The position numbers and the translations under genes were made by a program. A stretch of 47,185 nt of DNA, taken from an uncultured Elusimicrobiales bacterium (GTDB lineage Bacteria > Elusimicrobiota > Elusimicrobia > Elusimicrobiales > Elusimicrobiaceae). Every line of letters begins with the position of its first letter. The stretch's first letter is position 1. The notes below the pieces were generated by a model, which made no database searches, was not told the origin of the DNA, and saw only the letters and a list, made by a program, of their open reading frames with translations. Shown here one piece after another: positions 1 through 47,185 of the stretch. Location of the stretch: assembly GCA_944325225.1 (NCBI GenBank), contig CALUZQ010000010.1, positions 1 through 47,185 of the forward strand. The letters run 5' to 3'.

Positions 1-870
1 AAAGCCATCAAGTCCACGCAGCAGATTATGCAGACGATGAAGATGATCTCCAGCGCCCGCATCCGCCGCGCCCAGGACGCGATGGAAGCCGCCCGTCCGT
101 TCGCCAAGAAAATGCTGGAGATGGTGGACGATTTAAAACAGGATATTCTGGCTATGCCCCAGCCCGAAGAGGGGGAAAGCTGGGAGGGCCGCTTCTTTAT
201 CAATAAAACCGGGGACCCCAACAAAATCGGGCTGCTGGTTATTACGGGCGATAAAGGATTGGCCGGATCGTTTAACGCAGTTATTTTGCGCAGCGTGCTG
301 CAGTTTTTAAAAGAACACAAAGAAAAAGAAATTTTTGTGTTTGCCGTGGGTAAAAAAGGGCGTGATTTTCTGGCCCGCTTAAAAATGCCCAACCTGCACA
401 TGGTGTATGAAAGCGTGGGGATTTTTCCCAAAGTTTCGTATGCCCATGCGGAACTGCTGGGGGAAGCCGTGCTGAAAACTTATTTTGAGCAGCATTTGGG
501 CGGCGTAACCCTGATTTATAATGATTTTAAATCCCTGGCCAGCCAAAACCTGGTGGAAGAAAAGCTTTTGCCTTTTGATTTTGAGAGTATTGCCAATAAA
601 AAGGAAGAAAGTGATTTCTTATTTGAACCGGGTATGGTGGAAATTTTTAAATTGCTGGTACCCCGCTTGGTAAAAGCCAATATGTACCGCATTTTATTAG
701 AGTCCCAGGCCGCCAACCTGGCTGCTACCATGAACGCGATGGACGCCGCCAGCAAAAACGCCGGGGAACTGGTTACGGCGCTGGGTGTAAAACTCAACAA
801 AGTGCGCCAGGCCGGCATTACCAACGAAATTTTGGATATTGTCAACGGAGCGGAAGCTCTTAACAGTTAA
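1..870 (+). CDS. atpG: ATP synthase F1 gamma subunit, 5' end cut by window
   Basis: Central rotor shaft of F1Fo ATP synthase; it turns inside the alpha3beta3 head and couples proton flow to ATP synthesis at the inner membrane. The reading frame is open to base 1, so the start lies outside the window and the internal Met at base 28 is not the start. The N-terminal helix motif (QTMKMISSARIRRAQ) and the C-terminal helix (MDAASKNAGEL, then NKVRQAGITNEILDIV) are the two conserved gamma ends that pair as a coiled coil. The middle is divergent, as usual. atpD follows after 19 bases with a CAGGAAA ribosome site, so this is the standard atpG-atpD-atpC order; atpA should lie just upstream. Identity is secure. 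Confidence 0.96.
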   Translation, partial: KAIKSTQQIMQTMKMISSARIRRAQDAMEAARPFAKKMLEMVDDLKQDILAMPQPEEGESWEGRFFINKTGDPNKIGLLVITGDKGLAGSFNAVILRSVLQFLKEHKEKEIFVFAVGKKGRDFLARLKMPNLHMVYESVGIFPKVSYAHAELLGEAVLKTYFEQHLGGVTLIYNDFKSLASQNLVEEKLLPFDFESIANKKEESDFLFEPGMVEIFKLLVPRLVKANMYRILLESQAANLAATMNAMDAASKNAGELVTALGVKLNKVRQAGITNEILDIVNGAEALNS

Positions 871-874
871 TTAA

Positions 875-2308
<1,434 letters not shown>

Positions 2309-2311
2309 GCT

Positions 2312-2722
2312 ATGGCCAAAAAACTGACCCTCAACTTAATTACGCCGGAAAAACAGCTCATTGCCAACCGGGAAGCCGATATGATAGTTCTGCCGGCTTT
2401 GCTGGGCGAAATGGGCATATTGCCCGGGCATATCAAAACGATTGTCCAGCTGGGTATGGGTTCCCTGCGTTATAAAAAGGACGGGAAAGAAGAAGAATTC
2501 GCCGTATTGGGCGGGTTTGCCGAAGTACTGAATAATGTGGTGAATGTCTTTGCGGAAGGGGCGGACCTCGCCGATGAAATTGACGAGGAAGCGGAAAAAC
2601 AAAAAATCAAAGCCGCCAAAGAATCGCTTTCCCGCAAAGATGCCGATATTGATTTTGAGCTGGCTGAGCTTGAAATCAAACAGGCCATCGCCCGTATGAA
2701 AGTTAAAAAAAGACATATGTAA
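2312..2722 (+). CDS. atpC: ATP synthase F1 epsilon subunit
   Basis: Small regulatory subunit of F1 (136 aa) that sits on the gamma foot and inhibits ATP hydrolysis through its C-terminal helices. The N-terminal beta-sandwich is recognisable (LNLITPEKQLIANREAD, then LPALLGEMGILPGH). The C-terminal part is a charged helical hairpin rich in E and K. It starts 3 bases after atpD. A strong hairpin terminator follows immediately, so this ends the ATP synthase operon. Confidence 0.95.
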   Translation: MAKKLTLNLITPEKQLIANREADMIVLPALLGEMGILPGHIKTIVQLGMGSLRYKKDGKEEEFAVLGGFAEVLNNVVNVFAEGADLADEIDEEAEKQKIKAAKESLSRKDADIDFELAELEIKQAIARMKVKKRHM

Positions 2723-2733
2723 TTTGTTGTTGC

Positions 2734-2768
2734 TTTAAAAAGCCCTGCTTGCCGCGGGGCTTTTTAAA
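2734..2768 (+). terminator. Rho-independent terminator of the atp operon
   Basis: Inverted repeat in which TTTAAAAAGCCC pairs with GGGCTTTTTAAA around a short loop. It lies 12 bases after the atpC stop. The T-rich 3' arm serves as the U tract; the symmetry would also let it work on the other strand. Confidence 0.9.
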
Positions 2769-2786
2769 TAAGCGCGTTTGTACCCG

Positions 2787-2817
2787 TTCAAACAGGACGG
2801 AAAGAAATTCATATAAT
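2787..2817 (+). promoter_or_regulatory. Probable promoter of the SPFH gene
   Basis: A perfect TATAAT box lies at 2812-2817, with TTCAAA at 2787-2792 as a weak -35 at 19-base spacing. It is placed after the atp terminator and about 30 bases before the next start codon, which has its own AAGGAG ribosome site. The -10 is convincing, the -35 is not. Confidence 0.55.
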
Positions 2818-2848
2818 ATCAAAAGCGAAATTCCCATAAGGAGTCTGT

Positions 2849-3658
2849 ATGAGAAATATAACCCCCCTGAAATTGGATTGGAAAAAAATCGCATTGTCGG
2901 CGGTATTGCTGGTATTGTTGGTGTGTGCTTTCGGATCATTTTTTACGGTGTCGGCCGGGAATGTGGCGGTTAAGCTGCGGTTTGGCAAAATTATCGGGGC
3001 CTATGGCGAAGGGCTGCACTTAAAAATGCCATTTATAGATACGGTGGAAAAATTTTCTGTTCGTATTAAAAAAGATTCTTTTGATACGGAGGCCTTCTCC
3101 AAAGATTTGCAAACCGTCGGCTTGACGCTGGCTATCAACCACCGGATTCTGCCCGATACCATTGAATCCATTTACCGCAACCTGGGGCCGGAATATACGA
3201 CCACGGTGTTAAAACCGATGGTAGAAGAATGGACCAAGGCCGTCATTGCCAAATACTCGGCGGACAGTTTAATTTCCAACCGGGTGGAAGTGGCGCGGGA
3301 ATTAGATCAAATTCTCAAAGAAAAGATGAAAGAAAAAGAAGTGATTGTATCGGATATCGCCATTACAAATTTTGAATTTTCTCCTCAGTTTTTAAAAGCG
3401 GTGGAAGAAAAGCAAATTGCCGAGCAGGAAGCCAAACGGGCCACCAATTTGGTGGAAAAAGTAAAGAAAGAAGCGGAACAGAAAATCCTGCAGGCCGAAG
3501 CGGAAGCCAAGTCCCTGCGGCTGCAGCGGGAAGTAGTGTCCGACAATTTAATTAAACTGCGCCAGGTGGAAGCGCAGCTAAAAGCCATTGAAAAATGGGA
3601 CGGCCGCATGCCTACTTATATGGCGGGCGACCAAATGCCTTTTGTAATGACCAAGTAA
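2849..3658 (+). CDS. SPFH/Band 7 (prohibitin-like) membrane protein
   Basis: A 269-aa protein with one N-terminal membrane helix (about residues 10-32), then an SPFH domain (GNVAVKLRFGKIIGAYGEGLHLKMPF is the typical opening, here split by the reader as GNVAVKLRFG and EGLHLKMPF). The C-terminal third is a long charged helix rich in A, E and K, as in prohibitins and HflC. Family members form large rings in the membrane and often control FtsH-type proteases. No FtsH or HflK partner is adjacent, so the role here is open. The ribosome site is AAGGAG, 6 bases before ATG. It is transcribed alone, between two terminators. Confidence 0.88.
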   Translation: MRNITPLKLDWKKIALSAVLLVLLVCAFGSFFTVSAGNVAVKLRFGKIIGAYGEGLHLKMPFIDTVEKFSVRIKKDSFDTEAFSKDLQTVGLTLAINHRILPDTIESIYRNLGPEYTTTVLKPMVEEWTKAVIAKYSADSLISNRVEVARELDQILKEKMKEKEVIVSDIAITNFEFSPQFLKAVEEKQIAEQEAKRATNLVEKVKKEAEQKILQAEAEAKSLRLQREVVSDNLIKLRQVEAQLKAIEKWDGRMPTYMAGDQMPFVMTK

Positions 3659-3686
3659 AAAGGTTTTAAAACAAATTTCGGAAAGG

Positions 3687-3725
3687 TATAATAAAAGGAA
3701 GGATTGATTTCCTTCCTTTTATTTT
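3687..3725 (+). terminator. Terminator hairpin after the SPFH gene, with a -10-like box at its foot
   Basis: AAAAGGAAGG (3693-3702) pairs perfectly with CCTTCCTTTT (3711-3720) around an 8-base loop, followed by ATTTTT. Directly in front, 3687-3692 is a perfect TATAAT. The hairpin lies 34 bases after the SPFH stop and fits a terminator; whether TATAAT acts as a promoter for the next gene is unclear. Confidence 0.8.
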
Positions 3726-3744
3726 TCAGTCGGCCGGGGGTATT

Positions 3745-4884
3745 GTGAAAACCGTTTTAAAATTGATATTGCTGTTATTGGTATTGGCCGGGATTTATTG
3801 GTTTGTGTTTTATAAAACGCCGGAGCAACAGCTGTTTGAGCGAACGCTTTCGGCGGCCCGCGCGGGGGATACGCAAGCCGCCTTTGAAGTAGCCGGGCTG
3901 TATGCATCCGGACGCGGTACGGCGGCCCCGAACGGGAACCAAGCCGCGGAATGGTATCGCAAGGCGGCGGCGGAGGGGAATGTACAAGCCGCGTGGGAAT
4001 TGGCTCGGCTCTATATCCAGGGGACGGTGCTCCCGCAAAATTTAGAAGAAGCCGCTGTTTATTTGCAATTAGCGGCCCGCGCCGGCTATGCCGACGCGCA
4101 AAATGAATTAGCCCGTTTCTATGCCCAAGGATTAGGCGGCCTGCCTACCCACGCTGGGGAGGCGCTTTATTGGTATTTGCAAGCGGCGGCTCAGGGGCAG
4201 GAAAATGCGCAAAATGCTGCCCAAGATGTGCAGCTGGAAGATCCGCAGCTGTATGAAGCCGTCAGCCGTTTTGCCGGCGTGCTGACCCGCGCGGAGCAGG
4301 GGAATTCCCAAGCCCAGCTGGAAGCCGGGCAGGCCCTGCACAGCGGTTATCCGCGCGCCCGCAACGATGAAGAGTCCTTTGAATGGCTGACGCGCTGTTG
4401 GCAGGAAGGCGACAAATTGCCGCAGGCCGCTTACGAGCTTTCCCAGCTGTATCAAAACGGGGAGGGAACCGAAAAAGACGAAGCCAAAGCGATGGAACTG
4501 CTCAGCGTGGCGGCGCAAGCCAAAAATCCCGATGCGCAATACCAGTTTGGGGCCTTGGCGTATGGCGCCAATCCGCCGAAATACGAGGACGCTTTCGCCT
4601 GGTTTTCCAACGCTGCGGCGGCCGGGCAGCCGCAGGCCCAATATATGACGGGGTTTCTGCTGATGCAAGGCCAGGGCACTCCGAAATCGGTACCGCTGGC
4701 AATTGATTTTTTCCGCAAAGCCGCCGAGCAAAACCACACCGCGGCTCAGTATGTGTTAGGCCAAATTTACTGGAAAGGGCTGGGCGTTGCGGTTGATAAA
4801 AAGCAGGGGGAACAATGGCTCCGCCGCGCAGCCGACGGCGGCAGTGAACCCGCCAAAGCTTTGCTTAGCGAAATTGCCCAATAA
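3745..4884 (+). CDS. Membrane-anchored Sel1/TPR-like repeat protein
   Basis: A 379-aa protein with an uncleaved N-terminal membrane helix (LILLLLVLAGIYWFVFY, about residues 7-23), then about eight Sel1-like repeats to the end. Repeat signatures such as EWYRKAAAEGN, WFSNAAAAGQPQAQY and FFRKAAEQNHTAAQY recur about every 36 residues, with G.G turns (YQNGEGTEKD, MQGQGTPKS). Such solenoids bind other proteins and often sit in the periplasm. The start is GTG; a run of G (GGGGG) 5-9 bases upstream is the only ribosome site. It converges on the protease array and shares a two-way terminator with it. No specific function can be assigned. Confidence 0.82.
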   Translation: MKTVLKLILLLLVLAGIYWFVFYKTPEQQLFERTLSAARAGDTQAAFEVAGLYASGRGTAAPNGNQAAEWYRKAAAEGNVQAAWELARLYIQGTVLPQNLEEAAVYLQLAARAGYADAQNELARFYAQGLGGLPTHAGEALYWYLQAAAQGQENAQNAAQDVQLEDPQLYEAVSRFAGVLTRAEQGNSQAQLEAGQALHSGYPRARNDEESFEWLTRCWQEGDKLPQAAYELSQLYQNGEGTEKDEAKAMELLSVAAQAKNPDAQYQFGALAYGANPPKYEDAFAWFSNAAAAGQPQAQYMTGFLLMQGQGTPKSVPLAIDFFRKAAEQNHTAAQYVLGQIYWKGLGVAVDKKQGEQWLRRAADGGSEPAKALLSEIAQ

Positions 4885-4896
4885 GATTGAATCCGC

Positions 4897-4927
4897 AAAA
4901 AACCCCGGGATTTAACCCGGGGTTTTT
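4897..4927. terminator. Bidirectional terminator between convergent genes
   Basis: AAAAAACCCCGGG, loop ATTTAA, then CCCGGGGTTTTT. A and T runs on both sides let it end transcription of the Sel1 gene (plus) and of the protease array (minus). Confidence 0.9.
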
Positions 4928-4957
4928 CTTTATGCAAAACCACTGTTTTCAACCGTT

Positions 4958-6142
4958 TTACAAATCGTAAGAAGAAACTTCCTTCGTTTTTAAATTAACC
5001 GTAATCATGCGTTTGGTCGGTTGTTGGGTAACCTCTATTTGGGCCGTTCCGTTTTTTCCCCGCCAACGCCGCGGATGTGGATATAAGGCCAAATCTTTAT
5101 CCGTACGAATGGTTCCGTTTTTAACCAACAGCAACTGCAGTTCGTCTGCCCAATGCAGTGGGGCTAAGGTTTCCAGGTGGTCGTAATCTACTTTATATTC
5201 TTCGTGCCAAAGCTGAAAGGCCAACAAGTTTTGACCGCGGCGGTTAATCATTACGGAGTAAATGTATTCGTTGATATCAATTTGCCCGATTATCTGTCCG
5301 TTTAGGACCAGATCGCGGGTTTTACTGCCGTTGTTATGGGCGGCTTCTATCAAATCCCGCAGAAACGAAACCGGTACGGCATAACTTTCCATTTTGGACT
5401 TGGAACTGCCGCAGTGTATGCCCACTAATTCGTTGTTTTCGTTTAAAAGGGGGCCACCGCAGGCGCCGGCCCGTTCATGATTGCCAAATTCAAAAGAAGT
5501 AATAATTCTCCCCGGCGAAGACAACAACACCCGGCGATTGGGAACAATGTGAAAATCTCCTTCAAAAAACCCATACGAACGGAGCATATCTCCGGATTTG
5601 GGGGCGTCTTCGGCCAGCGGTATGGGGTGAACAAAATCGGAAATATCTTCTTTGATGCGCAGCAGGGCAATATCGGCCATGCCGGCATTTCCTTTGGCGG
5701 CTACCTCAAACGGAAAATCCAACGGAATTCCCGTTTGGGTTGTTATATGGAGAGAGGTCCCCTCTCCCAATAAATCCAATACATGGGCAGCGGTTACCCC
5801 CCAAAGGTATTTTTCCCCTTCGCGCATTTCTTCTATAAAAAATACGGAAGGAGTAAAGGGAACAAATCCATACAGCTCCGGATTTTTTAAGGTGGCCATT
5901 CGCTCCAAAAACGAGGCGTCAAAAGCGGCTATTTGCTGTTGTTTGAGAGAGAGTTCCTTTGCTTTTGCCGCTTTTGCGGCGGCGCGTTGGATTTTGGCCG
6001 CCGCGGCGGCGGTACTTTTGCGTACTGTAGGTAAGGGTTTACCCATTTGTTTAAATTGTTTGAACAAGTTTTTCTGCCCGTAGGAATTTGAAAAACCAAA
6101 CAATATCAAAACAGCCAATAATGCAAAAGAATAATTTTTCAT
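4958..6142 (-). CDS. Secreted trypsin-fold protease, Cys nucleophile (array member 4)
   Basis: A 394-aa protein. I start it at the ATG at 6142 because a signal peptide follows directly (KNYSFALLAVLILFGFSNSYGQ split: KNYSFALLAVLI, then LFGFSNSYGQ); the open frame continues 15 codons upstream but lacks a signal there. After an Ala/Lys-rich stretch (about 44-62) comes a chymotrypsin-fold domain: His120 in WGVTAAHV, Asp157 in GMADIALLRI, and GACGGPLL with Cys228 where serine proteases have the Ser of GDSGGP. GxCGG is the nucleophile motif of viral 3C-type cysteine proteases. There is no PDZ domain. A C-terminal module of about 130 residues is shared with the three upstream paralogs. The start is 2 bases from the stop of the upstream gene, so translation is coupled. 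Export to periplasm or surface is inferred from the signal peptide; the substrate is unknown. Confidence 0.82.
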   Translation of the reverse strand: MKNYSFALLAVLILFGFSNSYGQKNLFKQFKQMGKPLPTVRKSTAAAAAKIQRAAAKAAKAKELSLKQQQIAAFDASFLERMATLKNPELYGFVPFTPSVFFIEEMREGEKYLWGVTAAHVLDLLGEGTSLHITTQTGIPLDFPFEVAAKGNAGMADIALLRIKEDISDFVHPIPLAEDAPKSGDMLRSYGFFEGDFHIVPNRRVLLSSPGRIITSFEFGNHERAGACGGPLLNENNELVGIHCGSSKSKMESYAVPVSFLRDLIEAAHNNGSKTRDLVLNGQIIGQIDINEYIYSVMINRRGQNLLAFQLWHEEYKVDYDHLETLAPLHWADELQLLLVKNGTIRTDKDLALYPHPRRWRGKNGTAQIEVTQQPTKRMITVNLKTKEVSSYDL

Positions 6143-6144
6143 TG

Positions 6145-7353
6145 TTATTTTTCTACCTTTTTTATTGTAGCTGAGGAAATATTCCATTCATACCATCGCA
6201 TACTTCGTTTAGCGGAGGAACGGTCCCCTTGCTGTACCACAATGCGAATCGTATCATCAGGGCCGACATTTAAAAATCGTTCTAAATGGGCGTAGTCCAA
6301 AAACGGATAACTGTAAATGGTTTTAATCAGCCGGCCGTTGCGCAGCTGCTGAATGGAGTGAATGTTCTCGTTGGCGTGTAAAATGCCCAGTGTTTTGCCT
6401 AGCAGCTTCAGCGGTACTCCGCCGGTTAAGGAAGGATCCTTCGCTTGGCTGGCCAGCAGCCGCACCCAAGCAATCGGTACGATGTGGTTAAAAGGATTAA
6501 TGATCACGCGTTTGTTTTCAGATAACCATTTTAACCAATCCGCCGCTTGGATTGTTTCCGGTAAAATCATACCGGCAAAAACACCCACCGCTTTGCCGTT
6601 TTTAAGCAAGGGGGAACCGCAATAACCGTTGCGGATTGGAAAGTCCTCATACCGCGCCAAAATACGGTGCTCGCTGGAAAATAATACGCCAATATGGGCA
6701 AACCAACCAAAATTGCCGTGGGAAAACCCGGCCGACTGTACTTGGGACTGGGCGGCGGGGAGGGCATAATCCGGTTCTAAGGGGACCAGCTGAGCGAGTG
6801 CGTCCGGCGGTATGCGGAAAATGGCAATATCAGCCCCGTGCACATTTCCTTCCCGCACCGAGAACACTTGAAAGAATTGCGGTGTACCGTCTTCGCCGGG
6901 GATTGACATAAAAGGAGAGCGGCCAATATCATCTAATACATGGCGTGCGGTAACCCCCCAGATTTCTCCGTCTATATTAACAGCAAAAGCGGACCCTTTG
7001 CCGTGGGACTGCGGACTGTGCTGTAAGGTAAAAACTGCTTTTTTGATGTTGGGTGGCGGCGGTAAAAGCGGGCGCGGGGCGATGCGGGGCACGCTGGGTG
7101 TCAGCAAAGGCGCAACGGAGACCCAGCCCCCGCGGGTTGCAATCCGAGATGCGATTATCGCTTCCATAGAATGGCGTGCCGTGGGGGTAAGCCCTTTGGA
7201 AACCGTCGGCCGCGGCGTATGCTTTTTCTTAATCCATAGTTTTTTGAGGATTCGTTGCAGCTGATTTGGTTGTGCAGCAACAGGAACGGAAATCCCGCTG
7301 CACAGGAAAAATAGGGCCGTACTTATAACGGCTAACCGGGTGATGGTGCGCAT
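6145..7353 (-). CDS. Secreted trypsin-fold protease, Cys nucleophile (array member 3)
   Basis: A 402-aa paralog of its neighbours. Signal peptide about residues 1-27 (ending PVAAQ), then a basic, Pro-rich linker up to about residue 102. Protease domain: His138 in IWGVTARHV, Asp175 in GADIAIFRI, Cys245 in NGYCGSPLL. The oxyanion Gly and the GSP after the nucleophile are kept, so only Ser-to-Cys has changed. The shared C-terminal module follows (GILHANENIHSIQQL, then DYAHLERFLNVG). ATG at 7353 has a good AAGGAG ribosome site; the gene sits 2 bases from both neighbours of the array. Active cysteine protease is an inference from the intact triad. Confidence 0.82.
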   Translation of the reverse strand: MRTITRLAVISTALFFLCSGISVPVAAQPNQLQRILKKLWIKKKHTPRPTVSKGLTPTARHSMEAIIASRIATRGGWVSVAPLLTPSVPRIAPRPLLPPPPNIKKAVFTLQHSPQSHGKGSAFAVNIDGEIWGVTARHVLDDIGRSPFMSIPGEDGTPQFFQVFSVREGNVHGADIAIFRIPPDALAQLVPLEPDYALPAAQSQVQSAGFSHGNFGWFAHIGVLFSSEHRILARYEDFPIRNGYCGSPLLKNGKAVGVFAGMILPETIQAADWLKWLSENKRVIINPFNHIVPIAWVRLLASQAKDPSLTGGVPLKLLGKTLGILHANENIHSIQQLRNGRLIKTIYSYPFLDYAHLERFLNVGPDDTIRIVVQQGDRSSAKRSMRWYEWNISSATIKKVEK

Positions 7354-7355
7354 AA

Positions 7356-8546
7356 CTATACTCCTTTTGGTGCCACTGTATGCTGTTTCAAGTCCACCAG
7401 GTAGCTGTATGTTTGTGTGTGTTTGTTGCGGATGATAATTTCTGCTTGTGTGGCATCGGTTAAATCAAACAAACTGTCTAAAAACAGTAAATCAAAGAAA
7501 GGGTTGCGCGTCAACTGTTTGGCAGTACCGTCCTGGTAATAAACCGTAATTGCGGCGACAAATTCATGAGGGGATAAGTAACCGATTCGTACGCCGTCAA
7601 ACAGCATGACCCGGCGTGCAGAACCGGGTTGGCGGTATTGACGGAGCAAATCATATGCCCGCGAGAAAGGCACCACTTCACTGATGTAAGATAAATCGGC
7701 TTGCGGCAAGGAAGGGAAGTTTTCTTTAGCTAAATACCACTGCAGCTGTTTATCGCGGGGCGAGTAGCCGCCGGTTTCAATCCCGATGGCCTGCCCGTGA
7801 TTGTTTAACACCAAGCTGCCGGCAAAACCGGGCTGCGTTTGGTTGGCGGGGGTCCAATCGGTTACGATGCGTTCTCCGTTTACTGCCAGAACTTTGCGTA
7901 ACATTTTGGTATAAGACCCGTTGTTAAATCCGTAAGCAAACACGGTGGCGCCGGTTTTGGTTTCTGTATCGGCCGGAAGGATGGGGCGGGCGACTTCCGC
8001 GGCTTGCGGCGGCAGCTGGATTAGGGCCGCATTTAACCCGTATTTGCGGCCGGATAAAACAATTTTCGCTGGGTAAGTATAAGTGTGGCCGTCCGCATAA
8101 AAAGTAACATTTACCTGGGGGCCCATATTTTGCACCACATGGGCGGCCGTTAATCCCCATAAAACGGTTTGCCCGTTGTACTCTTCGGCAAATACAAAAC
8201 CGCTGGCTTGAAACCCATTCTTAACTGTGGGGGAAGAAATAGTAAAAATGAAATGATTGGCATATTTTTCAAAAGGCATCAGCGCAAGAGGTTGCAGGAA
8301 CGGTTTTTTTACTTGCACCTGGGCGGTCATTCGGCGGGAAATCTGCAAAGCGGCTGATCCAGAGATTCCTGCTTGTACAAAAGGAGCCGGCTGTTTGGTA
8401 AACCGGGCAGACAGTTGTTTTTTAAGATGGGCCAACCAAAGAGCTTCCCCGGCTTTGGCCGCCACCGGCTGCGCTGCAGCTTGGGAACCAAGCACAGTTA
8501 AAAAAAGCGATAACAGCAGACCAGCCAGTAACAATTGTTTTTTCAT
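7356..8546 (-). CDS. Secreted trypsin-fold pseudoprotease (array member 2)
   Basis: A 396-aa paralog with a signal peptide (about 1-26, ending SQAAAQ). The fold is kept (WGLTAAHVVQNMG with His136; PGFAGSLVLNNHGQAIGIETGG) but two triad positions are lost: the Asp position is Asn172 (GLNAALIQL against G.ADIALLRI) and the nucleophile position is Ala242. It should have no peptidase activity. The open frame is intact and in step with its neighbours, so it is probably kept for binding or for regulating the active paralogs. The same C-terminal module is present (IGYLSPHEFVAAITVYY, then FFDLLFLDSLF). It starts 3 bases after the stop of the first array gene, with little of a ribosome site of its own. 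Confidence 0.82.
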   Translation of the reverse strand: MKKQLLLAGLLLSLFLTVLGSQAAAQPVAAKAGEALWLAHLKKQLSARFTKQPAPFVQAGISGSAALQISRRMTAQVQVKKPFLQPLALMPFEKYANHFIFTISSPTVKNGFQASGFVFAEEYNGQTVLWGLTAAHVVQNMGPQVNVTFYADGHTYTYPAKIVLSGRKYGLNAALIQLPPQAAEVARPILPADTETKTGATVFAYGFNNGSYTKMLRKVLAVNGERIVTDWTPANQTQPGFAGSLVLNNHGQAIGIETGGYSPRDKQLQWYLAKENFPSLPQADLSYISEVVPFSRAYDLLRQYRQPGSARRVMLFDGVRIGYLSPHEFVAAITVYYQDGTAKQLTRNPFFDLLFLDSLFDLTDATQAEIIIRNKHTQTYSYLVDLKQHTVAPKGV

Positions 8547-8549
8547 AAG

Positions 8550-9695
8550 TTACCAGTGAATGGGAGAATAGGAATAGATATTCGCTTTTTTATCGTAAAT
8601 TAAATACCGAAATTCATTATTCATATTAAATTCCATGGGCTTTTTCCCCCGGTTTTCCAACATCAGCCGCAAAAAGTGGGTTTCCGGCAGATTTAATAAA
8701 TTAACCATCGTGGACTGGGTCAGCCGGTTTTCCGTATCGTACCGGGCGATAGAACGGCCTTGAGCGTCCAGCGCTTCTACAGAATGGATATGCTCCCCGG
8801 GGAGAATGTTTCCCAATACATATTTCCCGGCTATCAGCGGGATATCGGTCGGTTCGCCGTGTTGGGCGCGCAGCAAATACGAAAGCAATTTGATATTGGA
8901 AGCGTAACCGATTTCATGCCCCCAGTTGCTGCCGCAGTGCACGCCTACAGTTTCCCCCTGTGCATTAATTAACGGGGCCCCGCACAGGCCGGCGCGTTTA
9001 TTTAACGGCACGGAATAATCCGTCCGCAAAAACCGTTGGTTGTCTTTTTGTAAAAATTGACGGGAGGTATAAACTAACTCCTGCCCGGAATAACCGGCTG
9101 AAATGAATGCTTCCCCCAGAGCAGACTCCGTTTGCGCCAGCGGGAGCGGGTTAATTTCCGGCGGCAGCGGGCCTTGCAGTTCCAGCAATGCAATGTCCGA
9201 CACCATATTCGGCCCATATTGTACTACTCGGGCCGGCAGTACGATTTTTCTATTGTTCTCGTAAAAAACTAATTTTAAATGTTCGCCCATGCCTTTGGCA
9301 ATATGCCCGGCGGTGGCGGCCCAGACTTCTTCTTTGCCGTTATAACGGGTTTTAAATACAAAAGCAGTGGCAGTGGGTTGATACTTTTCCGGCACGCCGT
9401 CCAACGCGGCAGACTGCAGTTTGGCAACGGAAAGACGAATATCTTTTACAACCGCTTGTTGGGCGGCTTTCGCTGCAGCTTTGATGAAGGGTTGGGCGGA
9501 GGCAGCTTGTTGGGCGGCTTTTTCTATGTTCGGAAGAGCCGCCGGCAAATTGCGCGCCGGGATAGGATGCTTGCCCAGCACTGCTTTTGCCGCTTGGCGA
9601 AAAGTTTTTGACTTTTGCGCAAAAAGGTTTGCCGGAGCCAGACAGACCGCGGTAAACACACTCAGTTGAATAGATAAGATAATAAACCGCTTCAT
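8550..9695 (-). CDS. Secreted trypsin-fold protease, Cys nucleophile (array member 1)
   Basis: First gene of the four-gene array, 381 aa. Signal peptide about residues 1-27 (ends NLFAQ), then an Ala/Gln/Lys-rich helical segment (about 33-95). Protease domain: His131 in WAATAGHI, Asp167 in SDIALLEL, Cys238 in AGLCGAPLI, then GVHCGSN. A second Cys (in VHCGS) is shared with the last gene of the array. The C-terminal module starts at about residue 285 (LGNILPGEHIHSVEAL). A TTGACA box lies upstream, but no good ribosome site is visible. Closest in layout to the last array member; the array looks like repeated tandem duplication. Confidence 0.82.
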   Translation of the reverse strand: MKRFIILSIQLSVFTAVCLAPANLFAQKSKTFRQAAKAVLGKHPIPARNLPAALPNIEKAAQQAASAQPFIKAAAKAAQQAVVKDIRLSVAKLQSAALDGVPEKYQPTATAFVFKTRYNGKEEVWAATAGHIAKGMGEHLKLVFYENNRKIVLPARVVQYGPNMVSDIALLELQGPLPPEINPLPLAQTESALGEAFISAGYSGQELVYTSRQFLQKDNQRFLRTDYSVPLNKRAGLCGAPLINAQGETVGVHCGSNWGHEIGYASNIKLLSYLLRAQHGEPTDIPLIAGKYVLGNILPGEHIHSVEALDAQGRSIARYDTENRLTQSTMVNLLNLPETHFLRLMLENRGKKPMEFNMNNEFRYLIYDKKANIYSYSPIHW

Positions 9696-9697
9696 AA

Positions 9698-9726
9698 TAA
9701 ATACTCTATTGATTTTTAGTTGTCAA
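9698..9726 (-). promoter_or_regulatory. Candidate promoter of the protease array
   Basis: On the minus strand a perfect TTGACA (9726-9721) is followed after 17 bases by TATTTA (9703-9698). Spacing is ideal, but the -10 ends only 2 bases before the ATG at 9695, so the transcript would start at or inside the start codon. Either the mRNA is leaderless or another -10 such as TAGAGT is used. Confidence 0.5.
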
Positions 9727-9792
9727 AACCAGGGCCTTTAGTCCTAGGAAGAGGGGCCGCTAAGGCCCACTAGCTCTTAGGCCCGCGGTAAG
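9727..9792. other. Intergenic stretch with GGGCC-rich hairpins
   Basis: Between the array promoter and the glyA terminator lies a stretch with overlapping inverted repeats (CCAGGGCCTTTAGTCCTAGG, and CTAAG with CTTAG around 11 bases). The motif CCAGGGCCTTT plus CCTA recurs inverted near 18530-18560. No gene is seen. Confidence 0.4.
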
Positions 9793-9828
9793 AAAAATCC
9801 CCGGGAATTTTGCTGGTTCCCGGGGATT
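9793..9828 (-). terminator. Terminator of glyA
   Basis: On the minus strand AATCCCCGGGAA pairs with TTCCCGGGGATT around 9 bases and is followed by TTTTTC. It lies 11 bases after the glyA stop. Confidence 0.9.
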
Positions 9829-9838
9829 ACCGAACGGA

Positions 9839-11086
9839 CTATTGTAAGTTGGGGTAGAGCGGAAAGTCGGCTAAGAAATCTTTTACTCTCCGGGCGGTTT
9901 GGGCCAGGTATGCGTCGTCTTGTGCGTGCGAGATGGCCTCGTCAATAAAGGCGGCTACTTGCGCCATATCCGCTTCTTTCATACCGCGGGTGGTAATGGC
10001 GGGAGTACCCAGCCGCAGGCCGCTGGTTATAAACGGTTTTTCCGGATCAAACGGAATGGTATTTTTATTCGCCGTAATACCGGCTTTATCCAACGCCGCT
10101 TCGGCGGCTTTTCCGGTAAGCCCTTTGGAGCGCAAATCAATGCACATCACATGGCTGTCAGTCCCGCCGGCCACTAAGCGGTATCCGCGGGCCAGCAGTT
10201 GTTTGGCCAGTTCAGCCGCATTGAGTTTCACTTGATGCTGATACGCTTTAAATTCCGGTTTTAATGCTTCCCCAAAGCAGACGGCTTTGCCCGCGATGAC
10301 ATGCATCAGCGGCCCGCCCTGCGTGCCGGGGAAAACGGCCGAGTTAATGGCTTTGGCCAGCGATTCTTTGCACAAAATCAGCCCGCCGCGCGGTCCGCGC
10401 AGGGTTTTGTGCGTGGTGGTGGTTACGACATCGGCATACGGGAACGGGTTGGGATATTCTCCCGCCGCAATCAGCCCCGCATAGTGTGCCACATCGCACG
10501 CCAAATAGGCGCCGCAGGAATCGGCAATTTCGCGCAGCCGTTTCCAGTCAAACACGCGCGAATAGTTGGAGGCGCCGGCCAGAATTAATTTCGGTTTATG
10601 TTCCTGGGCTAATTTGGCGGCTTCGTCATAATCAATTTCTTCGGTATCCGGGCGGACATTCATCGCGATAATGTGATACAGTTTGCCAGAAAAATTCAGC
10701 GGGTGTCCGTGGGTCAGGTGTCCCCCGTGGGACAGGTTTAATCCCAGTACCGTGTCGCCGGGCTGCAAGAGAGCAAAATACACCGCCATATTGGCCTGGG
10801 CGCCCGAGTGGGGCTGCACATTGGCGTGTTCGGCGTGGAAGAGCTGTTTGGCGCGGTCAATGGCCAGTTGTTCCACTTCATCTACAAATTCACAGCCGCC
10901 ATAGTAGCGTTTACCGGGATATCCCTCGGCGTATTTGTTGGTTAATACAGAGCCCTGCGCCTGCATAACCGCCGGGGAAGTGAAATTTTCCGAAGCAATT
11001 AATTCCAGTTTTTCACGCTGGCGGGCCAGTTCTTTGGCGACAGCCGAAAAAACGGCCGGATCAGATTTTTGCAAGTCGGGATACAT
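9839..11086 (-). CDS. glyA: Serine hydroxymethyltransferase
   Basis: PLP enzyme that converts serine plus tetrahydrofolate to glycine plus methylene-tetrahydrofolate, the main source of one-carbon units (415 aa, normal length). Family landmarks: [13 protein letters not shown] near the N-terminus, [27 protein letters not shown], and [16 protein letters not shown] with the PLP-binding Lys. ATG at 11086 has an AAGGAG site 9 bases upstream. It is a single-gene unit with its own terminator, divergent from the deoxyhypusine-synthase-like operon. Confidence 0.98.
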
Positions 11087-11109
11087 AGGGAACGCTCCTT
11101 AGTCGGCTG

Positions 11110-11141
11110 CCAACCAGCGGGAAATCCCGGGCTGTTAGGAG
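11110..11141 (-). promoter_or_regulatory. Leader hairpin upstream of glyA
   Basis: Inverted repeat CAGCGGGA/TCCCGGGCTG (5-bp CGGGA/TCCCG core with CAG/CTG outside) lies in the roughly 60-base glyA leader, between a TAAAAT box and the ribosome site. It does not match a known riboswitch that I recognise; a regulatory role is only possible. Confidence 0.35.
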
Positions 11142-11187
11142 GCCGCCATTTTATGATATTTTTCTATGAAAACACTGCATTATTTAA

Positions 11188-11193
11188 TATAAT
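11188..11193 (+). promoter_or_regulatory. -10 box for the DHS-dnaX-recR-comEC unit
   Basis: Perfect TATAAT 43 bases before the start codon at 11237, in an AT-rich spacer; no clear -35. The only evident promoter for the six-gene unit that follows. Confidence 0.55.
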
Positions 11194-11236
11194 TTACTAA
11201 ATAGAAGTAAATAAATCCAGCAGAGGTGTAAAAGAA

Positions 11237-12313
11237 ATGGCTAAACTTACCAAAAAAGACTTTCTCAAAGACACCATCAAACACATTGATTTGAAAAAAT
11301 ACAATGTGGTTCCCATGGTGGAGGCCTTTGGGAGCATGGCCTACGCTTCCCGCGAAGTGGCCAGAGCGAGCAAAATCTACAATATGATGCTGTCCGACAA
11401 AAAATGCTCTGTCATTTTGTGCATCGCGGGATCGCTTGTATCCGCCGGGCTCAAAAAAGTCGTAGTGGATATGATTCAAAACAACATGGTGGACGCGATT
11501 GTTTCCAACGGCGCCAACATTGTGGACCAGGACTTCTTTGAAGCGCTGGGCTATAAACACTATATCGGCACCCCCTATAACGCCGACGATAATTTGCTGC
11601 GCGACTTGCACATTGACCGTATCTACGACACCTATATTGACGAAGATCAGCTGAAAGAATGCGACGAAACCGTCCATAAAATCTGCAACGCGCTGGAACC
11701 CCGCCCGTATTCTTCCCGCGAATTCATCTGGGAAATGGGCAAATGGCTGGAGAAAAAAGGCAAAGGCAAAGATTCTATTGTGTATAACGCGTATAAATAC
11801 GGCGTGCCCGTGTTTGTGCCGGCATTTTCGGACTGCTCGGCCGGTTTCGGCTTCGTCGCCCACCAGACCGAACACCCCGAAGCCCATGTTTCTATTGACA
11901 GCGCCAAGGATTTTTTGGAACTGACCAAAATCAAAATTAAAGCCAAAGAAACCGGGCTTATGATGTTCTCCGGCGGCGTGCCGAAAAACTTTGCCCAGGA
12001 TACCGTGGTGGCCGCTGAAATTTTAGGGGCCGATGCTCCTATGCACAAATACGCCGTACAAATTACCGTGGCGGATGTGCGCGACGGGGCGTTGTCCGGC
12101 TCTACCCTCAAGGAAGCTTCTTCCTGGGGAAAAGTTTCCACCGCCTTGGAACAGATGGTTTACGGCGAATGCACGACCTTGATTCCGCTGATTATCGGTT
12201 ACGGCTATCATAAAGGCGCGTGGAAAAAACGCAAAGCGGCCAACTACGCTAAATTCCTCCAGGACGAGGACGCCAAAGTGGCGGCTTTGAAAGCGAAAAA
12301 AGCCAAAAAATAA
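11237..12313 (+). CDS. Deoxyhypusine synthase-like protein
   Basis: A 358-aa member of the deoxyhypusine synthase family (Rossmann-like, NAD-dependent, transfers an aminobutyl group from spermidine). Landmarks: SVILCIAGSLVSAGLKK, DAIVSNGANIVDQDF, and SGGVPKN with Lys250 at the place of the catalytic Lys of the human enzyme (there in a GGGVVKHH context), then EASSWGKV. Bacteria lack eIF5A, so the product is not hypusine on eIF5A; bacterial homologs have been suggested to make homospermidine or to act on other amines. Ribosome site AGAGGTG. It heads a unit running into dnaX-recR-comEC; the next ATG follows its stop directly. Family sure, substrate not. Confidence 0.85.
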   Translation: MAKLTKKDFLKDTIKHIDLKKYNVVPMVEAFGSMAYASREVARASKIYNMMLSDKKCSVILCIAGSLVSAGLKKVVVDMIQNNMVDAIVSNGANIVDQDFFEALGYKHYIGTPYNADDNLLRDLHIDRIYDTYIDEDQLKECDETVHKICNALEPRPYSSREFIWEMGKWLEKKGKGKDSIVYNAYKYGVPVFVPAFSDCSAGFGFVAHQTEHPEAHVSIDSAKDFLELTKIKIKAKETGLMMFSGGVPKNFAQDTVVAAEILGADAPMHKYAVQITVADVRDGALSGSTLKEASSWGKVSTALEQMVYGECTTLIPLIIGYGYHKGAWKKRKAANYAKFLQDEDAKVAALKAKKAKK

Positions 12314-13174
12314 ATGGTGATGCGACTGAAAACCGCGTTTATCAGTTTGATCCTGCTGATCTGCCCGTGTGCGTTATGCTACGGGCAGCTCAGTTTTTCG
12401 GGGGTCAACGGCGAACGCGGCTATGCCGCCCTGCGCGCGTATTACCGGCTGGATTTGGATAACGGGTTTGTGATTACCCCCATGTATGGGTATTACCGTA
12501 TGTCGGATAAAGAAATTGACGAAGCCGGTTCCACCTCCCGTTACGGGGTGGAAGTGTCCTATGAACTAAACGATTCCTGGCGGGTGCTGGCCGAAGGCAT
12601 GTGGCAGCCGCAGGCGGTGGGGTATCAGGCCGTGGGATATGCCGCCGGCGTAAGCTGGGTGCCCTTTTATCGGTGGGGCATTTTAAAAAATCCGTTGTTG
12701 ACGGGATACGCCGAACAAACCCGGTACTGCACTTATGTAGATAAACAAGGCAACGAACTGCCCGGCGGTTCTTTTAGAGAGGTGGAAACCGGGGCCCATG
12801 TGGAAGCTTCGGCCGACGCGGGAAACTGGAATTTGAAAGCCGCTTGGCATAAAGTGATAGAATATAGTAGCAAGCCGCCCCATGACCTTACTTTCAGCTG
12901 GGCCAATATTCCCTTTATGACGGCGGTGGTACAAGGTTTTGTGAAAGAAGCGGCAGCTGTGCGGGTTAGCTACCGAACCGAATTTTTTACGCCGTATGCT
13001 TCTTTGGCAAGATATCGTTACAACGAGTTAAGCGATACGGCGGCGGCGGTAAGTGCGGGGATACATCTGCATTTGGGGGAATTATCCCTGGCCGGCGGGG
13101 TGGAAGTATTTGAACCGCGGCGGGAAGATAACCGAAAAACTTATTTTTCTATGTCTGCCGAAGTAGCATTTTAA
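12314..13174 (+). CDS. Secreted, probably outer-membrane beta-barrel protein
   Basis: A 286-aa protein with a signal peptide (about 1-25, ends CALCYGQ). The rest alternates aromatic and polar residues in short strands (GFVITPMYGYYRM, WRVLAEGMWQPQAVGY, YRTEFFTPYASLARYRY) and ends in FSMSAEVAF, an aromatic C-terminus as in BamA-folded barrels. I do not recognise the family. Its start abuts the stop of the upstream gene (TAAATG), with further in-frame starts at 12317 and 12320, so translation is coupled. No functional link to its neighbours is evident. Confidence 0.62.
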   Translation: MVMRLKTAFISLILLICPCALCYGQLSFSGVNGERGYAALRAYYRLDLDNGFVITPMYGYYRMSDKEIDEAGSTSRYGVEVSYELNDSWRVLAEGMWQPQAVGYQAVGYAAGVSWVPFYRWGILKNPLLTGYAEQTRYCTYVDKQGNELPGGSFREVETGAHVEASADAGNWNLKAAWHKVIEYSSKPPHDLTFSWANIPFMTAVVQGFVKEAAAVRVSYRTEFFTPYASLARYRYNELSDTAAAVSAGIHLHLGELSLAGGVEVFEPRREDNRKTYFSMSAEVAF

Positions 13175-13185
13175 CGGAGGAAGCT

Positions 13186-13626
13186 GTGGCCAGATTAGAT
13201 TTGCATTGTAATATAGATGAAGATGTGTTTTCATTAACGGTTTTTTTAACCCGGTTGTTGGCGGGGTTGGCGCTGTTGTATGTTACCATTGGCAGTTTGC
13301 TGTTTTACCGGGAATTTTTATATAACGCCACAGCCATCGGATTGCCGCTTCCGGTGCCGGCGGGGCTGACGGTGCTGATTGCTGAACTGTTTTTGGCCCT
13401 GTTATTGATTTTGGGGTGGTTTACGCGGCCGGCGGCGCTGTTGTCTTTTTTGTGCACGGCGGGAATGGGGGTTGTGTTTTTTGCTTCCGATTTGAATAAA
13501 ATTTATGTGGCGTTGCTGGTACTGTTGGCGGCGTCGCTTCTGCCGGCCGCGATGCTGGGGCCGGGCAAAATCAGTTTAGATTATAAGCACGCAGTGCGCC
13601 GCGCACAGCGATCGCGCAGAGGATAA
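13186..13626 (+). CDS. DoxX-family membrane protein
   Basis: A 146-aa protein with four membrane helices (about residues 17-38, 56-77, 80-100, 105-125). The layout, with RLLAGLALLYVTIGSLLFY in helix 1 and an ALLLILGWFTRPAALL step between helices 2 and 3, fits the DoxX/DoxD group, which is linked to redox and thiol balance in several bacteria. GTG start with a GGAGG ribosome site 5 bases upstream. It ends 1 base before dnaX. The basic tail (HAVRRAQRSRRG) is cytoplasmic by the positive-inside rule. Family assignment is moderate. Confidence 0.65.
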   Translation: MARLDLHCNIDEDVFSLTVFLTRLLAGLALLYVTIGSLLFYREFLYNATAIGLPLPVPAGLTVLIAELFLALLLILGWFTRPAALLSFLCTAGMGVVFFASDLNKIYVALLVLLAASLLPAAMLGPGKISLDYKHAVRRAQRSRRG

Positions 13627-13627
13627 T

Positions 13628-15517
13628 ATGGAAATGTTTGAAGAAAATAAACAATATATCAGTTTAGCCAATAAATACCGCCCGCAGAAGTTTGAAGATA
13701 TGGTGGGCCAGGAAAGCATTTCCAAAACTTTGCAAAATGCCTTAAAACTGGGCCGTATTGCACACGCCTATTTGTTTTACGGTCCGCGCGGCTGCGGCAA
13801 AACGACGACCGCCCGTATTTTGGCCAAGGCCCTTAACTGCACGGGGAACGGACAAAACAAACCCACCGCTGAGCCGTGCGGCCAATGCCCGCAGTGTTTG
13901 GAAATTGCGCAAAGCGCCGATATGGATGTGCTGGAATTAGACGCCGCCAGCAATACCCAAGTGGAAAAAGTGCGCGAAGCCATTATTGACACCGTCGCCC
14001 TGGCGGCTTCCCGCGATCGGTTTAAAGTATTTATTTTGGACGAAGTGCATATGCTTTCGGCCAGCTCGTTTAACGCGTTATTAAAAACGATTGAGGAGCC
14101 GCCGTCCCATGTGGTGTTTATTTTGGCCACTACCGAAAAGCACAAAGTACCGGCCACCATTGTCAGCCGCTGCCAAACCTTTCGCTTCCGCCCGATTACG
14201 GTGGAAGAAATCAGCACGCATTTATTGGATTTAGCCGGTGCGGAGAATATAGATTTAACGCCGGCGGCGGCCAAAATTATCGCTAAAAACGCCGGCGGCG
14301 CCATGCGCGACGCTTTGACGCTGTTGGACCGCGCCATCGCTTTCTGCGGCGACCGAATTGACGAAAAAGCCGTGGGCGAAATGTTAGGGCTCACGCCGGA
14401 CGATCTGCTCAAGCAGGCGATAGAAGCGCTGGTTGCAAAAAACGGCACCCAACTGCATTCCGTTTTTGAAACTTTGAAAGAAGAGGGCTTTGACGCCAAC
14501 GCATTCTTAAAAGATTTAAAAAACGGGCTGGGCGATCTATTTTATTTTTCGTTGGGGCAGGGAGAAGAGCCCTTTGCCGGTGCGGCGCAAATCGGGCAGC
14601 AGGTATCGTCCGGCTTTTTAGCGCAGCTGTCGCGCAAAATCAACAAAATTATTGAAGAAGTAAAATTTTCGGACAATGCCTTGGTCAGCGCCGAAGTCGG
14701 TTTGTTTACGGTCATGGAGAGCTGTTTGGATATTGATGCGTTTGTTCGCCGGCTGGAAGCATTGGAACGGGGAGAAACGCCCTCCGTTGCGGCCCCGCGT
14801 CCGGTTTCGGCCCGCCCGGCGGTTGTCCCGTCTGCGCGCCCGGCCGTATCAACCCCTAAACCTGCGGTCGTAAAGAATGTTCCGGCGGCGCCCCAAAGCG
14901 CGGCTCCGGCGGAAGAAATCCTAGCCGAAGAAGAAACAGCGGAAGAAGAATCCTCGTTACCGGTTAGCACTCCCCAACCGGCGTTGACCGACCGTCAAGT
15001 TTGGGATAAAATGCTCAAGCAATTTCAGCGAAGTCCTTTTGTGTATGATGTGATGACCAACTGTTCTGTTTCTTTCGGCCCTACCGAATGGATTCTGCGT
15101 TTTGGACCCGGGAAAGAATTTTATCAGATTCCGGCTCAAAACAAACTGCCCGAATTGGAACAGGCGGCTTGTAAAATAAGCGGCCGCACCATTAAAATCA
15201 AACTAGCTGGCAACGAGGAAGAAAAGCCCCGCCCGGCCGATACACCGGCGCAAGCGTCCGCTCCTAAACCGGATACGAGAACCTTTTATCAAGCCCCGGC
15301 GGAGGCACAGCCAGTACAGACGGGCGCGGCGTCCCGCGCGGCTGTACCGGCGGGGAAGACGGCTTCCGCCCCGGCGAAGAAAGAGGCCATTTCCGAGGAA
15401 GAACCCTTTATAAAAGCCAATTTTGAGGCGGACGCTTCCGCCTCTTCCGCGGCCGATCAAACGCCGGAAGAAGTAAAAGATATTTTGGAGATTATTCCCG
15501 GAGAGTTACTGGCGTAA
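13628..15517 (+). CDS. dnaX: DNA polymerase III gamma/tau subunit
   Basis: Clamp-loader ATPase, 629 aa. Residues 1-240 are the AAA+ core: ANKYRPQKFEDMVGQ, Walker A YGPRGCGKTTTA, a four-Cys zinc site (Cys-x8-9-CxxCxxC type, with EPCGQCPQCLE), Walker B VFILDEVHML and the sensor SRCQTF. Domain III follows, then a Pro/Ala/Glu-rich linker (about 385-455) and a C-terminal domain like tau domain V (WDKMLKQFQRSPFVYDVM). Two in-frame A AAA AAC heptamers (14437-14443, 14518-14524) could allow frameshifting to a short gamma form, but this is unproven. recR follows after 3 bases; the ybaB/ebfC gene often found between them is absent. Confidence 0.96.
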   Translation: MEMFEENKQYISLANKYRPQKFEDMVGQESISKTLQNALKLGRIAHAYLFYGPRGCGKTTTARILAKALNCTGNGQNKPTAEPCGQCPQCLEIAQSADMDVLELDAASNTQVEKVREAIIDTVALAASRDRFKVFILDEVHMLSASSFNALLKTIEEPPSHVVFILATTEKHKVPATIVSRCQTFRFRPITVEEISTHLLDLAGAENIDLTPAAAKIIAKNAGGAMRDALTLLDRAIAFCGDRIDEKAVGEMLGLTPDDLLKQAIEALVAKNGTQLHSVFETLKEEGFDANAFLKDLKNGLGDLFYFSLGQGEEPFAGAAQIGQQVSSGFLAQLSRKINKIIEEVKFSDNALVSAEVGLFTVMESCLDIDAFVRRLEALERGETPSVAAPRPVSARPAVVPSARPAVSTPKPAVVKNVPAAPQSAAPAEEILAEEETAEEESSLPVSTPQPALTDRQVWDKMLKQFQRSPFVYDVMTNCSVSFGPTEWILRFGPGKEFYQIPAQNKLPELEQAACKISGRTIKIKLAGNEEEKPRPADTPAQASAPKPDTRTFYQAPAEAQPVQTGAASRAAVPAGKTASAPAKKEAISEEEPFIKANFEADASASSAADQTPEEVKDILEIIPGELLA

Positions 15518-15520
15518 TTT

Positions 15521-16114
15521 ATGAAAAGTTTGGACCGTTTAATCCGTGCATTAAGACGGCTGCCCGGCGTAGGGCCGCGGCAGGCGGAGCGGTTTGCCGC
15601 GTATTTTTTACGGGCCCCGCAGGGGGAAACGGAAGAATTTATCCAGGCGGTTCTGACGGTGAAACAATCCGTCCGGCTTTGCCCGGTCTGCTTTAATTAC
15701 TGCGAGGACGGGTTGTGCGAAATCTGCCGCGACCCGGACCGCGACCGCGGGCTCATTTGTGTAGTAGAGGATCCGCAAGATATTGAATCGCTGGAAAAAA
15801 CCGGGGCTTATCACGGGTTGTATCATGTGCTGCACGGGGCCATTTCTCCCTTGGAAGGGCGCAGCGCCGAGCAGGTAAAAGTGCGGGAACTGTTGGAACG
15901 CGTTCAGCACGCCCAAACGCCCGTGCGGGAAATTATTATCGCCACCGACCCCGACAACGAAGGCGAAACCACCGCTTTGTATTTGGCCGATTTGCTGCGC
16001 GGTATGGTCGGCCAGGTAACGCGCATCGGCTATGGTGTGCCGCTGGGCGGTGATATTGATTATATAGACGAAATGACCCTGGGATATTCTCTGAAGGGAC
16101 GCACCAAACTCTAA
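15521..16114 (+). CDS. recR: Recombination mediator RecR
   Basis: A 197-aa protein of the RecFOR pathway; it forms a ring clamp that helps load RecA at gaps. The helix-hairpin-helix LRRLPGVGPRQAERFA is at the N-terminus, followed by the four-Cys zinc finger CPVCFNYCEDGLCEIC (about 55-70), the Toprim motif IIATDPDNEGETTA and the tail YGVPLGGDIDYIDE. Full length. Its stop overlaps the comEC start by one base (TAATG), so the two are coupled. Confidence 0.97.
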   Translation: MKSLDRLIRALRRLPGVGPRQAERFAAYFLRAPQGETEEFIQAVLTVKQSVRLCPVCFNYCEDGLCEICRDPDRDRGLICVVEDPQDIESLEKTGAYHGLYHVLHGAISPLEGRSAEQVKVRELLERVQHAQTPVREIIIATDPDNEGETTALYLADLLRGMVGQVTRIGYGVPLGGDIDYIDEMTLGYSLKGRTKL

Positions 16115-17976
16115 TGCACCCCGATGTTTACAAAAGGCCGCTTTTGTGGTGTTTGGCGGCGCTGATTCTGTGGCTGGTTTGTTTTCACCGTCCCGCTCCT
16201 GCAAAGCGGGATATTTTTCATGCCATTACTTCCCAAACAGTTACGCTGACCGGCCGCGTAGTCGGTTTCCCCGTGCATAAACCCAAATCCCAGAATGTGG
16301 CGGTGCGTGTATATTCGGTAAATGGGAAGCCGGCGGCGGGCAAGGTGTATGCCCGATTTGCCGATTTTGACCCTCAATGGCAGGATACCTTGGAACTAAA
16401 AGGCCGGTTGCAGCCGCCCTATGGAATTGATTTACTGGGGAATTTTAACTGGCGCGCTTACTTGGCAAAGCAACAGATTTTTACAGAAATAAAAGTTTCA
16501 CAATCCAGGGTGTTGCGCCCGGCGCCGCGGCCGCTGCGGTGGGTGCGGAATTTGCGTGCTGATATTTTGCGCGTGTTTGCGCAGTCATTCCCACCGGAGC
16601 TGGCGTCTATTGCCGGAGGCGTGCTGTTGGGCGAACGGGGCGAAATTTCGCCCAAACTTTATGCCGCGTTTCAAGACAGCGGGGCCATTCATCTTTTGGT
16701 AGCTTCTGGCGGGAATGTGGGGTTTGTTACCTTGCTTACGCTGGGCGCTTGTGCGTTATTGGGTGTGGGCCGAAAGAAAGCGCTGTTTATCAGTTTGGCG
16801 GTGGCCGGTATCTATACCATAGCCGCCGGGGCGGATGCGCCGCTGGTGCGCGCATATTTTATGGCGGTGTGTGCGTGTATCGGTTATTTTTTAGGACGAA
16901 ACAGCGGCGTATTGCAGGGGCTGTTGGTATCCTGCTTGCTGATTTTATGTTTTCAGCCGGCCTCGGTGTTTGAAACCGGGTTCCAGATGTCTTTTCTGGC
17001 CACGCTGGCCATTATTATTTGTTTGAACAATTATCAGCTGCCCGGCAAATGGCCCGGCTGGCTGCGCTTTTTTGCACAAATCTTTTTGGCGACTTTGGCC
17101 ACGCAGTTAGTCCTGCTTCCCATTTTTACCAATGTGTTTTATAAAGTGTCGGTAACGGGATTAGTAGCCAATATGATTTTGGTGCCGTGGGCGTCCCTGC
17201 TGATGGGACTTTCTTTTAGTTATTATGTGCTTTGCCTGCTGCATGCCGGTTTTTTGTTGCACACCCTAACCTTATGGTGCCTGGAAGGGTTTAAGACCGC
17301 GGTGGAATTTTTTGCTTCATTTCCCTTATCTGCGGTGCCGGCCGCCGCTTGGGGAGCCGGAAGCATCATTGCTTTTTATGCCATGCTGTTTTGGCTGTTT
17401 CACTGGCCGAGGCGGGAATTTTCCCGCCGCATTTTTTGGGTTTGTGCGGCGGTGGCCGGTTTGGCTTTGGCGGTGCAGGCGTGGGGGTCCTCAGCCGGGA
17501 AGGTGTTTTTATTAAACGAGTGGAATAAAAACGCGGCGCTGGTGCAGATGCCGGGCGGCGAGGTGTTTATCGCAGGAGAAGGTTTTAAAGCAGAACAGCT
17601 GGCGGCGGCCTTGTATAAGATGGGAGTGCGCAAAGCCGATGCCGTACTGGCGTTTTCGGCCCAGCCCGCCCAATATGATTTGGCGGAATTATCCAAAACC
17701 GGGCAGGTGATTCGTCCGTTTGAGCCGGGGGTATGGCCGGGGGACGAATGGAGCGTAGGCAAAGTGCGGGTAGAGGTTGTGTGGGGGATTCATCAGAACC
17801 GCCGGGGCAACCGCTGGATCAATGCCGGCTACAGCGGCACGGAGCGGGACGATGTTTCCTACTGTTTGCAAGAAGGAGAAAAGAAAGTCTGCATAGGGGC
17901 CGGAGCCCGTTTTGCCGAAACGGAAGGGCGACAACTTTCCTCCCAAAGAAACCGGACCGTAAAACTTAAAATTTAG
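16114..17976 (+). CDS. comEC: ComEC/Rec2 DNA-uptake channel with degenerate C-terminal domain
   Basis: Inner-membrane channel for single-stranded DNA in natural transformation (620 aa). An N-terminal membrane stretch, then an OB-fold-like DUF4131 segment (TLTGRVVGFP to about residue 150), then the competence domain with many helices and the signature GAIHLLVASGGNVGF. The last 150 residues align with the metallo-beta-lactamase-like domain (FLLNEWNKNAALVQMPGGEVFIAGEG) but every metal-site motif is gone: DVGQGD reads NEWNKNA and the HxHxDH region reads FSAQPAQYD. The nuclease-like function ascribed to that domain is therefore unlikely here. No other competence genes are in view. Confidence 0.9.
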   Translation: MHPDVYKRPLLWCLAALILWLVCFHRPAPAKRDIFHAITSQTVTLTGRVVGFPVHKPKSQNVAVRVYSVNGKPAAGKVYARFADFDPQWQDTLELKGRLQPPYGIDLLGNFNWRAYLAKQQIFTEIKVSQSRVLRPAPRPLRWVRNLRADILRVFAQSFPPELASIAGGVLLGERGEISPKLYAAFQDSGAIHLLVASGGNVGFVTLLTLGACALLGVGRKKALFISLAVAGIYTIAAGADAPLVRAYFMAVCACIGYFLGRNSGVLQGLLVSCLLILCFQPASVFETGFQMSFLATLAIIICLNNYQLPGKWPGWLRFFAQIFLATLATQLVLLPIFTNVFYKVSVTGLVANMILVPWASLLMGLSFSYYVLCLLHAGFLLHTLTLWCLEGFKTAVEFFASFPLSAVPAAAWGAGSIIAFYAMLFWLFHWPRREFSRRIFWVCAAVAGLALAVQAWGSSAGKVFLLNEWNKNAALVQMPGGEVFIAGEGFKAEQLAAALYKMGVRKADAVLAFSAQPAQYDLAELSKTGQVIRPFEPGVWPGDEWSVGKVRVEVVWGIHQNRRGNRWINAGYSGTERDDVSYCLQEGEKKVCIGAGARFAETEGRQLSSQRNRTVKLKI

Positions 17977-17977
17977 C

Positions 17978-17983
17978 TATAAT
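17978..17983 (+). promoter_or_regulatory. -10 box of the guanine deaminase gene
   Basis: Perfect TATAAT right behind the comEC stop, 22 bases before the start at 18006, with a TTGGAGG ribosome site between. No good -35. Confidence 0.6.
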
Positions 17984-18005
17984 AAAAAGGCACCTTGGAG
18001 GATTT

Positions 18006-18494
18006 ATGGAACAAGCAGAACTCAAACAACATGCTAAATTTTTAATGCAAGCAATTAAAATGGCGGAAAAAGGTATGGCCGCCGGCAAAGGGGGGCCTTT
18101 TGGGGCGGTGATTGTCAAAGACGGGAAGATTATTGCCCGCGGCTGCAATCAGGTTACTTCTTCCAATGACCCCACCCGCCACGCCGAAGTGGACGCAATT
18201 CGTAAAGCGTGCAAAAAATTGGGCACCTTTGAATTGAAAGACTGCATTATTTATTCGTCCTGCGAGCCCTGCCCGATGTGTTTGGGGGCCATTTATTGGG
18301 CCCGGCCAAAAGCGCTGTTTTTTGCGGCCGATCGGTTTACTGCCGCCCGGTATGGGTTTGATGATGAATTTATTTACCGCGAAGTACCCTTGGCGGTGGA
18401 AAAGCGTTCGCTTAAAACTTGCTGCATTGATCTGAAAAACAAGAATGAGCCGTTTGAAAAGTGGAACGAAAAGTCAGACAAAATTAACTATTAA
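18006..18494 (+). CDS. guaD: Guanine deaminase (cytidine deaminase fold)
   Basis: A 162-aa zinc enzyme, GuaD type as in Bacillus: guanine to xanthine and ammonia, part of purine salvage. The zinc site is TRHAEV (His and the catalytic Glu) plus CEPCPMC. The following stretch LGAIYWARPKALFFAAD and the GFDDEFIY motif separate GuaD from tRNA adenosine deaminase (TadA) and from dCMP deaminase. Start ATG at 18006 has TTGGAGG 6 bases upstream. Own promoter and terminator, so a single-gene unit. Confidence 0.9.
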   Translation: MEQAELKQHAKFLMQAIKMAEKGMAAGKGGPFGAVIVKDGKIIARGCNQVTSSNDPTRHAEVDAIRKACKKLGTFELKDCIIYSSCEPCPMCLGAIYWARPKALFFAADRFTAARYGFDDEFIYREVPLAVEKRSLKTCCIDLKNKNEPFEKWNEKSDKINY

Positions 18495-18500
18495 TCTCCC

Positions 18501-18526
18501 AACCCTGCTTCGGCAGGGCTTTTTTT
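18501..18526 (+). terminator. Terminator of guaD
   Basis: CCCTGC, tetraloop TTCG, GCAGGG, then C and a run of seven T. It begins 7 bases after the stop. Confidence 0.93.
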
Positions 18527-18579
18527 AGTCCCAGGGGGAATTAGGTCCAAAGGCCCTGGCAGCCGTGCGGACAATCTTT

Positions 18580-18585
18580 TACAAT
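18580..18585 (+). promoter_or_regulatory. -10 box of the secreted protein gene
   Basis: TACAAT 18 bases before the ATG at 18604, after a GC-rich stretch that carries an inverted copy of the CCAGGGCCTTT motif seen near 9730. An AAGGA ribosome site follows. Confidence 0.5.
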
Positions 18586-18603
18586 AAAAAAAAGGATCTG
18601 AAA

Positions 18604-19617
18604 ATGAAAAAATACCTATTTCTCCTCTTTTTGCTTCCCGCGTTCGCCCAGGGACAGACCTGGCAAAAAGCGTGGGACGGAGCCCAAAAAGCGTTGCTTA
18701 AACCCGGCAGTTCTTCGTTGGAACGAAGCCGTCAGGCCCTGCAAAAAGCACGCCAGCAGCTGCAAGTGTCCGACGATGGAATCCGCCTGTGGTTGGATCG
18801 GCGCCATTCCCCGGTAGTGCCGGCGCATGCTTCGCAGTTGGAGGCCTGGGCGTGGCTGAGCAACCGGTTAATGCTCAAAGAACACGACTTGCGGAAACAG
18901 CAAATCCAATTTTTTCAGCAGCACTCCCACGGGATTGAACCGGGAGCACTGGCGTATTTTGCCGGGCGCCCGGCGGATTTGCCGGCCCGGATGGGGGAAA
19001 ATGTCCGGTTTGTGGTGGTGGGCGCTAAGAAAGGGGAAGGGCAGGCCCTGGTGGCTTTTAAAAAAATGGCGGCCCAGTACCGGGCGGCATTTCCCGGGCG
19101 GAAAGTAATTATTCTGGCGCAATCACTGCCGGACCGGGGGGTGCGTTTTATGTCGGAAACCGCCGCACCCGAAGAACAGAAAGGATTGGTGCGTTCGTTG
19201 ATACAGGACCGGTTTGCAGTGGGCGGATTGGGGGATCCTTCGGCCAAACCCGAGGGATATGTAACGCAGGATAATTCCAATTTATTAATTTCTTCGGCGG
19301 AAGTGCCGGCGTCCGAAGCGGCGCGCAGTTTTCATATGCGCCGCCGGCTAGCCGAGTGGAAGAAGGCCTATCCGCAGGCCGTTTTCTTTGTTTATGTATC
19401 TCCGCTGGCCGCCGCGTATGACTGGAAGTTTTCATTGGTAAACGGATTGGCGGAACAAGAAGTTTTTGCCGTGAGCATTACTTCGGTGCGAAATACCCGG
19501 GATTTTCTGTTCCACCGCTGGCGCGCGTTTCAAGAAGCGCGCCCCGGTATGTTGCTGTGGCAGAAAGCCCCCTGGGCCCGCATGAGCGGGTTTGACGCCC
19601 AGCTGATTCTGCCTTGA
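18604..19617 (+). CDS. Secreted protein of unknown function
   Basis: A 337-aa protein. I start it at ATG 18604, directly before a signal peptide (MKKYLFLLFLLPAFAQGQ); the frame is open for 13 more codons upstream without a signal. The mature part has two alpha/beta-looking blocks, each a hydrophobic strand after a predicted helix: NVRFVVVGAKKGEG ... GRKVIILAQSLPDRG, and AYPQAVFFVYVSPLAAAYD. An Arg/Gln-rich helical region lies at about 35-65 and an aromatic-rich stretch is found near the end (RWRAFQEARPGMLLW). I do not recognise the family and see no catalytic motif I trust. It converges on nagZ, whose stop abuts its own. Confidence 0.7.
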   Translation: MKKYLFLLFLLPAFAQGQTWQKAWDGAQKALLKPGSSSLERSRQALQKARQQLQVSDDGIRLWLDRRHSPVVPAHASQLEAWAWLSNRLMLKEHDLRKQQIQFFQQHSHGIEPGALAYFAGRPADLPARMGENVRFVVVGAKKGEGQALVAFKKMAAQYRAAFPGRKVIILAQSLPDRGVRFMSETAAPEEQKGLVRSLIQDRFAVGGLGDPSAKPEGYVTQDNSNLLISSAEVPASEAARSFHMRRRLAEWKKAYPQAVFFVYVSPLAAAYDWKFSLVNGLAEQEVFAVSITSVRNTRDFLFHRWRAFQEARPGMLLWQKAPWARMSGFDAQLILP

Positions 19618-21033
19618 TTACAGGGACACCGGCAAGGAACCCTGCGGAGTGAGCCGCCCCAGCAGCACCTCGGCGGCCGCTTGCTGAAAAACCGGAGAAG
19701 GACTGTAAGTAAATAATTTGGTTTTAGCAGGCAGCCGGCTGATGGTCCAGGGATTTGCCAAACTGATGACACAATGCTTCCGGCTGTGCTGCAGGGCTGC
19801 AGTGATGCGGGCCGTTTCCTGTTCGTCCAGTCCGATTTTCCCTTTACATGCCTGATAACGGCGCCAGCACAAAACCACCAGGTTTTCCGCTTCGGTGTGA
19901 AATTCTTTCACTTGGATTCCGTGCGATTTTAAAGTTTCCAAAAAAGGTTGTTCCGAGAGGGACTCGTCGTTCCCGACGGAAAGGTAATGGACACTGTCCC
20001 CGGGCTGCAAAACAAGTTTTTCCCCAAACAGCGTTAAGGCCTTGCGTGCTGTGCGGGCGGAAAAATCCGACGGTCCAAACGCCGCGGCCTGCGTGGGCGG
20101 AGGTACTTCGTCCGCCCGGGCACAAAGCAGGTTTTGCATCTGTACCGCGCGGGTTACCCGCTCAGGCGGCAGGGGCTGGGCGTTTAAAAAGTCCAACAAT
20201 TCAAACGGTTTTTCCGGCACCAGCAAAATATGCGCCCCTACCCAAAAAGCCATTAAAGCGGCTTGTTTTTCATCGCCCAGGGCTTTCATACATAAAGCGT
20301 CCGTGCAAATACAGCCGGGGAAGGCCATTTCTTCCTGCAGCAAATTGCGCATAATGGCCGGGGAAACGGAGGCCGGATATTGTTCGTCCAATGCCGGCAC
20401 CAATAAGTGCCCAATCATCACGCAGTCGGCTTTGCAGGTGAGCTGTCGGAAGGGCAGCAGTTCGTGATTCATCAAATGCTGTTTGGTGGAAAGCAGAACC
20501 GGCAGCTCCAAGTGGGAATCCGTAGCCGTGTTTCCGTGGCCGGGAAAATGTTTTAAACTGTTCAGTGCGCCGCCTTTGGAAAGCCCGTCCATAAACGCCC
20601 CGGCCAGCCGGGTAACTAATTGCGGGTCGGACCCAAAAGAACGCGTGTTTACAATGGGATTATCCGGATTATCTGCCAAATCCACCACCGGGGCAAACAC
20701 CCAATCCACCCCCAAACTTTTGGCTTGGCGCGCGGTAATGAGTCCTTTTTCATAGGCCAATTTTTCATCGCCGGCCGCCCCTAATGCCATATTGGAAGGC
20801 AGCAGTTCCGCGTCCGGCAGCCAGCGGCCAAGCCCGTCCTCGTAATCGGCGGAAATTAAAATTCGTTTGTGGGGAGAGGCCGCCCGCAGGGCTTGCGTTA
20901 AGTCGGCCACTTCGGCACGCGTGCCGCCGTAAAGGCAAAAGCCGCCTACGCCCATACGGGCCAGTTTTAAGGCGTCCTCGCGGTCTGTTTTTCCGAACCA
21001 AAAGCCCGGATGTACTAAACGGTTTGCATTCAT
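19618..21033 (-). CDS. nagZ: Beta-N-acetylhexosaminidase NagZ (GH3)
   Basis: Removes N-acetylglucosamine from GlcNAc-anhydroMurNAc peptides during cell-wall recycling. 471 aa from the ATG at 21033, which overlaps the anmK stop by four bases (ATGA). The GH3 barrel is clear: ISADYEDGLGR, then KHFPGHGNTATDSH carrying the Asp172/His174 acid-base pair typical of NagZ, and CICTDALCM with the nucleophile Asp245. After residue about 335 comes an extra C-terminal domain (to 471), as in larger Gram-positive NagZ forms; the short proteobacterial enzymes lack it. No signal peptide, so cytoplasmic. Last gene of the recycling unit. Confidence 0.93.
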   Translation of the reverse strand: MNANRLVHPGFWFGKTDREDALKLARMGVGGFCLYGGTRAEVADLTQALRAASPHKRILISADYEDGLGRWLPDAELLPSNMALGAAGDEKLAYEKGLITARQAKSLGVDWVFAPVVDLADNPDNPIVNTRSFGSDPQLVTRLAGAFMDGLSKGGALNSLKHFPGHGNTATDSHLELPVLLSTKQHLMNHELLPFRQLTCKADCVMIGHLLVPALDEQYPASVSPAIMRNLLQEEMAFPGCICTDALCMKALGDEKQAALMAFWVGAHILLVPEKPFELLDFLNAQPLPPERVTRAVQMQNLLCARADEVPPPTQAAAFGPSDFSARTARKALTLFGEKLVLQPGDSVHYLSVGNDESLSEQPFLETLKSHGIQVKEFHTEAENLVVLCWRRYQACKGKIGLDEQETARITAALQHSRKHCVISLANPWTISRLPAKTKLFTYSPSPVFQQAAAEVLLGRLTPQGSLPVSL

Positions 21034-22118
21034 AATGTGATTTTCCCCAAAATGGCGTTGCGGGCCGCCCCGGTGGCCCGGGCACAATGATTGATTTTGT
21101 GCCGCCAGGCCAGCCAGCCCAATAACGCAAAAGCCGCGCTTTCTTTGGCTTGCGGGTCTATGCCGTACGCAAGCGTAGTTGTGATATGGAGCTGCGGCAA
21201 TAATTCGTTTAAATACGCCAGCAAGGTCCGATTGTAACTGCCGCCGCCGGAAACGACCAATTCTTTTTGGCAGCGGGAGGGTACAAAATCGTTTATGGCC
21301 TGGGCAACGGCCGCCGCTGTAAACCAGGTAAGCGTAGCCAGCCGATCGGCGGCGGTTTTAAAATCCGAAGCCGGAAAGTAACGGTTCAAATACTTTTCGC
21401 CAAAATCGTTTTTATCTAAACTTTTAGGCGGTTTTTGTAAGAAAAATTTTTGGCGGAGCAGTTTCTGTATCCGCTTTTTATCCGGCGTTCCTTTGGCGGC
21501 ATTTCGGCCATTTTGGTCAAAGGGCCGGTGCAGTTGCTGTTGGCAGGCCAGGTCTATTAGCGTATTGCCGGGGCCGGCGTCAAAACCAAAGGACGGAATG
21601 TTTTTTCCTACCACCGAAAAGTTGGAGATCCCCCCTATATTCAGCAAAATTTTAGGAGACTTTTGCCCCCAGATATATTCGTCAAAAAACGGAATCAACG
21701 GGGCGCCCTGCCCGCCCAGAGCCATATCCTTGGGCCGAAAATCCGACACCACCGGCCGGCCCGTAGCGGCCGCCAAAAAGGCCGGCTCGCCTATTTGCAG
21801 GGTGTTGGGAATGGCGTCGCCGGGTCCGTGATAAATGGTTTGCCCGTGTGAACCCGTAACCAATAAATCTCGCGCGGAAAGATGAAATTCTTTTAAAAAC
21901 CGCAGTACCGTGCGGGCATACAAGCGGCCCAGTTCAAAATGAAGCTGCGAAAGTTCGGGCGCGCGCAGTGCAAATGCAGTTAACAGTTTTTGTTGAAGGG
22001 TTTTTGGATAGGCGTAATTTTTAAAATGAAGCACTTTAAACGGACGAATCTGTACGGCGCATACGGTTAGGCCGTCTGCGCTGGTTCCGCTCATAAGTCC
22101 CAAGCTAAATTTACTCAT
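21030..22118 (-). CDS. anmK: Anhydro-N-acetylmuramic acid kinase
   Basis: Opens and phosphorylates 1,6-anhydroMurNAc to MurNAc-6-phosphate, using ATP (362 aa). Landmarks: LGLMSGTSADGL at the start, TGSHGQTIYHGPG, GQGAPLIPFFD, NIGGISNFSVV, FDAGPGNTLID and the ATP-binding SGGGSYN. I use ATG at 22118; a TTG one codon upstream is also in frame. The start lies inside the 3' end of murQ and the stop overlaps the nagZ start, so the three are translationally coupled. Confidence 0.95.
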   Translation of the reverse strand: MSKFSLGLMSGTSADGLTVCAVQIRPFKVLHFKNYAYPKTLQQKLLTAFALRAPELSQLHFELGRLYARTVLRFLKEFHLSARDLLVTGSHGQTIYHGPGDAIPNTLQIGEPAFLAAATGRPVVSDFRPKDMALGGQGAPLIPFFDEYIWGQKSPKILLNIGGISNFSVVGKNIPSFGFDAGPGNTLIDLACQQQLHRPFDQNGRNAAKGTPDKKRIQKLLRQKFFLQKPPKSLDKNDFGEKYLNRYFPASDFKTAADRLATLTWFTAAAVAQAINDFVPSRCQKELVVSGGGSYNRTLLAYLNELLPQLHITTTLAYGIDPQAKESAAFALLGWLAWRHKINHCARATGAARNAILGKITL

Positions 22119-23007
22119 CAATGACCCTCGTTAAAAAACCGTCTTTTTGTTTTAATAATTTTTCAGCTTCGGCGCGCGACACTTTCTTCCGGTGCATTAC
22201 GACGGCCGTTTTTACTTTTTTGCCGGAATCGGTTAATAATTTGGCGGCTGTTTTTTCGTCAGTTCCGGCCACGGTGCAAATTAACCGAATGGCCCGCGCT
22301 ACCAATTTTTGGTTGGTGGGCTGCACATCAATCATCAAGTTCCCGTAAGTTTTGCCGCACAGCGTCATCGCGCCGGTGGTGATGGCGTTTAGAGCCATTT
22401 TGGTAGCGGTGCCGGCTTTCATACGGGTAGATCCGCACAGGGCTTCCGGCCCGGTAGCCAGCGCAATATGCACTTGCGCCGCCGGGCAGACGGCCTGCGG
22501 ATTGCACGAAATAAGCGCCGTGCGTGCACCTAGTTTTTGGGCTTGTTCCAGCGCGCCCATTACATACGGCGTGCGGCCGCTGGCAGTAAGCCCGATGACT
22601 AAGTCGTCTTTTTTAGCGGCGCGGGCAATTTCCCGCGCGCCTTGGGAGGAATCGTCCTCTGCACCTTCCTGCGAGCGGAACACCGCTTTTTTTCCGCCCG
22701 CAATCAGCCCGATGATTTGCGAAGGTCTTGTGCCAAAAGTGGGCACGCATTCCACCGCTTCCAAAATGCCTAACCGGCCGCTGGTGCCGGCCCCGATAAA
22801 AATAATTTTGTGTTTCCCCGCATAGGCCCGGGCGGCTAAAAGCATAACGGACGCAATTTCTTTATTCGCACGCTGTACGGCGCGGGCGGCTTGGGCATCT
22901 TCCCGGTTGATTTTGCGGGCGATTTGCCGCGGGGTGGATTTATCCAAATCCAAGGTATGGGGGTTGCGTGTTTCGGTAGCCAGCGCATGTAAATTAACGG
23001 GTTTCAT
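22111..23007 (-). CDS. murQ: N-acetylmuramic acid 6-phosphate etherase
   Basis: Cleaves the lactyl ether of MurNAc-6-P to GlcNAc-6-P plus D-lactate (298 aa, the same length as the E. coli enzyme). SIS fold: FIGAGTSGRLGILEAVECVPTFG, the catalytic Glu region EGAEDDS, GLTASGRTPYVMGAL and MKAGTATKMALNAITTGAM. The ATG overlaps the ampG stop (ATGA). It acts directly on the AnmK product in the same unit. Confidence 0.97.
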   Translation of the reverse strand: MKPVNLHALATETRNPHTLDLDKSTPRQIARKINREDAQAARAVQRANKEIASVMLLAARAYAGKHKIIFIGAGTSGRLGILEAVECVPTFGTRPSQIIGLIAGGKKAVFRSQEGAEDDSSQGAREIARAAKKDDLVIGLTASGRTPYVMGALEQAQKLGARTALISCNPQAVCPAAQVHIALATGPEALCGSTRMKAGTATKMALNAITTGAMTLCGKTYGNLMIDVQPTNQKLVARAIRLICTVAGTDEKTAAKLLTDSGKKVKTAVVMHRKKVSRAEAEKLLKQKDGFLTRVIDE

Positions 23008-24344
23008 TGGGCGTCCTCCAGCGAAGGGCGGTGCGTGCGGAAGGCGGCTTCGGTTTCTTCTATGGATTTAATGCGGAACGAAAGCGGCACCACCGCCAAG
23101 GTAATTAAGCTAATCAAGCTGGCCGTTACAAAAAAACCCGTGTAGCCCAATTTCATCTGCAGCCAGCCCGACGCCATAGACGGCCCCATCATACCCAGCG
23201 CCATAATACCGGTGGAAATAGCGTAGTGGGAAGTTTTGTACGCGCCTTGCGAAATGTACATAATAAATACCGAGAAAGCCATCATCGCCAGTCCGTTCCC
23301 CAGATGTTCCAGCGTAATAAGCACCGCAACAACCGCTGCGGACGGGTGCCCCCACGCCATATACGCATAGAAAAAGTTGGGCAAAATCAGAATGCCGGCA
23401 AACGGCCAGATACATTTTTTAAAGCCGTATCGGCCGAGCAGCCAGCCGCCGGCCAAATTTCCTACTACAACCGCGCCCAGCCCCAGCGTTCCTTTAATAA
23501 GCCCGTAATTCTGCACGCTCATTCCCAGGGCGCCTTCGGCTTGCGGTTTGAGTAAAAAGAGCGGGACGATTTTTTCTAAAAAAGCGTCTCCCAACCGGTA
23601 CAGCAAAATAAACGCTAAAATATAAAACAGATTTTTTTGCGTGAAGTAAGTTTTGAAAGATTCCCCCCAGGCCGTTCCTTGGGCAATCTGGACGGGGCCG
23701 TCCGCGGCGGGTTTGGGCAAAATCCAGCGGTGATATCCGGCAAACCCCATAAACAAACAGGCCAAAAACGCAAATAAAACCGCCCAATTATACGGCCAGG
23801 GCATCAGTCCCGTGCCGGCGGACTCTTTGGAAGCCAGCATCGCCGTCAGCGATACAAATGCCCCGCTGCCCAAAATCATAGCCAGCCGATAGAAAATCGT
23901 GCGGATTCCTACAAATTTAGATTGTTCCACCGGGCTTAATGCCAGCAGGTAATATCCGTCGGTAGCAATGTCTAAGGTGGCGGAGGCAAAGGCGCCGGCT
24001 AGAAAACCAAATAAAGATAACGAAAAAAAGCTCAGCTTCCCGCCAGCGGACGCAAACTCAAACGCCTGCCATGCCGTTAAGCCCGCCAATAAAACAAATA
24101 TCCCGGCCAGCAGCGTCTGCGCCCCTAACAGCCAGCGGCGTTTGGTAGCGCGGGCATCTACCAGCGGGCTCCAAAACATTTTTAAAACCCACGGCAGATA
24201 CAGCCACCCCGTCCAGAACGCGATTTGTTTGTTGGAGAACCCCAAATCGGCATACAGCACGGTGGAAACCGTGTTGATGATAATATACGGAAATCCTTCC
24301 GCCAGATACAGCGTAGGAATATAAAGCCAGGGATTTTTTTTCAT
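23004..24344 (-). CDS. ampG: Muropeptide permease AmpG (MFS)
   Basis: Inner-membrane importer of GlcNAc-anhydroMurNAc peptides (446 aa, about 12 helices). The family opening is present: WLYIPTLYLAEGFPYIIIN, then LGFSNKQIAFWTGWLYLPWVLKMFW (given here in two parts: LGFSNKQIAFWTG, LYLPWVLKMFWSPLVD). MFS symmetry is visible from two blocks of six helices with a loop around residue 210-220. The start directly follows the stop of the upstream permease (TAAATG). Together with murQ, anmK and nagZ it forms a full uptake-to-GlcNAc-6-P route. Confidence 0.93.
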   Translation of the reverse strand: MKKNPWLYIPTLYLAEGFPYIIINTVSTVLYADLGFSNKQIAFWTGWLYLPWVLKMFWSPLVDARATKRRWLLGAQTLLAGIFVLLAGLTAWQAFEFASAGGKLSFFSLSLFGFLAGAFASATLDIATDGYYLLALSPVEQSKFVGIRTIFYRLAMILGSGAFVSLTAMLASKESAGTGLMPWPYNWAVLFAFLACLFMGFAGYHRWILPKPAADGPVQIAQGTAWGESFKTYFTQKNLFYILAFILLYRLGDAFLEKIVPLFLLKPQAEGALGMSVQNYGLIKGTLGLGAVVVGNLAGGWLLGRYGFKKCIWPFAGILILPNFFYAYMAWGHPSAAVVAVLITLEHLGNGLAMMAFSVFIMYISQGAYKTSHYAISTGIMALGMMGPSMASGWLQMKLGYTGFFVTASLISLITLAVVPLSFRIKSIEETEAAFRTHRPSLEDAQ

Positions 24345-25361
24345 TTATTTAAACGCGTATTTCCCGCCCAATAAATCCGCCAGCGGTTTGGTTGTTTCGT
24401 TGCGTTCCAGTACAATTTTGATGATAGCCGTCATAGGTACAGCCAACAGGGCACCCATGACGCCCCACACCAGCGCCCAGAAAATTAAACAGGCAATTAC
24501 GACGATGGGATCCAAGTCCATGCCTTTGCCCAGCCATTTCGTTTCCAAAATGTTGCCGATGATAAAGTGAATCGTCGTCAATAAAATAAGCGCCAGCAGA
24601 ATATGCCAGTCAAAGCCATATTGCAGAAACAAGACCGGCATCGGCAAGATGGTAGAAATAAACGGGCCAATGTTGGGAATAAAATTGAGCACAAAAGTTA
24701 ACACGGCCAGCATAGAAGCCAATTCCGTTTTTACAGCTGCCAGCACAATCCAGGTAAATCCGGCGGCTAAGAGCGATACAAAAATTTTAATCAGCAAGTA
24801 AAAGGAAATTTGCTTTTGGATATTGCCCACCAAGGACGGTTTATCCGCCGATGCTTTTCCCATAAAGATAAATATTACAAACAGCGTAATCAGCATTAAG
24901 TTGGTAAGAATAGAAACCAAGGTGCTTCCCACGCTTTTAAGCATATTAAACACCGGCAGTTTGGCTACGGTATCCGCTACGAACTGGGCGTTCATATTCA
25001 CCCCGTATTTTTGCGAGTGCAGCAGCAGCCAATCCAGCGTGTCGTTCAAGCGTTCGCTGTAAATATCGGCTCCGGCCACAAAGCTTTCAATGGAAGTGGA
25101 AATAAAAAGCACCGATAAAGAGACAATCGCCAAAAAAGCCAAAAAGCTCAACACCAGGCCCAGCCCGTAAGGCACTTTCCATTTTTGCTTCAGCCAGCCG
25201 GCCAGGGTGCCTGCCACCATGGAGATAAAGAGTGCAATCACAAAGGGCATGAGCATCGTTTTGGTATAGACGAGTACCCAGGTGGCCGCGGTAGCGGCCA
25301 GAATCATTAAACAGATGGTATTGATAGGAGCGAGTTTTTCCAAAGAATTTTTTGCAAACAT
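24345..25361 (-). CDS. AI-2E/PerM family membrane protein
   Basis: A 338-aa protein with about eight membrane helices. Two helices at the N-terminus, a long soluble stretch (about 90-155), then a C-terminal block with FIPNIGPFISTILPMPV and GNILETKWLGKGMDLDPIVVIACLIFWALVWG (shown in parts: LETKWLGKGMDLDP, FWALVWGVMGALLAVPM), the signature of the AI-2E transporter/PerM group. Family members export signals or ions; the substrate cannot be read from sequence. First gene of the recycling unit, with an AGAGAGG ribosome site; its stop abuts the ampG start. A link to muropeptide or sugar export is an inference from position only. Confidence 0.85.
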   Translation of the reverse strand: MFAKNSLEKLAPINTICLMILAATAATWVLVYTKTMLMPFVIALFISMVAGTLAGWLKQKWKVPYGLGLVLSFLAFLAIVSLSVLFISTSIESFVAGADIYSERLNDTLDWLLLHSQKYGVNMNAQFVADTVAKLPVFNMLKSVGSTLVSILTNLMLITLFVIFIFMGKASADKPSLVGNIQKQISFYLLIKIFVSLLAAGFTWIVLAAVKTELASMLAVLTFVLNFIPNIGPFISTILPMPVLFLQYGFDWHILLALILLTTIHFIIGNILETKWLGKGMDLDPIVVIACLIFWALVWGVMGALLAVPMTAIIKIVLERNETTKPLADLLGGKYAFK

Positions 25362-25379
25362 AAGACCTCTCTTGTATTT

Positions 25380-25385
25380 AGTATA
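25380..25385 (-). promoter_or_regulatory. -10 box of the peptidoglycan-recycling unit
   Basis: TATACT on the minus strand, 18 bases before the ATG at 25361. The predicted leader is about 12 bases and holds the AGAGAGG ribosome site. No recognisable -35. Confidence 0.5.
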
Positions 25386-25463
25386 GCATAGGTTTGGGCG
25401 GAGCGTGCGGCCGGTTTTTTAGACATGCAAAATAAAAACTTTTCAAAAAGGCGGTTAAATTGA

Positions 25464-25469
25464 TATAAT
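25464..25469 (+). promoter_or_regulatory. -10 box of tRNA-Val
   Basis: Perfect TATAAT 16 bases before the mature tRNA 5' end, with TTTCAA 17 bases further up as a weak -35. Confidence 0.6.
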
Positions 25470-25485
25470 GAACATATCCCTTTTA

Positions 25486-25560
25486 GGGCAGTTGGCGCAG
25501 CGGTAGCGCGTCCGCCTCACACGCGGAAGGTCACAGGTTCAAATCCTGTACTGCCCACCA
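25486..25560 (+). tRNA. tRNA-Val (anticodon CAC)
   Basis: Complete cloverleaf of 75 bases: acceptor GGGCAGT/ACTGCCC, D arm GCGC/GCGC, anticodon arm TCCGC-CTCACAC-GCGGA giving CAC, T arm ACAGG-TTCAAAT-CCTGT, discriminator A and an encoded CCA. Reads GUG codons. Its last 15 bases are repeated 190 bp downstream. Confidence 0.95.
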
Positions 25561-25611
25561 TTTAAAACCCCGGCATAAGTTCGGGGTATTTTTATGGGCA
25601 GCAAGCGCACC
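25546..25611 (+). repeat. 66-bp direct repeat, copy 1 (tRNA-Val 3' end plus terminator)
   Basis: Starts inside the T arm of tRNA-Val, runs through the encoded CCA and the terminator (ACCCCG, loop, CGGGGT, ATTTTT) and ends at 25611. Identical to 25736-25801 over all 66 bases. Just behind it, GCGCACCAA-CTGC-TTGGTGCGC (25604-25625) is a perfect hairpin. Confidence 0.92.
25564..25596 (+). terminator. Terminator of tRNA-Val
   Basis: AACCCCG, loop GCATAAGTT, CGGGGTATTTTT. An identical copy is at 25754-25786 in the second repeat. Confidence 0.88.
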
Positions 25612-25735
25612 AACTGCTTGGTGCGCGGCAGGATTTGAAAGCCGCAGCGATGTGCGAGTTTGGCAAAGCCAAGGCGAGCACCGCGAGGCGGGCCTGCGAG
25701 CCCCGAGGGTCAACGAGGGGACTTGTAGGCAAACT
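25612..25735. other. GC-rich insert between the two tRNA-Val repeats
   Basis: 124 bp, rich in spaced GCGAG motifs and small hairpins (TTGGC-AAA-GCCAA). Bases 25629-25639 (CAGGATTTGAA) are an 11-bp inverted match to the T arm of tRNA-Val (25538-25548), and its right end (AGGCAAACTCTGTA into the repeat) resembles a decayed T arm. No gene is credible. With both repeats and the marC leader this makes up the gene-free 25561-25911. Confidence 0.6.
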
Positions 25736-25801
25736 CTGTACTGCCCACCATTTAAAACCCCGGCATAAGTTCGGGGTATTTTTATGGGCAGCAAGCGCAC
25801 C
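25736..25801 (+). repeat. 66-bp direct repeat, copy 2
   Basis: Identical to 25546-25611: the last 15 bases of tRNA-Val including CCA, then the same terminator. The tRNA part upstream is not intact, so this copy is not a functional tRNA. Confidence 0.92.
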
Positions 25802-25840
25802 CCGCCATAAAACCGATGGGCGTGTGGGTGCGTTATTTTA

Positions 25841-25911
25841 TATACTATCTATATACACTTAAACTGTCTGCTTTCAAGCAGGCAATTTTCATTTAAGGAG
25901 ATTTTGAAACT
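25841..25911 (+). promoter_or_regulatory. Promoter and leader of marC
   Basis: TATACT at 25841-25846 (with TATACA at 25852-25857 as alternative), then a leader with an 8-bp hairpin (GTCTGCTT-TC-AAGCAGGC, 25865-25882) and an AAGGAG ribosome site 10-11 bases before ATG, a rather long distance. Confidence 0.45.
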
Positions 25912-26598
25912 ATGGATTGGGGGCTGTTGGTAAACTCGTTTATCGGTATGCTGTCCATTTTAAACCCTATCGGCAATGTGCCGATATTCTTGGAACATGT
26001 GGAAAATGAATCGCCCAAAGTACAGCGGGCTGTGGCGATGATGATGGCCTTGGCCATTTTCGTTTTGCTCACGGCTTTTTTCGTTTTCGGCAATCGCATT
26101 TTGATTTTATTCGGGATTACCATTCCGGCATTCCGCCTGGCGGGTTCCATTATTATTTTGATTGTGGGTTTGCGCATGTTGCAGGGTAAAAGTAAATTTG
26201 AAAGCCACGGGATTGAAACCGCCGCCGCGCAAGGCAATACTTTTGATCAGGCCCGCAATCGCTTAAGCCATATTTTGGTGCCGGTGGCCATGCCGCTTTT
26301 TATCGGCCCGGGTTCTATTACGACCGCTATTTTGTATGCGGAAAAAACCACCACCTTCTCTATGGCGATGATGATGATTGGCGTATTGTTTTTAAGTTCC
26401 GCCATTGTGGGGGTATGTTTGGTGGGCTCTCGTTATATTTTCAACAAAATCGGCCCGAACGGCACGCAAATTGTCATTCGGTTTATGGGTATGATTTTGT
26501 GTGCAATCGCCATGCAGTTTATGATTGACGGCGTGGCGCAGTTGCTGCCAGGCGTATTGGATTCCACCTTTACCCACGCGGGAGGAAGTGTTAAATAA
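25912..26598 (+). CDS. MarC family (UPF0056) inner-membrane protein
   Basis: A 228-aa protein with six predicted membrane helices. Family marks: SILNPIGNVPIFL in helix 1, FRLAGSIIILIVGLRML in helix 3, and the conserved re-entrant stretch VPVAMPLFIGPGSITTAILYAE in the middle (shown in part: AMPLFIGPGSITTAI). MarC proteins are a widespread multi-helix family of unknown transport function; the old link to antibiotic resistance was not upheld. Own promoter and terminator; a tRNA lies upstream and uvrB downstream. Confidence 0.88.
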   Translation: MDWGLLVNSFIGMLSILNPIGNVPIFLEHVENESPKVQRAVAMMMALAIFVLLTAFFVFGNRILILFGITIPAFRLAGSIIILIVGLRMLQGKSKFESHGIETAAAQGNTFDQARNRLSHILVPVAMPLFIGPGSITTAILYAEKTTTFSMAMMMIGVLFLSSAIVGVCLVGSRYIFNKIGPNGTQIVIRFMGMILCAIAMQFMIDGVAQLLPGVLDSTFTHAGGSVK

Positions 26599-26615
26599 GA
26601 GTTATCCCAAGAACG

Positions 26616-26641
26616 GGGCGGCGCAAAAGCCGCCCTTTTTT
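26616..26641 (+). terminator. Terminator of marC
   Basis: GGGCGGC, loop GCAAAA, GCCGCCC, then six T. It lies 18 bases after the stop. Confidence 0.93.
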
Positions 26642-26656
26642 GTCTGCATTATTAAG

Positions 26657-26662
26657 TAGAAT
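26657..26662 (+). promoter_or_regulatory. -10 box of uvrB, positioned for a leaderless mRNA
   Basis: TAGAAT ends 6 bases before the ATG at 26669, so the expected start site (7 bases after the box) falls on the A of ATG. No ribosome site exists. Confidence 0.55.
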
Positions 26663-26668
26663 AAAATT

Positions 26669-28675
26669 ATGGACCGCTTTAAACTTGTTTCTCCTTTTAA
26701 ACCGGCGGGGGATCAACCCAAGGCCATTGACGCACTGACGGAAGGTGTTTTGTCCGGCAAGACGCGCCAGACGCTGCTTGGTGTAACGGGTTCCGGCAAA
26801 ACCTTTACCATGGCCAATGTGATTGAACGGCTCAATGTGCCTACTTTAATTTTATCCCCCAATAAAGTGCTGGCGGCCCAGTTATATGCCGAGTTCAAGC
26901 AGTTCTTCCCGGAAAATGCGGTGGAGTACTTTATTTCCTATTACGATTATTACCAGCCCGAAGCGTATATCCCGCAAACCGATACCTATATTGAAAAAGA
27001 TTCCGCCGTCAATGAGCATATTGATAAATTGCGTTTGAAAGCGACTACCTCGCTGCTTACCCGTAAAGATGTGATTGTGGTGGCTTCGGTTTCCTGCATT
27101 TACAACATTGGTTCGCCGGACAGTTTCCGCGAGATGCGTATCTATGTGAAAAAAGGCGCGCCCATGACGCGCAGTGAGCTTTCCGGGCATTTAATCAAAA
27201 TCCAATACCGGCGCGATGAAATGGAATTTGCTTCCGGTAATTTTCGTATGCGCGGGCCTTACACCGATATCATGACCCCATACAGCCAAAATGCAATCCG
27301 GGTGGAGATTACCGGCCGAAATATTTCGCATATTTACGAAATTCACCCCATTACCGGAAATGTATTGGCGGAGTTAGACGAAGCGTGGATTTATCCCGCC
27401 AAACATTTCGTAGCTACCGATGAAGATACTCAAAACGCTATTGACCAAATCCGCCGGGATTTGGAAATCCGCCACCGCGAATTATTACACATGGGTAAAG
27501 AATTAGAGGCCTATCGTTTAAAACAACGCACGGAATATGATTTGGAAATGCTCCAACAGGCCGGTTTCTGCCCCGGCATTGAAAATTATTCCCGCTATAT
27601 GGACGGCCGGAAGCCCGGGGAGAGGCCGGCGTGCCTGTTGGATTATTTTAAACGCTACGACCAATTTTTGATGATGGTAGATGAATCCCATGTGGCCTTG
27701 CCGCAAGTGCGCGGTATGTTCAACGGGGACCGCGCCCGTAAGCAAATGCTGGTGGATTTCGGCTTTCGGCTTCCCTCGGCTTTGGACAATCGTCCCCTCA
27801 AGTTTGATGAATTTGAGCGGCTCCTCCCCGCGACGGTGTTTGTGTCTGCCACGCCCGGCCCGTATGAATTGACGGTTTGCGGGAATCAAATCGTGGAACA
27901 GGTAATCCGTCCCACAGGGCTGGTGGATCCGAAAGTGTATATTCACCCCACCGCCGGACAAATTGACCATTTGGTAGAGAAAATCAACGAACATAAAAAT
28001 CGCGGTGAGCGGACCCTGGTGCTTGCTTTAACTAAAAAAACAGCCGAAGATTTAAGCGCCTTTTTTACGGAAAAAAATATCAAAACGCGCTACCTGCATT
28101 CCGATATAGAAGCGCTGGACCGCGTGGAAATTTTAAAAGAATTTCGGCAAGGAAAATTTGATGTATTGGTAGGCATCAACTTGCTGCGGGAAGGCATTGA
28201 TATTCCGCAAGTGGGGCTGGTTGCTATTTTAGGGGCCGATAACGAAGGGTTTCTGCGCAACACCACTACGCTGATTCAGATTTCCGGCCGCGCCGCACGC
28301 AACGCCGGCGGCGAAGTGATTTTGTATGCGGACCGTAAAACCGATTCCATTCAGTATGCCTTAAACGAAATGAACCGCCGCCGCCAACTGCAGGAAGCGT
28401 ACAATAAAGCCCATCACATTACGCCTAAGACCATTCAAAAAATAGAAGTGGAACTCAAAGAACTGGAACAGCAAACCAAAACCAGTGCGTTTGGCATTTT
28501 AAGCCAAACCCTGCCGGAACCTACGCTTAAAAATATCAAATCCGTAGAAAAGGACCTGGAGCAACAAATGCTCCAAGCGGCAGAAGCATTAAACTTTGAA
28601 CTGGCGGCGGAACTGCGCGACCGGCTGTTTGAAATTCGCCAAATGAGCGTGAAAGGAACCGGCAAGCGGAAATAG
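26669..28675 (+). CDS. uvrB: Excinuclease ABC subunit B
   Basis: DNA-damage verification helicase of nucleotide excision repair (668 aa, full length). Helicase motifs: Walker A LLGVTGSGKTFT, the damage-probing beta-hairpin YFISYYDYYQPEAYIP, DESH box in VDESHVALPQ, motif VI QISGRAARN, and the C-terminal UVR domain (ALNFELAAELRDRL) that binds UvrC. No Shine-Dalgarno is seen; a TAGAAT box sits right at the start codon. Single-gene unit after the marC terminator. Confidence 0.98.
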   Translation: MDRFKLVSPFKPAGDQPKAIDALTEGVLSGKTRQTLLGVTGSGKTFTMANVIERLNVPTLILSPNKVLAAQLYAEFKQFFPENAVEYFISYYDYYQPEAYIPQTDTYIEKDSAVNEHIDKLRLKATTSLLTRKDVIVVASVSCIYNIGSPDSFREMRIYVKKGAPMTRSELSGHLIKIQYRRDEMEFASGNFRMRGPYTDIMTPYSQNAIRVEITGRNISHIYEIHPITGNVLAELDEAWIYPAKHFVATDEDTQNAIDQIRRDLEIRHRELLHMGKELEAYRLKQRTEYDLEMLQQAGFCPGIENYSRYMDGRKPGERPACLLDYFKRYDQFLMMVDESHVALPQVRGMFNGDRARKQMLVDFGFRLPSALDNRPLKFDEFERLLPATVFVSATPGPYELTVCGNQIVEQVIRPTGLVDPKVYIHPTAGQIDHLVEKINEHKNRGERTLVLALTKKTAEDLSAFFTEKNIKTRYLHSDIEALDRVEILKEFRQGKFDVLVGINLLREGIDIPQVGLVAILGADNEGFLRNTTTLIQISGRAARNAGGEVILYADRKTDSIQYALNEMNRRRQLQEAYNKAHHITPKTIQKIEVELKELEQQTKTSAFGILSQTLPEPTLKNIKSVEKDLEQQMLQAAEALNFELAAELRDRLFEIRQMSVKGTGKRK

Positions 28676-28709
28676 CCCGCGGCTGTTGGGAGCCGGTGCG
28701 AGAAATTGG

Positions 28710-28715
28710 TAAAAT
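28710..28715 (+). promoter_or_regulatory. -10 box positioned for a leaderless mRNA
   Basis: TAAAAT ends 6 bases before ATG at 28722; the expected start site is the A of ATG. TTGGGA 18 bases upstream could be the -35. Confidence 0.5.
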
Positions 28716-28721
28716 AAAAAT

Positions 28722-29306
28722 ATGAAAGAAACAATCGTTCCGCTGCAACGCGTTAAAAAAGTAATCGGGCTGGAAGTAATTTCCAGCACGCAGGATTTGG
28801 CTTTGGAGTTGGCCCAAAAAGGCGAGCCGTCCGCTACGCTCGTGCTGGCCTGTGAACAAACGGCGGCCCGCCGGCAGGACGGAACCCGTTTTGCCGCCGC
28901 GGAGGGGGGAGTGTATTTTACGCTTATTCTGCGCCCTTTGCAAAACGAAGGGGCGGCTGCTTCGCTGGCGCGTCAAGCTGCGCTGGCCGCAGCGGATACC
29001 CTGGGCGAAATGTTTGCCGTAAGAACCAAAGTAAAACCGGATCATTCCGTTTTAGCGTGGGACGGCAAAAACCGACAATGGAAAAAAATCGCCGGCGTAT
29101 TGGTTGAAAGTTTTGCCGCGGAAAATCAGCCGTTTGTGTTGGTGGGGGTTGGGGTGAATGTGAATAATCGCCTGCCGGCCCGCGAAAAAGAAAGCACCAG
29201 TTTAAAACAAATAATCGGAACGGAAACCAGCAAAGAACTGTTTTTGGACGGCTTGCTGGACCGGTTTTGGACGCATTACGCCCACGGTTTTTTAGCTGTG
29301 CGCTAA
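28722..29306 (+). CDS. Biotin--protein ligase-like protein, active site degenerate
   Basis: A 194-aa protein of the BPL/LplA/LipB fold without the N-terminal DNA-binding domain of BirA. Fold marks: EVISSTQDLALELA, EGGVYFTLILRP, KKIAGVLVES and VLVGVGVNVNN. The key loops differ from the family: GRGRxGR, which holds biotinyl-AMP, reads ARRQDGTR, and the KWPND motif reads KPDHSV. The second Lys (K of KKIAG) is kept. It may have changed substrate or have weak activity; a normal biotin ligase may exist elsewhere. No ribosome site. It ends at a two-way terminator shared with the receiver gene. Confidence 0.72.
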   Translation: MKETIVPLQRVKKVIGLEVISSTQDLALELAQKGEPSATLVLACEQTAARRQDGTRFAAAEGGVYFTLILRPLQNEGAAASLARQAALAAADTLGEMFAVRTKVKPDHSVLAWDGKNRQWKKIAGVLVESFAAENQPFVLVGVGVNVNNRLPAREKESTSLKQIIGTETSKELFLDGLLDRFWTHYAHGFLAVR

Positions 29307-29322
29307 CATTATAAAAGCCAAT

Positions 29323-29353
29323 AAAAACGCCCGTTTTGCAACGGGCGTTTTTT
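29323..29353. terminator. Bidirectional terminator
   Basis: AAAAACGCCCGTT, loop TTGC, AACGGGCGTTTTTT, between convergent genes; both strands have a T run. Confidence 0.93.
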
Positions 29354-29368
29354 GGTTTTCAGCTAAAT

Positions 29369-29734
29369 TTAATCCCCCAAGGCCTGTTTGGCTTTAACGA
29401 GGAAATCCGTCAGTACAAACGGTTTGGAGCAAAACGCTTTTACTTGCGGATAAGTTAAAAACATCTTCTCCGATTCTACCAGCGCCGAAGTTACAATAAC
29501 CGGCGTGGAAGCAAGCGTTTCATCTTCCATCATAATCTTTACGATGCTGGCGCCGTCCAGACCGGGAAGCATAACATCTAAAATGACCAAATGGGGATGC
29601 ACTTTTTTCATCATTGTAATTGCATCGCGCCCGGTTTGGCAGGAGTAAACCTCATACCCTTCGCGGGTTAAGATCAAAGTCAGCAAATCAATAATGCTGG
29701 TTTCATCTTCTACAATTAAAATTCGTTTTTTCAT
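29369..29734 (-). CDS. Stand-alone response-regulator receiver protein
   Basis: A 121-aa receiver domain with no output domain (CheY/Spo0F type). Residues: acidic pocket Glu9/Asp10 in LIVEDE, phospho-acceptor Asp53 in VILDVMLPGLDG, Thr82/Ser83 in VIVTSA, Lys104 in CSKPF. No histidine kinase is nearby, so it is an orphan that must take phosphate from elsewhere. Its promoter shares bases with that of tilS on the other strand. Confidence 0.93.
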   Translation of the reverse strand: MKKRILIVEDETSIIDLLTLILTREGYEVYSCQTGRDAITMMKKVHPHLVILDVMLPGLDGASIVKIMMEDETLASTPVIVTSALVESEKMFLTYPQVKAFCSKPFVLTDFLVKAKQALGD

Positions 29735-29763
29735 AGGTTTGTCCCAATCTCTTTATTTAATTT

Positions 29764-29771
29764 ATTATACT
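29764..29771. promoter_or_regulatory. Overlapping divergent -10 boxes (receiver gene and tilS)
   Basis: ATTATACT reads TATACT (29766-29771) on plus, ending 7 bases before the tilS ATG, and TATAAT (29769-29764) on minus, giving a leader of about 23 bases for the receiver gene. The two polymerases cannot occupy it together. Confidence 0.55.
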
Positions 29772-29778
29772 TTTTTAT

Positions 29779-30519
29779 ATGACAAAAAAAAGCTTTAATG
29801 CGTCCGTTTTGCCCCGCATGAGGAAATTTGCGTCCCGGTTAATGGGGCGCGGCGATGCGGTTTTGGTGGGGCTTAGCGGCGGTGCAGATTCGGTTTGTTT
29901 GTTGCATTTTTTACAGTATTTATCGTTGGAGAAACACTTCCGCTTGGCGGCGGCGCATATTCATCACGGGTTGCGCGGCAAAGATGCTACGGCCGACCAG
30001 CGCTTCTGCCGGCAGCTGTGCCAAAGTTGGGGCATAGAGTTCTTAACACTGCAAACTGACGCTAAAAAAATAGCCGAGCAACATCATTTAAGCCCGGAAC
30101 ACGGCGCCCGCAAGGCGAGGTATGAAGCTTTTGTCAAATTGGCCCGCCGGTGGGGGGCTAACAAATTGGCCTTAGGGCATCAGTTAGATGACCAAGCCGA
30201 AACCGTTTTATTAAATTTGCTGCGCGGTACGAAAGCCAAAGGGTTGGCCGGTATTCCCGTGCGCCGGCCGCTGGCGAAAGATTTGGAAATTGTGCGGCCG
30301 CTTTTGTGCATTACCCGCGCCGAAACGGAAGCATATTTGCAAAACAACGGGCTTGGGCACATTACCGATCAAACCAATTTTGACGATCAATACACCCGCA
30401 ACTGGATTCGTTCCGCCTTGCTTCCGTTATTAGAAACCAAACAGCCGCAAATTAAAAATCACCTGGCCTTAATCGCTCAAGATATGGAAAATCTCCTGGC
30501 GGGGAAAAGCCCCCGCTAG
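29779..30519 (+). CDS. tilS: tRNA(Ile)-lysidine synthase
   Basis: Converts C34 of the CAU-anticodon tRNA-Ile to lysidine, so that it reads AUA; essential in most bacteria. 246 aa: the PP-loop GLSGGADSVCLLHF, HIHHGLRGKDA, LALGHQLDDQAETVLLNLLRG and the NWIR motif near the end. The C-terminal substrate domains of the long E. coli form are absent, as in the short Aquifex type. No ribosome site; the -10 box predicts a transcript starting one base before ATG. Confidence 0.95.
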   Translation: MTKKSFNASVLPRMRKFASRLMGRGDAVLVGLSGGADSVCLLHFLQYLSLEKHFRLAAAHIHHGLRGKDATADQRFCRQLCQSWGIEFLTLQTDAKKIAEQHHLSPEHGARKARYEAFVKLARRWGANKLALGHQLDDQAETVLLNLLRGTKAKGLAGIPVRRPLAKDLEIVRPLLCITRAETEAYLQNNGLGHITDQTNFDDQYTRNWIRSALLPLLETKQPQIKNHLALIAQDMENLLAGKSPR

Positions 30520-30539
30520 CACCAACAGCTTTGGGCTGG

Positions 30540-31367
30540 TTAGGGCAAATCCCGGAAAAATTGATAAAACGCTTCGCAGGCATCTGTTTCGGCAAACGGG
30601 GAATGCCCGCATCTATCCCACAACACAACTTCCGGCTGAATACCGATGGCCTTGAGCGGAAGAATGGCCCCTTCCGCCGGGTGCGGATCCTGTTTCCCGT
30701 GCAAGATGCTGACGGGGCACCGCAGTCCCTGGGCCGCCTGCAGCAATTTGCCGCTGGAGCGAAGCCACTGCGCCTGGGGCCAAATCTGCCGGTATTGCCG
30801 GGCGTCTATTTCCAATAAATGATCGTCGTAGGGGCAAGGATTCACAAAATCCGTTTGACGGGTAAAAATTTCTACGGTGTGCAGGGCTTGCGGGTTTTCG
30901 GGAGGGCTTTGCAAATCGTGTAAAGCGCGTGTAAAAGCGGCGGCTTGCGGCTGAGTCAATGCGGCTAAACGCCTTTGTAAAATTTGGGGGACAAATGACT
31001 CGCTTAACGGCGGGCAGGCAATCAGAACCAACTGTTTTACCCGCTTGGGGAAATAAGCCGCATACAGCAGGCAGAGCCACGCTCCCCACGAATGTCCCGC
31101 CAGCGTCCACCGGTCGGTTGAAAGCGATAATTGCGCGTCCAGTTCTTCTAGCAAAGCGGGAATATCGCCGCGGGTTTGCAGCGGTTCCACCACGCCGCGG
31201 GTCCGGCCGATTTGCGCCGCGGCGCCGGCCAGGGAACCCCGGGCTCCGGGGCCGCCGTGCACCAGCGCCAGGGAAAAAGGCGCCCGGCCGTACAAACGAA
31301 CGGAATCCGGAGCGGACGGCGTTGTTTGTGCGCTAGGAGGAGAGAAAGTTATTTTTCGGCGGACCAT
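30540..31367 (-). CDS. Alpha/beta hydrolase (proline iminopeptidase-like)
   Basis: A 275-aa hydrolase. HGGPG (37-41) gives the oxyanion hole as in proline iminopeptidases; the nucleophile elbow is GHSWG with Ser93; the acid is probably the Asp of LHGKQDPHPAEG and the base the His of RCGHSPFAE. The cap domain (about 120-200) is short. The start ATG at 31367 has TAGAAT ending 7 bases upstream and no ribosome site, so again a leaderless layout. It faces tilS tail to tail and diverges from murE with only 28 bases between starts. Substrate unknown. Confidence 0.82.
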   Translation of the reverse strand: MVRRKITFSPPSAQTTPSAPDSVRLYGRAPFSLALVHGGPGARGSLAGAAAQIGRTRGVVEPLQTRGDIPALLEELDAQLSLSTDRWTLAGHSWGAWLCLLYAAYFPKRVKQLVLIACPPLSESFVPQILQRRLAALTQPQAAAFTRALHDLQSPPENPQALHTVEIFTRQTDFVNPCPYDDHLLEIDARQYRQIWPQAQWLRSSGKLLQAAQGLRCPVSILHGKQDPHPAEGAILPLKAIGIQPEVVLWDRCGHSPFAETDACEAFYQFFRDLP

Positions 31368-31374
31368 TTCTTAT

Positions 31375-31395
31375 ATTCTACCAATTTGATACCAT
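31375..31395. promoter_or_regulatory. Divergent start region of hydrolase and murE
   Basis: On minus, TAGAAT (31380-31375) ends 7 bases before the hydrolase ATG. On plus, TACCAT (31390-31395) ends 6 bases before the second in-frame murE ATG at 31402. Both genes lack a ribosome site. Confidence 0.4.
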
Positions 31396-32862
31396 ATGAT
31401 TATGTTCTCCAGTATGGTGTTGGAAAAAGCTTCCCAAAACGGTTTAAAAATTACCGGATTGACCTTCCGCTCGCAGGAAGTACAGCCCGGATTTGTCTTT
31501 TTTGCCTTGAAAGGGGCGAATGTGGACGGGAATTTATTTGTACAAGAGGCCGTGTCCCGCGGGGCGGTGATGGTGGTGTCGGCTTTCCCGGCGCCAGCAA
31601 ATTGCCCGGTACTGTATTATCAGTCCAGCCAAATTGACCGCGATATGGCCGATGCCGCATATGAATTTTACGGCCGTCCTTCAGACGCTATGCAGATGAT
31701 CGGTATTACCGGCACCAAAGGGAAAACTTCTATCGCGTATTTGTTGGAATCGGTGCTGGCCGCCGCCGGCCGCCGCGTAGGGGCCTTGGGAACGATTAAT
31801 TACCGTATTGCCGGGCAAGTGGTCAGTCAGGCCCCCAATACCACTCCGGCCGCGTTGGTCTTGTTTGAATTGCTCGCGCAAATGAAAAAACAACACTGCG
31901 ACAGCGTGGTGATGGAGGTTTCTTCCCACGCGTTGGAACTGCAGCGCGTGCGGCATATCTGGTACGATACCGCCGTATTTACCAATTTGCAGCGGGATCA
32001 TTTGGATTTTCATCACACCTTTGAAAATTATTTTCGGGCGAAAGAAAAACTGTTTGCAAATTTAACTGACCCGCTCAACCCCAAACCCAACCGCACCGCC
32101 ATTATCAATGCCGATGATCCCTATGGGCAGCGTTTGCTGGCCCGCTTGAAAGGGCGCGTTAAAACCGTTACATTCGGCATAGAACAAGCGGCGGATTTTA
32201 AGGCGGAAGAAATCCGGCAGTCGTTAGATGGAATTTCGTTTCTGGTCAATCATACGCCCGTGCATATACGGCTGTTGGGGCTGCACAATGTTTATAATGC
32301 GTTGGGCGCTTTTGCCGCGGCGCGGGTAAACGGCGTAGAGGAGCCCGTTATCGCCAGGGGGTTGGCGGCTTTGCCCGGCGTGCCGGGCCGTATGGAACGA
32401 ATAGACGAAGGACAGCCGTTTTCCGTTTTTGTGGATTTTGCTTATACCGATGAATCCCTGCGCCGGGCCTTTGAAACGATAGAGCCGTTTAAAAAGGGAC
32501 GGGTGCTGTTGGTGTTTGGCTGCGGCGGCGAGCGGGACCGTTCCAAACGGCCGCTGATGGGCCGGACGGCTTGCTACCGGGCGGACCGCGTATTTTTAAC
32601 CAACGATAATCCGCGCCGGGAAGATCCCCAGCAAATTTTTAACGATATTCTGCAAGGTACTGGCGGGTTTTCCAACTATGAAATTGTGCCGGACCGGGCT
32701 CAGGCCATTTGCCGCGCCCTTGAACAGGCCCGGCCGAACGATATTGTAATTGTGGCCGGGAAAGGACACGAAGAATGGCAGATTACAGCACAGGGCAAAC
32801 GCCATTTTTCCGATAGGGAAACCGTCCGCCGTTTCCTGCGCGATGAGGAGAAATATGTTTAA
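31396..32862 (+). CDS. murE: UDP-MurNAc-L-Ala-D-Glu--meso-DAP ligase
   Basis: Adds the third residue of the peptidoglycan stem peptide (488 aa). ATP loop GITGTKGKTSIAYLLE; VVMEVSSHALELQRV; NLQRDHLDFHHTFENY; C-terminal FVDFAYTDESLRRA; and DNPRRED near residue 405, the DNPR motif that marks meso-DAP rather than lysine enzymes. This matches the dapA-asd-dapB unit at 36-38.5 kb. Two in-frame ATGs (31396, 31402) compete; the promoter-like box favours the second. murD overlaps its 3' end by 8 bases. Confidence 0.96.
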   Translation: MIMFSSMVLEKASQNGLKITGLTFRSQEVQPGFVFFALKGANVDGNLFVQEAVSRGAVMVVSAFPAPANCPVLYYQSSQIDRDMADAAYEFYGRPSDAMQMIGITGTKGKTSIAYLLESVLAAAGRRVGALGTINYRIAGQVVSQAPNTTPAALVLFELLAQMKKQHCDSVVMEVSSHALELQRVRHIWYDTAVFTNLQRDHLDFHHTFENYFRAKEKLFANLTDPLNPKPNRTAIINADDPYGQRLLARLKGRVKTVTFGIEQAADFKAEEIRQSLDGISFLVNHTPVHIRLLGLHNVYNALGAFAAARVNGVEEPVIARGLAALPGVPGRMERIDEGQPFSVFVDFAYTDESLRRAFETIEPFKKGRVLLVFGCGGERDRSKRPLMGRTACYRADRVFLTNDNPRREDPQQIFNDILQGTGGFSNYEIVPDRAQAICRALEQARPNDIVIVAGKGHEEWQITAQGKRHFSDRETVRRFLRDEEKYV

Positions 32863-34249
32863 AAAAGACAAATTTACCGCTACCAAGGCCTGTGTGTTAG
32901 GGTGGGGAAAAAGCGGCCGGGCCGCCGCGGCGCTGCTGGCGGCAAACGGATTTGAAGTGCTGATTAGTGAAGAGGCCGCCATTCCCGCGCCCGCTGCTGC
33001 CTCTCTTGCGAAGGGAATTACGGTGGAAACAGGCGGGCATTCGGGCCGGGTGTTTGACTGCGGATTTTGGATTAAAAGCCCGGGTATTTCTCCCCGTCAT
33101 CCGATTCTTTTAGAAGCCAAAAAAAGAGCCATTCCCGTTTTTAGCGAGTTGGAAATGGCCTTGTCTTTTATGCCCAAATCCATTCGGGTTTTTGCCGTAA
33201 CCGGGACAAATGGCAAAACCACCACTACGGCGTTGTTGGGGGAAATTTTAAAAGAACATGCCCTGCGGGAAAACAAAGGGCGGCAGGTGCATATCTGCGG
33301 CAACATCGGCAATCCCGTTTCGCTGTGTGCGCCGGCTGTTAAATCCGGCGATGATATCGTGATTGAAGTTTCCAGCTACCAACTGGAGGACAGCACTTAC
33401 TTCCGCCCGCATTATGCGTGCATTTTAAATGTTACGCCCGATCATTTGGATCATCACGGCGGTATGAAAGGATATATTAAAGCCAAAGCCAAAGTTTTTA
33501 AAAATCAGCGCGAAAACGATTTTTTGGTAGTCAACGGAGCCGATACGGTATGCGCCCAATTAGTGGAAAAAGCAAAAAGCGAAGTGTTGGCTTTTTCCAC
33601 CCACCCGAAGCATTTGTTAAAGACCGATGTGTTCTTTGACGGTGATGAGTTGATTTTCAGCGAAGGGCACCAAATCCGCCCGCCCCACTTAAAAGGGATC
33701 CATAATGTGGAGAACGCCATGGCCGCAGCTTTGATGGCTCTGGCCGCCGGCGTAAAGGCCGACACCATTCAGCGCGTATTTGACCGCTTTGAAGCCATGG
33801 AACACCGCATTGAACAGTTTGCTTATCACCGCGGAGTGATTTATGTAAACGATTCCAAGGCAACCAATTTGGATTCTACCATTACCGCTTTAAAAAGTTT
33901 TGAAAAAACCCGCAACATCTGGCTGATTTTGGGCGGCCGCGATAAAGGCGCTTCGTACGAAGTGTTAATCCCGTATCTGAAAGATTATTGCAAATGCGTG
34001 CTCACAATCGGCGAAGCGATGGATAAAATTGAAGCGGAACTGCACGAAGCGGTGCCTTTGCTGCGCTGTGAAACTTTGGAAAAAGCCGTCCAAACCGCGA
34101 TGCAGCGGGCGGTGCGCGGAGAGATTGTATTGCTTTCGCCAGCTTGCTCCAGTTTTGATCAGTTCAAAGATTTTGAACATCGCGGCAAAATCTTTAAGCA
34201 ACTGGTTAACGCGCGTATTTTTAAAGACCGTATGGACGGCAATCAATAG
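32855..34249 (+). CDS. murD: UDP-N-acetylmuramoylalanine--D-glutamate ligase
   Basis: Adds D-Glu to UDP-MurNAc-L-Ala (464 aa). I start it at ATG 32855, which has a GAGGAG site; the frame is open 35 codons further up, but that lies within murE and has no family similarity. Landmarks: CVLGWGKSGRAAA, IKSPGISPRHP, VTGTNGKTTTTALLGE, IEVSSYQLED, LNVTPDHLDHHG, YVNDSKATNLDST and LSPACSSFDQFKDFEHRG. Coupled to murE, but the other dcw genes (mraY, murF, ftsW, murG) are not adjacent. Confidence 0.97.
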   Translation: MFKKDKFTATKACVLGWGKSGRAAAALLAANGFEVLISEEAAIPAPAAASLAKGITVETGGHSGRVFDCGFWIKSPGISPRHPILLEAKKRAIPVFSELEMALSFMPKSIRVFAVTGTNGKTTTTALLGEILKEHALRENKGRQVHICGNIGNPVSLCAPAVKSGDDIVIEVSSYQLEDSTYFRPHYACILNVTPDHLDHHGGMKGYIKAKAKVFKNQRENDFLVVNGADTVCAQLVEKAKSEVLAFSTHPKHLLKTDVFFDGDELIFSEGHQIRPPHLKGIHNVENAMAAALMALAAGVKADTIQRVFDRFEAMEHRIEQFAYHRGVIYVNDSKATNLDSTITALKSFEKTRNIWLILGGRDKGASYEVLIPYLKDYCKCVLTIGEAMDKIEAELHEAVPLLRCETLEKAVQTAMQRAVRGEIVLLSPACSSFDQFKDFEHRGKIFKQLVNARIFKDRMDGNQ

Positions 34250-34255
34250 GCCCTT

Positions 34256-34287
34256 AAAAAAACCCCGCTTGTTAAGCGGGGTTTTTA
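34256..34287. terminator. Terminator after murD, also facing the yip1-like gene
   Basis: AAAAAACCCCGCTT, GTT, AAGCGGGGTTTTT; symmetric A/T runs allow use from both sides of the convergent pair. Confidence 0.92.
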
Positions 34288-34298
34288 ATGAAAGCCGG

Positions 34299-34862
34299 CT
34301 AGAACAGCAATGAAATCCCCCAAATGGCAAAAATTCCTGTCAACAGCCCGGCTACACCTAATGGCACCAAACCAAACAGCCACCCGCTTAGTGCTCTGGC
34401 GGCCGGAATTTGATATACCCGCATCAGTGCGCGTGTTAAATAGCCCAGCTTTAAGCCCGCCAGCAGCAGTACCGCCGCCGGAGCCAGCCAATTTAAATGG
34501 GCCGCCGGCCAGCTTGCGGCATACAGCGCAAACACGACCAGCAGACCGTTGATAAAGCCGGCCGATCCCAGCAGACAAAACAATTCCACCGGCGAAGCTT
34601 TGATTCGTGAAAAATCCAAAAACAGCCCGCACAGCGAAGCCATAAAATAGCCCGCGGTAACTTCGGCCGCAAAAACGAGCATCAATTTCGCCAGCAGGGA
34701 GGCCACGGAAATCCCGTCCCCGATGTTAAAGAATAAAACCCAGCCCAGCGCCGCCGTAAAATAACCGGTGCATACCAGCGAAAAAGAGCGGGCGCTTAAA
34801 AAAGTTTTCAGCGCACGGGCCGGATCTTCCATATACTCAAAATAGGTTTTCAGCCAATTCAT
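34299..34862 (-). CDS. Small integral membrane protein (Yip1-like)
   Basis: A 187-aa protein with about five membrane helices after an amphipathic N-terminus (MNWLKTYFEYMEDPARALKTF). The opening and the GLLVVFALYAASW-type helices resemble the Yip1 domain family, but I cannot confirm this. It starts 9 bases after the sppA stop, with AAGGAA overlapping that stop, so it is the second gene of the sppA unit. No function is inferred. Confidence 0.6.
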   Translation of the reverse strand: MNWLKTYFEYMEDPARALKTFLSARSFSLVCTGYFTAALGWVLFFNIGDGISVASLLAKLMLVFAAEVTAGYFMASLCGLFLDFSRIKASPVELFCLLGSAGFINGLLVVFALYAASWPAAHLNWLAPAAVLLLAGLKLGYLTRALMRVYQIPAARALSGWLFGLVPLGVAGLLTGIFAIWGISLLF

Positions 34863-34871
34863 ACGCGTTCC

Positions 34872-35981
34872 TTAATGTACCCACAGATACGATACGCTCG
34901 GAGTGGCGATGGATTGAAGCTGTTTGGTAAGCGACTGGTTTTCCATAGAAGTTCCAAACGAGAAAATCAATTCGCGCAAGCTGCCCGGGGTTTGATTGAT
35001 GATTTTGGGATCTTTGATTCCGGCCAGTTCCCCCGCTAACTGCAGGGCTTCCTGTTCGCCTCCCAACTTATCAATAAATCCCAAATTAAAAGCGCGCTGC
35101 CCGGTAAAGATGCGTCCGTCGGTATATTCGGTTAAATCTTCCGGTTTTACCTGGGGTCTGCCGGCTTTTACAGCGGCTAAAAATTGGCCGTAGGTATCGT
35201 CCACCATATCCTGCAGAATGGCTTTTTCGGCGTCGGTCATCGGGCGGAAAGCGGAACCCATATCTTTGTATTTGCCCGAAGTAATCGGCGTTACTTTTAC
35301 GCCCAGTTTTTCAAATAAGCCCTCTACATTTCCCGTCTGCATAATAACACCCACCGAACCGGTAATCGTGCCCGGTTCAGCCACGATTTTATCGGCCGCC
35401 ATCGCAATATAAAAGCCACCGCTGGCCGCTACATCGCGAAACAACGCCACGACTTTTTTATTCTTTTTGGCTTGCAGAATTTCGCTGTAAATGTTTTGCA
35501 CCGAAGCCACAGTCCCGCCGGGGGAATTAATATCCAGCACGATGGCTTTAACTTGTTTGTCCTTTCCCGCTTCGCGGATTTTTTTGGCAATAGCCGACGC
35601 GCCGGACGGACGGGAAAACGGCGAGTTGCTGTTATCTTGCGCGATGACCCCGCGCACTTTAATCCAAGCGATGTCGCCTTTTTTGTCGGCGGCGTCGCGT
35701 AACGCGGTAAGGGCGATTTGGCTGTCTTTTTCTTTATCGGCTGGTTTTTTCGGCACGGGTTTGACGGCTAAATAGATCCCGCACACGGCCGAAACGATAA
35801 ACGACAGCAACAACAGAAAGGCCCAAATCTGGCTGCCGGAAGGGCGTTTAAACGGCTTTTTGCCGTCGGGTTCGGAGAGGAAGGTTGTCTTTTCGTTTTC
35901 TAAGAGTTTTTGTTCCCACTGGTCTTTGGGAAGACTGGTATCGGTATTGGCCGAGATTTCTTCTTGTTCGTTTTCTGGCAT
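34872..35981 (-). CDS. sppA: Signal peptide peptidase SppA (S49 family)
   Basis: Membrane-bound protease that clears cleaved signal peptides. 369 aa from ATG at 35981, which has AAGGAAAG; a TTG seven codons up is in frame but less likely. Cytoplasmic N-terminus about 50 aa, one membrane helix (52-72), then the S49 domain: VLDINSPGGTV, nucleophile Ser187 in VAASGGFYIA, GTITGSVGVI, and the general-base Lys in TSGKYKDMG. Single S49 domain, so the short bacterial type that works as a ring. Shares a divergent control region with dapA. Confidence 0.93.
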   Translation of the reverse strand: MPENEQEEISANTDTSLPKDQWEQKLLENEKTTFLSEPDGKKPFKRPSGSQIWAFLLLLSFIVSAVCGIYLAVKPVPKKPADKEKDSQIALTALRDAADKKGDIAWIKVRGVIAQDNSNSPFSRPSGASAIAKKIREAGKDKQVKAIVLDINSPGGTVASVQNIYSEILQAKKNKKVVALFRDVAASGGFYIAMAADKIVAEPGTITGSVGVIMQTGNVEGLFEKLGVKVTPITSGKYKDMGSAFRPMTDAEKAILQDMVDDTYGQFLAAVKAGRPQVKPEDLTEYTDGRIFTGQRAFNLGFIDKLGGEQEALQLAGELAGIKDPKIINQTPGSLRELIFSFGTSMENQSLTKQLQSIATPSVSYLWVH

Positions 35982-36014
35982 AGTTCTTTCCTTACCTATC
36001 AAAAATGTTACTTA

Positions 36015-36039
36015 ATTATAGCAATTAAATTGCTAAAAT
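36015..36039. promoter_or_regulatory. Divergent promoters with a 17-bp palindrome (sppA / dapA)
   Basis: Minus strand TATAAT (36020-36015) for sppA; plus strand TAAAAT (36034-36039) for dapA. Between and overlapping both is TAGCAATT-A-AATTGCTA (36019-36035), a perfect inverted repeat. It looks like an operator for a dimeric regulator acting on both genes; no such regulator is encoded next to it. Confidence 0.5.
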
Positions 36040-36045
36040 AAGAGC

Positions 36046-36122
36046 TGTTGCTGCTGGTTTGCCTGCTGCGAGTTGCGGCTCGCCCCGTCGCCGCCAGCAG
36101 AAAAATTTAGAGGGGGAGCATT
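36046..36122 (+). promoter_or_regulatory. Structured 5' leader of dapA
   Basis: About 75 bases. CTGCTGG (36052-36058) can pair with CCAGCAG (36094-36100), enclosing a smaller hairpin GCGAG-TTGCGG-CTCGC. A strong AGAGGGGGAG ribosome site follows. Too short for the lysine riboswitch and no such motifs are seen. Confidence 0.4.
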
Positions 36123-37010
36123 ATGTTTAGAGGAGTCTATACCGCTTTGGCTACACCGATGACTGCCGGCGGCGCCGTAGATTACGACGCATTGGCCCGC
36201 TTGCTGCAAGCCCAGCTGGCCGCCGGCGTGGACGGATTGGTTTTGCTGGGGACTACCGCCGAAGCAGCCACTTTGTCTGCCGATGAAAAAAATAAAATTT
36301 TGGAAGTTGCCGCTTCTGTAATTAAGGGGCGCGTAAAAGTCATCATTGGCACGGGCACCAACGCCACCGCGTCCACGCTGGAAAACACCCGCGCCGCGCT
36401 GGCTTTTAATCCGGACGGGGTACTTGTGGTAACGCCTTATTACAATAAACCCAATCCCAACGGGCTGATTGCCCATTATCAGCAAGTGGCCGCCCTGGGT
36501 AAGCCCGTGATTTTGTATCACATTCCGGGCCGCACCGGGCTGAAATTATCCGGAGCCGTACTGGACCGGCTGTTGGAACAGGTGCCTCAAATCGCCGGGA
36601 TTAAAGAATCCGACTATGATATGGCCCAGGTAACCGATACGGCCGTCAAATACGCCCACCGGCTAAACTATTTGTGCGGAAACGACGATTTGTTCCCGCA
36701 ATATCTGGCGATTAACGCTTCCGGGATTATCAGCGCAGCCGCCAATGTGTTTGCGCCGGCATTTGTACAAATGTATAAACTTTTTATGCAGGGGCAGACC
36801 AAGCAATCGTTTGCGCTGTTTGCCAAACTCTATGCGTTGATTAAAGCGTGCTATTTGGAAACCAATCCCACCTGCGTGAAATATATGTTGGAAAAAATCG
36901 GTTTCGGTACGCAAACCGTGCGTTTGCCGCTGGGTGAAATTTCCGCCGAAAACAAGCAAAAAATTGACCGGCTTCTTCAATCGGTCGATCCCGCCTTTTT
37001 AATTCACTGA
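36123..37010 (+). CDS. dapA: 4-hydroxy-tetrahydrodipicolinate synthase
   Basis: Condenses pyruvate with aspartate semialdehyde, the first step of the DAP/lysine branch (295 aa, normal). TIM barrel residues: Thr44/Thr45 in LLGTTAEAATL (the family has GTTGE), Tyr132 in LYHIPGRTG, and Schiff-base Lys161 in AGIKESD. Strong ribosome site. asd follows after 8 bases. It uses the product of Asd, the next gene. Confidence 0.96.
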   Translation: MFRGVYTALATPMTAGGAVDYDALARLLQAQLAAGVDGLVLLGTTAEAATLSADEKNKILEVAASVIKGRVKVIIGTGTNATASTLENTRAALAFNPDGVLVVTPYYNKPNPNGLIAHYQQVAALGKPVILYHIPGRTGLKLSGAVLDRLLEQVPQIAGIKESDYDMAQVTDTAVKYAHRLNYLCGNDDLFPQYLAINASGIISAAANVFAPAFVQMYKLFMQGQTKQSFALFAKLYALIKACYLETNPTCVKYMLEKIGFGTQTVRLPLGEISAENKQKIDRLLQSVDPAFLIH

Positions 37011-37018
37011 GGAGCCCT

Positions 37019-37897
37019 ATGAAAACTGTTGGTATTATTGGAATTAACGGTATGGTCGGGCAGAATATGCTGGCCGAACTTAAAAAAATCAATACGCCGT
37101 TTGAAATTAAAACTTTTGGCCGCAACGATGAAATTACGCCGTTGGATATTGCCGTGTTGTGCACGGATAATCCCGTCAGCGCGGAGCTGGCGCCCAAAAT
37201 CAAGGACCGCGTCCGGTTTACGGTGGATATGTCCTCCGAGTTTCGTATGACGCCCGGGGTGCCGCTTGTCATTCCGGAAATTAATCCCCACGCCATTACC
37301 AAAGACACCCGCTTAATCGCCAGCCCCAACTGCACTACTACCGGGCTTGTGATGAGTTTGGCCCCTTTGGCGCCTTATTATCATTTTACCGAAGCGTTTT
37401 TCTGCTCGTACCAGGCCATCAGCGGCGGCGGCAAAAAACTGCTGGACGATTTTCATACGCCGGGCTCGTATTATGAAAATAACTGCGTTCCGCTGATTGG
37501 TTCCATTCAGCCCAACGGGCATACCAGCGAAGAATTAAAAGGGCTGTACGAAACGCGTAAAATTATGGAACTGCCGGATATTAAAGTATATTGCCATACG
37601 GTGCGCGTGGCGGTGGAAAATTCCCATTCGCTGGGAGTTACACTGAAAGCCAAAGAAAATTTTGATTTGGAACAAGTCAAAAAACGCTGGAACAGTTTTC
37701 CCAATCTGATGTACAGCGAAAAAGTAATTACCCCCAAAGAAGCCAGCGGGCTGGAAACCACTTTCATCTGCCGGCTGCGCAGAGATGTGGAAGAGCCGAA
37801 CATTATCCACTATTTCGTTACTTTTGACAATTTGCTCAAAGGGGCCGCCATGAACGGGCGCCAAATTGTGGAACTCTTGCTGGAGCGGTTCGTATGA
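37019..37897 (+). CDS. asd: Aspartate-semialdehyde dehydrogenase, compact form
   Basis: Reduces aspartyl phosphate to aspartate semialdehyde, the substrate of DapA. 292 aa against the usual 330-370: the nucleotide-binding domain is shortened between GINGMVGQNML and LDIAVLCTDN by about 40 residues. The catalytic Cys105 is intact in ASPNCTTTGL, as are YQAISGGGKKLLDD and the His region VRVAVENSHSLGV. RBS GAGGAG. Its stop overlaps the dapB start by four bases (ATGA). Confidence 0.9.
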   Translation: MKTVGIIGINGMVGQNMLAELKKINTPFEIKTFGRNDEITPLDIAVLCTDNPVSAELAPKIKDRVRFTVDMSSEFRMTPGVPLVIPEINPHAITKDTRLIASPNCTTTGLVMSLAPLAPYYHFTEAFFCSYQAISGGGKKLLDDFHTPGSYYENNCVPLIGSIQPNGHTSEELKGLYETRKIMELPDIKVYCHTVRVAVENSHSLGVTLKAKENFDLEQVKKRWNSFPNLMYSEKVITPKEASGLETTFICRLRRDVEEPNIIHYFVTFDNLLKGAAMNGRQIVELLLERFV

Positions 37898-38568
37898 AAA
37901 AAGTATTCATCAACGGGGCGGAAGGAAAAATGGGGCAGGCCATCGCCCGCCTGATTCAAACCCACCCGGAACTGGGGCTGGAAGTGTCTATTAAGCGCGA
38001 AAGCGGGCAGTCGGTACTGGGCGATTTTGATGTGGTGATTGATTTTTCGTCCCCGCAGGGCGCGCAGGAAGCTTTTTCCATTGCCCGCAAGCACCGCCGT
38101 CCTTTTTTAACCGGTACGACCAATCTGCCCGAAACTTTTTTGTTTCAGATGCAGGAAGAAGAAAAAATTCCTGTTTTTTATGCGCCCAATGTCAGTTTGA
38201 GCGTGTATTTTTTTACGGAGCTGGTCCGGCAGGCGTGTCAAATGTATGCCGGATACGATTTTAAACTGCACGAAATACACCATGTCCATAAAAAAGACGC
38301 CCCCAGCGGGACGGCCAAAAAACTGGCCGATGTGATGGACTTGGCTTATGACAAAGTAACCTATGAACGCACCGGCGAAACGGTGGGAACGCATACGGCG
38401 TGCTTTGCTTCCGGTTTTGATGAAATTACCCTCACGCACGAAGCGAAAAACCGCGATTTGTTTGCGGATTCGGCAATCCATATCGCTTTGTGGCTGATGA
38501 AACGCGAGAGCGGTTTTTACACCATGTCGGACTATGCAAAATTTAAACTGAAGGAACTGAAAAAATGA
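37894..38568 (+). CDS. dapB: 4-hydroxy-tetrahydrodipicolinate reductase, compact form
   Basis: Reduces the DapA product (224 aa against about 270 usual). NAD(P) loop FINGAEGKMGQAIA, DVVIDFSSPQGA, FLTGTTNL, and the active-site signature EIHHVHKKDAPSGTA. The part between the nucleotide loop and DFSS is shortened by about 40 residues, as in asd. The gene overlaps both neighbours by four bases, so asd-dapB-ligase are one translation unit. Confidence 0.94.
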   Translation: MKKVFINGAEGKMGQAIARLIQTHPELGLEVSIKRESGQSVLGDFDVVIDFSSPQGAQEAFSIARKHRRPFLTGTTNLPETFLFQMQEEEKIPVFYAPNVSLSVYFFTELVRQACQMYAGYDFKLHEIHHVHKKDAPSGTAKKLADVMDLAYDKVTYERTGETVGTHTACFASGFDEITLTHEAKNRDLFADSAIHIALWLMKRESGFYTMSDYAKFKLKELKK

Positions 38569-39980
38569 AAATTCATTTTATAGGTATTGGCGGAGTGGGA
38601 ATGAGCGCACTGGCACAGCTGCACGCCATGGGCGGCGACCGGGTAACCGGGTCCGACCGTTTAATCAGCAAAGGTTATACCGATATGGCCTTGTGGGAGT
38701 ACCTGAAAAAATTGGGAGTGGAACTGTTCCCGCAGGACGGCAGCGGATTGGATGAACACACCGAATTGGTTATTTTGTCTTCCGCCATTGAAGAGGACAA
38801 TCCCGAACTGCTCAAAGCCAAAGCGCTGGGCATTCCGACGATGCACCGTTCGGAATTGTTGGCCAAGCATGTGGCGTCGCACCGCACGGTGGCGGTATCG
38901 GGCACCAGCGGCAAAAGCACCACTACGGCGATGATTTATGATATCTTGGCTTTTGCCGGGCTGAGCCCGTCCGTTATTACCGGCGCGGCTATTTTGTCTT
39001 TGCAGAAAGAACAGGGCGTGTTCGGCAATGTATATAAAGGGGATTCGGATATTTTAGTTATTGAGGCCGATGAAAGCGATGGTTCCATCGTTAAATACCG
39101 GCCGCACCTGGGCGTTTGCCTCAATTTGCAGAAAGACCACAAAGAGATTGCGGTACTGCAAGGGTATTTTAAGGAATTTATTTCCCATTGTAAAACGGCC
39201 ATTACCAACGCCGAAGAAGAAAACTTGCGGGCCCTGGGAATGAATACCCATACATTCGGGCTTTCCCTGGGAGATGTGCACCCAACCGAAATTAAAGTAG
39301 ATGGTTTCGGGTCCGACTTTACCATTCAGGGCCAGCCCTTTCGCTTGCAGGTGCCGGGGCTGCACAATGTGTGCAACGCTGTAGCCGCCGTGGCCGCCGC
39401 CTTGCAAATGGGCGTAGATTTGGATACCTGCGCCAAGGCGCTTAATAAATTTCAAGGCATCGCCCGCCGTTTTGCCAGCATTGGCATTTACGATAAAATA
39501 GAAGTAATTGACGATTTCGCCCACAACCCGCACAAGCTGGGGGCTACTATTGCGGCGGCGCATCTGCGGGGAAAACGCGTGCTGGCGTTTTATCAGCCCC
39601 ATGCGTTTGCCTCTATTAAACTGCTGGCGCCGGAATTTGTGGACAGCTTTGCCAAGCACATCGGCCCGCAGGACCACCTGTGGCTGACCGAAGTGTATTA
39701 TCCGGGCGGAACCATTACCCCGGGTGTTTCCTGCCGGACCGTTTATGAAGGATTAAAAGCCCGCGGAGTGCCCGTCAGCTACGACGACTGCCGCGAACGC
39801 ATCTTAGCGGAAATGGCCGGCGCCGCCCAACCGGGAGATATCCTGCTGATTTTGGGCGCCCGAGACCCTACTTTGACAGACTTCGCCCGCAAACTGCTGC
39901 AGGCACTAAAAGAGCGACAGCCCGTTTGCAGCTGCAACAACTGTATGCTGGGCAACTGTTGCTTGCATTACAGCAAATAG
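38565..39980 (+). CDS. MurC/Mpl-like Mur ligase with variant P-loop and Cys-rich tail
   Basis: A 471-aa Mur ligase. N-terminal HFIGIGGVGMSALAQL and EADESDGSIV are MurC/Mpl marks, and ARRFASIG resembles MurC. Two features are off: the ATP loop reads SGTSGKSTTT (113-121) in place of GTHGKTTTT, and the MurC motif after QPH is ASIKLL instead of a basic R-T stretch; DDFAHNP is closer to Mpl than to MurC. The last 17 residues hold Cys455, 457, 460, 465, 466 and His468 (CxCxxCx4CCxH), a possible metal site. It is either the cell's MurC (L-Ala addition) or a recycling ligase like Mpl; the recycling genes at 19.6-25.4 kb make the second plausible. Confidence 0.8.
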   Translation: MKIHFIGIGGVGMSALAQLHAMGGDRVTGSDRLISKGYTDMALWEYLKKLGVELFPQDGSGLDEHTELVILSSAIEEDNPELLKAKALGIPTMHRSELLAKHVASHRTVAVSGTSGKSTTTAMIYDILAFAGLSPSVITGAAILSLQKEQGVFGNVYKGDSDILVIEADESDGSIVKYRPHLGVCLNLQKDHKEIAVLQGYFKEFISHCKTAITNAEEENLRALGMNTHTFGLSLGDVHPTEIKVDGFGSDFTIQGQPFRLQVPGLHNVCNAVAAVAAALQMGVDLDTCAKALNKFQGIARRFASIGIYDKIEVIDDFAHNPHKLGATIAAAHLRGKRVLAFYQPHAFASIKLLAPEFVDSFAKHIGPQDHLWLTEVYYPGGTITPGVSCRTVYEGLKARGVPVSYDDCRERILAEMAGAAQPGDILLILGARDPTLTDFARKLLQALKERQPVCSCNNCMLGNCCLHYSK

Positions 39981-39990
39981 CGTTTTTCGT

Positions 39991-40018
39991 TTCCCCGCCT
40001 AAAACGCGGGGAATTTTT
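39991..40018 (+). terminator. Terminator of the dap/Mur-ligase unit
   Basis: TTCCCCGC, loop CTAAAAC, GCGGGGAA, then TTTTTT. It lies 10 bases after the stop. Confidence 0.9.
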
Positions 40019-40061
40019 TACCCGGAAGCGGATGTTGCCCATGTGTCAACTGTAAAAGAGG

Positions 40062-40107
40062 TGTACAAAGGGCGTCCGTTTTGGTAAAATATACCTACCG
40101 GTAGGTA
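40062..40107 (+). promoter_or_regulatory. Promoter and TetR-type operator of the efflux operon
   Basis: TGTACA (40062-40067), 17 bases, TAAAAT (40085-40090). A perfect 16-bp palindrome TACCTACC/GGTAGGTA (40092-40107) covers the predicted start site near 40097, so a dimeric repressor bound there would block initiation. It directly precedes a TetR-family gene, fitting autoregulation. Confidence 0.75.
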
Positions 40108-40129
40108 AAATATTTTTGGAAAAACTGTT

Positions 40130-40774
40130 ATGGAAAAACTGGATAAAAACGAACGGGAAACCCGTATGCGTGATGCGATAAAAAAGGCGGCTTTTTTGCT
40201 GATGGCCGAAAAAGGGCTGGACAAAGTGTCTATGCGCGAAATTGCCGAGAAAGTAAATGTTACGAAGCCCGTTCTGTATTATTATTTTAAAAATAAAGAA
40301 GATCTTTGCGACAGTATTATTGAAGATCATGAAAAAGCATTCAGCTTGCTGATTGCCCAAGTGCAGCAGCGAGCACAAGGACCGGAAGATGTTCTTTACG
40401 AGGGGCTTAAATCCCACTTGGATTTTTTTATGAAAGATCCCATCCATTCCAAGTTTGTGATTCAAATGATTTCCTATACACTGGATATGGACACGAAAAA
40501 AATCAAGCCCCGTTCCGAAAAGAGGCACATTCACAGTATGCTGGCGGAAGTGCTGCACCGGGAAGAAAAAAGAGGAACCCTGCCAAAAGGGGCGGTGGAA
40601 GATGTTGTCCGGTTGGTGTCGGGGCTTTCCACCGAGATTATGCTCAGCGCTTATCTGGATCAGCATGTCTGTCCCGGCACGGCAAAGGGAGTGCTGTATA
40701 ATAAAGAAATGATCGCCCGGCTTGTCAAAATCATTTTACTGGGAATTAAACAATACTACAAGGAACAAAAATAA
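40130..40774 (+). CDS. TetR/AcrR-family transcriptional repressor
   Basis: A 214-aa regulator. The N-terminal helix-turn-helix is typical: FLLMAEKGLDKVSMREIAEKV, then NVTKPVLYYYFKNKEDL (first part shown only as AEKGLDKVSMREIAEKV). The C-terminal ligand domain is divergent, as in the whole family. First gene of an operon with tolC-, adaptor- and RND-type genes, so it most likely represses the pump until a substrate binds. Weak GGAAA ribosome site; the tolC gene follows after 2 bases. Confidence 0.9.
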   Translation: MEKLDKNERETRMRDAIKKAAFLLMAEKGLDKVSMREIAEKVNVTKPVLYYYFKNKEDLCDSIIEDHEKAFSLLIAQVQQRAQGPEDVLYEGLKSHLDFFMKDPIHSKFVIQMISYTLDMDTKKIKPRSEKRHIHSMLAEVLHREEKRGTLPKGAVEDVVRLVSGLSTEIMLSAYLDQHVCPGTAKGVLYNKEMIARLVKIILLGIKQYYKEQK

Positions 40775-40776
40775 AT

Positions 40777-42153
40777 ATGAAAAAATGGTTAATACTCGCG
40801 CTAATGGCTGTATATGCGCCCGTATGTCTGGGGGCCGCCCCGGATAAAACCGCAAACAGTCTGTTTGCGGAGCGTGAAGAGGTGGAGGGAGAAAAGATTA
40901 CCATCGCGGACGCTATCCGCATGGCTCTTTCGGACAGCTACCAAATCATTGACGCCCAAAAGACGAAAGAAATCTATGAAGAACAGTTGGCCGAGGCCAA
41001 TTCGTATTTCTATCCGTCTTTGTCGTTGGACGGTTCTTATAACCGCGCACTTAAAAAAGGCAAAATTATTATGGGCTCCAACATTATTGAAATCGGACAA
41101 AATAACACCTATACGGCAGGGTTAAGCGGATCGTATGTGTTATGGTCCGGCGGCCAAATCCGCAATACGGCGCGGGCGGCCAAGGTGGGCGCGCAGACCG
41201 GGCTTTATAACCTGCGCCATGTGCAGGATTTAGTAACCCAGCAGGTGGTAAAGTTCTGCTACGACATTATCTACGCCGCCGCGCTGATTCATGTGCAGGA
41301 AGAATACTTGGATATCGCCAAACAGCACCTGGCCGAAGCCCAAGCCAAATATAAACAGGGGTTGGCCAGCAGCTTAGATGTATTAACCCAAAAAGTAAAA
41401 GTGGAAAATATTGAACCGCTGGTGCTTCAGGCCAAGAAAAATTTTGAACTGGGCAACTTGTATTTGCGGCAAATCTTAAACCGCGACCCGGAAGACAATA
41501 TCTATCTGACCTGGTCCGAAAAAGATTTGAAATTGCCGCTGACCCCTTCTTTGGACGAATTGTATCAAATCGCTATGGAACGCCGGCCGGAACTGGTGCT
41601 GGCTAAACTGGCGGTGGATGCGGCGCATTACAACATTAACATTGCCAAAGCGGGGCATATGCCGATTTTGGCCTTAAATGCGGACTATACTTACAACGGG
41701 GTAACCGATGTCGGGTTCCCGCAGCATAAACAGGATTATTATTGGTCCTCGTCGGCGGGGGTCAGCTTGAGCATTCCGCTGTTTGAAGGGGGCAAGGTAA
41801 GCTCTCAGGTGGCGCAGAAAGAACTGGCCTATGAACAGGCCGTAGCTGCCTATCAAAACAAGATGAAGAATGTGCGCATCCAGGTAAAAGAGGCCTGGCT
41901 GAATTTGGAAGAAGCGCGCTCGCGCATTGAAGCCACCAAGGGCGTGGTGGACCAAGCCCGCGAAAACTTAAACGCCCAGATGAAGCGTTACCGCGCGGGG
42001 CTTACCAGCCAGCTGGAAGTAAACGACGCTATTTCCAATGTGAACGATTCCGACCTGCAGTTTGTGCAGGCCGTATATGACGGGGCGATAGCGCTGTCTG
42101 ATTTAAAATTCGCCGTGGGGGCGGAGGTAGATTTGTATGAAAAGAAGAACTAA
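40777..42153 (+). CDS. TolC-family outer-membrane efflux protein
   Basis: A 458-aa protein with a signal peptide (about 1-20, ending CLGA). Two repeats of the outer-membrane efflux domain: the first with ITIADAIRMALSDSYQI and SYVLWSGGQIRNTARAAK, the second with ALNADYTYNGVTDVG, GVSLSIPLFEGGKVSSQV and QMKRYRAGLTSQLEVNDA. Long coiled-coil helices fit the periplasmic tunnel. It overlaps the adaptor gene by 17 bases. Outlet duct of the tripartite pump. Confidence 0.93.
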   Translation: MKKWLILALMAVYAPVCLGAAPDKTANSLFAEREEVEGEKITIADAIRMALSDSYQIIDAQKTKEIYEEQLAEANSYFYPSLSLDGSYNRALKKGKIIMGSNIIEIGQNNTYTAGLSGSYVLWSGGQIRNTARAAKVGAQTGLYNLRHVQDLVTQQVVKFCYDIIYAAALIHVQEEYLDIAKQHLAEAQAKYKQGLASSLDVLTQKVKVENIEPLVLQAKKNFELGNLYLRQILNRDPEDNIYLTWSEKDLKLPLTPSLDELYQIAMERRPELVLAKLAVDAAHYNINIAKAGHMPILALNADYTYNGVTDVGFPQHKQDYYWSSSAGVSLSIPLFEGGKVSSQVAQKELAYEQAVAAYQNKMKNVRIQVKEAWLNLEEARSRIEATKGVVDQARENLNAQMKRYRAGLTSQLEVNDAISNVNDSDLQFVQAVYDGAIALSDLKFAVGAEVDLYEKKN

Positions 42154-43045
42154 GAAAAGAATTGCCTGGGGGGTTGTTGTCCTGGCTTTTGTGATTGCGC
42201 TGGCAGTCATTTTTAAACCGAAGCCGGCCGGTCCGTTGGACGGTGTGGCGCGCGACGAATTTTTGGTTAAACAGGAAATCGTCCAAAAGCGTGATTTAAA
42301 GCACGAACTCTTGATGTCCGGCAGCATCAAAGCGCTGGAAGAAGCGACGCTTTTCCCGCGGGTGGAAGGCAAATTGATGAAAAACCTGCTGCGGGAAGGC
42401 GATCCGGTGAAGAAAAATCAAACCGTTTCGCTTATTGAACGCGACGAAGTCGGCGCGGTGTATGAACCGGTGGTGGTTCCTTCTACCATTACAGGCGTGA
42501 TTGGACGGGTCTATTTGGATCCGGGAGCCAATGTTACCCGCACTACGCCGGTGGCGTTGGTGGTCAACCAGGAAAAAGTGCGTATCGCCGTGGATATCCC
42601 GGAGCGCTATATCGGAGAAATTTATAAAGGGCAGTCCGCTACCCTACGCATAGATGCACTGCCCGGCAAAGAATTTGAAGCCAAACTGAGCATCATCAGC
42701 CCGGTAGTAGATTCCATGAGCCGCGCCGTGGCGGTGGAGTTCTATGCCGATAATCCCAAAGCCCTTTTAAAATCGGGCATGTTTGCCAAAGTGGATATTA
42801 CGCTGGCGGAAAAGAAGGATGCGGTTTCCGTTTCCAAACAAAGCGTTTATACCGATGAAGCAACCGGCGAAAATTATGTATTTATTCCTTCTACCGACGG
42901 TAAAACGGCGGTTCGGAAAAATGTAAAAACCGGGTTTGTAAACAGCAATTTCCTGGAAATTACCGAAGGTCTTTCCAACGGAGATGTGATTTTAGGATTT
43001 GTGTACGGGCTTAAAGACGGCAGCAAAATTGCACTGGAAAAATAA
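42137..43045 (+). CDS. RND efflux periplasmic adaptor (membrane fusion protein)
   Basis: A 302-aa adaptor with an N-terminal anchor helix (about 9-30) after a basic start (MKRRTKKR). The lipoyl-like halves are close together (ATLFPRVEGKLMKNLLREGD, VVPSTITGVIGRVYLDPG), so the alpha-hairpin is very short or missing. Then the beta-barrel (VRIAVDIPERYIGEIYKGQ) and the membrane-proximal domain. Such short adaptors occur in pumps of the HAE1 group. ATG lies within the end of the tolC gene; RBS is weak. The permease follows after 2 bases. Confidence 0.9.
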   Translation: MKRRTKKRIAWGVVVLAFVIALAVIFKPKPAGPLDGVARDEFLVKQEIVQKRDLKHELLMSGSIKALEEATLFPRVEGKLMKNLLREGDPVKKNQTVSLIERDEVGAVYEPVVVPSTITGVIGRVYLDPGANVTRTTPVALVVNQEKVRIAVDIPERYIGEIYKGQSATLRIDALPGKEFEAKLSIISPVVDSMSRAVAVEFYADNPKALLKSGMFAKVDITLAEKKDAVSVSKQSVYTDEATGENYVFIPSTDGKTAVRKNVKTGFVNSNFLEITEGLSNGDVILGFVYGLKDGSKIALEK

Positions 43046-43047
43046 GT

Positions 43048-46000
43048 ATGGAAGAAAACAATAACAATGTATTTCAGTCCCGTGAACTGGAAAGGGAGAA
43101 GATGAAACACGGCGGTTTTACCGCGGTGTTTATCCGCCGGCCGGTCGCTACGATTATGATGTGTATAGCGATTGTGGTGGTGGGTTTGATGTCTTACTCC
43201 GGAATGGGGGTAGGCATGTTCCCCAATGTGGATGTTCCCTATGTGCTGGTGCAGACTACATTGGCCGGCGCCAGCCCGGAAGAAATTGAAACTTCCGTTA
43301 CCAAGGTGATTGAAGAATCCGTCAACCAGGTGGAAGGGATTGACGAAATCAAGTCCCAAAGTATGGAAGGGGCTTCCTTGGTCAGCATTAAGTTTATGAT
43401 GGATAAAGACGGCGATGTGGCCGCGCAGGAAGTACGCGATAAAGTGGAACTCATTAAAAACGATTTGCCCGATGGGACGGAAGCCCCGGTCGTGCAGAAG
43501 TTGGATATGGATTCTATTGCGGTACTCAATGTCATCGTATCGGGCGACCGGGATATCGTGGATTTAACCGAAATCGCCAAAAAGAAAGTAAAAGAAAACA
43601 TTGAAAATATCCGCGGGGTCGGCGCCGTAACCATTGTAGGGGGCCGCGAACGCGAAATTCATATCACGGTCAATCCGCTGAAACTGTTCTCGTTAAATTT
43701 GCCGATTGGCGATGTGTCCAGCGCGCTGGCGGATCAGAATGTGGAAATCCCCGGCGGGCGCGTGGAACAGCAACACCAGGAATATACCTTGCGTATTTTG
43801 GGCCGTATTCCTACGGTGTCGGCGTTTAATGATGTGTTTATTGCCAACCGCAACGGCACTTCCATTAAAATTTCCGATATCGGCTACGCAGAGGATTCCG
43901 GCGAATACGAACGCGAATCCACCTTCTTAAACAAACGCCGTTCCGTTACGCTGGAAGTAACCAAACAATCCGGTACCAATACCCTGGCTGTTGTACAGGG
44001 CGTAAAAGATAAACTGGAAAGAATCAAACCCACCTTGCCGCAGGATATTTCCATTTCGCTGATGATGGACCAGTCCGGCAACATTAAGGCGTCCGTACAC
44101 AGCGTGTTGGAACACTTGGTGCTGGGCGGTTTCTTGGCAGGCGTAATGGTGCTTTTGTTTATGGGTTCCTTGCGTTCCACCTTTATTGCTTTCCTCGCGA
44201 TGCCTATTTCCATTATCGGTTCGTTTATCTTTATGAAGATGAGCGGATTTACCATTGATACGATGACGCTGTTGGGGCTGACGGTGGCCGTAGGTATCGT
44301 TATTGACGACGCAATCGTGATGTTGGAAAACATTTTCCGCCACATGGAAAAGTACGGCAAAAGCCCCAAAGTGGCGGCTGTGGACGGTTCGCGCGAAATT
44401 ACCTCCACCGTCGTCGCAACGACGCTTTCCATCTTGGTCATCTTCCTGCCGCTGGCGTATATGAGCGGTATTGTGGGCCGCATCGTAAACAGCTACGGGA
44501 TGACGGTGGTGTTTGCTATTGCGCTGTCGGGTATTGTGGCCTTGACGCTGACACCTATGCTCTGCGCCAAAATGCTTAAACAAGGCGAACAGAAAACGAA
44601 GCTGGACCATGCGGTGGATAATGTCAACAAACAGCTGGTAGAATGGTATATTCCCTTGTTGGATTGGGCTATTCATCACCGCAAAACGATGGTGGGGCTG
44701 GCGTTTCTGTGTATGGCGCTGTTGGTGCCGATGTTGGCGCGCGTGGGCGGGGAATTTATCCCGACCGACGACAGCGGAAAAGTGCAAATCTCGGTAGAGG
44801 CCCCGGTGGGGACCAGTTATACCGATACGCTGGATATCTTGCAGCAAATTGAAAAAGATGTCCGTCGGCTGCCGCATGTAAAAGATACCTTAATTGCCGC
44901 GGGGGTAGGTTCCAGCAGTTTTGTAACTTCCAATCCGTCCAATAAAGGGTATATCCGCATTGAATTTGAGGACCGCGAAAAACGCGAAGGAATCACGACT
45001 TCCCAGTATTTGGAAGCCGTCCGCGGGCTGATGCAAAAATATACGGGGCTTAAAACTAACTCGTATGTAGTCAGCGATACTCCTTCTTCCGGGTCGTATG
45101 ATTTGGAATTTGTTATTTCCGGGCCGGATATTGACAAACTCAGCGAATACGGCAACGCAATGATTGAACAACTTTCCAAAGATCCGCGTTTTACGGATTT
45201 GGATTTGTCGCTGGACTTGTCCAAACCGGAATACCGCGTAGTCATCAACCGCGAAAAAGCGCAGAATATGGGCGTGAAGATTTCGTCTATTGCTTCGGCG
45301 CTTCGCACGATGGTAGGCGGCGAGGACGATATTACCAAGTTCAAAGAAGGCGACGAACTGTATGATGTGCGTGTGCGCGTGGCGGAAGAATACCGCGATA
45401 CCAAAGAAGCTATCTCCGCCCTTATGGTGCCTGGCACGATCAATGGGGAGGATAAAATCCTCCGCTTAGACAGCGTGGCCGCTATTGAAGAAGGCACCGG
45501 TCCCAGCCAGATTGACCGCCATAACCGCCAGCGCCAGGTAACTGTGCAGGCCAACCTCAACGGCATTGACACGCGTTCGGCCCTGGGGATTATGAACAAG
45601 GTATTTAACCAGTTGGATGCCGGCGCCGAATATACGGGCGGGGTAACGGGTATGAGTGAAGAAATGAACAAAATGTTTATGTCCTTTATTGTGGCGTTCG
45701 TTTTGGCGTTCTTCTTTAAATATATGATTCTGGCCGCCCAGTTTGAAAGCTATACGCACCCGGTAGCCATTATTATTTCCCTGCCGTTAACGCTGCCGTT
45801 TGCGGTGCTTTCGCTGTTCTTAACGGGCCAGTCGCTGAACTTGTACAGCTTGCTGGGTATATTCATGTTGATTGGGGTCGTTAGTAAGAACGCTATTTTG
45901 CAGACGGACTATACCAACCAGCTGCGGGCCCGCGGATACGGCCGTACGGACGCTATCCTGCAGGCCAACCGCGTGCGCTTGCGCCCGATTTTGATGACCA

Positions 46001-46254
46001 CGCTCACCCTGATTATGGGGGTGGCGCCGATGATCTTCTCCAACGGGGCCGGCGCAGAACAGCGCCGCAGTTTGGCCATTGTAATTGTGGGCGGGCAGGC
46101 GCTGTCGCTGCTGGTTACGCTCTTGATGACGCCCGTTACTTATATTCTGATGGACGAATTGGGCGATTGGTTCAACTATAAGTTTAAAGGGATTCCTTAT
46201 CCGGAAGATAAAAGCAAAGACACTATTTTGCCGGAAGTTCCGGAAGAAGATTAA
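43048..46254 (+). CDS. RND-family efflux permease (HAE1/AcrB-like)
   Basis: A 1068-aa inner-membrane pump driven by protons. Twelve helices in two halves with two large periplasmic loops each. Entry signature AVFIRRPVATIMMCIAIVVVG; the proton relay Asp-Asp is in VAVGIVIDDAIVMLEN, the partner Lys in GVVSKNAILQTDY; the second half has RLRPILMTTLTLIMGVAP. The N-terminus carries about 20 extra polar residues. Last gene of the tetR operon, ended by a strong hairpin. Substrate cannot be told; drugs, bile-type detergents or fatty acids are typical. Confidence 0.95.
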   Translation: MEENNNNVFQSRELEREKMKHGGFTAVFIRRPVATIMMCIAIVVVGLMSYSGMGVGMFPNVDVPYVLVQTTLAGASPEEIETSVTKVIEESVNQVEGIDEIKSQSMEGASLVSIKFMMDKDGDVAAQEVRDKVELIKNDLPDGTEAPVVQKLDMDSIAVLNVIVSGDRDIVDLTEIAKKKVKENIENIRGVGAVTIVGGREREIHITVNPLKLFSLNLPIGDVSSALADQNVEIPGGRVEQQHQEYTLRILGRIPTVSAFNDVFIANRNGTSIKISDIGYAEDSGEYERESTFLNKRRSVTLEVTKQSGTNTLAVVQGVKDKLERIKPTLPQDISISLMMDQSGNIKASVHSVLEHLVLGGFLAGVMVLLFMGSLRSTFIAFLAMPISIIGSFIFMKMSGFTIDTMTLLGLTVAVGIVIDDAIVMLENIFRHMEKYGKSPKVAAVDGSREITSTVVATTLSILVIFLPLAYMSGIVGRIVNSYGMTVVFAIALSGIVALTLTPMLCAKMLKQGEQKTKLDHAVDNVNKQLVEWYIPLLDWAIHHRKTMVGLAFLCMALLVPMLARVGGEFIPTDDSGKVQISVEAPVGTSYTDTLDILQQIEKDVRRLPHVKDTLIAAGVGSSSFVTSNPSNKGYIRIEFEDREKREGITTSQYLEAVRGLMQKYTGLKTNSYVVSDTPSSGSYDLEFVISGPDIDKLSEYGNAMIEQLSKDPRFTDLDLSLDLSKPEYRVVINREKAQNMGVKISSIASALRTMVGGEDDITKFKEGDELYDVRVRVAEEYRDTKEAISALMVPGTINGEDKILRLDSVAAIEEGTGPSQIDRHNRQRQVTVQANLNGIDTRSALGIMNKVFNQLDAGAEYTGGVTGMSEEMNKMFMSFIVAFVLAFFFKYMILAAQFESYTHPVAIIISLPLTLPFAVLSLFLTGQSLNLYSLLGIFMLIGVVSKNAILQTDYTNQLRARGYGRTDAILQANRVRLRPILMTTLTLIMGVAPMIFSNGAGAEQRRSLAIVIVGGQALSLLVTLLMTPVTYILMDELGDWFNYKFKGIPYPEDKSKDTILPEVPEED

Positions 46255-46277
46255 TCCGTCTAAACAGGAAAACAGCA

Positions 46278-46304
46278 AACGCCGGAGCATTCGCTCCGGC
46301 GTTT
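46278..46304 (+). terminator. Terminator of the efflux operon
   Basis: AAACGCCGGAGC, loop ATTC, GCTCCGGCGTTTT. It lies 23 bases after the permease stop. Confidence 0.92.
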
Positions 46305-46389
46305 TGGTATCTTATGAAAGGGCTGCCGGCCGCGCTGGGCAAAGCCGCCCGATCCGCCACTCCAACGAGCGGTAGAAATGAGGGCAATT

Positions 46390-46412
46390 AAAAACCGCGC
46401 GGGGAGGCGCGG
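46390..46412 (-). terminator. Terminator of tRNA-Cys
   Basis: On the minus strand CCGCGC, loop CTCCCC, GCGCGG, then TTTTT. It lies 15 bases behind the tRNA 3' end. Confidence 0.88.
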
Positions 46413-46426
46413 TTATCAAAAGAAAA

Positions 46427-46498
46427 AGGTGCGGGCGGGAATCGAACCCACGAATATCAGTTTTGCAGACTGACGCCTTACCACTTGGCCACCGCACC
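46427..46498 (-). tRNA. tRNA-Cys (anticodon GCA)
   Basis: Acceptor GGTGCGG/CCGCACC, short D stem GCC/GGC, anticodon arm TCAGT-CTGCAAA-ACTGA giving GCA, T arm GTGGG-TTCGATT-CCCGC, discriminator U as required by CysRS. No CCA is encoded; it has to be added by the CCA-adding enzyme. A TATAAT on the minus strand (46531-46526) lies upstream. Confidence 0.95.
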
Positions 46499-46570
46499 GT
46501 ATCATCAAATTGTGAATGCTCATTTATTATAGCAAAAAAAGAAGGGTTTAGAAAGAAACAAATTTAGGAC

Positions 46571-46603
46571 TTGATTTTTTGTACTTGCTGGTTATACTAG
46601 CAA
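46571..46603 (+). promoter_or_regulatory. Strong promoter with inverted repeat around the -10
   Basis: TTGATT (46571-46576), 16 bases, TATACT (46593-46598). TTGCT (46585-46589) and AGCAA (46599-46603) form an inverted repeat with the -10 box in its centre, a possible operator. Expected start near 46605, directly at the foot of the RNA structure that follows. Confidence 0.6.
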
Positions 46604-46604
46604 T

Positions 46605-46927
46605 ATGGGAGTGCCACCATCACCCGTTTTAGGGTACGCCTCTTGTAGGGGAATCGGCCTCCCAACTTTTTTGTATAGCCGGGCGCGCGAAATGCTGCCC
46701 GGCTTTTGTGCGGGTTCTTCTTTTGAGCGAAGCACGGCACCGGGGAGAGTGCCCCGGCAGTGGCCGAAATCCTAGGCATTATTCTTTTGGCTGCCGGGCA
46801 GGTGTTTCGGTTTGTTGGCTGGTTTGGCGGGAATCTCTCCCAGCCAGTTCCCCGAGGAGCCATTTACTGTATTTTTTGAAAAATTTTAGTATAATAAAAA
46901 AAAGGCCCCCAAACGGGGGCCGTTTTT
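46605..46927 (+). ncRNA. Candidate structured non-coding RNA of unknown family
   Basis: Gene-free stretch of about 320 bases packed with inverted repeats. The 5' part (46606-46666) is a three-way junction: outer stem UGGGAG(U)GCC/GGCCUCCCA, inner hairpins ACCC-GUUUUA-GGGU and CCUC-UUGUA-GGGG, followed by six U (46667-46672). Next AGCCGGGC/GCCCGGCU plus UUU (677-707), CGGC..CCGGGG-AGAGUG-CCCCGG..GCCG, CCGAAA/UUUCGG, and GGCU..GGGA-AUCUC-UCCC..AGCC. A strong terminator (46904-46927) ends it. It has no open frame with a ribosome site. I find none of the signatures of RNase P RNA, tmRNA, SRP RNA or 6S RNA. The product may be one long RNA or a short 68-base RNA ending at the first U run. Confidence 0.5.
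46904..46927. terminator. Terminator before the tRNA pair
   Basis: GGCCCCC, loop AAAC, GGGGGCC, then G and TTTTT on plus; eight T on minus. A perfect TATAAT (46890-46895) lies at its foot, the same layout as at 3687-3720. Confidence 0.88.
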
Positions 46928-46985
46928 GACGCCGGTTGTTGCCTAGGGCCAGCCCCTGGGGCTTCCGTCTTTGGCTGTTTTTTGA

Positions 46986-46991
46986 TATAAT
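46986..46991 (+). promoter_or_regulatory. -10 box of the tRNA-Gly/tRNA-Thr unit
   Basis: Perfect TATAAT 17 bases before the tRNA-Gly 5' end; -35 not clear. Upstream, 46951-46963 (AGCCCC-T-GGGGCT) is a small palindrome. Confidence 0.55.
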
Positions 46992-47008
46992 AAAGTATAT
47001 TGCCTGAT

Positions 47009-47079
47009 GCGGGCGTAGTTCAATGGTAGAACACTAGCCTTCCAAGCTTGATACGTGGGTTCGATTCCCATCGCCCGCT
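47009..47079 (+). tRNA. tRNA-Gly (anticodon TCC)
   Basis: Acceptor GCGGGCG/CGCCCGC, D arm GTTC/GAAC, anticodon arm CTAGC-CTTCCAA-GCTTG giving UCC, T arm GTGGG-TTCGATT-CCCAT, discriminator U, no encoded CCA. The second pair of the anticodon stem is a U-U mismatch. Reads GGA/GGG. Confidence 0.93.
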
Positions 47080-47112
47080 TGGTTATTTTCCCGCTTCGGC
47101 GGCAAAACAAAT

Positions 47113-47185
47113 GCTGGGGTAGCTCAGTAGGTAGAGCATCTCCATGGTAAGGAGAAGGTCGTGGGTTCGATTCCCACTCCCAGCT
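47113..47185 (+). tRNA. tRNA-Thr (anticodon GGT), 3' end at window edge
   Basis: Acceptor GCTGGGG/TCCCAGC (last pair G-U), D arm GCTC/GAGC, anticodon arm TCTCC-ATGGTAA-GGAGA giving GGU, T arm GTGGG-TTCGATT-CCCAC. The window ends at the discriminator base, so an encoded CCA cannot be judged. Same order as glyT-thrT before tufB in E. coli. Confidence 0.93.

What the first reader, a model, noticed from the sequence alone, without database searches (positions are those of the whole stretch)
4958..9695. Tandem array of secreted trypsin-fold proteases with Cys in place of the catalytic Ser
Three of four tandem genes keep His and Asp of a chymotrypsin-type triad but have Cys at the Ser195 position: GACGGP (Cys228), GYCGSP (Cys245), GLCGAP (Cys238). 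The His is in TAAHV, TARHV or TAGHI, the Asp in .ADIA or SDIA. GxCGG is the nucleophile motif of viral 3C-like cysteine proteases; to my knowledge cellular members of this clan are nearly always serine proteases. All have signal peptides and lie 2-3 bases apart, so they form one operon. This could be an uncharacterised bacterial family of secreted 3C-like cysteine proteases, perhaps for host or food proteins in a gut. Seen: residues and operon. Known: triad layout. Inferred: activity.
Basis: partly seen in the sequence, partly recalled or inferred. Interest (0 to 1): 0.88.

Follow-up and report, generated by a model that had tools for sequence, protein, structure and literature searches.

The report
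Bacterial trypsin-fold cysteine protease family
Gut bacteria of the phylum Elusimicrobiota carry rows of exported trypsin-shaped proteases whose catalytic serine is replaced, as a fixed family trait, by cysteine, a chemistry that the reviews I could read give only to RNA viruses within this protein fold.

Summary
Four tandem minus-strand genes (4958-9695) encode signal-peptide proteins with a chymotrypsin-type domain. P1, P2 and P4 have His-Asp-Cys; P3 has His-Asn-Ala. AlphaFold (pLDDT 90.6) plus Foldseek give an HtrA-like chymotrypsin fold, and a profile alignment to plant Deg2 puts the Cys on the catalytic Ser. The family runs through one Elusimicrobiaceae genus (up to 16 copies per genome). 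Of 177 distinct domains carrying the family's own C-terminal domain, found by a separate profile, 172 have Cys, 0 Ser, 5 neither; four of those five also lack His or Asp. The four-gene operon keeps its order between glyA and a Sel1-repeat gene in six other genomes; the proteases diverge to 41-66% identity while most neighbours keep over 90%, yet slot-specific active sites persist. Most members have GIHxGS at the S1 pocket, as in V8 and 3C proteases, suggesting Glu/Gln specificity (inferred). Nearest folds are HtrA proteases and sister lineages keep Ser, so I favour a Ser-to-Cys switch inside bacteria over capture from a virus. Published surveys call cellular PA-clan proteases serine enzymes. 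No activity has been measured; occurrence beyond the phylum was only partly searched.

The parts
8550..9695 (-). P4, slot 1 of the operon, 381 aa: signal peptide, helical N-terminal segment, chymotrypsin-fold domain (His131, Asp167, Cys238), C-terminal beta domain from about residue 280
8982..8984 (-). TGC codon of P4 Cys238, proposed nucleophile (GLCGAP)
7356..8546 (-). P3, slot 2, 396 aa: His kept, Asp replaced by Asn, nucleophile replaced by Ala; predicted dead here. Relatives in the same slot are His-Asn-Cys
7821..7823 (-). GCC (Ala242) in P3 where slot-2 relatives carry Cys
6145..7353 (-). P2, slot 3, 402 aa: His-Asp-Cys245, Phe at the S1 position (GVFAG)
6619..6621 (-). TGC codon of P2 Cys245 (GYCGSP)
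4958..6142 (-). P1, slot 4, 394 aa from the internal Met (ORF opens at 6187): His120, Asp157, Cys228, S1 His (GIHCGS)
5459..5461 (-). TGC codon of P1 Cys228 (GACGGP)
9696..9838 (-). Intergenic stretch between glyA and P4: G+C-rich inverted repeat with T-run close to the glyA end, TTGACA hexamer shortly before the P4 start (read by eye)
   Evidence: sequence printed; the promoter scan found no excess over shuffles

Best explanation
The locus is an operon of exported peptidases with the chymotrypsin double beta-barrel and a His-Asp-Cys triad. Most likely His activates the Cys thiol, which attacks the peptide bond next to an oxyanion hole formed by GxCG, and the thioacyl-enzyme is then hydrolysed. 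The signal peptide carries the protein across the inner membrane. Shown: residues, fixation of the Cys, fold, signal-peptide sequences, conserved operon. Inferred: catalysis, and cleavage after Glu or Gln for members with His at position 213 (P1, P4). The slots differ at the S1 position (His, Glu, Phe, His), so the four enzymes probably cut different bonds of shared protein substrates in the gut. P3 has lost activity in this species. The family most likely arose by a Ser-to-Cys switch from an HtrA/V8-type serine protease within Elusimicrobiota.
For: Fold: AlphaFold pLDDT 90.6, pTM 0.80; Foldseek best hits are HtrA/DegP/DegS, probability 1.00, E to 1.4e-11, TM-score 0.73 on the DegS protease domain. 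Profile alignment to plant Deg2 (4fln) pairs His with His, Asp with Asp, Cys with Ser. Fixation, tested without circularity: among 177 domains with the family's C-terminal domain (separate HMM) 172 Cys, 0 Ser, 5 other. Columns 57, 195 and 102 rank 2nd, 5th and 7th in conservation of 170, although the median column has only 39% identity. Co-loss: four of the five members without Cys also lack His or Asp. Four-gene order with slot-specific active sites in six other genomes, between neighbours that diverge far less. S1 His in 136 of 193 Cys members. Solved relatives by profile include V8, SplB, arterivirus nsp4 and picornavirus 3C. Ser versions of the domain occur only without this C-terminal domain, some in giant proteins of sister genus g3.
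Against: No activity data. S1 specificity from one residue is weak, and position -5 (Thr in V8 and 3C, from memory) is variable here. The tree does not settle one origin of Cys: fewest changes 3 for the Ser/Cys label, with long branches and one mislabelled Ser row. All genomes seen are assemblies, mostly from metagenomes.
Confidence: 0.8

Rival explanations
1. Pseudoproteases: secreted binding proteins that kept the fold, with the Cys serving a structural or metal-binding role.
For: Some members are clearly dead: P3 of the window, the Gln-Asp-Trp pair L041/L046, L066, L116. Slot 2 has Asn in place of Asp throughout.
Against: His, Asp, Cys and the oxyanion glycines are among the best conserved columns of a family with 39% median column identity, and Cys is usually lost together with His or Asp. 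Half of 184 members have no other mature Cys apart from an optional one at position 214, which argues against a disulfide.
Confidence: 0.1
2. The enzymes use the same thiol chemistry for a reaction other than proteolysis, such as transpeptidation, acyl transfer or deamidation of Gln.
For: A thioacyl intermediate can be passed to acceptors other than water (general knowledge; no tool result supports it here).
Against: No accessory sequence or neighbour points to an acceptor substrate; known members of the clan with this motif are endopeptidases (PMC6524800).
Confidence: 0.07
3. The genes derive from a picornavirus-like 3C protease acquired from an RNA virus.
For: GxCGG...GIHxG motif; weak Pfam Peptidase_C3 matches below cut-off; 3C structures in the profile search.
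Against: Best sequence and fold matches are HtrA enzymes; in the viral library the top hits are large DNA virus peptidases and astrovirus/barnavirus serine proteases; Ser versions occur in sister lineages; nothing in IMG/VR, phage or plasmid collections.
Confidence: 0.03

Closest known systems
HtrA/Deg serine proteases (MEROPS S1C)
   Same: Fold (Foldseek best hits), His-Asp placement, exported
   Different: Cys in place of Ser; no PDZ domain found; own C-terminal beta domain; tandem paralogues
V8 / Spl glutamyl endopeptidases (MEROPS S1B)
   Same: Secreted bacterial enzymes of the fold; GIHxG S1 motif as in V8; profile matches to V8 and SplB
   Different: Cys nucleophile; extra C-terminal domain; only weak pairwise similarity (P1 to plasmid splB 31% over 24% of the query)
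Picornavirus 3C proteases (MEROPS C3)
   Same: Cys nucleophile, GxCGG motif, His in the S1 pocket, chymotrypsin fold
   Different: Bacterial chromosome genes with signal peptides, not part of a viral polyprotein; below the Pfam C3 cut-off; fold closer to HtrA
MarP family serine protease (NCBIfam NF033740)
   Same: Sequence match of P4, E 1.4e-7
   Different: 30.9 bits against a cut-off of 250; Ser enzyme
RT-Protease_XI (PADLOC)
   Same: Weak match over its trypsin-like part (P1, E 4.5e-8)
   Different: No reverse transcriptase part matched here; exported proteins

Membership tests
PA clan (chymotrypsin fold) | Double beta-barrel fold | tested here: met
   AlphaFold pLDDT 90.6; Foldseek probability 1.00 to DegP/DegS
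PA clan (chymotrypsin fold) | His, Asp, nucleophile in that order at the canonical positions | tested here: met
   Profile alignment to 4fln; column tally
S1 serine peptidases (trypsin, V8, HtrA) | Ser nucleophile | tested here: not met
   0 Ser among 177 members defined by the C-terminal domain
S1C HtrA | PDZ domain after the protease domain | tested here: not met
   No PDZ in Pfam scans of 47 members; the C-terminal domain has no significant PDB fold match
C3 picornain and other viral PA cysteine peptidases | Cys nucleophile | tested here: met
C3 picornain and other viral PA cysteine peptidases | Sequence membership (Pfam PF00548 above cut-off) | tested here: not met
   12.5 and 14.6 bits against 22 for P1 and P4; 1 of 47 members with E 0.0032
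C3 picornain and other viral PA cysteine peptidases | Encoded in a positive-strand RNA virus polyprotein | tested here: not met
   Separate genes with signal peptides on bacterial chromosomes
Active cysteine endopeptidase | Thiol-dependent peptide hydrolysis | not testable with these tools
   No biochemistry available
Glu/Gln-specific endopeptidase | His at position 213 in the S1 pocket | tested here: inconclusive
   Present in 136 of 193 Cys members, P1 and P4 included; Phe, Tyr or Glu in others

The most novel reading that the evidence does not exclude
Elusimicrobiota hold a cellular family of PA-clan cysteine peptidases that arose from bacterial serine proteases independently of the viral ones, then expanded to as many as 16 genes per genome, settled into a fixed four-enzyme operon with slot-specific active sites, and in Elusimicrobium-like relatives was built into giant proteins with several such domains.
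Probability: 0.6. Interest if true: 0.85.

Novelty: new variant of a known kind. Interest (0 to 1): 0.76.

Why it matters
Reviews state that cellular chymotrypsin-fold proteases use Ser and that the cysteine families of this clan come from positive-strand RNA viruses (PMC4576821, PMC6524800). A bacterial clade with the switch fixed across at least two genera, beside Ser relatives, gives a natural system for asking how a nucleophile exchange happens, so far modelled by directed evolution of TEV protease. It also suggests a new set of gut proteases that inhibitors of serine proteases should miss, and possible new sequence-specific cutting tools.

Tried and rejected
The eight-member alignment was too divergent for the degenerate-pattern scan, so a P4-orthologue alignment was used. 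PHROGs and PADLOC gave only weak protease-domain hits. Phage, plasmid and IMG/VR searches gave no relative of P4; P1 found only distant staphylococcal Spl-type proteases on plasmids. Foldseek with the C-terminal domain gave no significant match (best E 0.36). I considered the LQ|SA sequence near the start of the P4 protease domain as a self-cleavage site like that of 3CL and dropped it: it lies at the end of the predicted first strand and is not conserved outside the P4 group. One row (L148) was counted as Cys through a misaligned column; its motif is GFSGGP, so it is Ser, and one search leaves it out. Paper searches for bacterial PA-clan cysteine proteases found none, in an open-access library only.

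Full report
Observation. The window is contig C10 of a 1.6 Mb genome. Four minus-strand ORFs lie 2, 2 and 3 bases apart once P1 starts at its internal Met just before the signal peptide. Pfam assigns Trypsin_2 to all four, P2 just under the cut-off.

Fold. An alignment of 47 proteins from the window and the named loci gave an AlphaFold model of mature P4 with pLDDT 90.6 and pTM 0.80. Foldseek against the PDB returned HtrA/DegP/DegS enzymes at probability 1.00, with target TM-score 0.73 on the isolated DegS protease domain. A profile search of PDB sequences aligned the family to plant Deg2 with His on His, Asp on Asp and the Cys on the catalytic Ser, and also found V8, Spl, arterivirus nsp4 and picornavirus 3C. 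The C-terminal domain of about 100 residues is a confident beta fold (pLDDT 92.2) without a significant PDB match. Three helices precede the protease domain; whether they are a propeptide is unknown.

Is the Cys fixed? With P4 as query 38 of 61 genomes of the genus have copies; with a profile up to 16 per genome. To avoid defining the family by its Cys, I took every protease domain followed by the family's C-terminal domain, recognised by a separate HMM: 177 distinct domains, of which 172 have Cys, none Ser and 5 something else. Domains without it are 35 Ser and 22 Cys. Four of the five members that lost Cys also lack His or Asp, as expected if the Cys is part of the same active site. In the protease domain, His57, Cys195 and Asp102 rank 2nd, 5th and 7th in conservation of 170 columns while the median column reaches 39% identity. 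Other mature residues are Cys at 0.30%.

Operon. In six gut MAGs (L174-L179, four labelled Elusimicrobiales and two unnamed bins) the same four genes occur in the same order between glyA and a Sel1-repeat gene. The proteases share 41-66% identity with the window's, whereas glyA has 93-94%, the gene at window 11237 97-99%, the SPFH gene 91-94%, atpD 97% and Sel1 73-79%. So these proteins change quickly but keep slot-specific sites: slot 1 (P4) His-Asp-Cys mostly with S1 His; slot 2 (P3) His-Asn-Cys with Glu; slot 3 (P2) His-Asp-Cys with Phe; slot 4 (P1) His-Asp-Cys with His. Among slot-2 proteins seen, the window's copy and the slot-2-like L066 protein have lost the Cys. The own genome has a second array of three and a single further member, all with Cys.

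Distribution and origin. All 17 named loci are Elusimicrobiota or unnamed gut bins holding the same operon or array. In genus g2 the domain occurs with Cys inside giant proteins: G061, a single contig of 1,643,562 bases, has an ORF of 3968 aa with GFCGSP, GYCGSA and GFCGAP domains, and G068 an ORF of 5734 aa. That contig length is the one I recall for the cultured Elusimicrobium minutum Pei191; this was not verified. A distant family of the phylum (G226) has a GTCGAA domain in another giant. In genus g3 giant proteins carry Ser versions. HtrA-type proteins of the phylum have Ser. A FastTree analysis with the nucleophile column removed clusters the labels but does not resolve a single origin. 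I read this as a Ser-to-Cys switch within the phylum, probable rather than shown.

Mechanism. Established knowledge of the clan: His-Asp activates the nucleophile, and the backbone around GxSG/GxCG forms the oxyanion hole. With GxCG nearly invariant and His and Asp kept, thiol proteolysis is the best inference. In 136 of 193 Cys members the S1 position is His in GIHxGS, the pattern of V8 and 3C (from memory), which cut after Glu and Gln; the prediction for P1 and P4 is Glu or Gln, at about even odds. The export signal is read from sequence; the final location (periplasm, surface, medium) and the substrates are unknown. Food or host protein in an anoxic gut, where thiols stay reduced, is a plausible setting, not a result.

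Known or new. PMC6524800 lists the cysteine families of this clan as representing positive-strand RNA viruses. PMC4576821 says that cellular proteases use Ser and both types are found in viruses. I found no report of a bacterial cysteine family in this clan, within an open-access library. The family fails the defining feature of S1 (Ser) and the sequence and viral features of C3, so I file it as a cellular cysteine variant of the PA clan.

Noticed in passing
window 4958-9695, 12314-13174, 18529-19614; all 47 rows of alignment A3: After the predicted signal-peptide cleavage the first residue is Gln in all 47 aligned family members and in some other exported proteins of the window (YG-QLSF at 12314). 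This resembles the 'Q-rule' described as specific to Bacteroidetes (PMC5837995). No Glu_cyclase_2 in the genome; three Peptidase_M28 matches, the family that I recall includes type II glutaminyl cyclases.
   Followed up: partly
L221 1-10660, L222, L223, L224, L225, L233: Giant ORFs (up to 5734 aa) in genus g2 and in a distant family of the phylum hold one to five chymotrypsin-fold domains, mostly with Cys; one domain of the L225 protein (L166) has Ser with GVHW. Little else in the scanned ones matched Pfam.
   Followed up: partly
L226-L229: Genus g3 has giant proteins with Ser versions of the domain, one next to a weak Peptidase_C13 match; possible intermediates for the Ser-to-Cys question.
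   Followed up: partly
L041 and L046, second gene: Gln-Asp-Trp pseudoprotease next to a His-Asp-Cys paralogue in two genomes: a repeated pairing of a dead and a presumably active copy.
   Followed up: no
window 8550-8858 and matching parts of relatives: C-terminal beta domain of about 100 residues with a confident model and no significant PDB match (best E 0.36).
   Followed up: partly
C8:17696-21483 of the own genome (L009): Second tandem array of three Cys proteases with IATH in place of TAxH, beside a glyceraldehyde-3-phosphate-dehydrogenase-like gene and a small lipoprotein-like ORF.
   Followed up: no

Follow-up and report, generated by a model that had tools for sequence, protein, structure and literature searches.

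The 47,185-nucleotide stretch of DNA analysed here (the window), which is contig 10 of a 1.63 Mb Elusimicrobiaceae genome that is 93% complete, carries a predicted small structured RNA of about 68 nt on the plus strand (46605-46672). With a probability of roughly 0.6, we read it as a self-contained gene for a small non-coding RNA, belonging to a lineage-specific family outside Rfam, with a three-way junction as its core, a terminator formed by the closing helix P1 and a U-tract, and a function that is probably exerted in trans through shape. Comparison across genomes shows a conserved promoter, a junction that begins at the expected start, a U-tract in most members, a single good copy and residence beside tRNA-Cys. 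The initial annotation had treated 46605-46927 as one transcribed locus and had suggested a lineage-specific RNA of unfamiliar family. The latter suggestion holds, as promoter, start, three helices and tRNA-Cys neighbourhood are kept through one genus and Rfam offers no credible match. The locus has its own promoter, a terminator and a conserved structure independent of the neighbours, the traits of an autonomous structured sRNA as judged from sequence.

The RNA is preceded by a sigma-70-type promoter, TTGATT-16-TATACT, at 46571-46598 (scan score 9 of 12), as annotated initially. The -35 region is joined to a conserved upstream GGNC (GGACTTGATT, 46567-46576, plus strand), and the -10 hexamer TATACT lies at 46593-46598. 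CTTGA followed 18 or 19 nt later by a -10 hexamer occurs in 54/55 loci, L066 being the one missed by the strict pattern. A tally of the hexamer over the 55 loci gives TATACT 46 times, TATAAT four times, TATAGT three times and TACACT once. The inverted repeat said to be centred on the -10 is found in only 9/55 loci (arm-of-5 test) and is no feature of the family. The -35/GGNC-type element also precedes a long RNA of the sister genus g15, and we claim no dedicated regulator, since the GGNCTTGA element of the promoter is not confined to the small RNA gene. A c-di-GMP-I aptamer lies beside the promoter pattern in 3/19 loci fetched for that pattern, all from a sister family, and this indicates no more than a promoter type in common. 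Genome G006 carries ten near-identical promoter-like copies (GGGCTTGACTTG, a long T-run and GGTATACT; L135, L144, L151, L156, L159 and L161-L164) that are probably a multi-copy repeat family.

The RNA folds into a three-way junction that begins at the promoter's +1, as had been proposed. Its 5' and 3' ends are placed from the promoter and the U-tract, and its extent is supported by covariance-model matches, covariation and MFE shape. The 5' strand of P1 (GGGAG-U-GCC, 46607-46615, with a bulged U at 46612) pairs with the 3' strand GGCCUCCC at 46656-46663, as indicated by fold and covariation. Enclosed within it are hairpins P2 (ACCC-GUUUUA-GGGU, 46622-46635) and P3 (CCUC-UUGUA-GGGG, 46639-46651), in which two-sided changes affect 3/4 and 4/4 pairs, respectively. 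The annotated U6 tract follows directly 3' of P1 at 46667-46672, which suggests that P1 serves as the stem of an intrinsic terminator. The MFE of -25 kcal/mol corresponds to a z-score of -2.26, and 5/200 shuffles equal it. Across the family the signal is much sharper. A sealed three-way junction is the MFE shape of 54/57 real sequences (all but L085, L087 and L093) against 21/1140 dinucleotide shuffles, a test that is independent of the model structure, though the stretches are delimited by model matches.

The initial annotation had proposed looking for compensatory base changes in homologs, and these are present in all three helices. In alignment A4 (57 sequences, 54 distinct), 95.4% of cells are paired and 12/16 pairs show two-sided compensatory change. 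The two-sided cells number 60; shuffles give 11.5 and slid controls no more than 19, and none of 500 shuffles reaches as high. Alignments A3 and A4 were fitted to the covariance model, so the pair counts on them lean towards it; RNAalifold, working on the alignment alone, recovers the same junction with 11/14 pairs compensated. The most divergent pair, L165 and L166 (1519-1586 and 1526-1593, minus strand), have replaced P1 by GGAACCC/GGGUUCC and P2 by ACGC/GCGU and have kept the pairing. Their P1 has no bulge. By our reading of the alignment, the bulged U is missing in L092, L165 and L166 and appears not to be essential. The first 19 aligned sequences keep GGGAG-N-GCCAC (N mostly U) and GGCCUCCC invariant letter for letter, an invariance that is also compatible with an antisense function or with a contact that depends on sequence.

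A T-run of at least 5 occurs within 13 nt after P1 in 40/57 sequences and one of at least 4 in 46/57. A second, sequence-variable hairpin that may act as a back-up terminator (GCCGGGCG..TGCCCGGC TTTT, 46678-46707, plus strand) comes next, and a simple script finds a terminator-type hairpin within 36 nt of P1 in 41/55 loci. In 11/55 loci the longest T-run is only 3, and 9 of those 11 have the second hairpin by script, as if U-tract and hairpin complemented each other across loci. The expected transcripts are about 68 nt long, or about 103 nt on read-through.

The four further stem-loops of the initial annotation stand in part. The one at 46678-46703 has position-conserved counterparts, and the rest of the stretch, the roughly 160 bp from 46709 to 46868, is absent from relatives and folds like its shuffles (z -0.78 for 46712-46868). 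In a BLAST search of the locus against 60 related genomes, two parts are shared: the promoter together with roughly 100 nt of RNA, and the hairpin around 46904. Within its own genome the 46709-46868 insert has no other match at E<=0.001. What was described as a long, many-stemmed locus is therefore better seen as a short conserved gene plus a species-specific insert that is no more structured than expected by chance. The strong terminator is real in the sense that a conserved hairpin lies at 46904-46921, its stem kept with changes on both sides (20/55 loci). It looks like an element separate from the small RNA. A transcription unit reaching to 46927 is probably wrong, given that the hairpin has a -10-like TATAAT of its own in 20/55 loci. 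The region 46870-46927 comprises a tRNA-type promoter (TTTTTTG-TATAATAA-like) followed directly by the G+C-rich hairpin and a T-run in these 20/55 loci, and would either yield a transcript of less than 30 nt or be a bidirectional terminator.

The covariance-model search of Rfam suggested by the initial annotation yields no credible match, permissive thresholds included. At the gathering score, cmscan reports only four tRNAs in the window, and a scan of 46500-47010 up to E 10 contains no RNase P, tmRNA, SRP RNA or 6S, in agreement with the annotated absence of these cores. The weak Rfam matches at 46860-46929 coincide with the terminator hairpin at 46904. At the junction, RAGATH-25 (E 2.3) is no better than chance, and we take as chance an OmrA-B match in L087 over the junction and next hairpin (E 0.018, 23.1 bits against a cut-off of 40). 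In the genome as a whole, 6S RNA (RF00013) was not found by a search that is positive in only 5/14 control genomes, and Hfq (PF17209) has no match in this 93% complete assembly by a search with the same control rate (5/14). Kissing of the P2 and P3 loops in the style of purine riboswitches seemed good in a GUAAA/UAUUUUAG subclade and failed overall: 30 distinct loop pairs have a mean best complementarity of 2.98 against 3.01 in shuffles.

The small RNA is not coding, with an ATG start in only 18/55 loci and a matched length that ranges over 69-76 nt without keeping the frame. ORFs of 56 and 73 aa cross the unconserved insert and were dropped. A literature search on Elusimicrobia, Elusimicrobium and Elusimicrobiota, with most subscription journals outside its scope, found no work on small, non-coding or structured RNAs or riboswitches, and the clade name does not occur in PMC8632094, which belongs to the literature on three-way junctions and terminators.

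The family is confined to one genus of gut-dwelling Elusimicrobiaceae, g1, as far as our searches reach. Covariance model R1, built from 17 sequences, detects it in 55/66 g1 genomes and in 0/24 genomes of other genera of the family; model R2, built from all 55, finds one good copy in 57/66. The second, weak R2 matches in a few g1 genomes (E 6e-4 or worse) are taken as chance. Over the other 274 of 340 phylum genomes, R2 gives nothing convincing. The weak matches there (E <= 0.01, 17/274 genomes) are mostly short or on both strands, and the best, 7.9e-7 in G223, matched on both strands. A weak match beside tRNA-Cys in G050 proved on inspection to be a plain terminator hairpin. The tRNA-Cys flanks of 24 sister-family genomes contain the promoter-plus-GGG motif in 0/24 cases. 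A sequence-pattern search returned Elusimicrobia or 'uncultured bacterium' contigs with g1 sequence in 18/19 cases, and named contigs with the element are mostly MAGs of Elusimicrobium, Elusimicrobiales and Elusimicrobiaceae, including Elusimicrobia bacterium UBA1436 and UBA1202. A Desulfitobacterium match (L041) has both P1 strands but lacks the inner hairpins and is attributed to chance. The viral contigs and phage records searched for the small RNA contain no match. Nine of the 66 g1 genomes are R2-negative, and six of these also have no tRNA-Cys match, likely an assembly gap (the tRNA-Cys check covers 8/9, G075 being left out). Among the others, G020 has its tRNA-Cys at a contig end, and G017 lacks the RNA although 1.5 kb of sequence 5' of its tRNA-Cys is present, which is either a true absence or a move of the gene.

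The small RNA lies between tRNA-Cys on the minus strand (46427-46498) and tRNA-Gly and tRNA-Thr on the plus strand (47009 and 47113), with tuf found beyond the latter two in other g1 members. It adjoins tRNA-Cys in 57/57 members and is divergent from it in 52/57; in the remaining five it is turned round. A tRNA-Gly on the same strand lies within 400 nt in 39/57 loci, and some of the other 18 are contig ends. Elsewhere the 3' neighbour is a pilin gene (L012, L080, L095), another gene or a contig end, and the tRNAs are inverted or on the opposite side in some loci. On this comparison the gene appears INDEPENDENCE from its neighbours: it stays by tRNA-Cys in both orientations and irrespective of the other genes around. 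Just upstream of tRNA-Cys, positions 40777-46254 encode a tripartite RND efflux set composed of an OEP outer-membrane protein, an HlyD-type adaptor and an AcrB-type pump.

The sister genus g15 has a long structured RNA near tRNA-Cys in 11/18 genomes, 384-577 nt in the ten measured (the script missed the terminator of L173). In G103 and G104, the site 5' of tRNA-Cys carries the GG[CT]CTTGA promoter; the RNA behind it opens with a junction and extends about 400 nt to a strong terminator. Examples are L121:700-1102, L116:934-1342 (minus strand) and L134:1544-1936, together with the promoter-led copies in L170-L177. Two of the long RNAs fold with z-scores of -4.1 and -5.1, and all 11 form a 5' three-way junction by MFE. 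Model R3, made from three sequences of a 139-nt inner domain and searched over 90 family genomes, has eight matches, all in g15: three strong ones (its own sources) and five weak ones (E 0.002 to 0.015). All eight lie within about 1.5 kb of tRNA-Cys. A promoter-pattern search restricted to the surroundings of tRNA-Cys added the RNAs of G107, G110 and G112. R3 has no match in the 66 g1 genomes, and the long-RNA loci scanned against Rfam (L116, L121, L134, L170, L172, L173, L174) give no credible match.

All 11 long RNAs carry near their 3' end a purine-rich SD and a conserved ORF of 8-12 codons before the terminator. The script-found ORFs read MEENSTSAG (twice), MEENSSNAG, MEDNSSMQAGWL, MDASSSIS and MEASSSIG; those of the other five RNAs were identified by reading the sequences. 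This stretch could alternatively form a GGAG-GAAAA-CUCC hairpin. Translation is favoured because G102 and G104 keep the acidic-serine reading where the hairpin is gone. The 55 g1 loci contain no SD-mini-ORF of this kind.

The g15 RNA shares with the small RNA the GG[CT]CTTGA promoter, a start of the form A(U/A/C)GGG, a 5' junction sealed by P1 and a locus near tRNA-Cys. It differs in its length, further domains and 3' ORF, and behind P1 it has in most cases a UUUGAAA-type sequence, whereas the small RNA has a U-tract. With filters off over eight loci of 20 kb in total, R2 recognises the 5' junction of L116 at E 0.0017 and does not list L121 or L134. Taken together, promoter, start, architecture and locus make common descent of the two RNAs likely, and the g15 RNA is probably a long form of the same gene.

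For the small RNA itself, we propose that P1 and the U-tract terminate transcription, the 'loop' of this terminator being the rest of the RNA. Gene, fold and terminator would thus be one object with both ends sealed, and the RNA would be stable because of this sealing; the second hairpin would catch read-through. Less certain is its role in trans, for which the pattern of conservation points to an RNA recognised by shape, either bound to a protein or sequestering one. We favour recognition of shape over an antisense seed because selection preserves the helices and the kinds of loop although the bases themselves are swapped, even in P1.

A trans-acting antisense RNA that works without Hfq, with its seed in a loop, the junction or an opened P1 strand, is nonetheless the most serious competitor, if an unlikely one. 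Size, own promoter, terminator and single-copy intergenic place are those of usual bacterial sRNAs, CCUCC and GGGAG resemble anti-SD and SD, and the P1 strands are unchanged in the first 19 sequences. Across the genus, however, these same letters change by compensation (L165/L166), the alignment has no long conserved unpaired stretch, and Hfq was not found in the genome. We regard as quite improbable a ligand-sensing or attenuating element whose closed junction terminates transcription and whose open junction lets it read through into downstream genes. A premature end at 46672 had been suggested by the initial annotation, and in most genomes a U-tract does stand directly behind P1, while the g15 junction has none and its RNA continues. 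Control by a leader or attenuator requires the same gene downstream throughout, but what follows varies (tRNA-Gly-Thr-tuf, pilin, inverted tRNAs) and five genomes have the RNA turned round, which makes attenuation unlikely. As the downstream side is inconstant and a second terminator often follows (41/55), U6 at 46672 is more plausibly the 3' end of the RNA itself. A riboswitch match in Rfam above chance and purine-type kissing-loop covariation are likewise absent.

The short RNA could also be a decaying stump of a functional long RNA, kept by its proximity to a tRNA gene. The further domains and conserved mini-ORF of the long form, missing from the short one, would suit such a relic, but all three helices show compensatory change and the promoter is kept in 54/55 loci, signs of continuing selection, and we give the relic reading hardly any weight. 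More tentatively, at somewhat below even odds, we speculate that the short and long RNAs are one gene with a 5' junction core. The long form would be dual-function, with an 8-12-codon message (MEENSTSAG, MEDNSSMQAGWL, MDASSSIS and others) translated from a strong SD. Gain or loss of the U-tract behind P1 would make the junction a terminator or not, switching between a minimal and a large RNA, both of which would form RNPs, a kind not known elsewhere.

The independent small RNA gene that we prefer resembles autonomous intergenic sRNAs with intrinsic terminators in its own promoter, shortness, lack of an ORF, end in a hairpin and U-tract, intergenic place and restriction to a lineage. It differs from usual sRNAs in that the closing stem of a junction comprising the whole RNA doubles as the terminator stem, and in that neither Hfq nor a conserved unpaired seed was found. 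The c-di-GMP-I and purine riboswitches are aptamers of three helices round a junction, with P1 next to the expression platform. The small RNA shares the three helices and the placing of P1 beside a platform, but in the window it has no Rfam match, and L2-L3 covariation and a constant downstream gene are missing.

The gene belongs with other small structured RNA genes, and what is unusual is the possible pair of long and short forms. Rfam has no entry for this strongly conserved gene, and our literature search found no small-RNA work on the phylum. The covariance model and 57 sequences are ready for searching metatranscriptomes of the gut. Should the short and long forms be one gene, the pair would offer a clear example from nature of how moving a terminator alters the size of an RNA family five- to eight-fold.
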